Of a stretch of 36,047 bases of DNA, positions 1 through 36,047 are shown piece by piece. Where the stretch lies: assembly GCA_023150875.1 (NCBI GenBank), contig JAKLKC010000063.1:1-36047 (forward strand). The letters run 5' to 3'. Numbering within the stretch: position 1 is the first letter of the stretch; each line of letters starts with the position of its first letter. The notes under the pieces were generated by a model. That model saw nothing but the letters and a program-made list of their open reading frames with translations, ran no database searches and was not told where the DNA came from. The position numbers and the translations under genes are program-made. Origin of the DNA: Myxococcota bacterium. Its GTDB lineage: Bacteria > Myxococcota_A > UBA796 > UBA9615 > JAKLKC01.

Positions 1-183
1 GTCATCGGGAGGCGCGGTGTCGTCGTCCGGAGGCAGGGTGTCGTCGTCGGAAGGCACGGTGTCGTCGTCATCGGGCGGGACCTCCTCCTCGGGTCCGCAG
101 GACCCGGAGCCGATGGACAGCAGCACCACGGCTGCCCACCCGAGCCGCACCGCAACACCCGACGCCGTCCATCGTTGCTTCAT
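1..183 (-). CDS. Asp-spacer lipoprotein, N-terminal part only
   Basis: The reading frame starts at the ATG complementary to 181-183 and runs off the left edge of the window. It encodes a basic N-terminus (MKQRW), a hydrophobic stretch and a Cys in the context IGSGSC, which fits a type II (lipoprotein) signal peptide. The Cys is followed by GPEEE and then a repetitive spacer of Asp triplets or quadruplets separated by Thr-x-Pro (DDDDTVPS, DDDTLPP, DDDTAPP). Such spacers recur in three other lipoproteins of this window and probably act as a flexible acidic tether between the lipid anchor and a folded domain. That domain lies outside the window, so no function can be given. Confidence 0.75.
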   Translation of the reverse strand, partial: MKQRWTASGVAVRLGWAAVVLLSIGSGSCGPEEEVPPDDDDTVPSDDDTLPPDDDTAPPDD

Positions 184-381
184 GCCTGAGCCATCCCCGC
201 ACCGACCACCCCGGGCGGGTCTCGCGTGCCCGCGACCGGCCGGTGCCAACCCGACCTGACGGCCGGCGCCCGCGCCCATCATACCCGCTGCCCCCGGTCT
301 CGCTCGCCCGCGGGCCCCTTCCCCCGAGGTGGCGTCCGCGCCCGGCACTCCCAGGGGGCTCGGGGGACGGAGGGACCGGGT

Positions 382-419
382 AGGACCCGCCGCGGCGAAC
401 GGGGGCCGCGGCGGGTCCT
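382..419 (-). terminator. Perfect 14-bp stem-loop downstream of the 429-1133 gene
   Basis: AGGACCCGCCGCGG at 382-395 is exactly complementary in reverse to 406-419, with a 10-nt loop. It begins 10 nt past the stop codon of the minus-strand lipoprotein gene. There is no T-run on the minus strand, so it would be a strong GC hairpin without U-tract. Transcription termination or 3'-end protection is inferred from position and strength. Confidence 0.6.
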
Positions 420-428
420 TGGGGGGAC

Positions 429-1133
429 TCAGCCCTCGGTCGGGGCGTCGTCGCAGCGGCTGTAGTAGCCCACCAGGAAGCCGCGCTCGCCCCAGGCGTG
501 CCACACGCCCCCCAGGTTGCCCGCGATCTCGCCCTCGGGGGCGTCGTCGAAGGTCCACTGGCCGGAGTAAGGGCCCAGGTCGGTGTCGCCGGCGGGGCCA
601 TACTCGCCGAAGAGGGAGCCACCGCTCCCCTCCATCACCGAGATCCAGCTCCCGTCGAACCCGCCGCCCTCGGCGCCCTCGTGGGGCGCCCAGCCCCCGG
701 CGAGGGAGCCGACCAGGTCGCCGTCCCGCTGGACGCCCAGGCCCTCGAAGGATCCGCCGACACCGCTGGCGTCGTGGTCCCAGATCCCCACCAGGATCCC
801 CCGCACCGGGCAGGGCTCGCCCTCGGCGGCGGCGACCACCGCGTCCCGGATCCGCGAGCGGAGGGTGCCGACGCCCGTCGCCCCCTCGTCCAAGGCGACG
901 GCGCCGATCCCCGGGGCCACCCGAAGGGCCGGGCGACCCGAGAGGGCCGGGGCCGCATACTCCGCGGCGGCCTCGGCGTCCCCCATCTCGCTCTCCAGGT
1001 AGTCCACGGCGGCGTCGACGGCGGTCTCCACCTCGCTCGGGGCCAGGGAGCCGTCGGAGCCGGCGCAGGCGGGGGCCAGGACGGCGGCGGCGAGGATGGC
1101 GGCGTGGGAGACGGGGGTGCTCTGGAACTTCAT
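429..1133 (-). CDS. Putative lipoprotein with Gly/Trp-rich repeats, 234 aa
   Basis: The start at 1133 is chosen because GGAGG sits 6-7 nt upstream (complement of 1139-1143). A longer frame upstream lacks such a site. The first 23 residues form a lipoprotein-like signal ending in LAPAC (Cys23). Residues 25-125 are Ala/Glu-rich and probably helical. The second half contains repeated short blocks of the kind G-x-F/L-x-G-x-W (GILVGIWDHD, GSLAGGWAPH, GGGFDGSWIS, YSGQWTF, GNLGGVWH, GFLVGYY), which suggests an antiparallel beta-barrel or sandwich built from G-x-W strands. I do not recognise a named family. It is monocistronic, with a hairpin just after the stop, and is likely exposed at the outer membrane. 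Confidence 0.75.
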   Translation of the reverse strand: MKFQSTPVSHAAILAAAVLAPACAGSDGSLAPSEVETAVDAAVDYLESEMGDAEAAAEYAAPALSGRPALRVAPGIGAVALDEGATGVGTLRSRIRDAVVAAAEGEPCPVRGILVGIWDHDASGVGGSFEGLGVQRDGDLVGSLAGGWAPHEGAEGGGFDGSWISVMEGSGGSLFGEYGPAGDTDLGPYSGQWTFDDAPEGEIAGNLGGVWHAWGERGFLVGYYSRCDDAPTEG

Positions 1134-1365
1134 GGGATCCTCCTTCATCGTGCCCCCGTCGGGGGGCTTCGTACGTATGGACACGCGGCACGGCGAGGAT
1201 GCAAAGGGTTCTTGGCGGGGATCGGGCCCCGGAACGCGGCCCGACCGGTCCTTCACTTGTACCACTCCGCCGACCGGAATAGCCTGGGCGCAGTCGCGGC
1301 CGCGGGATCCGCGGCGCGGCGCCCACCCACGGTGGGCAGGAGATCGCGGTCATGGAGCGTGAGGG

Positions 1366-2232
1366 ATGAGCGGCCGGGGGATCCGGGCCTCGCTGGCCTG
1401 CACGGCGATACTGCTGGCGGCCTGCCTCGACCGGCCGCCGGACACGAGCGGACAGGACGACGACGACGACGAGACGGTCGACGACGACACCGCCGACGAC
1501 GACACCACGCCGGACGACGACACCGGCCTCACCTTCCGGGGCGTCGTGCGCTCCCTGCCCGGGGGAGATCCCTTTGGGGACCCGTCGGCGACCCTCTTCG
1601 TCACCGTCGCCGACCCCACGCCCCTGCTCACCGGGAGCATTCCCGAGGTCCTGGCGGTGGCGGACGTGGACGGCGGGACCGGGGCCTTCGAGGTGCCGAA
1701 CGTCCCCACCGAGGGGATGTCTCTCGGCCTCGCCCTCATGGTGGACGACCTGGGGGTGGACTACCACACCACGGGCATCATCCTGTCCCCCAGCGTGTGG
1801 AGCGGCGCCGGCGACGGATCGGTGATCGACGTGGACGCCTACGTGCTCTCGGCCGCCGCCGCGGGCGACGTGGAGGCGGGCCTGGACGCCGCCGGGTGGA
1901 CGGGCGCCTCGCTGGCCTGGGCGGGGGCGGTGATGGGCTTCGTCCGGGACGCGGACGGGCTCCCCCTGGCGGGGGCGACCGTCACTCCCCCGGGGAGCGC
2001 CGCCGTCTATTACGCCGACGGCGACCTGTTCACCGCGTCGCCGGACCTGGGCTTCGTCGGATCCGGCGGGAGCGCCGCCAACGCCGCCACCACCCAGGGC
2101 GGGAGGGCGGTCTTCGTGGTGCCGTCCGCCCCCATCGGGTTCTACGCGGCGGACGGCCCCGGAGTCTCCTTTCCCAACCTGACCGGCGGGACCCTCCCCG
2201 GCATGTTCTTCGTGACGGTGTTCGAGCCCTGA
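1366..2232 (+). CDS. Asp-spacer lipoprotein with carboxypeptidase-regulatory-like domain, 288 aa
   Basis: The N-terminus is a type II signal peptide with lipobox LLAAC (Cys20). Residues 31-54 form an acidic spacer of Asp runs separated by Thr/Ala/Pro. The remainder is predicted beta-rich. Residues about 191-207 (GFVRDADGLPLAGATVT) match the carboxypeptidase regulatory-like fold, in which a G-x-V-x-D-x-x-G-x-P-L-x-G-A-x-V strand pair is the hallmark. An earlier stretch (GVVRSLPGGDPFG) may be a second, weaker copy. Such domains usually serve in surface adhesion or as spacers, not catalysis. The start is preceded only by GTGAGGG, so its ribosome site is weak. The gene converges on the FG-GAP gene ending at 2572. 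Confidence 0.8.
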   Translation: MSGRGIRASLACTAILLAACLDRPPDTSGQDDDDDETVDDDTADDDTTPDDDTGLTFRGVVRSLPGGDPFGDPSATLFVTVADPTPLLTGSIPEVLAVADVDGGTGAFEVPNVPTEGMSLGLALMVDDLGVDYHTTGIILSPSVWSGAGDGSVIDVDAYVLSAAAAGDVEAGLDAAGWTGASLAWAGAVMGFVRDADGLPLAGATVTPPGSAAVYYADGDLFTASPDLGFVGSGGSAANAATTQGGRAVFVVPSAPIGFYAADGPGVSFPNLTGGTLPGMFFVTVFEP

Positions 2233-2371
2233 GGGCGACCGTCGAAGGCGGACGGCAGGGCCGGAGATGGGTCGCCCCCACCTCCGCCGACGCGGCGGGT
2301 GCCCGCCCCCCCGGACCGAGGAGGGGCGGATGTGTCACCCTTCCCGATGCCCTGCGCCCGCTCCTAACCAT

Positions 2372-2567
2372 CCTCAGGCAATCCACCGAACGTTCCTTGC
2401 GTGCCCGAGCCCGAGCCCGTGCCCGATCCGTGGTGGACAACGGCACCGTGACCGGACGTCCCCGCCGGGCACGGACGCGGGCACCGGCCTTCGGCCTGGG
2501 CTCGGGCACGAGGGAACGCGGTACGGATCCGCTCCGAGTCCGTTCCCGTCCAGCTCATAGCCTGAGG
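2372..2567. repeat. Nested inverted-repeat element between convergent genes
   Basis: The outer arms are CCTCAGGC (2372-2379) and its reverse complement (2560-2567). The inner arms are 2391-2412 and about 2497-2518, which share CGTTCC and GTGCCCGAGCCC in inverted order. The innermost arms are GTGCCCG around 2419-2425 and CGGGCAC at 2466-2472. The left inner arm also contains about four tandem copies of a GCCCG(A/T) hexamer. The element fills most of the 339-bp gap between a plus-strand gene ending at 2232 and a minus-strand gene ending at 2572. No coding frame here is credible. It may be a bidirectional terminator, a structured RNA or a small repeat family. Confidence 0.6.
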
Positions 2568-2571
2568 CGAG

Positions 2572-4755
2572 TTACTCCCCGCCCGGGGCCGGCACCGAGA
2601 ACACCCACGTCTCCGACTGGACCGGTCCCTCGGCCGCTCCGGCGGTCACCCTCCAGTACCCTCCCCCATCGACGAAGCGGTTGTCCAGCGCGTTCCACAG
2701 GGTCGCGTTCACGCCGTAGTGCCCATCGCTCGACGAGCCGAAGTAGAAGGTCGACTCCACCCGGAAGTCCGGCGACGACGACAGCTCCAGGTAGGCCCCG
2801 GTGCAGTCCGTGTTCCAGAGGAACGTCGGGGGCGCGTCGATGACCGACCCGTCCGCCGGACCCTCCAGGTTCACCAGGCATCCCTCGACCGGATCGGGCG
2901 CGGGGGGCTTCGGCACCAGGGTGGTGAAGAACGACCTCGCCTCGGTGGCCGCCGTGAAGGCGCCCGCGCCCCCTACGACCCTCCAGTAACCGGCCTCGGT
3001 GAACCGGCGGCCGATGGAGGACCAGATCGTCCCGGAGGGGACCATGGCGTTGTCCCCGCCCACGTCGGCGAAGCCACCGAACACGTAGAGGTTGTCGGCG
3101 GGGAAGGTGGGGTCGTCGCTGATCTCCAACCGGTAGCCGGCACAGTCCCCGGACCACACGAAGGCCCCGCCGCCGGTCAGGTCCGCCCCCTCGGCCGGGC
3201 TCACCGGAGCCACCGAACACTCGGCGCCCGCCGGAGCCCCCCGATAGAGGAACGCCCCGCCCTCGTAGGTCACCGCGCCCGTGTAGCTGTCGGACCCCAC
3301 GATCAGGTCCCCGTATCCGTCACCGTCGACGTCCCCCGCCGCCGCCACCGACTGCCCGAACTTCGCCCACACCTGCCATCCCTCCTGCACCCAGTCGGCC
3401 TCCCCCGCCAACCCGTCGGCGGAGCCCAGGAACACCTGGGCGCGGCCCTCGTCGTGGTCGCCGACGTCGAAGTACAGCGCGCCGACCACCACGTCGTCGT
3501 ACCCGTCGCCGTTCACGTCCCCCGCCGACGCCACCGACTCCCCGAGGCCGGCCCCGTCCTGGGCCTCCCCCGCCGTCCACGCCGGAGTGGTCCAAAGCCC
3601 CGAGGCCGAACCCAGGTAGACGTCGGCCCGGCCCCCCTCGAAGTCCCCGCCCGAGAACCCGGAGGAGCCCACCACCACGTCGTCGTACCCGTCTCCGTTC
3701 ACGTCCCCCGCCGACGATACCGAGTACCCAGCGTTCGCGTACTCGGACTCCCCCACCTTGGTCCACGCCGGAGACGCGGCGAGGCCGGTGGCGGACCCGA
3801 GGTACACGTAGACCTTCCCCTGGTCGTCGTAAGGGTAGTAGGGCGCCCCCACAATCACGTCCCCGTACCCGTCCCCGTTCACGTCCCCGGCGGACGCCAC
3901 CGAGTATCCGAAGTTGGCACCAGTCTGGTTCGCCTCCGCGGTCCACGCCGGGGAGGTGGACAGCCCGCTCGCGGACCCCAGGTACAGGTAGGCCAGACCC
4001 TCGCTGCTCTGACCGTTGGAGCGGAACGGCGAGCCCACCACCACGTCGTCGTAGCCGTCGCCGTTCACGTCCCCCGCCGACGCCGCGGACCAGCCGAACT
4101 GGGCGTAGCTCGCCCCGCCGTCCGCCGTCCACGCCGGGCTCGGGTCCAGGCCCGCGGACGAACCGTGATACACGTAGGCCCTTCCACCGTCCGTGAAGGC
4201 GTAGTCGGCCTTGGGGCCCCCCACCACCACGTCGTCGTAGCCGTCGCCGTTCACGTCCCCCGCCGTGGCCACCGACCAGCCGAAGTACGCGCCGCCGGAT
4301 CCGGAGGTGTCCGACCAGTCCGCCGTCTCGGACGGCCCGGCCTCGGAGCCGTGAAAGACCGACGCCAGCCCGTCTTCGCTGGATCCGTCGTCGTAGAACG
4401 GGGAACCGACGATCACGTCCGCGAGTCCGTCCCCGTTCACGTCCCCGGCGGACGCCACCGAAAAGCCCGTGAAAGCCGACGCCTGCCCCCCGGTCACCGC
4501 CCAGGCCGCCGGGGTCAGCAGGGGCCCCGCGTCCCGAGCCTCCCGCGCCCCCATGCCCGGGGCGGCCCGCACCGGGCGTCCCGCCTCCCCATCGGGGGGG
4601 GCCTGGTGCTCCACCGACGCCCCGGCCCGGAGCCCGTCGGCCTCTGGGGACCAGCCCGCCGCGCCGCACCCGGTGGCAAGGAGCAGCGCCACCGCGCCGC
4701 CGCCCGAGACCCACCCCTCCATCCTCGCACCCAGGAAGACCCGACGTCCGCCCAT
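2572..4755 (-). CDS. FG-GAP seven-bladed propeller lipoprotein with two Cys-containing C-terminal domains, 727 aa
   Basis: From the ATG at 4755 a signal peptide with lipobox LATGC (Cys30) follows. An alternative start at 4722 would give Cys19. Seven FG-GAP repeats follow, each carrying the motif A-G-D-V-N-G-D-G-Y-x-D-V-V-V-G, whose Asp/Asn residues form a calcium-binding DxDGDG-type loop as in integrin alpha propellers. The repeat anchors lie 186 bp apart (one interval is 180), so each blade is about 62 residues. Two copies of an approximately 100-residue domain end the protein: P-A-[ED]-G, then W-[SN]-x-D-C-x-G-Y/A, LE[IL]S, W and YWRV. The gene is paralogous to its upstream neighbour (4982-8194) but its blades are more diverged. 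A surface, probably adhesive role is inferred. Confidence 0.88.
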   Translation of the reverse strand: MGGRRVFLGARMEGWVSGGGAVALLLATGCGAAGWSPEADGLRAGASVEHQAPPDGEAGRPVRAAPGMGAREARDAGPLLTPAAWAVTGGQASAFTGFSVASAGDVNGDGLADVIVGSPFYDDGSSEDGLASVFHGSEAGPSETADWSDTSGSGGAYFGWSVATAGDVNGDGYDDVVVGGPKADYAFTDGGRAYVYHGSSAGLDPSPAWTADGGASYAQFGWSAASAGDVNGDGYDDVVVGSPFRSNGQSSEGLAYLYLGSASGLSTSPAWTAEANQTGANFGYSVASAGDVNGDGYGDVIVGAPYYPYDDQGKVYVYLGSATGLAASPAWTKVGESEYANAGYSVSSAGDVNGDGYDDVVVGSSGFSGGDFEGGRADVYLGSASGLWTTPAWTAGEAQDGAGLGESVASAGDVNGDGYDDVVVGALYFDVGDHDEGRAQVFLGSADGLAGEADWVQEGWQVWAKFGQSVAAAGDVDGDGYGDLIVGSDSYTGAVTYEGGAFLYRGAPAGAECSVAPVSPAEGADLTGGGAFVWSGDCAGYRLEISDDPTFPADNLYVFGGFADVGGDNAMVPSGTIWSSIGRRFTEAGYWRVVGGAGAFTAATEARSFFTTLVPKPPAPDPVEGCLVNLEGPADGSVIDAPPTFLWNTDCTGAYLELSSSPDFRVESTFYFGSSSDGHYGVNATLWNALDNRFVDGGGYWRVTAGAAEGPVQSETWVFSVPAPGGE

Positions 4756-4981
4756 CGCCACAGGACCTTTCTCCGCCGCGCGGCCCGACCAAAAAGGACC
4801 GGTCCCGCCCGGGGGAATCGGAAATAGCCGATCCCCGGGAGGTGGATCAAGGGAATTCGACATGACGTGCCCGCTGCGGCGGACCAAGCCCGCTTCGACC
4901 CCGCATCGGGCGTGTGACGCCGGCCGTGTCGACCTCGATCCGCCGCGACCTTCCGTGGCCGGCGTCGATCTCCGCAAGGAC

Positions 4982-7900
4982 TCAGGGCACGCTGAAGGAG
5001 CGGACCCCGGACGTCACGTCCCCCTCCGCCGCGCCCGCCGTCACCCGCCAGTAGCCCGCCGAGCCGACGAAGTGCCCGTCCAAGGCGTTCCAAATCGTGC
5101 TGCTCATGGTGTAGTGTCCGCCGGAGACCGCCCCGAAGTAGTAGGTGGACTCCAAGGCGAAGTCCGGGTCGGACGAGACCTCCAGGTAGGCCCCGGTGCA
5201 GTCGGTCGTCCAAACGAAGGTCGGGGGGGAGAGGATCGTCGCGCCATCGGCGGGGCTGCCCTGGGAGACCGTGCACCCGGGCACCGGGGCGGGAGGGGTC
5301 GGGAGCGGGTAGTGGGTCGTGTAGAAGGACCGGGGCGCCGACGCGACGGTCAGGCCGTCCAGGCCGCCCACCACCCGCCAGAAGCCCTCCACCGTGAACG
5401 CCCGCCCGATGGCGGACCAGAGGGAGGCGCTGGGGGAGAAGGAGTTGTCGGCCAGGTCGTCGGCGAAGTTGCCGAAGACGTACACCTCGTTGGCGGGGAA
5501 CCCGTCGTAGGGGCTGATCTCCACCCGGTAGCCGTCGCAGTCCCCCGACCAGATGAAGGTCGGCCCCGCGGTCAGGTCGGCGCCGTCGGCGGGGCCGATG
5601 GGCGAGATGGAGCAATCCGCCCCGCAGCCGTCGTCCGCGGTGCCGTCGCAGTCCTGGTCCACGGCGTCCCCGCACACTTCCACGGCCCCCGGGAAGGAGG
5701 CGGGATCGGCGTCGTCGCAGTCCCCGGACCACACGGACCAGCCGTCCCCGTCCTCGTCCGCCGATCCCGTGAGGACGTGGGTGCCCCCGGCCTCCCCGTA
5801 TACGCCGCCCCACAGCCAGCGGGACCACCCCTGGGGGGAGGCGGTGGACGGATCCTCCAGCAGGCGGGCCCGCCAGTGGTAGGACTCCGTGTCGTCCAGG
5901 CCCCCCACCGTCACCTGCAGTTCGGTCCCCCCGACCCCGGTGTCGGTGAAAGCGCTGCCCTCCACGAACCCCGTCCCGTCGAAGGGGATCCCCAGGGGCT
6001 TCGCCTCCACCTGGAGCTTCACCCGGCCCCTGCCGATGCCGCTGCGGCCCGTCGCCGCGACGTCGAAGGCCCCGTCGGTCCCCGAGAAGCCGCCGGTCAC
6101 CACGGGAGTGGTCTCGCCCACCCGCCGCGCCTGGGGGACCAGCGAGGTGCCCGGACCCACGCCGTCCCCACCGTTGCCGAGGTACAGGGACGCCGCGCCC
6201 TCGTCGATCTCCCCATTGTCGTATCGGTACGCACCCACCACGACGTCCGCGTATCCGTCCCCGTTCACGTCCCCCGCCGATGACACGGAGTAGCCGAACG
6301 ACGTGCTCTCCTGGTCGGACTCCGCCGTCCACGACGCCGAGGCCGACAGCCCCGAAGACGAACCCAGGTACAGGAACGCCCCGCCCTCGTCCGTCTCCCC
6401 TTGATCGTGGGCGTACGCTCCCACCACCACGTCCCCGTACCCGTCCCCGTTCACGTCCCCCGCGGACGACACCGAGGTCCCGAAGTACGCGTTCGCCTGG
6501 TCGGACTCCGCCGTCCACGACGCCGACGCCGACAGCCCCGAGGGCGAACCCAGGTACAGGAACGCGGCACCCTCGAACGACTCCCCATCGCTGTAGGCGG
6601 ACGCACCCACCACCACGTCCGCGTAGCCGTCCCCGTTCACGTCCCCCGCCGAAGACACCGAGTAGCCGAAGTACCCGGTCGCCTGGTCGGACTCCGCCGT
6701 CCACGACGCCGAGGCCGACAGCCCCATGGGCGAGCCCAGGTACAGGAACGCCGCGCCCTCGTTCGTCTCCCCGTTGTCGTAGTCCCGCGCCCCCACCACC
6801 ACGTCCCCGTATCCATCCCCGTTCACGTCCCCCGCCGAAGACACCGACCTCCCGAAGGAAGCGCTCGCCTGGTCGGACTCCGCCGTCCACGACGCCGAGG
6901 CCGACAGCCCCGAGGACGAGCCCAGGTACAGGAACGCCGCGCCCTCGTTCGTCTCCCCGTTGTCGTAGTCGTACGCGCCCACCACCACGTCCGCGTAACC
7001 GTCCCCGTTCACGTCACCCGCCGACGATACCGAGGAGCCGAAGCGCGCGGACGCCTGGTCGGGCTCCGCCGTCCACGACGCCGACGCCGACAGCCCCGAG
7101 GGCGAGCCCAGGTACACGAACGCGGCGCCCTCGCTCGCCTCCCCATTGGAGTAGCCGAGCGCACCCACCACCACGTCCGCGTAACCGTCCCCGTTCACGT
7201 CCCCCGCCGAAGACACCGAGGTCCCGAACAACGCGCTCGCCTGGTCGGACTCCGCCGTCCAAGACGCCGACGCCGACAGCCCCGAAGACGAACCCAGGTA
7301 CAGGAACGCCGCGCCCTCGTAGGACTCCCCGCCGTCGTAATAGGGCGCGCCCACCACCACGTCCCCGTACCCGTCCCCGTTCACGTCCCCCGCCGACGAC
7401 ACCGAGAAGCCGAAGCGCGCGGAAGCCTGGTCGGACGCCGCCGTCCACGCCACCGCCGAAAGCAACGGGTCCACCGTCACCGGGTACACCGCCCCCGCGG
7501 TCTCCACCCGCAGCCGTACGCCCCCGGCCGTCCCTTCCATCCGCGACGCCAGGTCGCGCCCCGTCGCGTCCCACGCCCGCAGCCCCGAGTATCGCAAGTC
7601 CGTCCCGCCGGGGACCTCCAGCCGCGCGGCGGTCCCGGATCCCTCCACCCGGGCCACCGCCCCCGTCACCCCCACCTCCAGGACCACCGTCCCCGAGCCG
7701 TCGGGCGGCGCCACCACCACGAAGCCGTGCTCCAGGCCCCGGATGCCGTTCTCCCACCACTCCGTCACCCCGTCCCGGGCCACCTCGACCCGCCGCAGGC
7801 ACTCCCCCCGCGCGTCCACCTCCCCGTCCGACCGGCACTCCCCCAGCTCCGGCGCCGAGCCCCGGGCCTCCCGCACGCCCCCGTCTCCACCCCAGGCCAC

Positions 7901-8194
7901 CAGGCCCACGGTCACCGGCTCCCCGCCGTCCCCCTGGCCGGCCCGCACCCGCGCGCCCTCGGCGGCCACCTCGCCCGCGAGCCCCTGGGCCCGGTTCCGG
8001 AAGCGGTACGCCCGCTCCCCCTGCGCCGCGAACGCATAGGAGCCCGCGGCGATCCGACGCTGGACCACCTGCTGCCACGACGCCGACGCCGGTGCCCCGT
8101 CCTCAGCGGGCGCGCCGGCGGGCGGCGAGGGATCCCCGCACCCAGCCACCGCGCACACCACCGCCCACAGCGCCCACACCCGCAGGTCCCGCAT
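4982..8194 (-). CDS. Large FG-GAP propeller lipoprotein with MopE-type metal-binding motif, 1070 aa
   Basis: The start at 8194 has GGAGG 6 nt upstream. Lipobox VAGC gives Cys19. Residues about 30-240 form an N-terminal module ending in YPVTVDPLLS, common ahead of FG-GAP propellers in these bacteria. Seven nearly identical FG-GAP blades follow at about 248-675. Next come a Fn3-like region containing YHWRARL, then a MopE-type motif at about 811-858 (DEDGDGW, GDCDDADP, PGAVEVCGD, DQDCDG), a presumed calcium or copper site. Two C-terminal domains of the same type as in the 2572-4755 protein complete it. The two genes are tandem paralogues separated by about 226 bp. The role is probably surface display or adhesion; the metal preference cannot be read from sequence. 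Confidence 0.9.
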   Translation of the reverse strand: MRDLRVWALWAVVCAVAGCGDPSPPAGAPAEDGAPASASWQQVVQRRIAAGSYAFAAQGERAYRFRNRAQGLAGEVAAEGARVRAGQGDGGEPVTVGLVAWGGDGGVREARGSAPELGECRSDGEVDARGECLRRVEVARDGVTEWWENGIRGLEHGFVVVAPPDGSGTVVLEVGVTGAVARVEGSGTAARLEVPGGTDLRYSGLRAWDATGRDLASRMEGTAGGVRLRVETAGAVYPVTVDPLLSAVAWTAASDQASARFGFSVSSAGDVNGDGYGDVVVGAPYYDGGESYEGAAFLYLGSSSGLSASASWTAESDQASALFGTSVSSAGDVNGDGYADVVVGALGYSNGEASEGAAFVYLGSPSGLSASASWTAEPDQASARFGSSVSSAGDVNGDGYADVVVGAYDYDNGETNEGAAFLYLGSSSGLSASASWTAESDQASASFGRSVSSAGDVNGDGYGDVVVGARDYDNGETNEGAAFLYLGSPMGLSASASWTAESDQATGYFGYSVSSAGDVNGDGYADVVVGASAYSDGESFEGAAFLYLGSPSGLSASASWTAESDQANAYFGTSVSSAGDVNGDGYGDVVVGAYAHDQGETDEGGAFLYLGSSSGLSASASWTAESDQESTSFGYSVSSAGDVNGDGYADVVVGAYRYDNGEIDEGAASLYLGNGGDGVGPGTSLVPQARRVGETTPVVTGGFSGTDGAFDVAATGRSGIGRGRVKLQVEAKPLGIPFDGTGFVEGSAFTDTGVGGTELQVTVGGLDDTESYHWRARLLEDPSTASPQGWSRWLWGGVYGEAGGTHVLTGSADEDGDGWSVWSGDCDDADPASFPGAVEVCGDAVDQDCDGTADDGCGADCSISPIGPADGADLTAGPTFIWSGDCDGYRVEISPYDGFPANEVYVFGNFADDLADNSFSPSASLWSAIGRAFTVEGFWRVVGGLDGLTVASAPRSFYTTHYPLPTPPAPVPGCTVSQGSPADGATILSPPTFVWTTDCTGAYLEVSSDPDFALESTYYFGAVSGGHYTMSSTIWNALDGHFVGSAGYWRVTAGAAEGDVTSGVRSFSVP
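6170..7450 (-). repeat. Seven in-frame 186-bp tandem repeats encoding FG-GAP blades
   Basis: The conserved string GTTCACGTC, the complement of the DVN codons, begins at 6263, 6449, 6635, 6821, 7007, 7193 and 7379. Every interval is exactly 186 bp (62 codons), with no insertion or deletion. Neighbouring units are also highly similar at the DNA level, including the GLSASASWTAESDQ stretch. This suggests recent amplification or ongoing homogenisation, unlike the more diverged blades of the downstream paralogue. Confidence 0.9.
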
Positions 8195-8345
8195 CGCGTC
8201 CTCCGATCGAGTCAGCCGTCCAGCCACGGAAGAGAAGAACCCGCGGCCCGGACCACGCGGGGGCTCTCTTCAATAGCCGGGCGCCAACGGGTGCGTCAAG
8301 GACTTCGCTGGCGTGGCCTGGGCGCTCGACGCGAGAGAAGGATCC

Positions 8346-8363
8346 GGACCGGTTGACCGGTCC
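8346..8363. promoter_or_regulatory. Perfect palindrome, probable Phd-family operator
   Basis: GGACCGGTTGACCGGTCC is a perfect 7-bp inverted repeat with a 4-nt centre. The TTGACC inside it is the -35 hexamer of the promoter for the antitoxin gene. A further half-site, CGGACC, occurs at 8370-8375. Phd/YefM antitoxins repress their own operons by binding palindromes at the promoter, so autoregulation here is a reasonable inference. Confidence 0.65.
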
Positions 8364-8381
8364 ATTCAGCGGACCTAGGAT
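8353..8381 (+). promoter_or_regulatory. Sigma-70-type promoter of the Phd/ParE operon
   Basis: TTGACC (8353-8358) is separated by 17 nt from TAGGAT (8376-8381). The ribosome site GGAGG (8397-8401) and the GTG at 8408 follow at appropriate distances. The -35 lies within the palindrome at 8346-8363. Confidence 0.65.
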
Positions 8382-8407
8382 CAAGTCCATCGACTCGGAG
8401 GCACCCC

Positions 8408-8677
8408 GTGACCGTGAAGTTCTCCCGCGACGTGGTCCCCCTCGCTGACCTCAAGGTAAACCCGGGCCGAGTGGTCCGGCACGTCGCGGAGGCGAGAAGG
8501 CCCGTCCTCCTGACCAGCCGCGGGAGGGGGGTGGCGGTCGTCCAGTCCGTCGCCGACTTCGAGGCCGCCGAGGAGGAACGAGAGTTCCTGAGAGCGGTCG
8601 TTGCCGGGCTGACGGACCTGGAGGAGGGCCGAGAGGTCACCGTCGACGAGGCTCGCGCCCGCCTGGGCCTGGCGTAG
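8408..8677 (+). CDS. Phd/YefM-type antitoxin, 89 aa
   Basis: The protein begins with FSRDVVPLADLKVNPGRVVRHV and continues with RRPVLLTSRGRGVAVVQSVADFE. This is the typical Phd/YefM fold: N-terminal strand, helix pair and the R-P-V-x-L-T-x-x-G-x-x-x-A-V-x-V strand used for dimerisation and DNA binding. The C-terminal third (EEEREFL to VTVDEARARLGL) is the flexible toxin-neutralising tail. The start is GTG with GGAGG 6 nt upstream. The ParE/RelE-like toxin gene begins 6 nt after the stop, so the two form one operon under the promoter at 8353-8381. Confidence 0.9.
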   Translation: MTVKFSRDVVPLADLKVNPGRVVRHVAEARRPVLLTSRGRGVAVVQSVADFEAAEEEREFLRAVVAGLTDLEEGREVTVDEARARLGLA

Positions 8678-8683
8678 GCGCCC

Positions 8684-9004
8684 GTGCCGCGGCGGGCGAA
8701 GGTGAGCCTCGCCGCGTCCGCCATGTCGGACCTCCAGGCCGTCCTGGACTGGTACACCGAGCGAGGCGCCCGGCCGGCAGGGCTCAGGTGGGTGGCGGAT
8801 CTGCTGGACCACATCCAGGCGCTGGCGTCTCACCCCGACATGGGTCGGGTGGTGCCCGACTTCGCCCGGCCCCGGCTCCGGGAGCTGACACGACCCCCCT
8901 TCCGGATCGTCTACCGGCGAGACCCGGACCGCGTGCGGGTCGTCCGCGTGTGGCGGGGCGAGCGACTCCTGACGCTGCCACCGGGAGCCGAGGATCCAGA
9001 GTAG
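8684..9004 (+). CDS. ParE/RelE-superfamily toxin, 106 aa
   Basis: The sequence shows the ParE-like plan: N-terminal strand (AKVSLAASAMSDLQAVLDWY), two helices (ARPAGLRWVADLLDHIQAL), and a C-terminal sheet with RPRLRELTRPPFRIVYRRD followed by VRVVRVWRGERLL. The R-E-L and R-I-V-Y-R elements are signatures of the family. Members either poison DNA gyrase (ParE) or cleave mRNA on the ribosome (RelE). The absence of an obvious RelE catalytic Lys/Arg/Tyr set favours ParE, but only weakly. The start is GTG and the gene is coupled to the upstream Phd-type antitoxin. Confidence 0.88.
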   Translation: MPRRAKVSLAASAMSDLQAVLDWYTERGARPAGLRWVADLLDHIQALASHPDMGRVVPDFARPRLRELTRPPFRIVYRRDPDRVRVVRVWRGERLLTLPPGAEDPE

Positions 9005-9129
9005 ACGGCCCGGCGTCCCCTCGATGCCGAATCGAGGACCCTCTCGGCACTCCCGGCGCGGTCACCGGCCGCGCGGGCGTCTCCCGCCCTCCGTCTGCCC
9101 GCGGAGCGACTTCCACAACCCGGACTCCG

Positions 9130-10536
9130 TCAGGCGGGCGTCTCGCCGCTCCGGGCGCCGGGCCGTCGGGCCAGCAGCTCCCACAGGGGCCCCCGCACGC
9201 CGAGCTTCCGCAGGCGCAGAGTGAAGCGGTCCATGTCGGGGTTGTCCAGGCCGGGGAAGACCCAGTGGGGCCTCTCGGCGCCGATGGCGGTGGCCTTCTC
9301 GATGATCCCGTCCCGCACCGCCTCCTCGATGTAGAAGATCGGCTCCAGGCCGATGTCCTCGCGGCGGATCCGGCCCTCGGCCTCCAGCTTCCGGGCCAGG
9401 GAGGTGTCGGGGTAGAGCCTCACCCCGAGCATGGCGAACACCGCGTCCGGGCGCGTCCCGTCCACCACCGCCACGGTCGAGTCCATGGTCTCGAAGGTCT
9501 CGCCGGGGCCCCCGAAGATCAGGCTGTGGCAGACCTTCACCCCCGCGCCCTTGAACCACGCGCTCGCCGACTCGATGTCCGCGACGCCGAAGGACTTCCC
9601 GAGGCCCGCCAGCGTCGCGGGGTGGGCCGCCTCGGTGCCGATCTCGACGCCGGAGCAGCCCGAGCGGGCCATCGCCTCCGCCACCTCCTGCCTCAGCCCC
9701 GCGGGGGTCACGTAGGCCGTCCAGCGCAGCGGCAGGCGCCGGGACTCCAGCTCCCTGCAGAAGGCCAGGGCGTGGGAGGCCGGCACGTTGAACACGTTGT
9801 CCACCACGAAGAAGCGGGTGATGGAGCGCTCCCGGTACATGCGCTCGATCTGGTCCACTGCCCGCTCGGCGTCCCCGAGGCGCACCCGGCTCCCCTCCAG
9901 CACGGGGTAGGTGCAGTAACTGCACGCGAAGCCGCACCCCCGCTTGGTCTGGACGTTGGCCGCCCCCCCGAGGCGCTGGTAGGTGGCGAGGTCCGCCAGG
10001 TCCAGGGCGGGCTCGTTCGGGGGAAGGCGCCCCCTCCCCACCGTGGCGTAGAGGAGCCGGGGATCCCCCGAGGGACCGTGGGGGAAGTCCCGCACCGGCC
10101 GGCCGTGCCCCGCCAGGTCCTGCAGGAGGTCCCGGAAGGTGGCCTCCCCCTCCCCCACCACGCCGAAGTCGGCGCCGAGCGCCCCCACGAAGAGGTCGGG
10201 GAAGAGGGTGAACGCCGATCCCCCCAGGACCAGCGACGCCTCGGGGGCCTCCGCCCGGATCGCCCGGGCGACCTCCCGGTAGTACTCGAACCAGGCGGTC
10301 GCCCTGGGCCACGCCACGTCATCGACGTTCCGCATCGAGAGGCCCACGACCTCGGGCCGGTGCCGCGCGATGGCGGCGGCCAGGGCGTCGCGCCAGCCCT
10401 CGCCGTCGAAGCAGGCGTCGTAGAGGGCCACGTCGTGACCCGCCGCCCGCGCCGCCCCCGCGACGTACAGCGCGCCCAGGGGTACGACGGGATCGGGCCT
10501 CTGCTCCTGGTTCGCCGCCACCATCAGGACGCGCAT
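9130..10536 (-). CDS. B12-binding-domain radical SAM enzyme, 468 aa
   Basis: The ATG at 10536 starts the family-typical MRVLMVAAN strand; its ribosome site is weak. Residues 1 to about 150 resemble a cobalamin-binding Rossmann domain (PLGALYVAGAARAAGHDV, PEVVGLSMRN, LVLGGSAFT, GVVGEGEATF), although no DxHxxG motif is seen. The radical SAM core follows, with cysteines C201, C205 and C208 (CGFACSYC) to hold the 4Fe-4S cluster, then the IGTEA and IFGGPGET elements typical of this superfamily. Such enzymes do radical methylation, cyclisation or rearrangement of lipids, cofactors or natural products. No substrate can be assigned. Neighbours are unrelated, so it seems to stand alone. A second enzyme of the same type is at 28134-29504. 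Confidence 0.9.
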   Translation of the reverse strand: MRVLMVAANQEQRPDPVVPLGALYVAGAARAAGHDVALYDACFDGEGWRDALAAAIARHRPEVVGLSMRNVDDVAWPRATAWFEYYREVARAIRAEAPEASLVLGGSAFTLFPDLFVGALGADFGVVGEGEATFRDLLQDLAGHGRPVRDFPHGPSGDPRLLYATVGRGRLPPNEPALDLADLATYQRLGGAANVQTKRGCGFACSYCTYPVLEGSRVRLGDAERAVDQIERMYRERSITRFFVVDNVFNVPASHALAFCRELESRRLPLRWTAYVTPAGLRQEVAEAMARSGCSGVEIGTEAAHPATLAGLGKSFGVADIESASAWFKGAGVKVCHSLIFGGPGETFETMDSTVAVVDGTRPDAVFAMLGVRLYPDTSLARKLEAEGRIRREDIGLEPIFYIEEAVRDGIIEKATAIGAERPHWVFPGLDNPDMDRFTLRLRKLGVRGPLWELLARRPGARSGETPA

Positions 10537-10643
10537 CGGTCTGGACGCTCCGTGGGGGGAGCCTCTCGGCCGCCCGGGGTGCGGGCGCACCCTAACAGAT
10601 GGCCGCCGCGAGAGAAAGCGACGGCGTCCGGGGTGGGGGCATC

Positions 10644-10668
10644 GGGCCGCCCGCGCCCGGGGCGGCCC
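10644..10668 (-). terminator. GC-rich hairpin downstream of the DUF3060-like gene
   Basis: GGGCCGCC (10644-10651) and GGCGGCCC (10661-10668) form a perfect 8-bp stem with a 9-nt loop, about 52 nt beyond the stop of the minus-strand gene at 10720-11235. No T-run follows, so termination is an inference from structure and position. Confidence 0.45.
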
Positions 10669-10719
10669 CGGGCGTCGGGGACGTGACGGCGGAGGCGGGA
10701 TGGCGAGAAGTCGAGGCCG

Positions 10720-11235
10720 TCAGTCGCAGCCGCCGGAGGGGGCGTTGGAGAGGTCGAAGGTGACCGATCCGCAGGGGTTGGCGACGCTGCCCGCCCCGTA
10801 GATCCCGACGGTGGTCCCGGACTCGTGGTTCACCACCGTGTTGCTTCCGTTGACGGTGATGGTGCAGCCGGTCTTGGCGTAGATCACGTCCCCGGTGCCG
10901 TTGGTGGTGATGCTGACGCCCTCCTCGGCGTAGATGGTGTTGCCGCCGCCGTTGCTGTTGATGCTGGCGCCGGTGCAGGCCCACACCGCCGTCCCGCCGC
11001 TGGTGATGGTGTAGGTCGCCGTCTCCACCCTCGCCGTGGAGGGGATCGCGGCGGAGCAGTCCCCGGCGGCGTCGTCGTCCGCCGCGTCGTCGTCGGCGGC
11101 GTCGTCGTCCGCGGCGTCGTCGTCGCCGGCCGCGTCGTCGTCGTCCCCGGTCGGACCGCAGCCCGCCGCCCCGAGGAGGGCGAGGGACAGCAGGGCGACG
11201 AAGAGGCGATACGGAGAGGAGAAGGACAGGGTCAT
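10720..11235 (-). CDS. Asp-spacer lipoprotein with DUF3060-like beta repeats, 171 aa
   Basis: The start at 11235 has GGAGG 7 nt upstream. A signal peptide ends in lipobox GAAGC (Cys26). It is followed by GPTG and an acidic spacer of repeated DDD-A-A units. The C-terminal about 110 residues hold regularly spaced N-G/N-T/I-Y turns (NSNGGGNTIYAEEG, TNGTGDVIYAKTGC, VNGSNTVVNHESG). These resemble DUF3060 proteins, which form a small beta-helix of V-x-G-x-x-N-T-V strands. Cysteines near the start, middle and end (ACTG, TGCT, NPCG, GGCD) may form disulfides. The gene is divergent from the small gene at 11452. Function unknown; envelope location. Confidence 0.82.
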   Translation of the reverse strand: MTLSFSSPYRLFVALLSLALLGAAGCGPTGDDDDAAGDDDAADDDAADDDAADDDAAGDCSAAIPSTARVETATYTITSGGTAVWACTGASINSNGGGNTIYAEEGVSITTNGTGDVIYAKTGCTITVNGSNTVVNHESGTTVGIYGAGSVANPCGSVTFDLSNAPSGGCD

Positions 11236-11345
11236 GGCGCATCCTCCGGGAGGGAGCACTGTGGGACGGGTCCACGAAGACTCACCGAGTATGGGGGACC
11301 GGCCGGACCGGGTCAACGCTCGCGTCCGCTCGCCCGGCCGCTCCG

Positions 11346-11400
11346 CCTCAGGCTCCGGTCCAGAGCGCGCAGGTGCCCGATCCCCGGGCTCGTTCCTTGC
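11346..11400. repeat. Partial relative of the 2372-2567 element
   Basis: Three strings found in the 2372-2567 element recur here in the divergent intergenic region: CCTCAGGC (11346-11353), GTGCCCGATCC (11373-11383) and CGTTCCTTGC (11391-11400). The last two are in swapped order. This suggests a degenerate member of an intergenic repeat family, but chance similarity in GC-rich DNA is possible. Confidence 0.3.
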
Positions 11401-11451
11401 CTCGGCGACCCGGGCCCCTTCCGTGGTCGTGGGGCGTGGGGAGGTGGACCG

Positions 11452-11694
11452 ATGGCATGGGGGACGCGCATTCCATTCCGGGCGGGGGTCGCGGGGCTGC
11501 TCGCCGCGGCCCTGGCGGGGGCGGGTCCGGCCGCCGCGGAGGACCTGGACTCCGGTGGACCGCTGGAGGCCCCGGGCCCGTTCGAGGGGCCGGGCATCGT
11601 GTTGGGGGCGTCCGCCGGACTGGACGACGCCCACGACGTCGCCGCGGGCGTGGGCGGCGCCGTCGACGACGACGCCGCCGGGGAGTGCCTGTGA
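11452..11694 (+). CDS. Small exported protein, 80 aa
   Basis: The ATG at 11452 is preceded by GGGGAGG at 7-8 nt. The encoded protein starts with a canonical Sec signal peptide: basic MAWGTRIPFR, a hydrophobic AGVAGLLAAALAGAG core, and a cleavage site after PAAA before EDLDSGG. The mature part is only about 50 residues, acidic and Gly/Ala/Pro-rich, with DDAHDV and a C-terminal DDDAAGECL. The single Cys next to the C-terminus is notable. No family recognised. It precedes the CSLREA-type gene by about 115 nt and may share its transcript. Support comes from the ribosome site and signal peptide alone. Confidence 0.6.
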   Translation: MAWGTRIPFRAGVAGLLAAALAGAGPAAAEDLDSGGPLEAPGPFEGPGIVLGASAGLDDAHDVAAGVGGAVDDDAAGECL

Positions 11695-11808
11695 GCGGCG
11701 GAGGTCGCGGCGGATCTCCGCGTCACATCCGCCGGGAAGGCTGACCACCCGTACGCCGGGGCGAGCCGACATCCTCCTCCTTCCCGCCCCGCGACCGGAG
11801 CCTTCCCC

Positions 11809-13296
11809 ATGCACCCGCCCCGCTTCGCACGTCACGCCGCATCCGTCCTGGCCGTCGCCTCCCTCGGCGGGGCGTCGCCGGCCGCCGCGGCCGTCCTGTA
11901 CGCGACCGTCACGGTCACCACCGACACTCCGGACACCACGCCCGGCGACGGGTTCTGCATCGACGCCGCCGGCGAGTGCTCGCTGCGCGCGGCCATCGAC
12001 GAGGCGAACGCCCTCCCCGAGGGCAGCTTCGTCCGGGTCAGCAGCGGCGTCGTCGACCCCGTGGTCCTGGACGGGCCTCTGGTCGTCGGCGCCACCGTCC
12101 AGTTGGAGGGCCTCGCCATCGTCGGTGGGTGCGGCGGCGCCGTGTTCGAGCTGGAGGGGGCCCCCTACGGCCTGGAGCTCTTCGGGGTGGACCTCGAGAA
12201 CGGGTGCGCCGACGGCGAGGCGAGCGCCATCGAGGCGCGGGACGGCGGGTACGTGCTCCTCGACACCTGCTCCGTCACCGGGTTCGAGCGCACCGACCGT
12301 GCCGCCATCGACGTCCTGGGGGGCGACGTCGTCCTCTACGACTCGGTCCTCCAGCGCAACCGCCACCTCCTCGACGGCAACGGGTACGGCGGAGCCGTGG
12401 CGGTGTGGTGGGGCTCCCTGGACGTGACCGGCTCCATCTTCGTGGAGAACGAGGCGGCGGCGGGGGGGGCTGTCGCGGCGCTCGGCTCGCCGACGACGGT
12501 CCAGCTCGGCACGCGGTTCGAGATGAACATCGCGACGCTGGGCTCCGGCGGCGGCCTGTTCTTCCAATCGCTCGAAGCGAATCCCCTGGCCGTCTCCGAC
12601 ACCTACTTCCTGGGCAACGACGCTCCCGACTCGGTGGGTGGCGCCGCGGACGTCGACGCCCGCGACACCACCGCCACGTTCGATCGCGTCGCCTTCTACG
12701 GCAACGCCGCCCTCAACTGTGGCGCCCTCTGGTTGTGGTCCGAGGCGGCGTCCATGACCTCCAGCTCCCTCCTGCACAACTTCGCGGACAACCTCGGCGC
12801 GGCCCTGTGCGTGTCGGGATCGATGGACCTCATCAACTCGACGGTGTTCCAGAACCTGAGCGGGTTGGGCGGAGGCGCCTTCGAGAGCTCCCTGGACGGC
12901 GTGATCCGAGCCGGCAACAGCCTCATCGCCCTGAACTACTCCACCCCCTTCGAGACCGACTGCACGGGCGAGGTGGAGTCCCTCGGGCACAACCTGGTGA
13001 GCCGGGTCGGCTTCTGGGGGGAGGACCCCATCTGTGACGGGTTCGACTTCTTCCTCGGGGACCGGGTCGGCTCGGTCGGGCATTCCATCGCCCTCCACCT
13101 CGGGGGCGTGGGGGTCTGGGGCGACAGTCCCTTCGGCCTGCCGACGCTGAAGATCCTCCGGGCGAGCCCCGCGGTCGAGGGGGGAGATCCCGCCCTCTGC
13201 CCAGGCTACGACCAGAACCTGCACCCCCCGGTGGACGCCGACCGGGACGGGTCGCCGGTCTGCGACGTCGGCGCCCACGAGTGGGGCGTGCGCTGA
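11809..13296 (+). CDS. Secreted CSLREA-type beta-helix protein, 495 aa
   Basis: A signal peptide (cleavage near SPAAAA/VLYA) is followed by VTVTTDTPDTTPGDG, FCIDAAGECSLRAAIDEAN, the CSLREA-type N-terminal domain found on secreted proteins of environmental bacteria. Residues about 60-420 are a right-handed parallel beta-helix with imperfect repeats (GGAVAVWWGSLDVTGSIF, GGAFESSLDGVIRAGNSLI). The C-terminal VDADRDGSPVCDVGAHEW is the usual end motif of such proteins (D-x-D-G, C-D-x-G-A-x-E). Proteins of this kind are polysaccharide-binding, adhesive or of unknown role; no catalytic residues of a polysaccharide lyase are evident. Its 3' end overlaps the tail of the convergent zinc-ribbon gene by 91 bp. 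Confidence 0.88.
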   Translation: MHPPRFARHAASVLAVASLGGASPAAAAVLYATVTVTTDTPDTTPGDGFCIDAAGECSLRAAIDEANALPEGSFVRVSSGVVDPVVLDGPLVVGATVQLEGLAIVGGCGGAVFELEGAPYGLELFGVDLENGCADGEASAIEARDGGYVLLDTCSVTGFERTDRAAIDVLGGDVVLYDSVLQRNRHLLDGNGYGGAVAVWWGSLDVTGSIFVENEAAAGGAVAALGSPTTVQLGTRFEMNIATLGSGGGLFFQSLEANPLAVSDTYFLGNDAPDSVGGAADVDARDTTATFDRVAFYGNAALNCGALWLWSEAASMTSSSLLHNFADNLGAALCVSGSMDLINSTVFQNLSGLGGGAFESSLDGVIRAGNSLIALNYSTPFETDCTGEVESLGHNLVSRVGFWGEDPICDGFDFFLGDRVGSVGHSIALHLGGVGVWGDSPFGLPTLKILRASPAVEGGDPALCPGYDQNLHPPVDADRDGSPVCDVGAHEWGVR

Positions 13297-13463
13297 ACCG
13301 TCGCGGTCGGGACTGGCTCCCGGCCATCCCTCCGCGCCCTCGCCTCCCGGGCGACCTGCTCGGGATCGGGCAGCTCGGCCCCACAGCTCCGACAGAACCG
13401 CTTGGGGTCGGGGATCCGCACCCCGCAGCCGGGGCAGGCGATCCCGGAGGGATCCGCCGTCAC
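13206..13463 (-). CDS. Small double-cysteine-pair zinc-ribbon protein, 85 aa
   Basis: The start is the GTG at 13463, overlapping the TGA of the upstream gene (GTGA), a typical coupled arrangement. Residues 8-28 contain C-P-G-C-G and, after a spacer, F-C-R-S-C-G-A-E-L: a four-Cys zinc ribbon like the DZR/zinc_ribbon_2 families. It resembles the ribbon at the end of the preceding gene product. The basic, Arg-rich remainder (EQVAREARARRDGREP) may bind nucleic acid or a partner. The last 30 codons are antisense to the end of the CSLREA gene, so either the two genes truly overlap or this C-terminus is not conserved. No function assigned. Confidence 0.6.
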   Translation of the reverse strand: MTADPSGIACPGCGVRIPDPKRFCRSCGAELPDPEQVAREARARRDGREPVPTATVQRTPHSWAPTSQTGDPSRSASTGGCRFWS

Positions 13464-13819
13464 AGCTTTGCGCCGCAGCGGTCGCAGAACTGGCCGGCCA
13501 GGTCCCCGGGGTGCACGGCGGCGCACTTCGGGCAGGTGGTGGCGGGGGGGGCGCCCCGGGGCGCGGCGGCCGGCCGGCCCGCCACCGCCTCCAGCGCCCC
13601 CAGGCGGTCCCGGATCTCCCTCAGGAGTCCGAGCCCCTCGTTGACCTTCCAGTACCAGCACATCAGCTCGCGCATCACCAGGAAGAGCAGGAAGGCCCCT
13701 CCGAGGAGGACCAGCCCCAGGGCGACGGCGTCCTGGGAGTCCGCGGCGTGGGCCGTGCCGGGGACGAGGGCGGCCAGCGCGCCCCCTCCCATGATCGTCC
13801 GCCAACCGAGCTGCTTCAT
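13460..13819 (-). CDS. Membrane-anchored zinc-ribbon protein, 119 aa
   Basis: The start at 13819 has GGAGGGG 3-6 nt upstream. The N-terminus (MKQLGWRTIMGGGALAALVP, AHA/AD) looks like a signal peptide or first membrane segment. A second hydrophobic segment (AVALGLVLLGGAFLLFLVM) is followed by a short helix (NEGLGLLREIRDRLGALEAV), possibly a coiled coil. The C-terminus is a zinc ribbon: C-P-K-C, then F-C-D-R-C-G-A-K-L. With one membrane span the ribbon would be cytoplasmic. The gene is the middle of a compact operon (15 nt after the upstream gene, 4-nt overlap with the next). Function unknown. Confidence 0.78.
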   Translation of the reverse strand: MKQLGWRTIMGGGALAALVPGTAHAADSQDAVALGLVLLGGAFLLFLVMRELMCWYWKVNEGLGLLREIRDRLGALEAVAGRPAAAPRGAPPATTCPKCAAVHPGDLAGQFCDRCGAKL

Positions 13820-13834
13820 GTCCCCTCCAGGCGT

Positions 13835-13999
13835 TCAGCGGGTGGCCGCGACCACCCCGATAACGAGCAGGAGCGCCAGGAGCACGGCCCCCGCCACCGC
13901 GAGCCGCGCGAGGTTCCGAGCCGTCACGGGATCGACGGTCCTCGCCAGGACGCCGAGTACGACGACGAGGACGGCGACGGCGGCGAGCAGGACCGACAT
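13835..13999 (-). CDS. Tiny two-helix membrane protein, 54 aa
   Basis: The ATG at 13999 has GGGGAG 6 nt upstream. The product consists almost entirely of two hydrophobic segments (VLLAAVAVLVVVLGVLA and LARLAVAGAVLLALLLVIGV) joined by RTVDPVTARN. It opens a three-gene minus-strand operon with the two zinc-ribbon genes. No family recognised; it may be a membrane partner of the next product. Confidence 0.65.
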   Translation of the reverse strand: MSVLLAAVAVLVVVLGVLARTVDPVTARNLARLAVAGAVLLALLLVIGVVAATR

Positions 14000-14117
14000 G
14001 GGCGCTCCCCACGGCAGTCTACACGGATCGGGGCGCCCCGTTGCCCCCGGGGGGCGCCGCCCGCACTTTGTATCGAAGGGGGTCCATCCGGCCGCCATCC
14101 CGGGGCCGGTCCGAGCC

Positions 14118-14507
14118 ATGGCCTGCGCCTCTCCTCCCGCCTCCGAGGCGGACCCCACCGGCCCGCCCGGGTTCGTGCTCGTCGTCGAGGACGAGCCCGG
14201 GATCCGCTCGGCCCTGGCGGCCCTGGTCGAGGCCGAGGGCTTCGAAGTGGAGACGGCGGGAGACGGCCGTGAGGCGCTGGAAGTGCTCCGCCGCCGCCCA
14301 GGCTCCTGTCTGATCCTGCTAGACCTGATGATGCCGGGCATGAACGGCTGGCAGTTCCTGGAGGAATGCTCCCGCGACGTCGTGCTGGCGCCCGTCCCCG
14401 TGGTCGTCGTCTCGGCCTTCGAGGCTCCCCGTGGCTTCCGGGCCATTCGCAAGCCCATCGACTTCAACCACCTTGTCGGGATCGTCCGTGAGCACTGCGT
14501 CCCGTGA
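14118..14507 (+). CDS. Single-domain response regulator (CheY-like), 129 aa
   Basis: The product is one receiver domain without output. The acidic pair is in VLVVEDEPG, the phosphoacceptor Asp in LILLDLMMPGMNGW, the switch Ser in VVVVSAF and the conserved Lys in RAIRKPIDF. The length is right for a stand-alone receiver with a short N-terminal extension (MACASPPASEADPTGPPG). The stop codon lies 20 nt inside the following kinase gene, so the two are almost certainly co-translated. The receiver could be a phosphate sink or diffusible target of that hybrid kinase. The ribosome site is weak. Confidence 0.9.
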   Translation: MACASPPASEADPTGPPGFVLVVEDEPGIRSALAALVEAEGFEVETAGDGREALEVLRRRPGSCLILLDLMMPGMNGWQFLEECSRDVVLAPVPVVVVSAFEAPRGFRAIRKPIDFNHLVGIVREHCVP

Positions 14508-17500
14508 CGGCCGCCCCGGACCCGCCGCGGGTGGCCCTCACGAGGGTCCCAAGGAGCCCGGCCCGGGGCTGGCCGCGGCGAGGGGGCTCGCCCTGGGAGC
14601 CGCCGGCGCTCTGGCCGTCGCCGTGGCAAGGGCCATCCCCCTGGACCTGGGACCGGTGCCCGCGTTCTGGCCGCTGGCGGGCCTGAGCCTCGCCGCCGCC
14701 TGCCTGTGGGGACCGCGGGCGACCGCGGCGACCTCCGGGGGTGCCCTCCTGGGGGGCCTCGCGCCCCTGCCCGTCGGCCGCCCGGACCTTGGGGACACTC
14801 CGGGCTTGGCGGTGGCCCTGGCGCTGGCGGCGGCGGCCCAAGGCGCGCTGGGCGCCCGGATGGCCACGGGCGGCCGGCCCGGTGGCGACCCCCTGGGTTG
14901 CCCGGCGGGCGTCGCGCGGCTCGTCCTCGCCGGCGGGACCGCGGGGTCCCTCGCCGCCGCCGTGGTCACCGCCGCGGTCCTCGCCCTCGCCGGCGCGACG
15001 CCCGCGGTCGCCGTCACCGCCGGGGCCGCCGTCGGTGCGGCCTCCCTGGCGGGCGGGGTGGTGTGGGGGCCCCTCGTCCTGGCGTTCGCGCGACCACGGT
15101 ACCTCTTCGCGGCCCCCGGGAGGATCGAGGCCCTGGTCCTCGCCCTCCTCTCGGCGGCCATCGCCCTCGTCCTCTGGGGCCCTCCCCTCGGGGGGCACGT
15201 CCGAGGCGCTCCCGTGGCCCACCTGGCGCTGATCCCCATGTTCTGGGCGGCGGTGCGCTTCGGCCCCCGGGGTGTGGGGGCGGTGCTAGCTCTGGTCTCC
15301 CTCGCCGCCACCGCCGGGACCGCGGCGGGGCTGGGGCCCCAGGCCGGCCCGGACGGCTGGCGGGCGGCCTCGCTCCTGGACATGTTCTTGGTGGTGACGG
15401 GCTCCGTGGGCCTGTTGGTGGCGGCGGCGGTGGAGAGTCAGGCGAGGTCGGCGGCGGAGGCGCGACGCTCCTCCATGTTCCTGCACTCCATCGTCGAGAA
15501 CATCCCGGACATGGTCTTCGTGAAGGAGGCGGAGGACCTGCGCTTCGTGCTCTGGAACCGCGTGGGCGAGCAGCTCCTCGGGATCCCCCGGTCCCAGCTC
15601 ATCGGGCGCACCGACTACGACGTCTTCCCCGAGCACGAAGCCGACTTCTTCACCCGCAAGGACCGGGAGGCGATCCGCCGGGGCGGGATCGTGGACATCC
15701 CCGAGGAGCCCATCCACGTCGCCAGCGGTGCCGTGCGGTGGCTGCACACCAAGAAGATCACGCTGCCGGACGAGGCCGGCCGCCCCGCCTACCTGCTGGG
15801 GATCTCCGAGGACGTCACGGAGCGGAGGGCGGCGGAGCAGCAGCGCCTCCGGGTCGTGGACCGACTGAGGGAGCTGGACGAGGTGAGGGCCCGCTTCGTG
15901 GCCAACGTCACCCACGAGCTCAGGACCCCCCTGACGCTGATCCTCGGGCTGACCCACCGGCTCAGGCAGGAGGCGGACCTGCTCCCGGAGGTGCGCCGGG
16001 ACCTCGAGGCCATCGAGAGGAGCGCCGCCGTCCTCCATCGCCTGGTGGACGACCTGCTGGACGCCGCCCGCATGGATGCGGGGAAGCTGCGCGCGGAGCA
16101 CGCCCGGATCGACCTGGCCGCCCTCGTGCGACGGACCTGTTCGGGGTTCGAGGTCCTCGCCAGCCGGGACGGCGTCTCGTTCGCGGTGGAGACCCCGCCC
16201 GTGCTGTCCGCCACCGTGGACCCCGACCGGATGGAGAGGGCGCTTTCCAATCTCCTTTCCAACGCATTCAAGCACGTGGTCCGGGGCGGCCAGGTCCGGT
16301 GCACCCTGACGACGGCCGTGGGGAGGGGCGTCATCGAGGTGGCCGACGACGGCCCGGGGGTGCCCGCCGAGGCGAGGGAGAGGGTGTTCGAGAGGTTCGT
16401 CCAACTCGGCGATGACGCCCGGGCCGGGGGGACGGGCCTGGGTCTCGCCATCGTGAAGGAGGTGGCGTGGCTGCACGACGGGAGCGTCTCGGTGGGCGAG
16501 GCCCCGGAGGGCGGCGCGCTGTTCACCTTCGAGGTCCCCCTGGAGCCCGCCGCGGGCGTCGCGGCCCGGGACGAGCCCTCCCCCAGCGAGCCCTTGGACG
16601 CCCGCCTCCGCCCGGCGGAGGCCCCGACAGACCTGCCCACTCCGGACGAGGAGGACGGTCGCCCGATCGCCCTGGTCGTCGAGGACCACCCGGACATGAA
16701 CCGCTTCCTGGTGGATACCCTGCGAGCCGATCTCCAGGTGATCCCGGCGCGGGACGGAGTCGAGGCGCTGGAGCGGGCCGCGGCCAGGGTGCCGGACGTC
16801 GTGGTCACCGACCTGATGATGCCCCGGATGGACGGCGAGGCGCTCCTCCGGGCGATGAGGGAGCGCCCGGCCCTCGCCGAAGTGCCCGTCCTGGTCCTCA
16901 CCGCCCGCACGGACCCCGAGACCCGGGTGCGGCTGCTGCGGGAGGGGGCGCGGGACTTCGTCCAGAAGCCCTTCTCGTCCGAGGAGCTGAGGGCCCGGGT
17001 GGACGGGCTGGTGGCCGCGCACCGGGCCCGGGCCCTGATCCGGGCCGAGCTGGCGAGCCAGGAGGAGGACCTGCTCCGCCTGAGCGGCGCCCTGGTGGAG
17101 AGGGCCCGGGAGCTGAGGGTCGCCTGGGAGAGCGCCGAGGCCGCCCGGCAGGTCGCGGAGGCCGCCGCAGCGTCGCGGACTCGCTTCCTCGGGCTGGTCT
17201 CCCACGAGCTGAGGACTCCCCTGACCACGCTGCTGTTGAACCTCCAGGTCCTGAAGAGGGACGTCTCCTGCACTCCTTCGGCACGGGCCCAGGAGTCGAT
17301 CTCCTGGATGGACCGGGCGGTCCGCCAGCTCCGGGACCTCGTGGAGACACTGCTGGAATACACCCGCCTGGAGAGCGGCCAGGTGCCCCTCCGCCTGTGC
17401 CCGACCGACCCCACGGGGGTGGCGTGGGACGTGGTCCAGGAGCTCCGCCCCCGGGCCGTCTCCAAGGGGCTGGAGCTCCGCCTGGTCGCCGCGCCCGGCG

Positions 17501-17925
17501 CGTCGGCGCCGATCCAGACCGATCCGCGCCTGCTGCGGCTGGTGATCTCGAACCTGGTGGACAACGCCATCAAGTTCACCACCGCCGGGAGCGTCACCGT
17601 GGGCGTGTCCCATCGCGCGGGCGGTGCCGTGATCGAGGTCCGGGACACCGGCACCGGGATCCCCGAGGACGCCCGGGACCGCGTCTTCCGGGCCTTCGAA
17701 CAGTTGGAGCCCCTGGACCACAAGCACCTCCCCGGCGTGGGGCTGGGCCTCGCGCTGGTGCGCCAGCTCGTCGAAGCGCTGGGGGGGACCATCGAGCTGG
17801 AGTCGGAGGTCGGGCGAGGCTCGACGTTCCGGCTGTCGCTGCCTCCCGACGTGGAGGCCAGGGGGCAGGGGCGGGACGAGGAGGACGAGCCCGACGCCCT
17901 TCCCTTCCCTGCCCACCCGCCGTAG
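14488..17925 (+). CDS. Hybrid sensor kinase: MASE1-PAS-HK-REC-HK, about 1145 aa
   Basis: The proposed GTG start overlaps the response-regulator gene by 20 nt; an ATG at 14431 is also in frame. Residues about 20-320 are a polytopic membrane domain with MASE1-like features (FWPLAGLSLAAACLWGPRA). A PAS domain follows at about 332-452 (IVENIPDMVFVKEAEDLRFV). The first kinase core has H476 in VTHELRTPLT, N-box NLLSNAFKH, DDGPGVP and GGTGLGLAI. Then comes a receiver with D775 (VTDLMMPRMDG) and K827. A coiled-coil stretch leads to a second full core: H906 in VSHELRTPLT, NLVDNAIKF, RDTGTGIP and GVGLGLAL. Both cores keep all catalytic boxes. Two complete kinases flanking one receiver imply internal phosphorelay or signal integration. 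Confidence 0.9.
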   Translation: MSTASRDGRPGPAAGGPHEGPKEPGPGLAAARGLALGAAGALAVAVARAIPLDLGPVPAFWPLAGLSLAAACLWGPRATAATSGGALLGGLAPLPVGRPDLGDTPGLAVALALAAAAQGALGARMATGGRPGGDPLGCPAGVARLVLAGGTAGSLAAAVVTAAVLALAGATPAVAVTAGAAVGAASLAGGVVWGPLVLAFARPRYLFAAPGRIEALVLALLSAAIALVLWGPPLGGHVRGAPVAHLALIPMFWAAVRFGPRGVGAVLALVSLAATAGTAAGLGPQAGPDGWRAASLLDMFLVVTGSVGLLVAAAVESQARSAAEARRSSMFLHSIVENIPDMVFVKEAEDLRFVLWNRVGEQLLGIPRSQLIGRTDYDVFPEHEADFFTRKDREAIRRGGIVDIPEEPIHVASGAVRWLHTKKITLPDEAGRPAYLLGISEDVTERRAAEQQRLRVVDRLRELDEVRARFVANVTHELRTPLTLILGLTHRLRQEADLLPEVRRDLEAIERSAAVLHRLVDDLLDAARMDAGKLRAEHARIDLAALVRRTCSGFEVLASRDGVSFAVETPPVLSATVDPDRMERALSNLLSNAFKHVVRGGQVRCTLTTAVGRGVIEVADDGPGVPAEARERVFERFVQLGDDARAGGTGLGLAIVKEVAWLHDGSVSVGEAPEGGALFTFEVPLEPAAGVAARDEPSPSEPLDARLRPAEAPTDLPTPDEEDGRPIALVVEDHPDMNRFLVDTLRADLQVIPARDGVEALERAAARVPDVVVTDLMMPRMDGEALLRAMRERPALAEVPVLVLTARTDPETRVRLLREGARDFVQKPFSSEELRARVDGLVAAHRARALIRAELASQEEDLLRLSGALVERARELRVAWESAEAARQVAEAAAASRTRFLGLVSHELRTPLTTLLLNLQVLKRDVSCTPSARAQESISWMDRAVRQLRDLVETLLEYTRLESGQVPLRLCPTDPTGVAWDVVQELRPRAVSKGLELRLVAAPGASAPIQTDPRLLRLVISNLVDNAIKFTTAGSVTVGVSHRAGGAVIEVRDTGTGIPEDARDRVFRAFEQLEPLDHKHLPGVGLGLALVRQLVEALGGTIELESEVGRGSTFRLSLPPDVEARGQGRDEEDEPDALPFPAHPP

Positions 17926-17954
17926 CCTTGGGGACGCTCGCTCGGAGGTGGTCG

Positions 17955-19229
17955 ATGGCTGACTCTCCCACCGCGCCCCGTCCCCGCCACGCCGCATGGT
18001 GGACCGGCGCCCTGGTGACCGCGGTCCTCATGGTGGGGTCCACCGGGACCTCCCGCGCCGAGGGGGGGGCCGACGGCGGGAGGCCGGACTACCTGACCTT
18101 CGCCCACGGCGCCATCCCACTGGAGATCTCCGGCTCGGCGGCGTCCCGGGGGGTGACAATGGAGAAGGCGATCCAGGCGGTGGACGGCGATCCCCGCGGC
18201 TTCGTCCTCGCCCTCAAGTCCCTGCCCCCCGACGCGGACACGGTCTTCCTCTACGAGCTGCCCGCCCCGACCTCCTTCGACCGGTTCGCCGTGCCGGACG
18301 TGCTGGAGACCCCCAGCCCCTCCCAGACCTTCACCCGGCGGGTGGAGGTCCACGGATCGGCGGTGGGCCGGGACTCCGGCTTCGAGCTGCTGGCCTCGGG
18401 CGACCTGGCGACCCACAGGGGGCGAGGCGAGGTCACGGATCTGGCCATCGCGTCGCGGAAGCCCGTGCGGTGGGTGCGGCTCCGCCTGGTGGGGGGCATC
18501 GACGTCCGGGGGGACCTGACGTTCTTCGAGTTCAGCGAGATCGTGGGGAACGGCACCCAGGAAGCGCCGCGGATGGCCGACCACTTCTCGGGCGCCTGGG
18601 CAGCCCGGGGGATCCAGATCGGCCTGCGCCAGCGGGGCGCCGCGGTGTCGGGATGCTACGACGGCCGGGGCACCCTCCAGGGGACGGTGACGGGCAACGT
18701 CCTGAGGGCCACGGGGATGGACTCGGGGAGCGGCGTGCGCAGCGCCTTCCTCCTGACCGTCGCCGAGGGGAAGGTGCTGCGGGGGGTGCGCTCGACCAAC
18801 GGCGCCCCCTTCGCCCCCTACACGGCGGAGGCGGCGGATCCCGGGGGGCTCAAGTGCTCGATCCCCGGGGAGCCGGTCCTGGGTTGCGGCTCGGTGGTCC
18901 ACGGGATCGCCTTCGACTACGACTCCGCGGCGATCCGCCCCGAGTCCGGGCCGGTCCTGGCGCTGCTGTACGAAGGGCTGAAGGCGGATCCCAGCTCCCG
19001 GGTGCTCATCGAAGGCCACACCTCCAGCGAGGGTGGGGAGGCGTACAACCAGGCCCTCTCCGAGCGGAGGGCCCGAGCGGTGGTGGAGGACCTGGCGAGG
19101 AGGGGGATCGCCCCCACCCGGCTCCGGGCCGGCGGCGCAGGGGAGAGCCGGCCCATCGCCCCCAACACCGACGAGAGCGGCCGGTCGATGAACCGCCGCG
19201 TCGAGGTCCGGTGCGGGGGCGAGGGGTGA
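17955..19229 (+). CDS. OmpA-family envelope protein with discoidin-like N-terminus, 424 aa
   Basis: GGAGG lies 6-7 nt before the ATG. A Sec signal peptide ends near SRAEGG. Residues about 50-200 resemble a discoidin/F5-8-type sandwich (FLYELPAPTSFDRFAVPD, FTRRVEVHGS, GFELLASGDL, KPVRWVRLRLVGG). A short beta-rich middle domain follows (HFSGAWAARGIQIGLRQRG, VSGCYDGRGTLQGTVTG). The C-terminal about 110 residues are a clear OmpA/MotB peptidoglycan-binding domain (IAFDYDSAAIRPESGPVLALL, IEGHTSSEG, NQALSERRARAVV, NRRVEV). The protein is therefore a periplasmic or outer-membrane protein tethered to the wall with a ligand-binding face. It follows the hybrid kinase by 29 nt and may be co-transcribed. 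Confidence 0.88.
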   Translation: MADSPTAPRPRHAAWWTGALVTAVLMVGSTGTSRAEGGADGGRPDYLTFAHGAIPLEISGSAASRGVTMEKAIQAVDGDPRGFVLALKSLPPDADTVFLYELPAPTSFDRFAVPDVLETPSPSQTFTRRVEVHGSAVGRDSGFELLASGDLATHRGRGEVTDLAIASRKPVRWVRLRLVGGIDVRGDLTFFEFSEIVGNGTQEAPRMADHFSGAWAARGIQIGLRQRGAAVSGCYDGRGTLQGTVTGNVLRATGMDSGSGVRSAFLLTVAEGKVLRGVRSTNGAPFAPYTAEAADPGGLKCSIPGEPVLGCGSVVHGIAFDYDSAAIRPESGPVLALLYEGLKADPSSRVLIEGHTSSEGGEAYNQALSERRARAVVEDLARRGIAPTRLRAGGAGESRPIAPNTDESGRSMNRRVEVRCGGEG

Positions 19230-19262
19230 CGGTCCACGGCGCAGGCCCCGCAGGGGTCGGGA

Positions 19263-19724
19263 TCAGCGCCGGGGGCGCATCGGGCCGCCGCCCGGGGAGG
19301 GAGGGCCGCCCCCACCCGGGCCGCCGTGGCGCTCCTCCCGGATCCGCGCCAGCTCCCGCCACTGCTCGAAGGTCAGGACCTTGCGGAGGGCCAGGGTGAG
19401 GCGGACCCGGTTCCGCTTCATGTCGGACTCCGCGGCCGCCAGCGCCTCTACTGCCGCCAGCACCGCCTTCTCGTCCAGCGTCTCCTGGCCGAGCTGGTGC
19501 TTGAGCTCCAGGCCGGCCTTCTCGGCGCGGGCGCGGATGTCCACCATGGCGCCGTCGGCCCGATAGACCTCGTCCATCACCTTCTGGCGCTGCTCGGCGG
19601 AGAGGCCGAGCTGTTCCGCCACCTTGGGGAAGTCCATGGGCGGGCCCTCGTCGCCGAACGCGTGGGCCGGCAGCGGGGACCACAGGACGGCGATCAGGCT
19701 CGCCGCGGCCAGGAAGTTGCGCAT
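19263..19724 (-). CDS. Spy/CpxP-like periplasmic protein (metal-resistance type), 153 aa
   Basis: AGGAG sits 9 nt before the ATG at 19724. A signal peptide ends at PAHA/FGDEG. The mature protein is helical and charged: FPKVAEQLGLSAEQRQKVMDEV, then a long helix with LDEKAVLAAVEALAAAES, and VRLTLALRKVLTFEQWRELARI. The L-T/S-x-E-Q-x-x-K and L-T-x-E-Q-W-x-x-L motifs are those of the Spy/CpxP and heavy-metal-resistor families, which act as periplasmic chaperones or sensors for envelope stress and metals. The C-tail is Gly/Pro-rich. It is the last gene of an ECF sigma, anti-sigma and Spy-like operon, so it is probably a target and feedback component of that sigma factor. Confidence 0.85.
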   Translation of the reverse strand: MRNFLAAASLIAVLWSPLPAHAFGDEGPPMDFPKVAEQLGLSAEQRQKVMDEVYRADGAMVDIRARAEKAGLELKHQLGQETLDEKAVLAAVEALAAAESDMKRNRVRLTLALRKVLTFEQWRELARIREERHGGPGGGGPPSPGGGPMRPRR

Positions 19725-19726
19725 GT

Positions 19727-20179
19727 TCACGGGCTCCTCTCTTCGGTCAAGGACGCGCTGAGGAAGTCGGGCGCGGTGGACCACGACTCCCGGTAGGGCT
19801 GGATCAGGGACAGGACCTCCGCCCCCGGCAGGGACGGCGGCCGGACCTCGGCCACCGTCGAGAGATCGGCCAGGGTCGCCAGGAGGTCCGGCTCGGGCAC
19901 GGGGGGCTCGGGACGGGGGAGGACCGCCGCCAGGGCCGCCGCCGCCGCCGCGAACCCCGCCGCGAGGGCCCCGCGGCGGGCGTGCCGGGCCACGAGCCGG
20001 GACCGGAGCCCCGCCGAGGTGGGGCGGGGCGGCGGGGCGGCGCGGACCTCCCGGGGGCGGTGGCGGGAGGCGAGGGAGGCCAGGATCCGGCAGCGGTCGC
20101 ACCCCGCCAGGTGGGCGTCGCGGTCGGGGGAAGCCGGGTCCCCGGACGCCAGGGCGCGGGATACCGTCTCACAGTCCAT
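19727..20179 (-). CDS. Putative anti-sigma factor with zinc-finger-like motif, 150 aa
   Basis: Starting inside the end of the sigma gene (11-nt overlap), it encodes an N-terminal domain with C3 and D-A-H-L-A-G-C-D-R-C-R, the H-x3-C-x2-C motif of zinc-binding anti-sigma domains (ZAS). A single hydrophobic Ala-rich segment (GALAAGFAAAAAALAAVLP) at about 69-87 is the probable transmembrane helix. About 60 periplasmic residues follow. The arrangement predicts a membrane-bound anti-sigma factor that holds the upstream ECF sigma at the inner face until a periplasmic signal arrives. The Spy-like gene starts 2 nt after its stop. Confidence 0.85.
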   Translation of the reverse strand: MDCETVSRALASGDPASPDRDAHLAGCDRCRILASLASRHRPREVRAAPPPRPTSAGLRSRLVARHARRGALAAGFAAAAAALAAVLPRPEPPVPEPDLLATLADLSTVAEVRPPSLPGAEVLSLIQPYRESWSTAPDFLSASLTEERSP

Positions 20180-20717
20180 GTTCGGCCTCCATTCGGTCCC
20201 GGACGGCGCGAAGGGCGCGGCCCAGGTGGGTGCGGACGGTGTCGGGCCCGATCCCGGTGGACTCGGCGATCTCCGCCACCGTCCAGCCCTCGTCGAAGCG
20301 CAGCCCCCACACCAGCCGCTGTCGCGGAGACAGGCGGTCGGCTGCGAGGTGCAAGGCCCGGTGGAAGCGGGCGTCGGCGACGGAGCGCTCCGGCCCCGGC
20401 GTCGGGTCCGTGGGATCGGGAAGGCGCAGGGGGAAGGTGAGCCACCTCCGGGCGGCGCGGCGGCGCAGGGCGCGCAGGCACTCCCGGGCGACGATGGCCC
20501 GCAGCCAGGCGGGGAGGGCCTCGGGGTCCCGGACCGCCCGCCGCCCGCTCCAGGCCCGGAGCCACGCCTCCTGGACGACCTCCCGGGCCTCTTCGGCGTC
20601 GCCGAGCATCCGGGCCGCCAGGGCGGCGTGGGCGGAGGCGTGGAGCTCCATCGCCCCGAGCAGGGCGGAGTCGGCGTCGTCCGGCATCAGGGCCGCTTGC
20701 GCGACTCGCGAGTCCAT
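20169..20717 (-). CDS. ECF-type RNA polymerase sigma factor, 182 aa
   Basis: GGAGG lies 4-5 nt before the ATG at 20717. Region 2 is visible in HAALAARMLGDAEEAREVV and QEAWLRAWSG. Region 4 is visible in LSPRQRLVWGLRFDEGWTVA, EIAESTGIGPDTVRTHLGRA, a standard sigma-70 region-4 helix-turn-helix. The length is right for a minimal ECF sigma without region 3. It heads an operon with its overlapping anti-sigma gene and a Spy/CpxP-like gene. Group-specific promoter motifs could not be located with confidence. Such units commonly autoregulate and respond to envelope or metal stress, which is inference here. Confidence 0.92.
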   Translation of the reverse strand: MDSRVAQAALMPDDADSALLGAMELHASAHAALAARMLGDAEEAREVVQEAWLRAWSGRRAVRDPEALPAWLRAIVARECLRALRRRAARRWLTFPLRLPDPTDPTPGPERSVADARFHRALHLAADRLSPRQRLVWGLRFDEGWTVAEIAESTGIGPDTVRTHLGRALRAVRDRMEAEHGL

Positions 20718-20799
20718 CGTGCCTCCGCCCCCATAGACCCCCGGCGGGGGCGCGAGCGGGACAAGGGGAGGCGACTTTTCCCCGCGGAAGGGTCCCGGC

Positions 20800-22152
20800 C
20801 TACTCCACCCGGGCGACCCAGCCCGAGCCGTCCTCGGCGTAGCCGGCGACCAGCACCACGCCTCCCCCCGCCCGCACCTCCATGTCCGCGAGGCGCGCCT
20901 CGCCGGCCAGGACCGGCGCCGGGGAGGCGAAGGAGGCGCCACCGTCCTCGCTGGAGGTGAGGACCTCCCCGGCGCCGCTGGTGAAGGCGACCCAGATCCT
21001 CCCGGCGGGCCCTACGGCGACGCGGGGATTGGACTGGGCCTCGCCGGTCTCGGCCACCCCGTGGTCCCCCGACCACGACGCGCCGCCGTCGGCGCTGGAG
21101 GCCACCCAGATCCGCCCCTCCCCCGTCGAGGAGTCGGCCCAGGTCAACAGGAGCACGCCGTCCTGCCTCTCGGCCAGCCGGGGGCCGTCCATGGGGCAGG
21201 AGTCGGTGACCCAGCCGGTGTGGGAGGCCTGGGCCGCCACGGCGAAGTCCAGCCCGCACGCCTCGTTGAGAACCACCCACTGCTCCCGGAGGTTTTCGTC
21301 GTTGTTGCGCCAGGCCACCAGGAGGGTGCCCACGGAGTCGAAGAAGGCGTCCAGAGGGCAGCAGGGGCAGGGATCCCCGGGGGCGATGTCGTCGGCCTCG
21401 CCGGCCCGGAAGCCGTCGTACTCGTGGCCGAAGGCGATCCAGCGACGCCCCTCTGCGTCCCAGCCCTGCCAGGCCACCCACAGCTCCAGGTTGGGGCCGA
21501 TGGCCCCCCGGGCGAAGTCCACCCCCTCGGCGGCGCCCACGTCCATGGCCATGGAGGGCTGGAAGTCCAGGAGCTCCCCCCGCTGGGCCCAGGCCGCGCT
21601 CACGCCCGTCAGCTCGCGGTCGGTGAACACCACCGCGACCCTCTCGGCGTCGGCGACCACGTAGGGGCGCCGGGCCGCGGCGACCATGGGGTCCTCCCCC
21701 GCCGCCGTGGCCGCCACCGAGGGCTCGAAGGAGGCCCCGAAGTCCCGGGAGCGCGCCACCCGCACCCGCAGGGAGCCGTCCCGGTCGTCCACCCAGCTCG
21801 CGTAGACCTCCCCGTCCGGGGCCACCGCCAGGTCCAGGCCCGTGACCGCCACCCCGTCGGGGGCGTCGGTGGCGCGGGCGGGTGGGGGGATCTCGTCGGG
21901 CGGGGTCGCGTCGTCGTCGTCGCCGGTGTCGTCGTCGGGGGTGGCGTCATCGTCGGGCGTGGTGTCGTCGTCGGCGGCGTCGTCGTCGGCCGCGTCGTCG
22001 TCCGGCGCCCCGTCGTCGTCGGACGCGGCGTCGTCGTCCGTGCCGGGAACGGGGCCGCAGGCGGACGGGGCCAGTCCGAAGGCGAGGGCGGCGGCGAGGG
22101 CGGCGGAGCGCGGGAGGCTCCCCGGGAGCCCCCGGGTGGGAGGGGTGGGCAT
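20800..22152 (-). CDS. Asp-spacer lipoprotein with sialidase-like BNR propeller, 450 aa
   Basis: GGAGG lies 7 nt upstream of the ATG. A signal peptide ends at lipobox PSAC (Cys32). The following 50 residues are an acidic spacer of DDD units separated by Ala/Thr/Pro. The rest is a beta-propeller of the sialidase/BNR type, with S-x-D-x-G-x-x-[FW] Asp-box-like motifs (SRDFGASFEP, SADGGASWSG, SEDGGASFAS) and V-x-P-x-G-x-[IV]-[YW]-V-[SA]-[WF] strands. A conserved-looking PCPCCP motif in the middle may coordinate a metal. The sialidase catalytic Arg triad and Tyr/Glu pair are not evident, so enzymatic activity is doubtful. It is likely a surface-anchored binding protein. Confidence 0.85.
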   Translation of the reverse strand: MPTPPTRGLPGSLPRSAALAAALAFGLAPSACGPVPGTDDDAASDDDGAPDDDAADDDAADDDTTPDDDATPDDDTGDDDDATPPDEIPPPARATDAPDGVAVTGLDLAVAPDGEVYASWVDDRDGSLRVRVARSRDFGASFEPSVAATAAGEDPMVAAARRPYVVADAERVAVVFTDRELTGVSAAWAQRGELLDFQPSMAMDVGAAEGVDFARGAIGPNLELWVAWQGWDAEGRRWIAFGHEYDGFRAGEADDIAPGDPCPCCPLDAFFDSVGTLLVAWRNNDENLREQWVVLNEACGLDFAVAAQASHTGWVTDSCPMDGPRLAERQDGVLLLTWADSSTGEGRIWVASSADGGASWSGDHGVAETGEAQSNPRVAVGPAGRIWVAFTSGAGEVLTSSEDGGASFASPAPVLAGEARLADMEVRAGGGVVLVAGYAEDGSGWVARVE

Positions 22153-22260
22153 GGTGGACCTCCCCCGGGGGGCGAGGGGACCCGTCCCCCGGGGTCACGA
22201 GCATATTCCTTCGCCCGGGGGGGCTCAATCCTCCGCGCCGGTCACCGCCGCCCCCGGGGA

Positions 22261-22704
22261 CTACTCCGCCAGGAAGCGGTCCAGGGCCGACCGCAGGGCC
22301 GGCCAGCCGTCGCCGATCACCCGCTCCGCCATGGGGTAGAGCATCCCCTCCTCCTTCACGTTGTGCTGCTGGATCAGCATCAGCAGCGTGTCCCCCTGGG
22401 AGAGGGCGTCGGCGTGGCGTCCCGCCGCCACCGCCTGCCCGATGCCGTCCAGCACCGCCCGCATCTGCACGTGCTCCGAGCGCATCACCGCCGTGGGGCC
22501 CACGTCCCGCATCCCCGTGGCCTCCTCGAAGGCCGGGAACAGCACCTCCTCCTCCATCGCCAGGTGGCGGCGCATGGCGTGGTCGAACCGGGCCCACGCC
22601 TCGTCGACCCCCTCGCCCCGGTCGATGCGGTCCTCGAGCTCGGCCCAGCGGTCGTCGCACTCGCCGTGGTCCCGGGTGAACATCGTCACGATTCCCTCGC
22701 TCAC
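22261..22704 (-). CDS. Hemerythrin-domain protein, 147 aa
   Basis: The GTG at 22704 is preferred because GAGGAGG sits 5 nt upstream; an internal ATG at 22683 lacks one. The four-helix HHE pattern is complete: FTRDHGECDDRW, FDHAMRRHLAMEEEVLFPAFE, MRSEHVQMRAVL and LIQQHNVKEEGMLYPMAE supply the His and Glu ligands of a non-haem di-iron centre. Proteins of this type bind O2 or NO, or repair iron-sulphur clusters under nitrosative stress (YtfE-like). The gene is divergent from a TetR-DUF2249 regulator that heads an operon containing NnrS, which supports a role in nitric-oxide or oxygen sensing and protection. A 16-bp palindrome lies between the two start codons. Confidence 0.9.
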   Translation of the reverse strand: MSEGIVTMFTRDHGECDDRWAELEDRIDRGEGVDEAWARFDHAMRRHLAMEEEVLFPAFEEATGMRDVGPTAVMRSEHVQMRAVLDGIGQAVAAGRHADALSQGDTLLMLIQQHNVKEEGMLYPMAERVIGDGWPALRSALDRFLAE

Positions 22705-22758
22705 GCTTGCCTCCTCGGCCCGATCTCCCCGCGGGTGGGCCTCGTCGTGGGCGCCTAT

Positions 22759-22774
22759 GTTATCATCCGATAAC
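22759..22774. promoter_or_regulatory. Perfect palindrome in the hemerythrin/TetR divergent region
   Basis: GTTATCatccGATAAC is a perfect 6-bp inverted repeat with a 4-nt spacer, standing out as AT-rich in very GC-rich DNA. It ends 14 nt before the TetR ATG and begins 55 nt before the hemerythrin GTG. It could be the operator of the adjacent TetR regulator. The 5-4-5 geometry (TTATC-N4-GATAA) also resembles FNR/DNR-type sites, but not their consensus bases. Confidence 0.65.
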
Positions 22775-22787
22775 CTGTGAGGCCACG

Positions 22788-23903
22788 ATGAACCGCCGCG
22801 CCACCACCGAGGAGCGCCAGGACCAGGTCGTCCGGGCGGTCCTGGACCTGCTCGCCGACACCCCCGCCGACCGCATCGGCACGCGGGACATCGCGCGGCG
22901 GGTGGGGATCTCGCAGCCGGCCCTGTTCCGCCACTTCCGCTCCCGGGACGCGGTGGTGCGGGCCGCCGTCGCCTGGACCCGGATGGAGCTGGAGGCGACG
23001 GCGAGGCGGGCCCTCGGCGAGGGAGGGACGCCCCGGGGGCGGGCCGAAGCGCTGGCGCGGGGGGTGATGGAGCACGCCCGGGCCTTCCCGGGGGTGCCCC
23101 GCCTGCTCTTCTCCGGCGCCGCCGACGCCCAGGGGCGCGCGTTCTCCCAGGAGTTGCGCCAGCTCCCCCTGGGCCTCCGTGCGGTGGCCGCCGAGCTGGT
23201 CCGGGACGCCCAGCGGGAGGGGGCGGTGCCCCCCTCGGTGGACGCCACCCAGGCGGGCGCCCTGTTCGTGGCCCTGGTGCAGGGCTCCCTCCTCCAGTGG
23301 ATCCTGGAGGACCGCCGGGGGGCACCCGCGGACCCCGCGGCGCTGGCGGGGCTGTGGTGGGCGGGGCTGGAGGCGGGGCACCCCGCCTCGGCGCCCGGGG
23401 CGCTCGGACCTCCCCTCCCCGGGCCCCGGGGGAGCGCCGTGGACGCCGATCCCCTGCCCACCCTGGACGTCCGCCCCCTCCTGGCCCGGGGGGAGGAGCC
23501 CCTGGACGCCATCCTGGAGGCGGTGGGGCGGCTCGGGGGCGGGAGCATGCTCACGGTGATCGCCCCGTTCCGGCCCACTCCCCTGCTGCTCCTGCTGGAG
23601 GCCCGGGGGTTCCGGGTGGAGGCGCGGCGGATGGGGGATCTCTTCGAGGTGGAGTGCGCCGGCCCGGGATTCCCGGCCCCCATGGACCTGACGGACCTCC
23701 CCGCCCCGGAGCCCATGGAGCGGGTGCTGACGGTGGCGGCGGGGCTCCCCCCCGGCGGCTGCCTGGCGGCGCGGATCCCCAGGGTGCCCTACCCCTTGCT
23801 GGCCCACCTGGAGGGGCGGGACCTGGTCCCCCGGGTGCGGGAGGCCGCGGACGGCACGGCGCTGCTGCACGTCCGGCGGCGGCCCCTGGAGGGGGCGGAG
23901 TGA
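22788..23903 (+). CDS. TetR-family regulator fused to two DUF2249-like domains, 371 aa
   Basis: The ATG at 22788 follows GTGAGG. Residues 1-200 are a TetR repressor: DNA-binding helix-turn-helix in TRDIARRVGISQPALFRHFR, SRDAV, then a helical ligand domain. From about residue 224 a DUF2249 domain is evident (LDVRPLLARGEEPLDAILEA, LTVIAPFRPTPLLLLLEARG, DLFEVE). From about 300 a second, shorter one follows (MERVLTVAAGLPPGGCLAAR, IPRVPYPLLAHLEGRDL). DUF2249 domains often accompany hemerythrin, nitrite/NO and haem-copper oxidase genes. Fusion to TetR is unusual and suggests that the DUF2249 part is the sensor. Its stop overlaps the next start (GTGA). Confidence 0.88.
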   Translation: MNRRATTEERQDQVVRAVLDLLADTPADRIGTRDIARRVGISQPALFRHFRSRDAVVRAAVAWTRMELEATARRALGEGGTPRGRAEALARGVMEHARAFPGVPRLLFSGAADAQGRAFSQELRQLPLGLRAVAAELVRDAQREGAVPPSVDATQAGALFVALVQGSLLQWILEDRRGAPADPAALAGLWWAGLEAGHPASAPGALGPPLPGPRGSAVDADPLPTLDVRPLLARGEEPLDAILEAVGRLGGGSMLTVIAPFRPTPLLLLLEARGFRVEARRMGDLFEVECAGPGFPAPMDLTDLPAPEPMERVLTVAAGLPPGGCLAARIPRVPYPLLAHLEGRDLVPRVREAADGTALLHVRRRPLEGAE

Positions 23904-25222
23904 GCGTCTCACCCTCCGCCGGCCTCCACCTCGATCAGGCGCCCCCCCTGGGAGTCCCGGCGTCGTTCTTCCTGACCGCCCCGTGCGCCGTGGTGGCCGC
24001 GGGGGCGCTGCTGGCGGTGGGGGGCGAGGGGGTCCTGACGACGCGGTGGAGCCTCCAGACCGTCGCCCTGGCCCACCTGGGGACCTTGGGGCTGCTGGGG
24101 ACGGCGATGCTGGGGGCCCTATACCAGCTCGTGCCGGTGGTGGCGGGGGTCCCGGTGCCGGCGATCCGCCTCGCCCGGTGGGTCCACGGCGCGTGGACGC
24201 TGGGGGTGACGGGGCTGATCGCCGGGCTCCTGGGGCCCCATCCCCATGTGCTCCACGGGGGCGTCTTCCTGCTGCTGGCGTCGCTGCTCGCCTTCGTCGT
24301 GCCGGTGGGGATCGCCCTCGCCCGCGCCCCCTCCCGCCACGAGAGCGTCGCGGGGATGCGGGTGGCCCTGGGCAGCCTGGTCCTGGTCGCGGGGCTGGGC
24401 CTCGCCATGGCCCACGGCTTCGCCGGCTTCCCCTTCCCCGGCCCCCGCCCCCTGTGGAGCCAGGTCCATCTGGGGATCGGGCTGATGGGCTGGGTGGGCG
24501 GGATGATCGCCGCGGTGTCGTGGCAGGTGCTTCCGATGTTCTACCTGGCGGCGCCCTTCGACCCCCGGGGCACCCGGGCGACGCGATGGGCGATCCTCGC
24601 GGGGGTCCTGCTGCCCATGGGGGTGCTCGCCATGGAGAAGGCGGGGCTGACGGGGAGCGGGTGGGGATCGGCGGAGCGCCTGGCGGCGCTGGCGGCGCTG
24701 CCGGCGGCGGTGGCGGTGTGGGCCCTCCATCCCCTGGGATGCCGGCGGAGCCTCGCGGGGAGGAGGCGCCGCCGCGCCGACGCCAGCCTCGGGGGCTGGA
24801 AGGCCGGCTTGATCGTCGCGCCGGCGCTGCTGCCCCTGGGGGCGGCGGGGGTGCTGCTGGCGGATCCGCGCTGGGGCCTCCTCTTCGGCTGGCTCGCGAT
24901 CTGGGGATGGGCCGGCGCCATCCTCCACGGGATGCTCACCCGCGTCGTCCCCTTCCTGGTGTGGTTCCACCGCTTCGCGCCCCACCTGGCCACGCGCCAG
25001 CCGTCGATGCGGGACCTCTTCCCCGACGAGCGGGTGGGGTGGGTGCTCCGCCTCCACTCCGCCTCGGTGGCGTCGGGGGCCCTGGCCATCATCCTGGGGG
25101 GCGACGTCCTGCCGCGTTTCACCGGGCTGCTGCTGGTGGCCCTCGGGATCGTGCTCCTCCACGCCCTCGCCGCGACGTTGCTCCGGCGCCCCGTCCCGCT
25201 GCCTTCTTCGAGAGTCCCATGA
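23900..25222 (+). CDS. Polytopic membrane protein of an NO/haem-copper gene cluster, 440 aa
   Basis: The start is GTG, sharing GTGA with the stop of the regulator gene. The protein has about 11-12 hydrophobic segments. Conserved-looking His residues sit at the membrane face: LAHLGTLGLLGTAMLGALYQ, LHGGVFLL, QVHLGIGLMGWVGGM and ILHGMLTRVVPFLVWFHRF. The pattern recalls subunit-I-like relatives of haem-copper oxidases and the NnrS family, in which His residues in helices bind haem, but I cannot place it firmly in either. Its stop overlaps the ATG of the NnrS gene (ATGA), so three genes are translationally coupled. It probably acts with NnrS in NO or copper/haem handling at the cytoplasmic membrane. 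Confidence 0.75.
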   Translation: MSVSPSAGLHLDQAPPLGVPASFFLTAPCAVVAAGALLAVGGEGVLTTRWSLQTVALAHLGTLGLLGTAMLGALYQLVPVVAGVPVPAIRLARWVHGAWTLGVTGLIAGLLGPHPHVLHGGVFLLLASLLAFVVPVGIALARAPSRHESVAGMRVALGSLVLVAGLGLAMAHGFAGFPFPGPRPLWSQVHLGIGLMGWVGGMIAAVSWQVLPMFYLAAPFDPRGTRATRWAILAGVLLPMGVLAMEKAGLTGSGWGSAERLAALAALPAAVAVWALHPLGCRRSLAGRRRRRADASLGGWKAGLIVAPALLPLGAAGVLLADPRWGLLFGWLAIWGWAGAILHGMLTRVVPFLVWFHRFAPHLATRQPSMRDLFPDERVGWVLRLHSASVASGALAIILGGDVLPRFTGLLLVALGIVLLHALAATLLRRPVPLPSSRVP

Positions 25223-26442
25223 CCGACCCGCGCCCCCTCTCCCCCTCGCTCCTCGCCGCCGCCCCCCACCGGGGGATGTTCCTGGCCGGCGCCACGGCGG
25301 TGCTGGCCACCATGACCTGGTGGACCCTGGACCTGGCCGCGGTCCGCTACGCATGGGGGTGGATGCCGAGGCCGGACGTCCCCGCGGGCTGGGCCCACGC
25401 GTTCTTCACCCAGTACGGGATGCTGGGACCGTTCATCTTCGGCTTCCTGCTGACGGTCTTCCCGCGGTGGATGAACCAGCCCGCCCTCGCCAGCCGCCGC
25501 TTCCTGCCGGTGTTCGCGGGTATCTTCTCGGGATACCTGCTGGCCCAGGTGGGGCTGGTGTGGGCCCGCCCGCTGGTGGTGATCGGGGTGGCGTCCATGC
25601 TGGCGGGCTGGATCGCCGGCCTGTCGGCGCTGTTCTCGGTGCTGCGGGCGGACCGCTACCGCAACCGGTCGGCGGTGTCGTGCTTCGCGGCCCTCGGCTT
25701 CGGGGCGGCGGGGATCGCCCTGTTCCTGGCGTTCCTGCTGGGGGCTCCGGCCTATCTGGGCTGGGCATCCCTCAAGGTGGGGACCTTCGGGCTGCTCCTG
25801 CCGGTGTACTTCACGGTGGCCCACCGCATGGTGCCCTTCTTCACCAACGTGGTGGTGCCGGGCTACCGGATGGTGAGGCCCACCTGGTCCCTGCCGGTCC
25901 TGTGGGCGCTGGTCCTGCCCCACCTGGCGCTGGAGCTGCTCCAGGAGCCCCGGTGGCGCTTCGTCGCCGACCTGCCCCTGGCCCTCTTCTTCGGGTGGCA
26001 CTGGCTGGCCTGGCAGCCCTGGAAGGCCCGCCGCCCCGGGCTGCTGGCGGTGCTCCACCTGGCCCTGGCGTGGCTGCCGGTCGCCTTCGCCCTGTTCGCC
26101 GCCGACAGCCTGCTCGCGCTGCTCTCCTCCGGCGGGAGCCCCCTCGGGAGGGCGCCGGTCCACGCCCTCACCGTCGGCTTCTTCGGGTCGATGCTGGTGG
26201 CGATGGTGACCCGGGTGACCCACGGCCACTCCGGGCGCCCCCTGGCGATGGGGCCGGTGCCCTGGTACACCTTCCTGGCCCTCCAGGCGGTGGTGATCGC
26301 CCGCCTGGCGGCGGAGGCCACCCCGGCGGGCTCCGCCGCCTACGTGTTCGCCGCCGCGGGCTGGGTGGTGGCCTTCCTGCCCTGGGCCGCCCGCGCCGTC
26401 TGGATCTACCTGACCCCCCGCCGGGACGGGCAGCCTGGGTGA
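25219..26442 (+). CDS. nnrS: NnrS family membrane protein, 407 aa
   Basis: The ATG overlaps the preceding stop by 4 nt. The N-terminal APHRGMFLAGATAVLATM and the late motif HALTVGFFGSMLVAMVTRVT, HGHSGRPL (about residues 315-343) are the hallmarks of NnrS, a 12-helix haem- and copper-containing membrane protein linked to denitrification and protection from nitrosative stress. Another His-rich segment (VYFTVAHRMVPFFTNVV) fits the family. Length is normal. It closes an operon of TetR-DUF2249 regulator, membrane protein and NnrS. No nitrite or nitric-oxide reductase gene is in the window, so a protective role is favoured over respiration. Confidence 0.93.
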   Translation: MTDPRPLSPSLLAAAPHRGMFLAGATAVLATMTWWTLDLAAVRYAWGWMPRPDVPAGWAHAFFTQYGMLGPFIFGFLLTVFPRWMNQPALASRRFLPVFAGIFSGYLLAQVGLVWARPLVVIGVASMLAGWIAGLSALFSVLRADRYRNRSAVSCFAALGFGAAGIALFLAFLLGAPAYLGWASLKVGTFGLLLPVYFTVAHRMVPFFTNVVVPGYRMVRPTWSLPVLWALVLPHLALELLQEPRWRFVADLPLALFFGWHWLAWQPWKARRPGLLAVLHLALAWLPVAFALFAADSLLALLSSGGSPLGRAPVHALTVGFFGSMLVAMVTRVTHGHSGRPLAMGPVPWYTFLALQAVVIARLAAEATPAGSAAYVFAAAGWVVAFLPWAARAVWIYLTPRRDGQPG

Positions 26443-26465
26443 AGACCTCCGACCGGGGTTGCCCC

Positions 26466-26480
26466 GGGGATGCCATCCCC
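26466..26480. promoter_or_regulatory. Perfect short palindrome between nnrS and vapB-like gene
   Basis: GGGGATGCCATCCCC is a perfect palindrome around one central base, 24 nt after the NnrS stop and 38 nt before the antitoxin ATG. It could end the NnrS operon as a hairpin or serve as the operator of the antitoxin gene. The sequence does not decide between them. Confidence 0.35.
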
Positions 26481-26517
26481 TGGTGCTCCGCGCGGGCATC
26501 ACGAGGAGGCATCGATC

Positions 26518-26730
26518 ATGCGCACCACCCTCGACCTGCCTGAGGATCTGCTCCGGGACCTGCAGCGAGTTACGGGCGCGCCGACGCGACGAGAGGCGGT
26601 GGTCGTCGCCCTCGAGGACTTCATCCGCCGCCAGCGCCTCCTGCGGGTCGCAGCCGCCGCAGGGCAGCTCGACTTCGACGTGGACCCAGGGGAGCTGAGG
26701 GCGACGGGGGCGCGACGGCTGGATGGCTGA
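26518..26730 (+). CDS. VapB-type antitoxin, 70 aa
   Basis: The ATG at 26518 follows GAGGAGG. The product starts MRTTLDLPEDLLRDLQRVTG and continues RREAVVVALEDFIRRQRLLR, the ribbon-helix-helix-like VapB form (M-R-T-T-[LV]-D-L/I) found with PIN-domain toxins. The C-terminus (AAAGQLDFDVDPGELRATGA) matches the toxin-wrapping tail of the family. The gene seems intact, but its partner is not: the overlapping ATG at 26723 opens a PIN frame that stops resembling PIN after 13 residues. The antitoxin may be an orphan able to neutralise toxins elsewhere. Confidence 0.85.
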   Translation: MRTTLDLPEDLLRDLQRVTGAPTRREAVVVALEDFIRRQRLLRVAAAAGQLDFDVDPGELRATGARRLDG

Positions 26731-26763
26731 ACGGGTCCTGGTCGACACGTCGGCGTGGATCCC
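26723..26763 (+). pseudogene. Remnant of a VapC PIN-domain toxin gene
   Basis: An ATG overlapping the vapB-like stop opens MAERVLVDTSAWI, the exact start of a PIN toxin including its first catalytic Asp (V-D-T-S). After this the frame continues into unrelated, Pro/Arg-rich sequence and ends near 26878. The remaining about 110 residues and three further acidic residues are missing. The junction lies near 26763, about 110 bp before the next gene, so the toxin was removed by a deletion. Confidence 0.8.
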
Positions 26764-26874
26764 CTGCTCTCGTAGGAGTGAGATCCCCCACCCTCGGTCC
26801 GGCCCCTTCCCGGTACGCGGAGGGCAGGCACCGGGACGGACCGTGGAGTACCATCCCCCGCCTGGAGGAGCGAG

Positions 26875-28041
26875 ATGACGAAGGCGATCGTGCTCGGGGC
26901 CGGGATGGTCGGCTCGGTGATGGCGGACGACCTGGCCCGGGAGCCGGGGTGGACGGTGGCGGTCGCCGACGTGGGCGAGGCGGCCCTGGCCCGGGCGGTG
27001 GCCCGGGCGGAGCGGTCGGGAGGGAGGCTCCAGGCGGTGCGGGCCGATCTCTCGGACGAGGAGGCGGTGGGCCGGCTGGTGGCGCCCTACGACGTGGTGC
27101 TCGGGGCCCTGCCCAGCACCTTCGGCTACCGGGCGCTGCGGGCGGTGATCGGGGCGGGAAAACCCTGCTGCGACATCAGCTTCTTCCCCGAGGACGCCCT
27201 GGACCTGGACGCGCTGGCGCGGGAGATGGGGGTGACGGCGGTGGTGGACTGCGGCGTCGCCCCGGGGATGAGCCACCTCCTCGCCGGATACGGCGCGTCC
27301 CTGCTGGATCGATGCGACCGCATCGAGATCCTCGTGGGGGGCCTGCCCCGGGAGAGGCGCTGGCCCTTCGAGTACAAGGCCGGCTTCTCGCCCTACGACG
27401 TGATCGAGGAGTACGTCCGCCCGTCGCGGATCGTGGAGGACGGCCGCGTGGTGGTGCGGGAGGCCCTGAGCGAACCCGAGCTGGTGGACCTGCCGGGGAT
27501 CGGCACCCTGGAGTCCTTCAACACCGACGGCCTGCGGAGCCTCGTCCGCACGATGACGGTGCCGAACATGAAGGAGAAGACCCTGCGCTACCCCGGGCAC
27601 ATCGAGCTGATGCGCGTGTTCCGGGAGACGGGGCTGTTCTCCCACGAGCCCGTCGCCGTCGGCCCCGAGGGGGTGAGGGTGAGGCCCATCGACGTGATCT
27701 CGGCCCTGATGTTCCCCAAGTGGACCTACGGCCCCGGCGAGGAGGACCTGACGGTGATGCGGGTCACCGTCGACGGCGAGCAGGGCGGGGCGCCGACCCG
27801 CCTCTCCTGGGACCTCCTGGACCACTATGACCGGGCCACCTCCGCCACCAGCATGTCCCGCACCACCGGCTTCCCCTGCGCCATCGTCGCCCGGATGCTC
27901 GCCCGGGGCGAGGTCCCGGGGCCGGGGGTCCTGCCCCCCGAGCGCCTCGCCGGGGTGCCGGGCCTCGTGGACCGGGTGCTGGCGGAGCACGAGGCCCGGG
28001 GCGTCCGGTACGCGACGCGCCGGGAAGCCCTCCCCGCCTGA
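26875..28041 (+). CDS. Saccharopine dehydrogenase-like oxidoreductase, 388 aa
   Basis: GGAGG lies 6 nt before the ATG. The N-terminal Rossmann motif VLGAGMVGSVMADDL (G-x-G-x-x-G) binds NAD(P). DLSDEEAVGRLVAPYDVVLG and GALPSTFGYRALRAVI match the saccharopine dehydrogenase/lysine 6-dehydrogenase family. The catalytic-domain region includes DCGVAPGMSHLLAGYG and FEYKAGFSPYDVIEEYV, typical of the glutamate-forming type. The enzyme probably acts on a lysine-derived or related imine/amine substrate. No other lysine-pathway gene is nearby, so the exact substrate is open. A probable radical SAM gene follows after 92 nt. Confidence 0.87.
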   Translation: MTKAIVLGAGMVGSVMADDLAREPGWTVAVADVGEAALARAVARAERSGGRLQAVRADLSDEEAVGRLVAPYDVVLGALPSTFGYRALRAVIGAGKPCCDISFFPEDALDLDALAREMGVTAVVDCGVAPGMSHLLAGYGASLLDRCDRIEILVGGLPRERRWPFEYKAGFSPYDVIEEYVRPSRIVEDGRVVVREALSEPELVDLPGIGTLESFNTDGLRSLVRTMTVPNMKEKTLRYPGHIELMRVFRETGLFSHEPVAVGPEGVRVRPIDVISALMFPKWTYGPGEEDLTVMRVTVDGEQGGAPTRLSWDLLDHYDRATSATSMSRTTGFPCAIVARMLARGEVPGPGVLPPERLAGVPGLVDRVLAEHEARGVRYATRREALPA

Positions 28042-28133
28042 GCCCGGAGGCCCCGGTCCAGGGCCCGCGTTCCCCATTGCGGATGCGCCGGTCTGCTGAT
28101 ATTCATCGCCCCGGCACGCAGCGTGGAGGGACG

Positions 28134-29504
28134 ATGACCCGCCTGGCGATGGTCTACCCGTCGAAGTACAAGGAGACCCACGGCGAGGAGCTGCTCTACA
28201 GCCCCCTCGCCCTGGCCTACCTGGCCCGCCACACCCCCGACACCTTCCGGATCTCCCTCCACGACGAGTACGTGGGCGAAGACGTGGACCCGGACACCCT
28301 CCAGGCGGACCTGGTGGCCTTCTCGCCCATCACCCCCGGGATCTCCCGCGCCTACGCCCTGGCGGACCGGCTCCGGCGGCGGGGGATCGTGTGCGTGGGC
28401 GGGGGGGCCCACGTCTCCGCCTTGCCGGAAGAGGCCCTCCAGCACTTCGACACGGTGATCGTCGGCGAGGGGGAGGGTCCCTGGCGGGAGTACCTGGCGG
28501 ACTTCCAGGCCGGCCGCACCCGGGCCCGCTACGACGGCCGCATGGACGTCACCCTGGAGAACCTGGGCACGCCCAGGCGGGACCTGATCCACCCCAACTA
28601 CGAGTACCCCTCGGTGATGACGTCCCGGGGTTGTCCCTACGGCTGCTCCTTCTGCTACCTGACGGTCTTCCGCCACCGGAAGTACCGCACCATCCCCCAC
28701 GACACCATCATCGAGGACCTCGACTCGGTGCGCCGGAGCCCCATCGTGGTGGTCACCGACGAGAACTTCATGGGGTACAGCGACGCGGACGTCGAGGACC
28801 GCATGACGCTGCTGGAGCGCATGATCCGCAGGAACTACGGCTTCTTCTGGGGCTGCCAGACGGTGGTGGGGATCGCGGAGAGGCCCGAGCTGATGAAGCT
28901 GATGTACCGGGCGGGCTGCCGAGCCGTCTTCCTGGGCTTCGAGGCGGTGGACGAGGCCAGCCTCCGGGAAGTGAACAAGAAGCAGAACGTCGGCGTGGAC
29001 TACAAGGAGGCGATCCGCAAGATCCACGACCAGAACATCGGCGTGATCGCCTCGTGCATCCTGGGCATGGACAGCCACGACAAGGACTACCCGAAGCGGC
29101 TGATCCGGCAGCTCAAGGACGCCAAGGCCGACTTCCCGAGGGTGTTCCTGATGACGGCCTGGCCGGGGACCCCGCTGTTCAAGAAGCTGAACGAGGACGG
29201 GCGCGCCAGCACCGAGTGGGACCGGGTGCGCAAGGACATGCCCTCCATCGAGTACAAGCACTTCACCCACGAGGAGGTGCTGGCGGCCAAGAAGGAGATC
29301 CTGGACTCCTTCTTCAACGTCTGGAACATCTCCAAGATCACCCTGTGGTGGGTGTTCAAGGACCGCTCGATCCTCGGTCAGTTCCTGCGGATGGCCTTCC
29401 GAAACCGGGTGAGCGAGTGGATCAAGAGGTCGCGGATCCAGAAGTCCCGCCCGAAGGCGGAGCTTCCCGAGGGCGCGGCGCCGCAGGTGGACACCGTCCG
29501 CTGA
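28134..29504 (+). CDS. B12-binding-domain radical SAM enzyme, 456 aa
   Basis: GGAGG lies 4-5 nt before the ATG. Residues 1 to about 140 form a cobalamin-binding-like domain (LAYLARHTPDTFRISLHDEY, DLVAFSPITPGISRAYALAD, VCVGGGAHVSALPEEAL, VIVGEGEGPW). The radical SAM core has C167, C171 and C174 (CPYGCSFCY). VTDENFMGYSDADV and FLGFEAVDE follow, and SCILGMDSHDKD is typical of this class. The C-terminal about 90 residues (FTHEEVLAAKKEILDSFFNV, WWVFKD) resemble the helical tail of lipid/hopanoid-type enzymes such as HpnJ/HpnP relatives. Substrate unknown. It is distinct from the 9130-10536 enzyme at sequence level. Confidence 0.9.
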   Translation: MTRLAMVYPSKYKETHGEELLYSPLALAYLARHTPDTFRISLHDEYVGEDVDPDTLQADLVAFSPITPGISRAYALADRLRRRGIVCVGGGAHVSALPEEALQHFDTVIVGEGEGPWREYLADFQAGRTRARYDGRMDVTLENLGTPRRDLIHPNYEYPSVMTSRGCPYGCSFCYLTVFRHRKYRTIPHDTIIEDLDSVRRSPIVVVTDENFMGYSDADVEDRMTLLERMIRRNYGFFWGCQTVVGIAERPELMKLMYRAGCRAVFLGFEAVDEASLREVNKKQNVGVDYKEAIRKIHDQNIGVIASCILGMDSHDKDYPKRLIRQLKDAKADFPRVFLMTAWPGTPLFKKLNEDGRASTEWDRVRKDMPSIEYKHFTHEEVLAAKKEILDSFFNVWNISKITLWWVFKDRSILGQFLRMAFRNRVSEWIKRSRIQKSRPKAELPEGAAPQVDTVR

Positions 29505-29574
29505 TCCGGCGGGGGAGCCGGGGGGCCGTCGGGCCCTGGCGTGGTCGCAAGCGGGTCCCTTGGCGAGAATGGCC

Positions 29575-29602
29575 TTTACTTTGCGGTAAGGATACCTACC
29601 AT
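29575..29602 (+). promoter_or_regulatory. Promoter of the AbrB/PIN pair, probably leaderless
   Basis: TTTACT (29575-29580) and TACCAT (29597-29602) are 16 nt apart. The ATG of the antitoxin is at 29609, only 6 nt beyond, and no ribosome site precedes it. The mRNA would therefore begin at or next to the start codon. Confidence 0.5.
29585..29600. promoter_or_regulatory. Imperfect palindrome over the AbrB/PIN promoter
   Basis: GGTAAGGATACCTACC matches its own reverse complement at about 12 of 16 positions, with GGTA and TACC as ends. It lies between the -35 and -10 elements of the antitoxin promoter. AbrB/MazE-type antitoxins bind such sites to repress their own operon. Confidence 0.4.
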
Positions 29603-29608
29603 CTACAC

Positions 29609-29836
29609 ATGACGACCACGGTATCCAGCAAGGGACAGGTGACCATCCCCAAGGACCTCCGCGACCGGCTGGGAATCCAGCCGGGGACGCTCTTGAAGTT
29701 CGAGGTTGAGCAGGGCCGGCTCGTCGCATGCAAGGTCCAGCCGGTGGATCCCTTCGCACGGTGGGCGGGCGCCTTCGCGGATGGGCGCCGGAGCGACGAT
29801 CTGCTGGCCGCCCTCCGAGGGGACCCGGAAGGGTGA
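29609..29836 (+). CDS. AbrB/MazE-type antitoxin, 75 aa
   Basis: MTTTVSSKGQVTIPKDLRDR, LGIQPGTLLKFEVEQGRLVA is the swapped-hairpin AbrB/SpoVT fold (S-x-K-G-Q-[VI]-T-I-P-K). The C-terminus (DPFARWAGAFADGRRSDDLLAALRGD) resembles the PIN-toxin-binding tail (W-x-G-x-F) seen in VapB of the AbrB type. The stop overlaps the GTG of the toxin (GTGA). No Shine-Dalgarno sequence is present, which fits leaderless translation from the promoter at 29575-29602. Confidence 0.92.
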   Translation: MTTTVSSKGQVTIPKDLRDRLGIQPGTLLKFEVEQGRLVACKVQPVDPFARWAGAFADGRRSDDLLAALRGDPEG

Positions 29837-30243
29837 TCACTGCGGTCGACACGTCGGTGCTGTTCGACTTCCTCTTGGGCGATCCGCGGCATGGGGGGCC
29901 CAGCACGTCGGCGCTGCGACGGGCTTCGGCGGAGGGCCGGCTCGTCGCCTGCGCCCCCGTGTGGGCCGAGACCTGGGCCGGGATTGGCGCTCCGGCGCTG
30001 GGGGAGGCCCTCGACGACCTGGGAGTCCACTTCGACCCGATCCAGAAGGAGGCGGCCCGACTGGCTGGGGAGTTGTGGGCGGAATACCGGGCTCGTGGAG
30101 GGGGTCGGCGAGACCGGATCGTCGCCGACTTCCTGATCGGGGCCCACGCCCTATCCCAGGCGGATCGCCTGCTGACGCGGGACCGCGGTTTCTACCGGAA
30201 CTACTTCGACACGCTGGTGGTGCTCGCCCCCGCCGCTTCCTGA
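29833..30243 (+). CDS. PIN-domain (VapC-type) toxin, 136 aa
   Basis: The GTG at 29833 overlaps the antitoxin stop. The four acidic PIN positions are present: D6 in AVDTSVLFDFL, E46 in PVWAETWAG, D94/D99 in RRDRIVADFLIGAHA and D117 in TRDRGFY. Together they bind Mg2+ for RNA cleavage. The length is normal and the frame is intact, so the toxin is likely active. VapC toxins cut specific tRNAs or rRNA; the target cannot be read from sequence. Confidence 0.92.
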   Translation: MITAVDTSVLFDFLLGDPRHGGPSTSALRRASAEGRLVACAPVWAETWAGIGAPALGEALDDLGVHFDPIQKEAARLAGELWAEYRARGGGRRDRIVADFLIGAHALSQADRLLTRDRGFYRNYFDTLVVLAPAAS

Positions 30244-30408
30244 GGTCCGCGAGGGGAGGCCCACGAGGGGTCTCCGGAGTGGGCGCCCGGTCGAGCAGCG
30301 AAGGAGCGGTACGGGACGGCGTGCGGGGCGCGGACGCCTCCCTGACCTGGGGAGGCGGATACTCCGCAGGCGGCTTCCCTGGCCCACGCCTTGCTCCCCT
30401 TCCCTTCC

Positions 30409-31806
30409 ATGCACCTCTCCTTCGACCGTGGCACCCTCGTCCCGAGCGAGGTCCCCCCGGGGCTTGATCCCGCGGAACTCCCCGGAATGACTTGGGATCC
30501 CCGCGTCCGCCGCTGGCGCGCGCCGGCGTGGCGCCATGCCGAGCTGGCCGCCGCGCTGTCCGAACGAGGCGTCCGGTTCTCGGACGGTGTCCGAAATTCG
30601 GACGTCCGGACGCAGGCATCGGCGCTGGCGTGGGCGCCCCTGGACCTGCGCCCTTACCAGGACGCGGCGGTCACCTCGTGGGAGCTGTCCGGCCGCCGGG
30701 CGGTGCTGGTGCTGCCCACGGGAAGCGGGAAGACGAGGATCGCCCTGGCGGCGATGGCCCGGGCGCGGCTGCCGGCCCTCTGCCTCGTCCCCACCCGGGT
30801 CCTCCTCGCCCAGTGGTGCGAGGCGATCGCGGCGGTGCGCGGCGAGCCTCCGGCCTGCCTCGGGGACGGGCGCCGCGAGGTCGGCCCGGTGACGGTGGCC
30901 ACCTTCGAGAGCGCTTGGCGGCACATGGAGCGGATCGGGGACCGCTTCGACCTGCTGGTGATCGACGAGGTCCACCACTTCGGGCAGGGGATCAGAGACG
31001 AGGCCCTGGAGATGTGCGTGGCCGCGGCGCGCCTGGGCCTGACGGCGACCCCGCCCCGGGAGGGTGACGCGGGAGCCCGCCTCGCGGAGCGGGTCGGACC
31101 CGTGGCCTACGAGCTGGGGATGGCTGACCTCGCCGGGAGTTGGCTCGCGCCGTTCCACCAGGTCACCCTCCACGTCGACCTGACCCGCGGCGAGCGCGCG
31201 GCCTACGACCACCGGATGGCCGCGTTCCAGGCAGTCCACCGGGAGTTCCGCCGGCTCGCGCCCGAGGGTTCGTGGGAGGACTTCGTCCGCATGGCCGCCC
31301 GGACGCCCCCGGGCCGCGCGGCGATGGCCGCTCAGCGCGAGGCGCGCCGCATGCTCGCCCTCACCGAGGGGAAGCGCGTCGTGCTCGCCTCGCTGGTGAA
31401 GCGCCACTCCGACGCGCGGGTGCTGATCTTCACCGCCGACAACGACACCGCCTACCGGGTCGCCCGGGACCACCTGGTCATGCCCATCACCTGCGACATC
31501 CCGCGGCAGGAGCGCGCCCGGGCCCTGGCAGCGTTCCGGGAGGGGCGCCTGCGCGCCCTGGTGTCGTCCCGAGTCCTGAACGAGGGGATCGACGTGCCCG
31601 ACGCCGACGTCGGCATCGTCCTGGGGGGCACCCAGGGGGAGCGGGAGCACGTGCAGCGGGTGGGCAGGCTCCTGCGCCCGTCCGGGCCGGAGAAGAGGGC
31701 GATCGTCTACGAGGTCGTCGCCCGGAACACCGTCGAGGTGCGCTTGTCGCGCGCCCGGAGGAAGGGCGTTGCCCCCCGCCGCACCGATCCCCTGCCGTTG
31801 GCGTGA
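30409..31806 (+). CDS. XPB/Rad25-like SF2 DNA helicase, 465 aa
   Basis: Start at MHLSFDRGTL, the usual XPB N-terminus (F-D-x-G-T-L). Residues 1 to about 70 would form the small damage-recognition region. Motif I is LPTGSGKT with K108, motif II is IDEVHH (D186, E187), motif III is LTATPP, and motif VI is QRVGRLLRP (416-424). The protein is of the size of archaeal XPB, lacking the large eukaryotic extensions. A DUF790-type nuclease gene overlaps its end by 38 nt, the same pairing as XPB-Bax1 in archaea. The couple unwinds and incises damaged DNA in a nucleotide-excision-type repair. No clear ribosome site is visible, so the start could be slightly different. Confidence 0.9.
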   Translation: MHLSFDRGTLVPSEVPPGLDPAELPGMTWDPRVRRWRAPAWRHAELAAALSERGVRFSDGVRNSDVRTQASALAWAPLDLRPYQDAAVTSWELSGRRAVLVLPTGSGKTRIALAAMARARLPALCLVPTRVLLAQWCEAIAAVRGEPPACLGDGRREVGPVTVATFESAWRHMERIGDRFDLLVIDEVHHFGQGIRDEALEMCVAAARLGLTATPPREGDAGARLAERVGPVAYELGMADLAGSWLAPFHQVTLHVDLTRGERAAYDHRMAAFQAVHREFRRLAPEGSWEDFVRMAARTPPGRAAMAAQREARRMLALTEGKRVVLASLVKRHSDARVLIFTADNDTAYRVARDHLVMPITCDIPRQERARALAAFREGRLRALVSSRVLNEGIDVPDADVGIVLGGTQGEREHVQRVGRLLRPSGPEKRAIVYEVVARNTVEVRLSRARRKGVAPRRTDPLPLA

Positions 31807-32989
31807 CGGCGCGCTCCTGCCGGCCTACCTCACCGAGGCCGACCACCCGTGGCTGCGCCGGCTGCTGGACGACCACGCGGCCTTCGTCGGCCGACCGCGG
31901 CGGGAGTGGGAGGCGCGCCTGGAGGAGCCCGCGGGCGGCGGGATCCCCGATGAGCGGCGCCGCTGGGCGGCGCGGGTGCTGGCGGCGGCCGTCCGCACCC
32001 GGTGCGCGGCGCCGTTGCGGCCATCCGTGGCGAGGGAGGCCGCCTTCGAGGAGGCGGCCCGAGGGGCACCGGACCGGGACCAGGCGCTTGCCGCCGCCGC
32101 GGCACGCCTCGGCGTCGATGTCGAGACCCTCGGTGAAGCGCTCTTCGCCGATCTACCCGGCGAGCAGCGGGTCGGGGAAGCCGTGCCCGCCCTCGACCCG
32201 GCCGGCCTCGCGCTGCGGGCCAACCTCGCCCTCGTGCGCGCCCTCCTCCAGCGGGCGGCGTCGGTGCGGATCGAGGCCTGCGGGCACGCCCGGACGCTGG
32301 TCTCCTACGCCCGCCTCAGGGGCCTGATCTGCACCGTGCGGGCGAGCCGGGGCGAGCGGGACGCCGTCCTGGACCTCTCCGGCCCCTTCGCACTCTTCCG
32401 CCGCACCCACCTCTACGGCAGGGCCCTCGCCGACCTCGTCCCCCACCTCGCCTGGAGCCACTCTTTCCGCCTGGAGGCGGACTGCGAGGTGCGCGGCCGT
32501 CGGGGGCGCCTGGCGCTTCGCTCGGGCGATCCCTTCCTCCCCTCCGCGGAGCCCCGCCGTTTCGACAGCGCCGTCGAGGCCCACCTGGCCCGGGCTCTCG
32601 CCCGGCTCGCCCCGGAGTGGGACGCCGTCCGGGAGCCCGAGCCCGTCCAGGTGGGCGAACGCCTCCTCTTCCCCGACTTCCTCCTGCGGCACCGCCACGA
32701 TCCCCGGCGCCGGTGGTGGCTGGAGGTGGTGGGCTTCTGGACGCCCTCCTACCTGGAGGACAAGCTCCGCTCCTACCGCGCCGCGGCCTTGGACCGCCTG
32801 ATCCTGTGCATCGACGCCGACCGGGCGTGCGGTGACGGCGACGTGCCCTCGGGAGCGAAGGTCGTCCGCTACCGCCGCCGGGTGGACGCCGCGGAGGTCG
32901 TCCGCGTGCTGCGGGAGGAGCAGGCCCCGCCGCCTCACGTCCCCGGCGCCGGACTTTCCGGACGCGCGGCGCATGGAATGCCGGGCTAG
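31769..32989 (+). CDS. DUF790/Bax1-type nuclease, partner of the XPB-like helicase, about 406 aa
   Basis: The likely start is the TTG at 31769, overlapping the helicase gene by 38 nt. The family N-terminus follows (CRWRDGALLPAYLTEADHPW). Middle: LVSYARLRGLICTVRAS and LDLSGPFALFRRTHLYGRAL are diagnostic of DUF790. C-terminal nuclease core: LLFPDFLLRH with D303, then WWLEVVGFWTPSYLEDKLRS with E319, a PD-(D/E)xK-like site. Bax1 of archaea binds XPB and cuts DNA near the lesion bubble; the same role is inferred here. Family identity is strong; bacterial biochemistry is known far less. The last about 40 residues are Pro/Gly-rich and less certain. Confidence 0.88.
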   Translation: MPPAAPIPCRWRDGALLPAYLTEADHPWLRRLLDDHAAFVGRPRREWEARLEEPAGGGIPDERRRWAARVLAAAVRTRCAAPLRPSVAREAAFEEAARGAPDRDQALAAAAARLGVDVETLGEALFADLPGEQRVGEAVPALDPAGLALRANLALVRALLQRAASVRIEACGHARTLVSYARLRGLICTVRASRGERDAVLDLSGPFALFRRTHLYGRALADLVPHLAWSHSFRLEADCEVRGRRGRLALRSGDPFLPSAEPRRFDSAVEAHLARALARLAPEWDAVREPEPVQVGERLLFPDFLLRHRHDPRRRWWLEVVGFWTPSYLEDKLRSYRAAALDRLILCIDADRACGDGDVPSGAKVVRYRRRVDAAEVVRVLREEQAPPPHVPGAGLSGRAAHGMPG

Positions 32990-33001
32990 GGACCGGGGGG
33001 G

Positions 33002-33022
33002 GCGCCATCTGGATGCTGGCGC
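33002..33022 (+). terminator. Small hairpin after the helicase-nuclease pair
   Basis: GCGCCA (33002-33007) and TGGCGC (33017-33022) form a 6-bp stem with a 9-nt loop, 12 nt past the DUF790 stop. There is no T-run. A weak terminator is possible. Confidence 0.35.
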
Positions 33023-33130
33023 GCGCACAACCCCTGTGAGGAGGTCAGCCGCCAAACGCCACCCGAATGGGTGACCCTCGCATCTGGCCGCGCGTGCCGC
33101 CCATCCCGTCGGGTCCCCGCGCTTCTTGCT

Positions 33131-33159
33131 TTGACTCCATGACGCTACGACGTTATGAT
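33131..33159 (+). promoter_or_regulatory. Strong sigma-70 promoter of the RHH/RelE pair
   Basis: TTGACT (33131-33136) and TATGAT (33154-33159) are separated by exactly 17 nt and each differs from consensus by one base. GAGGAGG (33165-33171) and the ATG at 33177 follow. This is the best promoter in the window. Confidence 0.8.
33138..33157. promoter_or_regulatory. Inverted repeat overlapping the RHH/RelE promoter
   Basis: CATnACG-N6-CGTnATG spans the promoter spacer and the first part of the -10. TACGACGT also occurs in its centre. Ribbon-helix-helix antitoxins repress their operon through such operators, so autoregulation is likely. Confidence 0.5.
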
Positions 33160-33176
33160 GCCTGCGAGGAGGCACC

Positions 33177-33407
33177 ATGGCCGAGCCCCAGCGCACGACC
33201 GTCTACCTGGATCCTGAGCTTCATCGAGCCCTGCGCCTCAAAGCCGCGGAGACGGACAGCAACGTCTCGGCCCTCGTCAACCAGGCGGTGCGGGCGGCGC
33301 TCGCCGACGACCTGGAGGACCTGCAGGCGCTGGAGGACCGCAAGGCGGAGCCGTCCCGGAGGTTCGAGGAGTTCCTGCGGGACCTGAGAGATGACGGCCT
33401 CCTATAG
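33177..33407 (+). CDS. Ribbon-helix-helix antitoxin, 76 aa
   Basis: The ATG at 33177 has GAGGAGG 5 nt upstream. QRTTVYLDPELHRALRLKAA, ETDSNVSALVNQAVRAALAD is a clear RHH (CopG/RelB-like) DNA-binding fold: strand R-T-T-V-Y-L, two helices with the S-x-L-V-N-x-A-V motif. The charged C-tail (DLQALEDRKAEPSRRFEEFL) would wrap the toxin. The toxin gene begins 17 nt before its stop. Promoter and operator are at 33131-33159. Confidence 0.93.
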   Translation: MAEPQRTTVYLDPELHRALRLKAAETDSNVSALVNQAVRAALADDLEDLQALEDRKAEPSRRFEEFLRDLRDDGLL

Positions 33408-33651
33408 CGTCCATATCAAGAGGTCGGCCGAGAAGGAGATCCGGGACCTCCCGGACTCGGTCAGGCTCCGCGTCGTCACGGCCATCCGGCAGCTCGCGGA
33501 CAACCCGCGTCCCCATGGGTGTGAGAAGCTCACGGCTCGGGATGCCTGGCGCATCCGGCTCGGCACACACCGCATCGTGTACACCGTCGAGGACTCCCAC
33601 CTCGTCATCGAGGTCGTCCGAGTCGCGCATCGCCGGGAGGTGTACCGGTGA
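33391..33651 (+). CDS. RelE/ParE-family toxin, 86 aa
   Basis: The protein shows the RelE pattern: YSVHIKRSAEKEIRDLPDSV, RLRVVTAIRQLADNPRPHGC, EKLTARDAWRIRLGTHRIVY, then VEDSHLVIEVVRVAHRREVY. The R-I-R-x-G-x-[HY]-R-I-[VI]-Y and R-R-E-V-Y elements are characteristic of the RelE mRNA interferase branch, with basic residues and a C-terminal Tyr at the expected places. Overlap with the antitoxin gene shows a single transcript. The frame is complete, so it is probably functional. Confidence 0.93.
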   Translation: MTASYSVHIKRSAEKEIRDLPDSVRLRVVTAIRQLADNPRPHGCEKLTARDAWRIRLGTHRIVYTVEDSHLVIEVVRVAHRREVYR

Positions 33652-34127
33652 GGGTCTGGCCTCGGACACCGGCTTCGCGCGGCAGCCCTTGATCTTCAGG
33701 AGCGCCGCGGGCGGCGTCGGTGGCCTCGCGGCGGCGGGTCTCGGCCTCTCTCCCGCGGGATCGGGCCGGGACCGAGGAGGCACCCGACCGTGGCGTCGGC
33801 CTTGGGGAATGAGATCAGGCGGCGCCGTCGCCCGGGGATGGGGATCCGGGCAGGCCCCACAGGTGCAGGAGTTCCACCGCCGCGGTCTCCAGGCGGAACA
33901 CCCGGGGGACCAGGCCCTCGCCGGCCGGCGGTGCATCGCCCCGCTGGATCACCCCGCCGCGATCGCCGCCCGTGCCGGGACCAGGAGATTCCGTACGGAG
34001 GGTGAAAGACGGCGGGATCGGCGGGGACTGGGAGGGTGAAGACCGACGACGGCGCGCCCCGGTGGGCGCCCAGGGCGGTCCAAACCCCGGGCGGGGACAG
34101 CCCGCCTCCTTCCTCGGAGATCGCATC
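33652..34127. other. Gene-poor gap between RelE toxin and TSP3 gene
   Basis: No frame here has both a credible ribosome site and a recognisable product. One minus-strand frame ends in [20 protein letters not shown] near 33830-33930, which looks protein-like but has no plausible start and no family I know; it may be a relic. Direct repeats GGAGGGTGAA(A)GAC at 33998-34010 and 34031-34043 lie 33 bp apart, about three helical turns, upstream of the TSP3 gene and could bind a regulator. Confidence 0.4.
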
Positions 34128-34400
34128 ATGTCCACCTTCCGCCTCACCCTCCGCTCCTCCGCCGTCGTGGCGGCCCTGCTCGCCACCACCGCCTCCGCCA
34201 GCGCCGGGATCCCCGTCCTGGACCGCGCCCGCCCCCTCGACCGCGGCGACCTGGCGGATCGACCGAGCACCCTGGACCTCGACGGGGACCGGGTGGCGGA
34301 CCGGGACGACAACTGCGCCCGGGTGCCCAACTACGAGCAGTCCGACCGGGACGGCGACGGGATCGGGGACCTGTGCGACCTGACGGTGGTGATGGCCTGA
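34128..34400 (+). CDS. Small exported thrombospondin type-3 repeat protein, 90 aa
   Basis: GGAG lies 8 nt before the ATG. A signal peptide ([20 protein letters not shown]) ends near ASA/GIP. The mature 60-residue protein contains [15 protein letters not shown], then [19 protein letters not shown]: one and a half TSP3 calcium-binding repeats (D-x-D-x-D-G-x-x-D-x-x-D-N-C). Such repeats normally lie between domains of large surface proteins. A stand-alone version this short is unusual. It may be a secreted calcium-binding peptide or a remnant of a larger gene. Confidence 0.75.
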
Positions 34401-34412
34401 CACCCTGATCGG

Positions 34413-34763
34413 TCACGTGCCGCCGGTGGCCTCCGCGTCAGCCCGCAGCATCCGAGGGACCTCCTTGTCAGGTCGATTGCGGGCGAGATCGCAGGCCGTC
34501 TGCACGTTCATCCAGAACTGCGGAGTCGTGCCAAGCGCCTGACCGAGCATCCACGCGATTCGGGGAGAGATCCCCCGACGGTCGCGGATGATCTCGTTCA
34601 CCCTCTGGACGGGCAGTCCTAGATGGGCGGCGAAGTCAGCCTGAGTGACCTCCAGGTCCTCCAGGAACCGAGCGAGCATCCGACCCGGAGAGGTCGGGAG
34701 CCGGTTCGTCGGGAGGATGGGGGCGGGGATCGCACCATCGCGCCGCACCTTGCGGGCCTCCAT
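34413..34763 (-). CDS. higA: HigA-family antitoxin, 116 aa
   Basis: AGGAGGA precedes the ATG at 34763. NRLPTSPGRMLARFLEDLEV, TQADFAAHLGLPVQRVNEII, RDRRGISPRIAWMLGQALGT, TPQFWMNVQTACDL is an unmistakable HigA sequence: an XRE-type helix-turn-helix (TQADFAAHLG) followed by the family-specific TPQFWMN and QTACDL. The gene lies 12 nt downstream of the toxin gene, the reversed (toxin-first) order that defines higBA loci. HigA binds the operon promoter and neutralises HigB. Confidence 0.95.
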   Translation of the reverse strand: MEARKVRRDGAIPAPILPTNRLPTSPGRMLARFLEDLEVTQADFAAHLGLPVQRVNEIIRDRRGISPRIAWMLGQALGTTPQFWMNVQTACDLARNRPDKEVPRMLRADAEATGGT

Positions 34764-34775
34764 GCCTTCCTCCTC

Positions 34776-35069
34776 TCAACCGTGGTAGTCGACGAGCGAA
34801 ACGTCGCCGGGGCCTCCGTCTGACCACCTGAAGATGATCCGCCATTGGCGGTTGACCCTGACTGAGTGAAACCCGGCGAGGCCGCCCTTCAACACCTCCA
34901 GTCGGTTGCCGGGCGGGACCGCCATGTCGGACAGGGTGGCGGCGTTGTGGAGCTGGTCGAGCATCTCGACGGCACGGTCCCGCACGTCCGTTGGGACCCG
35001 GCGGACGCGGGCGTTGCTCTCACCGTTGAACAGGTCCGCCGTCACCTGGTCGCGAAAGGTCCGAATCAC
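34776..35069 (-). CDS. higB: HigB-type RelE-superfamily toxin, 97 aa
   Basis: The GTG at 35069 gives VIRTFRDQVTADLFNGE, the standard HigB N-terminus. A longer frame with ATG at 35102 would begin inside the promoter. The core LDQLHNAATLSDMAVPPGNR, LEVLKGGLAGFHSVRVNRQW, RIIFRW and VSLVDYH match the HigB mRNA interferases, including the R-V-N-x-Q-W-R-I-x-F-R-W and terminal D-Y-H residues. Complete length. It is the first gene of the higBA operon. Confidence 0.93.
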   Translation of the reverse strand: MIRTFRDQVTADLFNGESNARVRRVPTDVRDRAVEMLDQLHNAATLSDMAVPPGNRLEVLKGGLAGFHSVRVNRQWRIIFRWSDGGPGDVSLVDYHG

Positions 35070-35089
35070 CGCGCCACCCTTCGACCACC

Positions 35090-35119
35090 ACAGTAACTGC
35101 ATGACAGTCAGTATGTCAA
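35090..35119 (-). promoter_or_regulatory. Promoter of higBA
   Basis: On the minus strand, TTGACA (35119-35114) is a perfect -35. TACTGT (35095-35090) lies 18 nt further and keeps the three key -10 bases. The GTG of higB is 21 nt beyond, with GAAGGGTGG as ribosome site. Confidence 0.6.
35102..35118. promoter_or_regulatory. Inverted repeat at the higBA promoter
   Basis: TGACA (35102-35106) and TGTCA (35114-35118) form a 5-bp inverted repeat with a 7-nt spacer that covers the -35. It is a fitting HigA operator. Confidence 0.5.
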
Positions 35120-35203
35120 TGGAGGGCGGTCGGAAAGGAAGGCGAGGTGAGAGAACCGCCGCAGCCGAGCAGGCGTCCCTCTCCCAAGGGGGTGTCCCAC
35201 TGA

Positions 35204-35413
35204 GGAACGGGACCTGCTCGCCGACTGGGTTCGCGCGGGGGTCGCCAGGGGACGGTGGCCCGCTGGCGCGGCCTCTCGGAGCCCACCGTGAGCCGCCGCC
35301 TCGCCCTGTTGCGCGCCCGGTTGAGGGGGCTGAACGGCGAGGACCGGGAGCGGCTCGCGGCCTGGATGCTGGGCCTTGCGGGGGAGGAGGCGGGGGTGCC
35401 CCGGGCGGCCTGA
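35204..35413 (+). pseudogene. HTH-domain gene fragment
   Basis: An open stretch without a credible start encodes VARWRGLSEPTVSRRLALLR, ARLRGLNGEDRERLAAWMLG, LAGEE. The L-S-E-P-T-V-S-R-R-L-x-x-x-R-x-R-L-R-G-L string looks like a recognition helix-turn-helix of a sigma-70 region 4 or similar regulator. Everything before it is missing: an in-frame stop lies at 35201. A GTG at 35255 would allow a 52-residue product, but no ribosome site is visible. Most likely a decayed regulator gene. Confidence 0.4.
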
Positions 35414-35441
35414 CCGAGGCGGGAAGAAATGTATATGTGTT

Positions 35442-35454
35442 GGTGCCTGACACC
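35442..35454. repeat. REP-like short palindrome
   Basis: GGTGCCTGACACC has GGTG and CACC ends in inverted orientation and follows an AT-rich string (TGTATATGTGTT). The form recalls the GGTGTCAGGCACC-type repeats that I recall as scattered elements in several bacterial genomes. A second GCCTGACACCCT occurs at 34395-34406, across the stop of the TSP3 gene. Assignment is tentative. Confidence 0.35.
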
Positions 35455-35480
35455 CTCCCCGTGCTAGCGTGGGGGCCCTC

Positions 35481-36047
35481 GTGACCACCGGACGATCCCC
35501 TATCGCGCCCTCGGGCGCGGTCGCCCCTCGATCCATCACCGACGCCGTCGCGGAGCGCGCAGCCCGAGCGGAGGCCCGGGGGATCGCCGCCCTCGCCGCG
35601 GGGGATCTCGGCGGTGCCCACGACGCCTGGGAGGACGCCGCCCGGGCCTTCGCGGACGCCGGTCAGGCCGAGTCGGCCCGCCGGATGGCCCAGACCCTCG
35701 CCACCTCCCACCTCGGGGCCGGCGAGCCCTTCCGCGCCCTGGCGTGGCTTCCCCCCGATCCGGGGGAGGGGGATCCGGCCCCATCCCTCCTGCGCCTCGC
35801 CGCCCTCACCGCCCTGGGGCGCTACTCCGAGGCTCGCCCCCTCGCCGCCTCCCTCGCCGCCTCTTCGCTGCTCCCCCGGGCCGACGTGGCGCGCGCCGCT
35901 CGGCGCCTCGGGGAGATCGAGGGCGTCCTGGGCATGCCGGGCACCTCTCCGCCGCTCGCCGTGGCCGCGACCGACCCCGAGGACGTGCGGCTGGAGGACG
36001 CCCTCGCCGCGCCCGGCGGCCCGACGCCCGGGGAGGTCGCCCGGCGC
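35481..36047 (+). CDS. Ala-rich, probably helical-repeat protein, N-terminal part
   Basis: From the GTG at 35481 the frame stays open for 189 codons to the window edge. The product starts VTTGRSPIAPSGAVAPRSIT and is followed by helix pairs: AARAEARGIAALAAGDLGGA, HDAWEDAARAFADAGQAESA, LLRLAALTALGRYSEARPLA. The A-x-x-A-x-x-x-G-x-x-x-A-A-x-x-x-[FY] periodicity resembles TPR-like repeats. There is no signal peptide or ribosome site, and an AT-rich promoter-like TATATG lies at 35432-35437. Function unknown; the C-terminus is outside the window. Confidence 0.65.
   Translation, partial: MTTGRSPIAPSGAVAPRSITDAVAERAARAEARGIAALAAGDLGGAHDAWEDAARAFADAGQAESARRMAQTLATSHLGAGEPFRALAWLPPDPGEGDPAPSLLRLAALTALGRYSEARPLAASLAASSLLPRADVARAARRLGEIEGVLGMPGTSPPLAVAATDPEDVRLEDALAAPGGPTPGEVARR

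Follow-up and report, generated by a model that had tools for sequence, protein, structure and literature searches.

Positions 2372-2567 of the window (the whole 36,047-nucleotide stretch of DNA analysed here) hold nested inverted repeats at the junction of two converging genes, and raise the question of what kind of element they form: a sequence-only reading had proposed a small non-autonomous mobile element or a structured RNA. Comparison with the rest of the genome indicates that it is very probably a MITE, a miniature inverted-repeat transposable element, and the evidence is set out below together with the competing explanations.

The window copy

The three pairs of arms described in that reading are all present: an outer pair (2372-2379 with 2560-2567, CCTCAGGC/GCCTGAGG), a middle pair (GTTCC at 2392-2396 with GGAAC at 2513-2517) and an inner pair (2400-2417 with 2493-2510) with a complementarity of 89%. 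The hexamers of the left arm and the convergent arrangement of the flanking genes are likewise as it described them (Table 1). The extent of 196 bp has to be corrected, since alignment of the copies places the ends of the true unit 7 bp further out on each side. This plus-strand unit runs from TAACCATCCTCAGGC to GCCTGAGGCGAGTTA; its terminal inverted repeats are 15 bp long and start with TAACC, and it is devoid of any protein of its own. Inverted-repeat analysis of the 36-kb window reports 24 pairs at the settings used, 2372-2567 among them, so that the arms alone are unremarkable; what is remarkable is the presence of copies elsewhere. No tRNA or tmRNA was found. On the minus strand, positions 2572-8068 comprise two long FG-GAP-type repeat genes side by side, the first assigned by a Pfam match and the second by its similar repeats.

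Table 1. Features of the window copy of the probable MITE and of the genes around it
Feature	Position	Strand	Details
Whole copy	2365..2574		210 bp, counting one TA per side; similarity boundary among copies
Body without the TAs	2367..2572		
Left terminal inverted repeat, TAACCATCCTCAGGC	2365..2379	+	12 of 15 positions match the right end; other copies have the same end
Right terminal inverted repeat, TAACTCGCCTCAGGC on the minus strand	2560..2574	-	End comparison across copies
Left TA, presumed half of the target duplication	2365..2366	+	Flank C-TA
Right TA, presumed half of the target duplication	2573..2574	+	Followed by C, giving the site CTAC, not CTAG
GCCCGW hexamer array	2403..2426	+	Four units (GCCCGA GCCCGA GCCCGT GCCCGA); unit number differs from copy to copy
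Inverted counterpart of the hexamers and GGCCTTCGGCC hairpin	2466..2510	+	Most strongly conserved segment in the family
TAA stop codon of the minus-strand FG-GAP gene	2572..2574	-	Provided by the right end of the element
Gene for a 288-aa acidic protein	1366..2232	+	Stop lies 132 bp before the element
FG-GAP repeat gene ending in the element	2572..4722	-	Open frame up to 4977

Dispersed copies and their target site

A search of the genome to which the window belongs (6.92 Mb in 180 contigs) returned 54 matches with 40 of 257 first-look candidates scored, and the resulting counts are therefore lower bounds. Thirty matches were fetched and the 24 weakest were dropped before counting; after merging one tandem pair and one composite place (L008 and L021 being dropped), the family occupies at least 28 distinct places, and the structure is thus not unique in its genome. 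When a divergent copy served as the query and 40 of 214 candidates were scored, 59 matches were obtained which, compared place by place, added no long copy. The longer matches are 81-95% identical to the window copy, and 12 full copies are 85-98% identical to one another (mean 92%). Copies elsewhere measure about 200-240 bp, and 305 bp where the hexamer array is long. If an end is counted as recognisable when it has at most seven mismatches to the 32-35-base end pattern, at least one terminal repeat is found at 21 of the 28 places, and both in 14 insertions. The seven places outside these 21 are L019, L022, L023, L025, L026, L027 and L028. Copies running out at contig ends (L017, L018, L020 and L030) are expected of a repeat that breaks assembly. 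Two kinds of reduced copy occur: L024 (G000:C104:32165-32271) is an internally deleted copy of 107 bp that keeps both ends and has neither hexamers nor hairpin core, while L019, L022, L023, L026 and L028 (at about position 1500) have no recognisable ends and a nearly unchanged hairpin core, above all the first three.

Beyond this genome the element is not conserved as far as the searches reach. Among the matches listed for 92 relatives, the closest of the same order and with eight candidates scored per genome, none covers the full-length element; these matches are short and mostly hexamer, the best reaching 77% identity over query positions 87-172 in G015. The exact 31-base end pattern gave no hit in a wider contig collection, in which the own genome and very near ones are possibly absent. 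Regarding gene order, the FabF-like neighbour of copy L014 matched one Chloroflexi MAG at 26% identity, which is useless for synteny. A literature search found no paper on this family, though we do not claim that none exists. The family looks new: it differs from published ones in its sequence, its GC-richness, its hexamer array and its host, and is of a kind already known. As a separate observation, GCCCGN runs also stand alone, with three runs of at least four units in 300 kb of the own genome; in relatives they occur in 25 of 29 matched loci, and in none of these is there an inverted partner up to 160 bp away.

The ends of the copies point to a preferred target. The end motif TAACCNNCCTCAGGC occurs among the listed sites 11 times with no mismatch and 21 times with one, and 28 of these 32 sites fall at copies matched in the own-genome search. 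With two mismatches allowed, 117 sites are found against 125 for a reversed-pattern control; being no commoner than the control, they were left out, and only sites with zero or one mismatch are informative. The target reconstructed from the 14 two-ended insertions is CTAG in eight, CTAA in three, and CTAC (the window copy), CTAT and GTAG in one each, whereas in a 300-kb sample of this genome 40 of 2271 TA sites are CTAG. Seven of the 14 insertions retain an intact TA at each border, and the other ends of these filled sites are one or two changes off. This CTAG/CTAA/NTAN pattern, read from filled sites alone, indicates that TA is most likely duplicated on insertion at CTAG. A preference for CTAG is also known for IS630 itself. 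A tandem pair on contig C147 (L128:4558-4976, G000:C147) is head-to-tail and 98% identical, with a single dinucleotide common to the adjoining borders; the borders read TA-TG-TA, the shared middle one now being TG, as expected if one copy entered the TA of another.

Dispersed near-identical copies, terminal inverted repeats, the TA/CTAG signature and the lack of a protein support the proposal of a small non-autonomous mobile element. In the mechanism that we propose, a transposase supplied in trans, probably of the IS630/Tc1-mariner type and not found in the assembly, would have bound the TAACC..CCTCAGGC ends and moved a body of roughly 206 bp, which would then have been joined to a TA, preferentially within CTAG, with duplication of the TA.

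Gene ends and the folded core

At 13 of the 21 places with a recognisable end (13 of 28 overall), the neighbouring gene has its in-frame stop codon in the outermost three bases of the element. Two of these places supply a stop to the genes on either side, so that 15 gene ends are concerned, and the terminal stops involved are TAA, TAG and TGA. This coincidence exceeds background (Fisher P 0.004; binomial P 1e-4): outside gene interiors, 8 of 36 background CTAG are stop codons. Stops in 300 kb of background comprise 175 TGA, 48 TAG and 7 TAA. At 18 of the 21 places a stop lies no more than 30 bp upstream of the element, this threshold having been chosen once the data had been seen. Where both neighbours were called, these are convergent at 13 of 23 places versus 40 of 225 background gene pairs (Fisher P 1e-4), the other places being eight tandem and two divergent; a home-made codon-score caller provided the gene calls for both the neighbourhood counts and the background. 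Ten proteins whose stop is supplied by the element were compared with Pfam and NCBIfam, some NCBIfam scores falling under the equivalog cut-offs. In five of the ten (RapA_C, BolA, CbbQ_C, FabF-type and DUF4282) the profile reaches within six positions of its own end, with 3-24 residues left to the stop, so that at least those genes are not visibly truncated; the other five are uninformative on the C-terminus.

The rarity of CTAG in this genome of 74% GC, and the fact that part of it sits on TAG stops (C TAG), suggest how a mobile element could come to supply gene ends. As the first base of the body is A, a TAG hit by insertion turns into TAA and the length of the gene is kept. Copies that block transcription or promoters would probably have disappeared, and those between the ends of convergent genes would be the survivors; there the large hairpin may serve as a passive 3' end structure. 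Target supply and the loss of expression-harming copies may together explain both the stop-codon and the convergent bias. A more specific version, in which the transposase favours CTAG at gene 3' ends beyond what supply and survival provide, and in which the ends have evolved to rebuild the stop of every gene entered, from either side, in a near-harmless convergent niche, seems to us unlikely. The family offers a countable example of how a CTAG target and an A-initial body can let a mobile element occupy stop codons with the genes undamaged. In GC-rich genomes with few CTAG sites, TA-target elements could be directed towards the ends of genes in this way. For annotation it is relevant that an element can encode the end of a gene in genomes of this type.

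Folding of the segment 2372-2567 (196 nt) reaches -113 kcal/mol, and either strand is more stable than its dinucleotide shuffles (z -6.28 and -4.13, none of 200 shuffles as good in each case), which removes one of the grounds on which the sequence-only reading could have been dismissed. Twelve copies likewise beat their shuffles on both strands, with z from -2.1 to -7.5 (60 shuffles each). A structured RNA, the second proposal of that reading, is nevertheless unsupported, since the two strands fold about equally well and covariation was not seen: of the 38 pairs in the consensus fold, one shows a two-sided change, and the covariation term is -0.33, in a test that has low power at 85-98% identity between copies. 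An Rfam scan of the window returned no match at the gathering threshold.

The same hairpin could be taken for a domesticated bidirectional transcription terminator, or an mRNA-stabilising 3' element, conserved for that function. Such a role would fit the convergent bias, the strong folding of each of the 12 copies on both strands, and above all the conservation of the hairpin core (0.983 versus 0.917-0.949 for the ends). The somewhat higher conservation of the core, and its persistence where no ends can be recognised, are the chief indication of a function. However, a simple scan for intrinsic terminators (a hairpin followed by a T run) found none in 2200-2700, covariation is not seen, and the element was not found in the relatives searched. 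Moreover, purifying selection would also produce such a location bias, an argument already made for pneumococcal repeats (PMC3049150). We therefore consider this role improbable as the explanation of the family, and retain the MITE.

Known systems and candidate movers

One known palindromic mobile element is YPAL of Yersinia (about 168 bp), which De Gregorio reportedly found in 2006 to insert close downstream of stop codons. It differs in being without TA ends and in making duplications of 3-26 bp (PMC2229807). A closer likeness is found in RUP, a small MITE of S. pneumoniae related to IS630-Spn1, with which the present element shares small size, the lack of a protein, TA ends, inverted ends and a convergent-gene bias, as described in PMC2229807 and PMC3049150; the latter finds pneumococcal repeats over-represented between convergent genes. 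RUP is 107 bp long and has its IS630 partner, whereas the present element is 210 bp long, GC-rich and equipped with a hexamer array, and has no partner found. The BOX repeat of Streptococcus pneumoniae also encodes gene stop codons, at the extreme 3' end of the gene in 36 cases and without strong evidence of truncation; it differs in its modular boxA/B/C build and unrelated sequence, and no CTAG/TA rule is described for it in the excerpts of PMC3049150. Correia/NEMIS and ERIC elements share TA ends, inverted ends and long RNA stem-loops, and differ in sequence, host and size, being described as mostly A+T-rich in PMC2229807, in contrast to the GC-rich element. Finally, ISY100 and the IS630/Tc1-mariner group insert almost only at TA and duplicate it (PMC2170065), and encode their own transposase, whereas none was found in the present genome for the families searched. 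Our verdict, by analogy, is that its closest counterparts in mode of action would be RUP and similar TA-target elements of the IS630/Tc1-mariner type. Membership in that group is not taken as proven, the ends matching no IS630-type element found.

The search for a mover in the own genome returned no profile match to PF13358 (DDE_3), PF13586 or PF13592 (HTH_33). The one PF01609 transposase, an IS4/IS5-like match on C178, was rejected as a partner on account of its different inverted repeat, CTCATAGGTAGG. With four Pfam families and the listed end motifs of zero or one mismatch taken together, no partner sharing the ends was detected. DDE_3 is present in 35 of the 92 relatives, including one of six in the same order, and 30 such loci yield three candidate TA-flanked end pairs, none of them like the ends of the element. 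The autonomous partner may be lost, unassembled or from a family beyond those searched. A missing autonomous partner is common for MITEs, for which none is required.

Two other enzymes of this genome were considered as movers. The palindromic nature of the element and two PF01797 (Y1_Tnp) matches above cut-off would fit a REPIN-type element moved by a RAYT, i.e. a Y1 transposase. However, the RAYT-like gene on C139 (L090, G000:C139:11082-14351) lies amid several repeats of its own of the GTAGGGCGGGGGCTTGTCCCC type, different by eye from the element, whose ends are TA-bordered inverted repeats rather than tagged single hairpins; we give this explanation almost no credence.

The second is an integron integrase, whose gene lies near a contig end (G000:C123:50782-51726; L126:8780-9880, minus strand) and scores 459 bits to TIGR02249 against a cut-off of 265, which none of 14 control genomes exceeds. 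It could have moved the element as an attC-like recombination site. Core sites of attC read RYYYAAC...GTTRRRY, and attC, too, is located immediately behind stop codons. The ends CTAAC...GTTAG resemble them, and the element is indeed a folded site starting at stop codons. However, only CTAAC/GTTAG is common to the ends, bases further out vary, and the paired spacing of attC differs from that of the element. Both ends of the element serve as gene ends, in either orientation, and several of the genes concerned are ordinary long chromosomal ones and not part of a cassette array. Moreover, BLAST places no copy near the integrase gene, the only element match on its contig being, among the matches scored, a 27-bp hexamer piece ~33 kb away. 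On placement, orientation and ends, the attC explanation is rejected as very improbable, and the MITE reading is kept. By eye, a degenerate site possibly resembling attC can be made out at the integrase locus itself, around L126:10316-10385.

Follow-up and report, generated by a model that had tools for sequence, protein, structure and literature searches.

Why would a TetR-type regulator carry two DUF2249 domains, and what does it control from its place between a hemerythrin gene and a membrane protein gene? This question was raised by a 36,047-nucleotide stretch of Myxococcota DNA (the window), in which a preliminary description placed a hemerythrin gene divergent from an operon of three overlapping genes, coding for a TetR repressor with two DUF2249-like domains at its C-terminus, a polytopic His-bearing membrane protein (here called M2), and NnrS. 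The group was interpreted as a nitric oxide (NO) stress module run by a one-protein sensor-repressor. The gene arrangement held with small refinements of the coordinates, and the features are as follows.

22261 to 22704, minus strand: hemerythrin-like (HHE) di-iron protein, 147 aa, transcribed away from the fusion gene (PF01814, E = 3e-17)
22759 to 22774, no strand assigned: predicted operator GTTATC-ATCC-GATAAC in the divergent promoter, 13 bp before the fusion ATG
22788 to 23903, plus strand: TetR-DUF2249-DUF2249 regulator, a fusion of 371 aa (both Pfam families score above their cut-offs; relatives share the architecture)
22842 to 22967, plus strand: TetR_N helix-turn-helix, residues 19-60 (PF00440, E = 1e-9; the model resembles the SlmA and FadR TetR-family structures)
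23460 to 23639, plus strand: first DUF2249 domain, residues 225-284 (PF10006, 45 bits)
23682 to 23858, plus strand: second DUF2249 domain (PF10006, 34 bits)
23900 to 25222, plus strand: M2, polytopic protein with a predicted haem-copper-oxidase-like fold, 440 aa, no Pfam family (Foldseek; invariant His)
25219 to 26442, plus strand: NnrS, 407 aa (PF05940, E = 2.6e-59, above cut-off)

A recurring TetR-DUF2249 fusion and its neighbors

The genes on the plus strand overlap by four bases at each junction: M2 overlaps the fusion stop codon (GTGA at 23900-23903), and nnrS overlaps the M2 stop codon (ATGA at 25219-25222). The hemerythrin gene starts with a GTG codon preceded by AGGAGG, and its product has the expected metal-ligand pattern (H13, H47, E51, H78, H114, and E118), which was invariant in 24 homologues.

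A Pfam scan placed DUF2249 in two stretches of the fusion protein (E = 1.4e-19), both scoring above the curated PF10006 cut-off of 29.5 bits, and gave no DUF1858, Rrf2, σ54-activator, or CRP/FNR domain. A whole-genome profile search indicated that these two domains are the sole DUF2249 copies in the 6.9-Mb host genome. We then considered an AlphaFold2 model of the fusion that was built with 31 homologues (mean pLDDT 91). The N-terminal 190 to 195 residues, approximately, have a TetR fold that matched SlmA, FadR, and EthR in structure comparisons. The helical TetR C-terminal domain, of the dimerization and ligand-binding type, is complete in the model (helices 82-195) and could itself carry a ligand site. 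The SlmA entry in the PDB is labeled "NO factor," in which NO refers to nucleoid occlusion and not to nitric oxide.

The fusion was present in 38 of the 379 sampled genomes of the host's phylum; 37 copies were whole, and one (G088) was apparently split between two contig ends. A further copy was identified in a Planctomycetota metagenome-assembled genome (MAG; L024). All 31 aligned members matched both TetR_N and DUF2249, and three of the 37 whole fusions (G022, G216, and G295) had the first DUF2249 domain only. The doubts that had been attached to the fusion (DUF2249 missing from the C-terminus, a sequencing frameshift, or absence from relatives) were removed by the Pfam matches and by this distribution. 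The explanation that an ordinary TetR regulator was fused by chance or artefact has only the commonness of TetR proteins in its favor, and it was refuted by the 38 genomes, the second phylum, and the 31 members with both domains. As for plasmids, we found no copies of the fusion or of M2, and the only matches were to ordinary TetR proteins.

The gene layout around the fusion was conserved as well. The hemerythrin gene was divergent from the fusion in 30 of the 31 loci examined, and M2 was immediately 3' of the fusion in 28 of the 29 loci in which the contig continues. M2 relatives were present in 78 of the 379 genomes in the phylum sample. In the case of nnrS, which had been regarded as an integral member of the module, 14 other fusion loci with longer flanking sequence lacked the gene. 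What is conserved, then, is the divergent hemerythrin gene together with the TetR-DUF2249 gene and M2, with nnrS as a local, occasional addition.

A palindrome in the divergent promoter

The region between the hemerythrin and fusion genes contains the palindrome GTTATC-N4-GATAAC. It falls inside positions 22705-22787, the region that the preliminary description had proposed for a footprint and in which the palindrome had been missed. The operator consensus ATGTTATC-RNNY-GATAACAT was present in the hemerythrin/fusion intergenic region of 31 of 31 loci, with an exact core in 29 and one mismatch in two. When all 39 fusion loci were counted (38 in the phylum and one in the Planctomycetota MAG), the palindrome was exact in 37 and had one mismatch in 2; within the phylum it was exact at 36 of 38 loci, and G184 and G218 had one mismatch each.

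The chance expectation for the palindrome in the window was 0.01. With up to one mismatch allowed, the 6.9-Mb host genome contained this single site; hence, the search gave one operator and no wider regulon in that genome. An exact site anywhere in the genome was found in 37 of the 38 fusion genomes (G218 being counted through sites away from its fusion locus) versus 5 of the 341 others (Fisher p ~1e-44, not corrected for shared ancestry). In three of the five fusion-less genomes, every site departs from the RNNY core of the fusion loci, and the reversed pattern had matches in three of the 379 genomes scanned. Among relatives with multiple sites (G061, G074, G105, G268, G210, and G078), a non-exhaustive survey of the nearest open frames showed no N-oxide theme; they looked mixed (asparagine synthase coding, dapB, and transporters), and many sites were intragenic. 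A σ70 promoter scan yielded no match, a result that is uninformative given the high GC content of the region.

Sister loci served as a natural control. This set consisted of 15 loci in which a hemerythrin gene adjoins M2 and no TetR domain is present; 12 have a stand-alone DUF2249 protein in place of the fusion, and 3 have no DUF2249. The palindrome was absent from all 15 (best match, 9 of 12 positions), and it was exact in two loci that have TetR with a single DUF2249 domain. The promoter of G005, a sister of the fusion-bearing G006, reads AGTATC-CGTT-GATAAG, which may represent a decayed operator.

The M2 tree shows five changes of the TetR label, most simply explained by one gain and several losses, a history that the rooting cannot prove. 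The operator followed the TetR domain in five of five independent pairs, three of them on well-supported branches, and there was no opposite case; five pairs are too few for significance in a sign test. Because the palindrome is present or absent together with the TetR domain across M2 lineages, these comparisons of sequences provided strong evidence for the predicted binding of the palindrome by the fusion's TetR half and for its control of both divergent units. It seems very improbable that the palindrome is bound by some other regulator or is a structural element while the fusion regulates elsewhere, since the site is single in the genome, lies directly 5' of the fusion's own start codon, and tracks the TetR domain across lineages.

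We read the fusion as a dedicated autoregulator because the palindrome is found at every fusion locus, is single in the host genome, and is absent from TetR-less loci. The proposal of a one-protein sensor-repressor was strengthened by the same pattern, and the fusion is very probably a self-contained protein of this kind. In full, we consider it rather probable that the fusion is a dedicated, autoregulating one-component transcription factor, most likely a repressor, with an input of N-oxide or low-oxygen stress through DUF2249.

For DNA binding, repression, the signal, and the jobs of M2 and hemerythrin, we infer the following scheme. The TetR domain, probably as a dimer, would bind the single GTTATC-N4-GATAAC site lying between its own gene and that of hemerythrin. 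Control would thereby extend to hemerythrin on one side and to the fusion-M2(-nnrS) operon on the other. Input would come through the pair of DUF2249 domains, which have a TusA-like fold and would respond to nitrogen-oxide or low-oxygen stress as conveyed by a ligand, by a partner protein, or by modification with a small molecule. This signal would release the TetR domain from DNA, and hemerythrin and M2 (here also NnrS) would be switched on. The di-iron hemerythrin, the haem-copper-oxidase-like M2, and NnrS might then bind or dispose of a reactive gas.

M2 and the candidate signals

M2 had no match in Pfam or NCBIfam. Its structure model (pLDDT 93.6) has the 12-helix subunit I fold, as judged by Foldseek against cbb3 CcoN, and the best Foldseek matches were cbb3 CcoN (TM 0.70-0.74, E = 7e-7) and NorB (TM 0.53-0.58), at 12-15% identity. 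M2 has in common with this haem-copper oxidase superfamily the predicted fold and invariant His residues on transmembrane helices. However, haem-copper oxidases have six canonical His residues, including the CuB His-His pair on the seventh helix, whereas M2 has five invariant His residues (59, 190, 343, 357, and 386) and lacks the pair. Because the helix expected to bear the pair (helix 222-247, assigned by order only) has no His, the model points to a probable haem protein in which a normal CuB site is missing. The idea that M2 is a relative of NnrS was rejected, as profile comparison detected no similarity.

The NO-stress label was upheld in part. In a Casimicrobiaceae locus (L025), a TetR-less hemerythrin-DUF2249-M2 trio has heme d1 genes (nirJ, siroheme decarboxylase, and cytochrome d1) on one side and cysG on the other, and the trio was also found in another betaproteobacterial MAG. 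In Massilia/Telluria, DUF2249-M2 follows qnorB, and nnrS adjoins (nnrS/qnorB-DUF2249-M2). The G184 fusion locus has qnorB and siroheme decarboxylase genes nearby, and in G287, M2 and NnrS are joined in a single 852-aa protein, a gene fusion that suggests a functional tie between the two. The host genome codes for NirK and two NosZ proteins; neither NorB nor NorC was detected in it. Furthermore, published work ascribes a role in nitrate-respiration control to the Thermus DUF2249 proteins DrpA and DrpB (PMC6282519) and reports that DUF2249 proteins are induced in haloarchaeal denitrification (PMC11218638). On the other side, the fusion was not associated with NorB across the phylum (4 of 38 genomes with the fusion versus 38 of 341 without, p = 1). 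Thus, an NO/N-oxide label is plausible, and the chance that the signal for the fusion is an N-oxide is about one half.

A cue from oxygen or redox state would also suit the cbb3-like fold of M2 and the oxidase genes that adjoin the module in G058. The same dedicated autoregulator might respond to oxygen, redox state, or the respiratory chain instead of NO, with hemerythrin delivering or scavenging O2 and M2 acting as a cbb3-like electron or haem protein. Such a signal would agree with the structural closeness of M2 to cbb3 CcoN, with the G058 module adjoining oxidase subunit I genes, with a fusion that does not track NorB, and with a Myxococcus hemerythrin that shares an oxygen-utilization regulon with cbb3 and hemN (PMC11841059). 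The host genome itself has a cbb3-type oxidase subunit, as identified by sequence. We nevertheless regard this alternative as somewhat unlikely, because TetR-less versions of the module lie within clusters of heme d1/cytochrome d1 and qnor genes, nnrS is in the window, and M2 is fused to NnrS in G287.

How DUF2249 might receive a signal was considered next. The preliminary description had suggested looking for haem or iron in the fusion protein, and the case for either became weaker. Across the DUF2249 part of the 31 members, no Cys or His was conserved (the best column had His in 16 of 31), so direct haem, iron, or thiol sensing by this part appears unlikely. A search by sequence for a solved DUF2249 structure found none. 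The TusA motif is CPxP, with a cysteine, and the corresponding positions in the fusion alignment read APEP or PPEP, with no Cys.

These comparisons also bear on whether DUF2249 is a sensor at all. The TetR C-terminal domain might bind an unrelated small ligand, and DUF2249 might have a separate job (e.g., cofactor or sulfur handling, in line with the TusA-like fold, or M2 assembly), having been fused only through co-expression. The complete TetR C-terminal domain, the weak matches of 11 of the 31 members to TusA, and the stand-alone DUF2249 proteins that precede M2 in TetR-less loci would fit this explanation, but the missing TusA cysteine and the retention of the regulator fusion across many families argue against it, and we consider it unlikely. 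Some lineages keep DUF2249-M2 without TetR, which suggests that DUF2249 has a function beyond gating the fusion regulator.

Returning to DUF2249 as the input module, a more specific proposal can be made, although only tentatively. DUF2249 would be an N-oxide (or linked gas/redox) input domain wired to TetR, and the fusion would represent a new class of N-oxide repressor with a conserved operator. Its targets would be hemerythrin and M2, the latter a haem-copper-oxidase-like protein of non-canonical type that deals with NO where bacteria have no recognized NO reductase.

Known regulators and implications

The nearest described protein to the fusion is DrpB of Thermus thermophilus (DUF1858-DUF2249-DUF2249). 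According to the DrpB study (PMC6282519), this protein likewise has tandem DUF2249 domains behind an N-terminal domain and functions in the control of N-oxide respiration, but its N-terminal domain is DUF1858, it has no DNA-binding domain, and it is thought to act through DnrS/DnrT, whereas the fusion has TetR and a cognate predicted operator. DrpA, a nitrate sensor with a single DUF2249 domain, keeps conserved His residues, as reported in PMC11218638, and the DUF2249 domains of the fusion are without them.

Classical TetR autoregulators (TetR, EthR, and FadR type) share with the fusion the TetR_N domain, the TetR fold (fusion residues 1-195), the divergent layout, and a palindrome 5' of the regulator gene; the fusion differs from them in its two extra C-terminal DUF2249 domains. 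The regulators NsrR, NorR, DNR/NnrR, and HcpR have targets comparable to those predicted here, namely nnrS and genes of the hemerythrin and DUF2249 types that take part in N-oxide metabolism, but they belong to protein families other than TetR and use other DNA motifs, such as gATGyAT-N5-ATrCATc for NsrR and ctTTGcg-N4-cgCAAag for NnrR (PMC1274295).

DUF2249 is widespread, with about 3,500 proteins according to PMC6282519. The domain partners named in the literature excerpts were hemerythrin, response-regulator domains, DUF1858, and P-loop NTPase, and TetR was not listed among them. In agreement with the view that the architecture was undescribed, our search of 5.39 million open-access papers turned up two in which DUF2249 is mentioned and no description of a TetR-DUF2249 protein. 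Because the nearest protein, DrpB, has no DNA-binding domain, the known NO regulators are of other families, and TetR is not among the partners named, we classed the fusion as a variant of the TetR one-component regulator, in which a familiar scaffold has received a new input module, a predicted operator of its own, and unusual targets.

For a purely computational case, the regulatory claim is a strong one, because TetR and the operator stay tied over several apparent losses. DUF2249 turns up repeatedly with denitrification genes, and in the fusion a DNA-binding domain with a computed operator is attached to it, so its input could be read with a simple reporter. The module also draws attention to M2, an unnamed membrane protein family that has the predicted fold of a haem-copper oxidase and recurs together with hemerythrin, DUF2249, NnrS, and NO reductase. 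Since the host has NirK, two NosZ proteins, and no detected NorB, M2, hemerythrin, and NnrS are candidates for handling NO between NirK and NosZ in this bacterium.

Toxin-antitoxin frames and denitrification genes

Two stretches of the window held toxin-antitoxin-like frames:

26519-26775, downstream of nnrS: small ribbon-helix-helix-like (VapB-like) antitoxin frame, then a PIN-like start, identified by eye
29640-30243: AbrB-like antitoxin frame, then a PIN-domain protein (PF01850, E = 4e-12)

By eye, the PIN-like frame of the first stretch reached a stop after about 18 codons and the stretch looked like the remnant of a broken pair; the second was apparently a whole pair. The genome of the window (G000; C118, C95, C147, and C180) carried NirK and two NosZ, and neither NorB nor NorC was detected in it, a sign that the step acting on NO may be missing there.

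DUF2249 proteins and an apparent decayed operator in the phylum

Proteins with two DUF2249 domains in G048 (L018) and G038 (L020) appeared DrpB-like by eye, based on an N-terminal part resembling DUF1858. A NorC-like gene was located near the G038 gene. In the sister lineage G005, which lost the TetR domain, the operator-like site (L170, about 2981) read AGTATCCGTTGATAAG, an apparent decayed operator.

M2 and genes of NO metabolism

In G287, a single 852-aa reading frame (L167:3296-5851) contained M2 and NnrS (PF05940, E = 3e-109, residues 467-846), which tied this unnamed family to NnrS. Betaproteobacterial loci (L027:5192-9457, L030:5353-8832, and L025:4216-10934) contained M2 in two cluster types, nnrS | qnorB-DUF2249-M2 or nirJ-cytochrome d1-hemerythrin-DUF2249-M2-cysG. 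M2 thereby accompanies genes for the reduction of NO and nitrite, although it carries no annotation.
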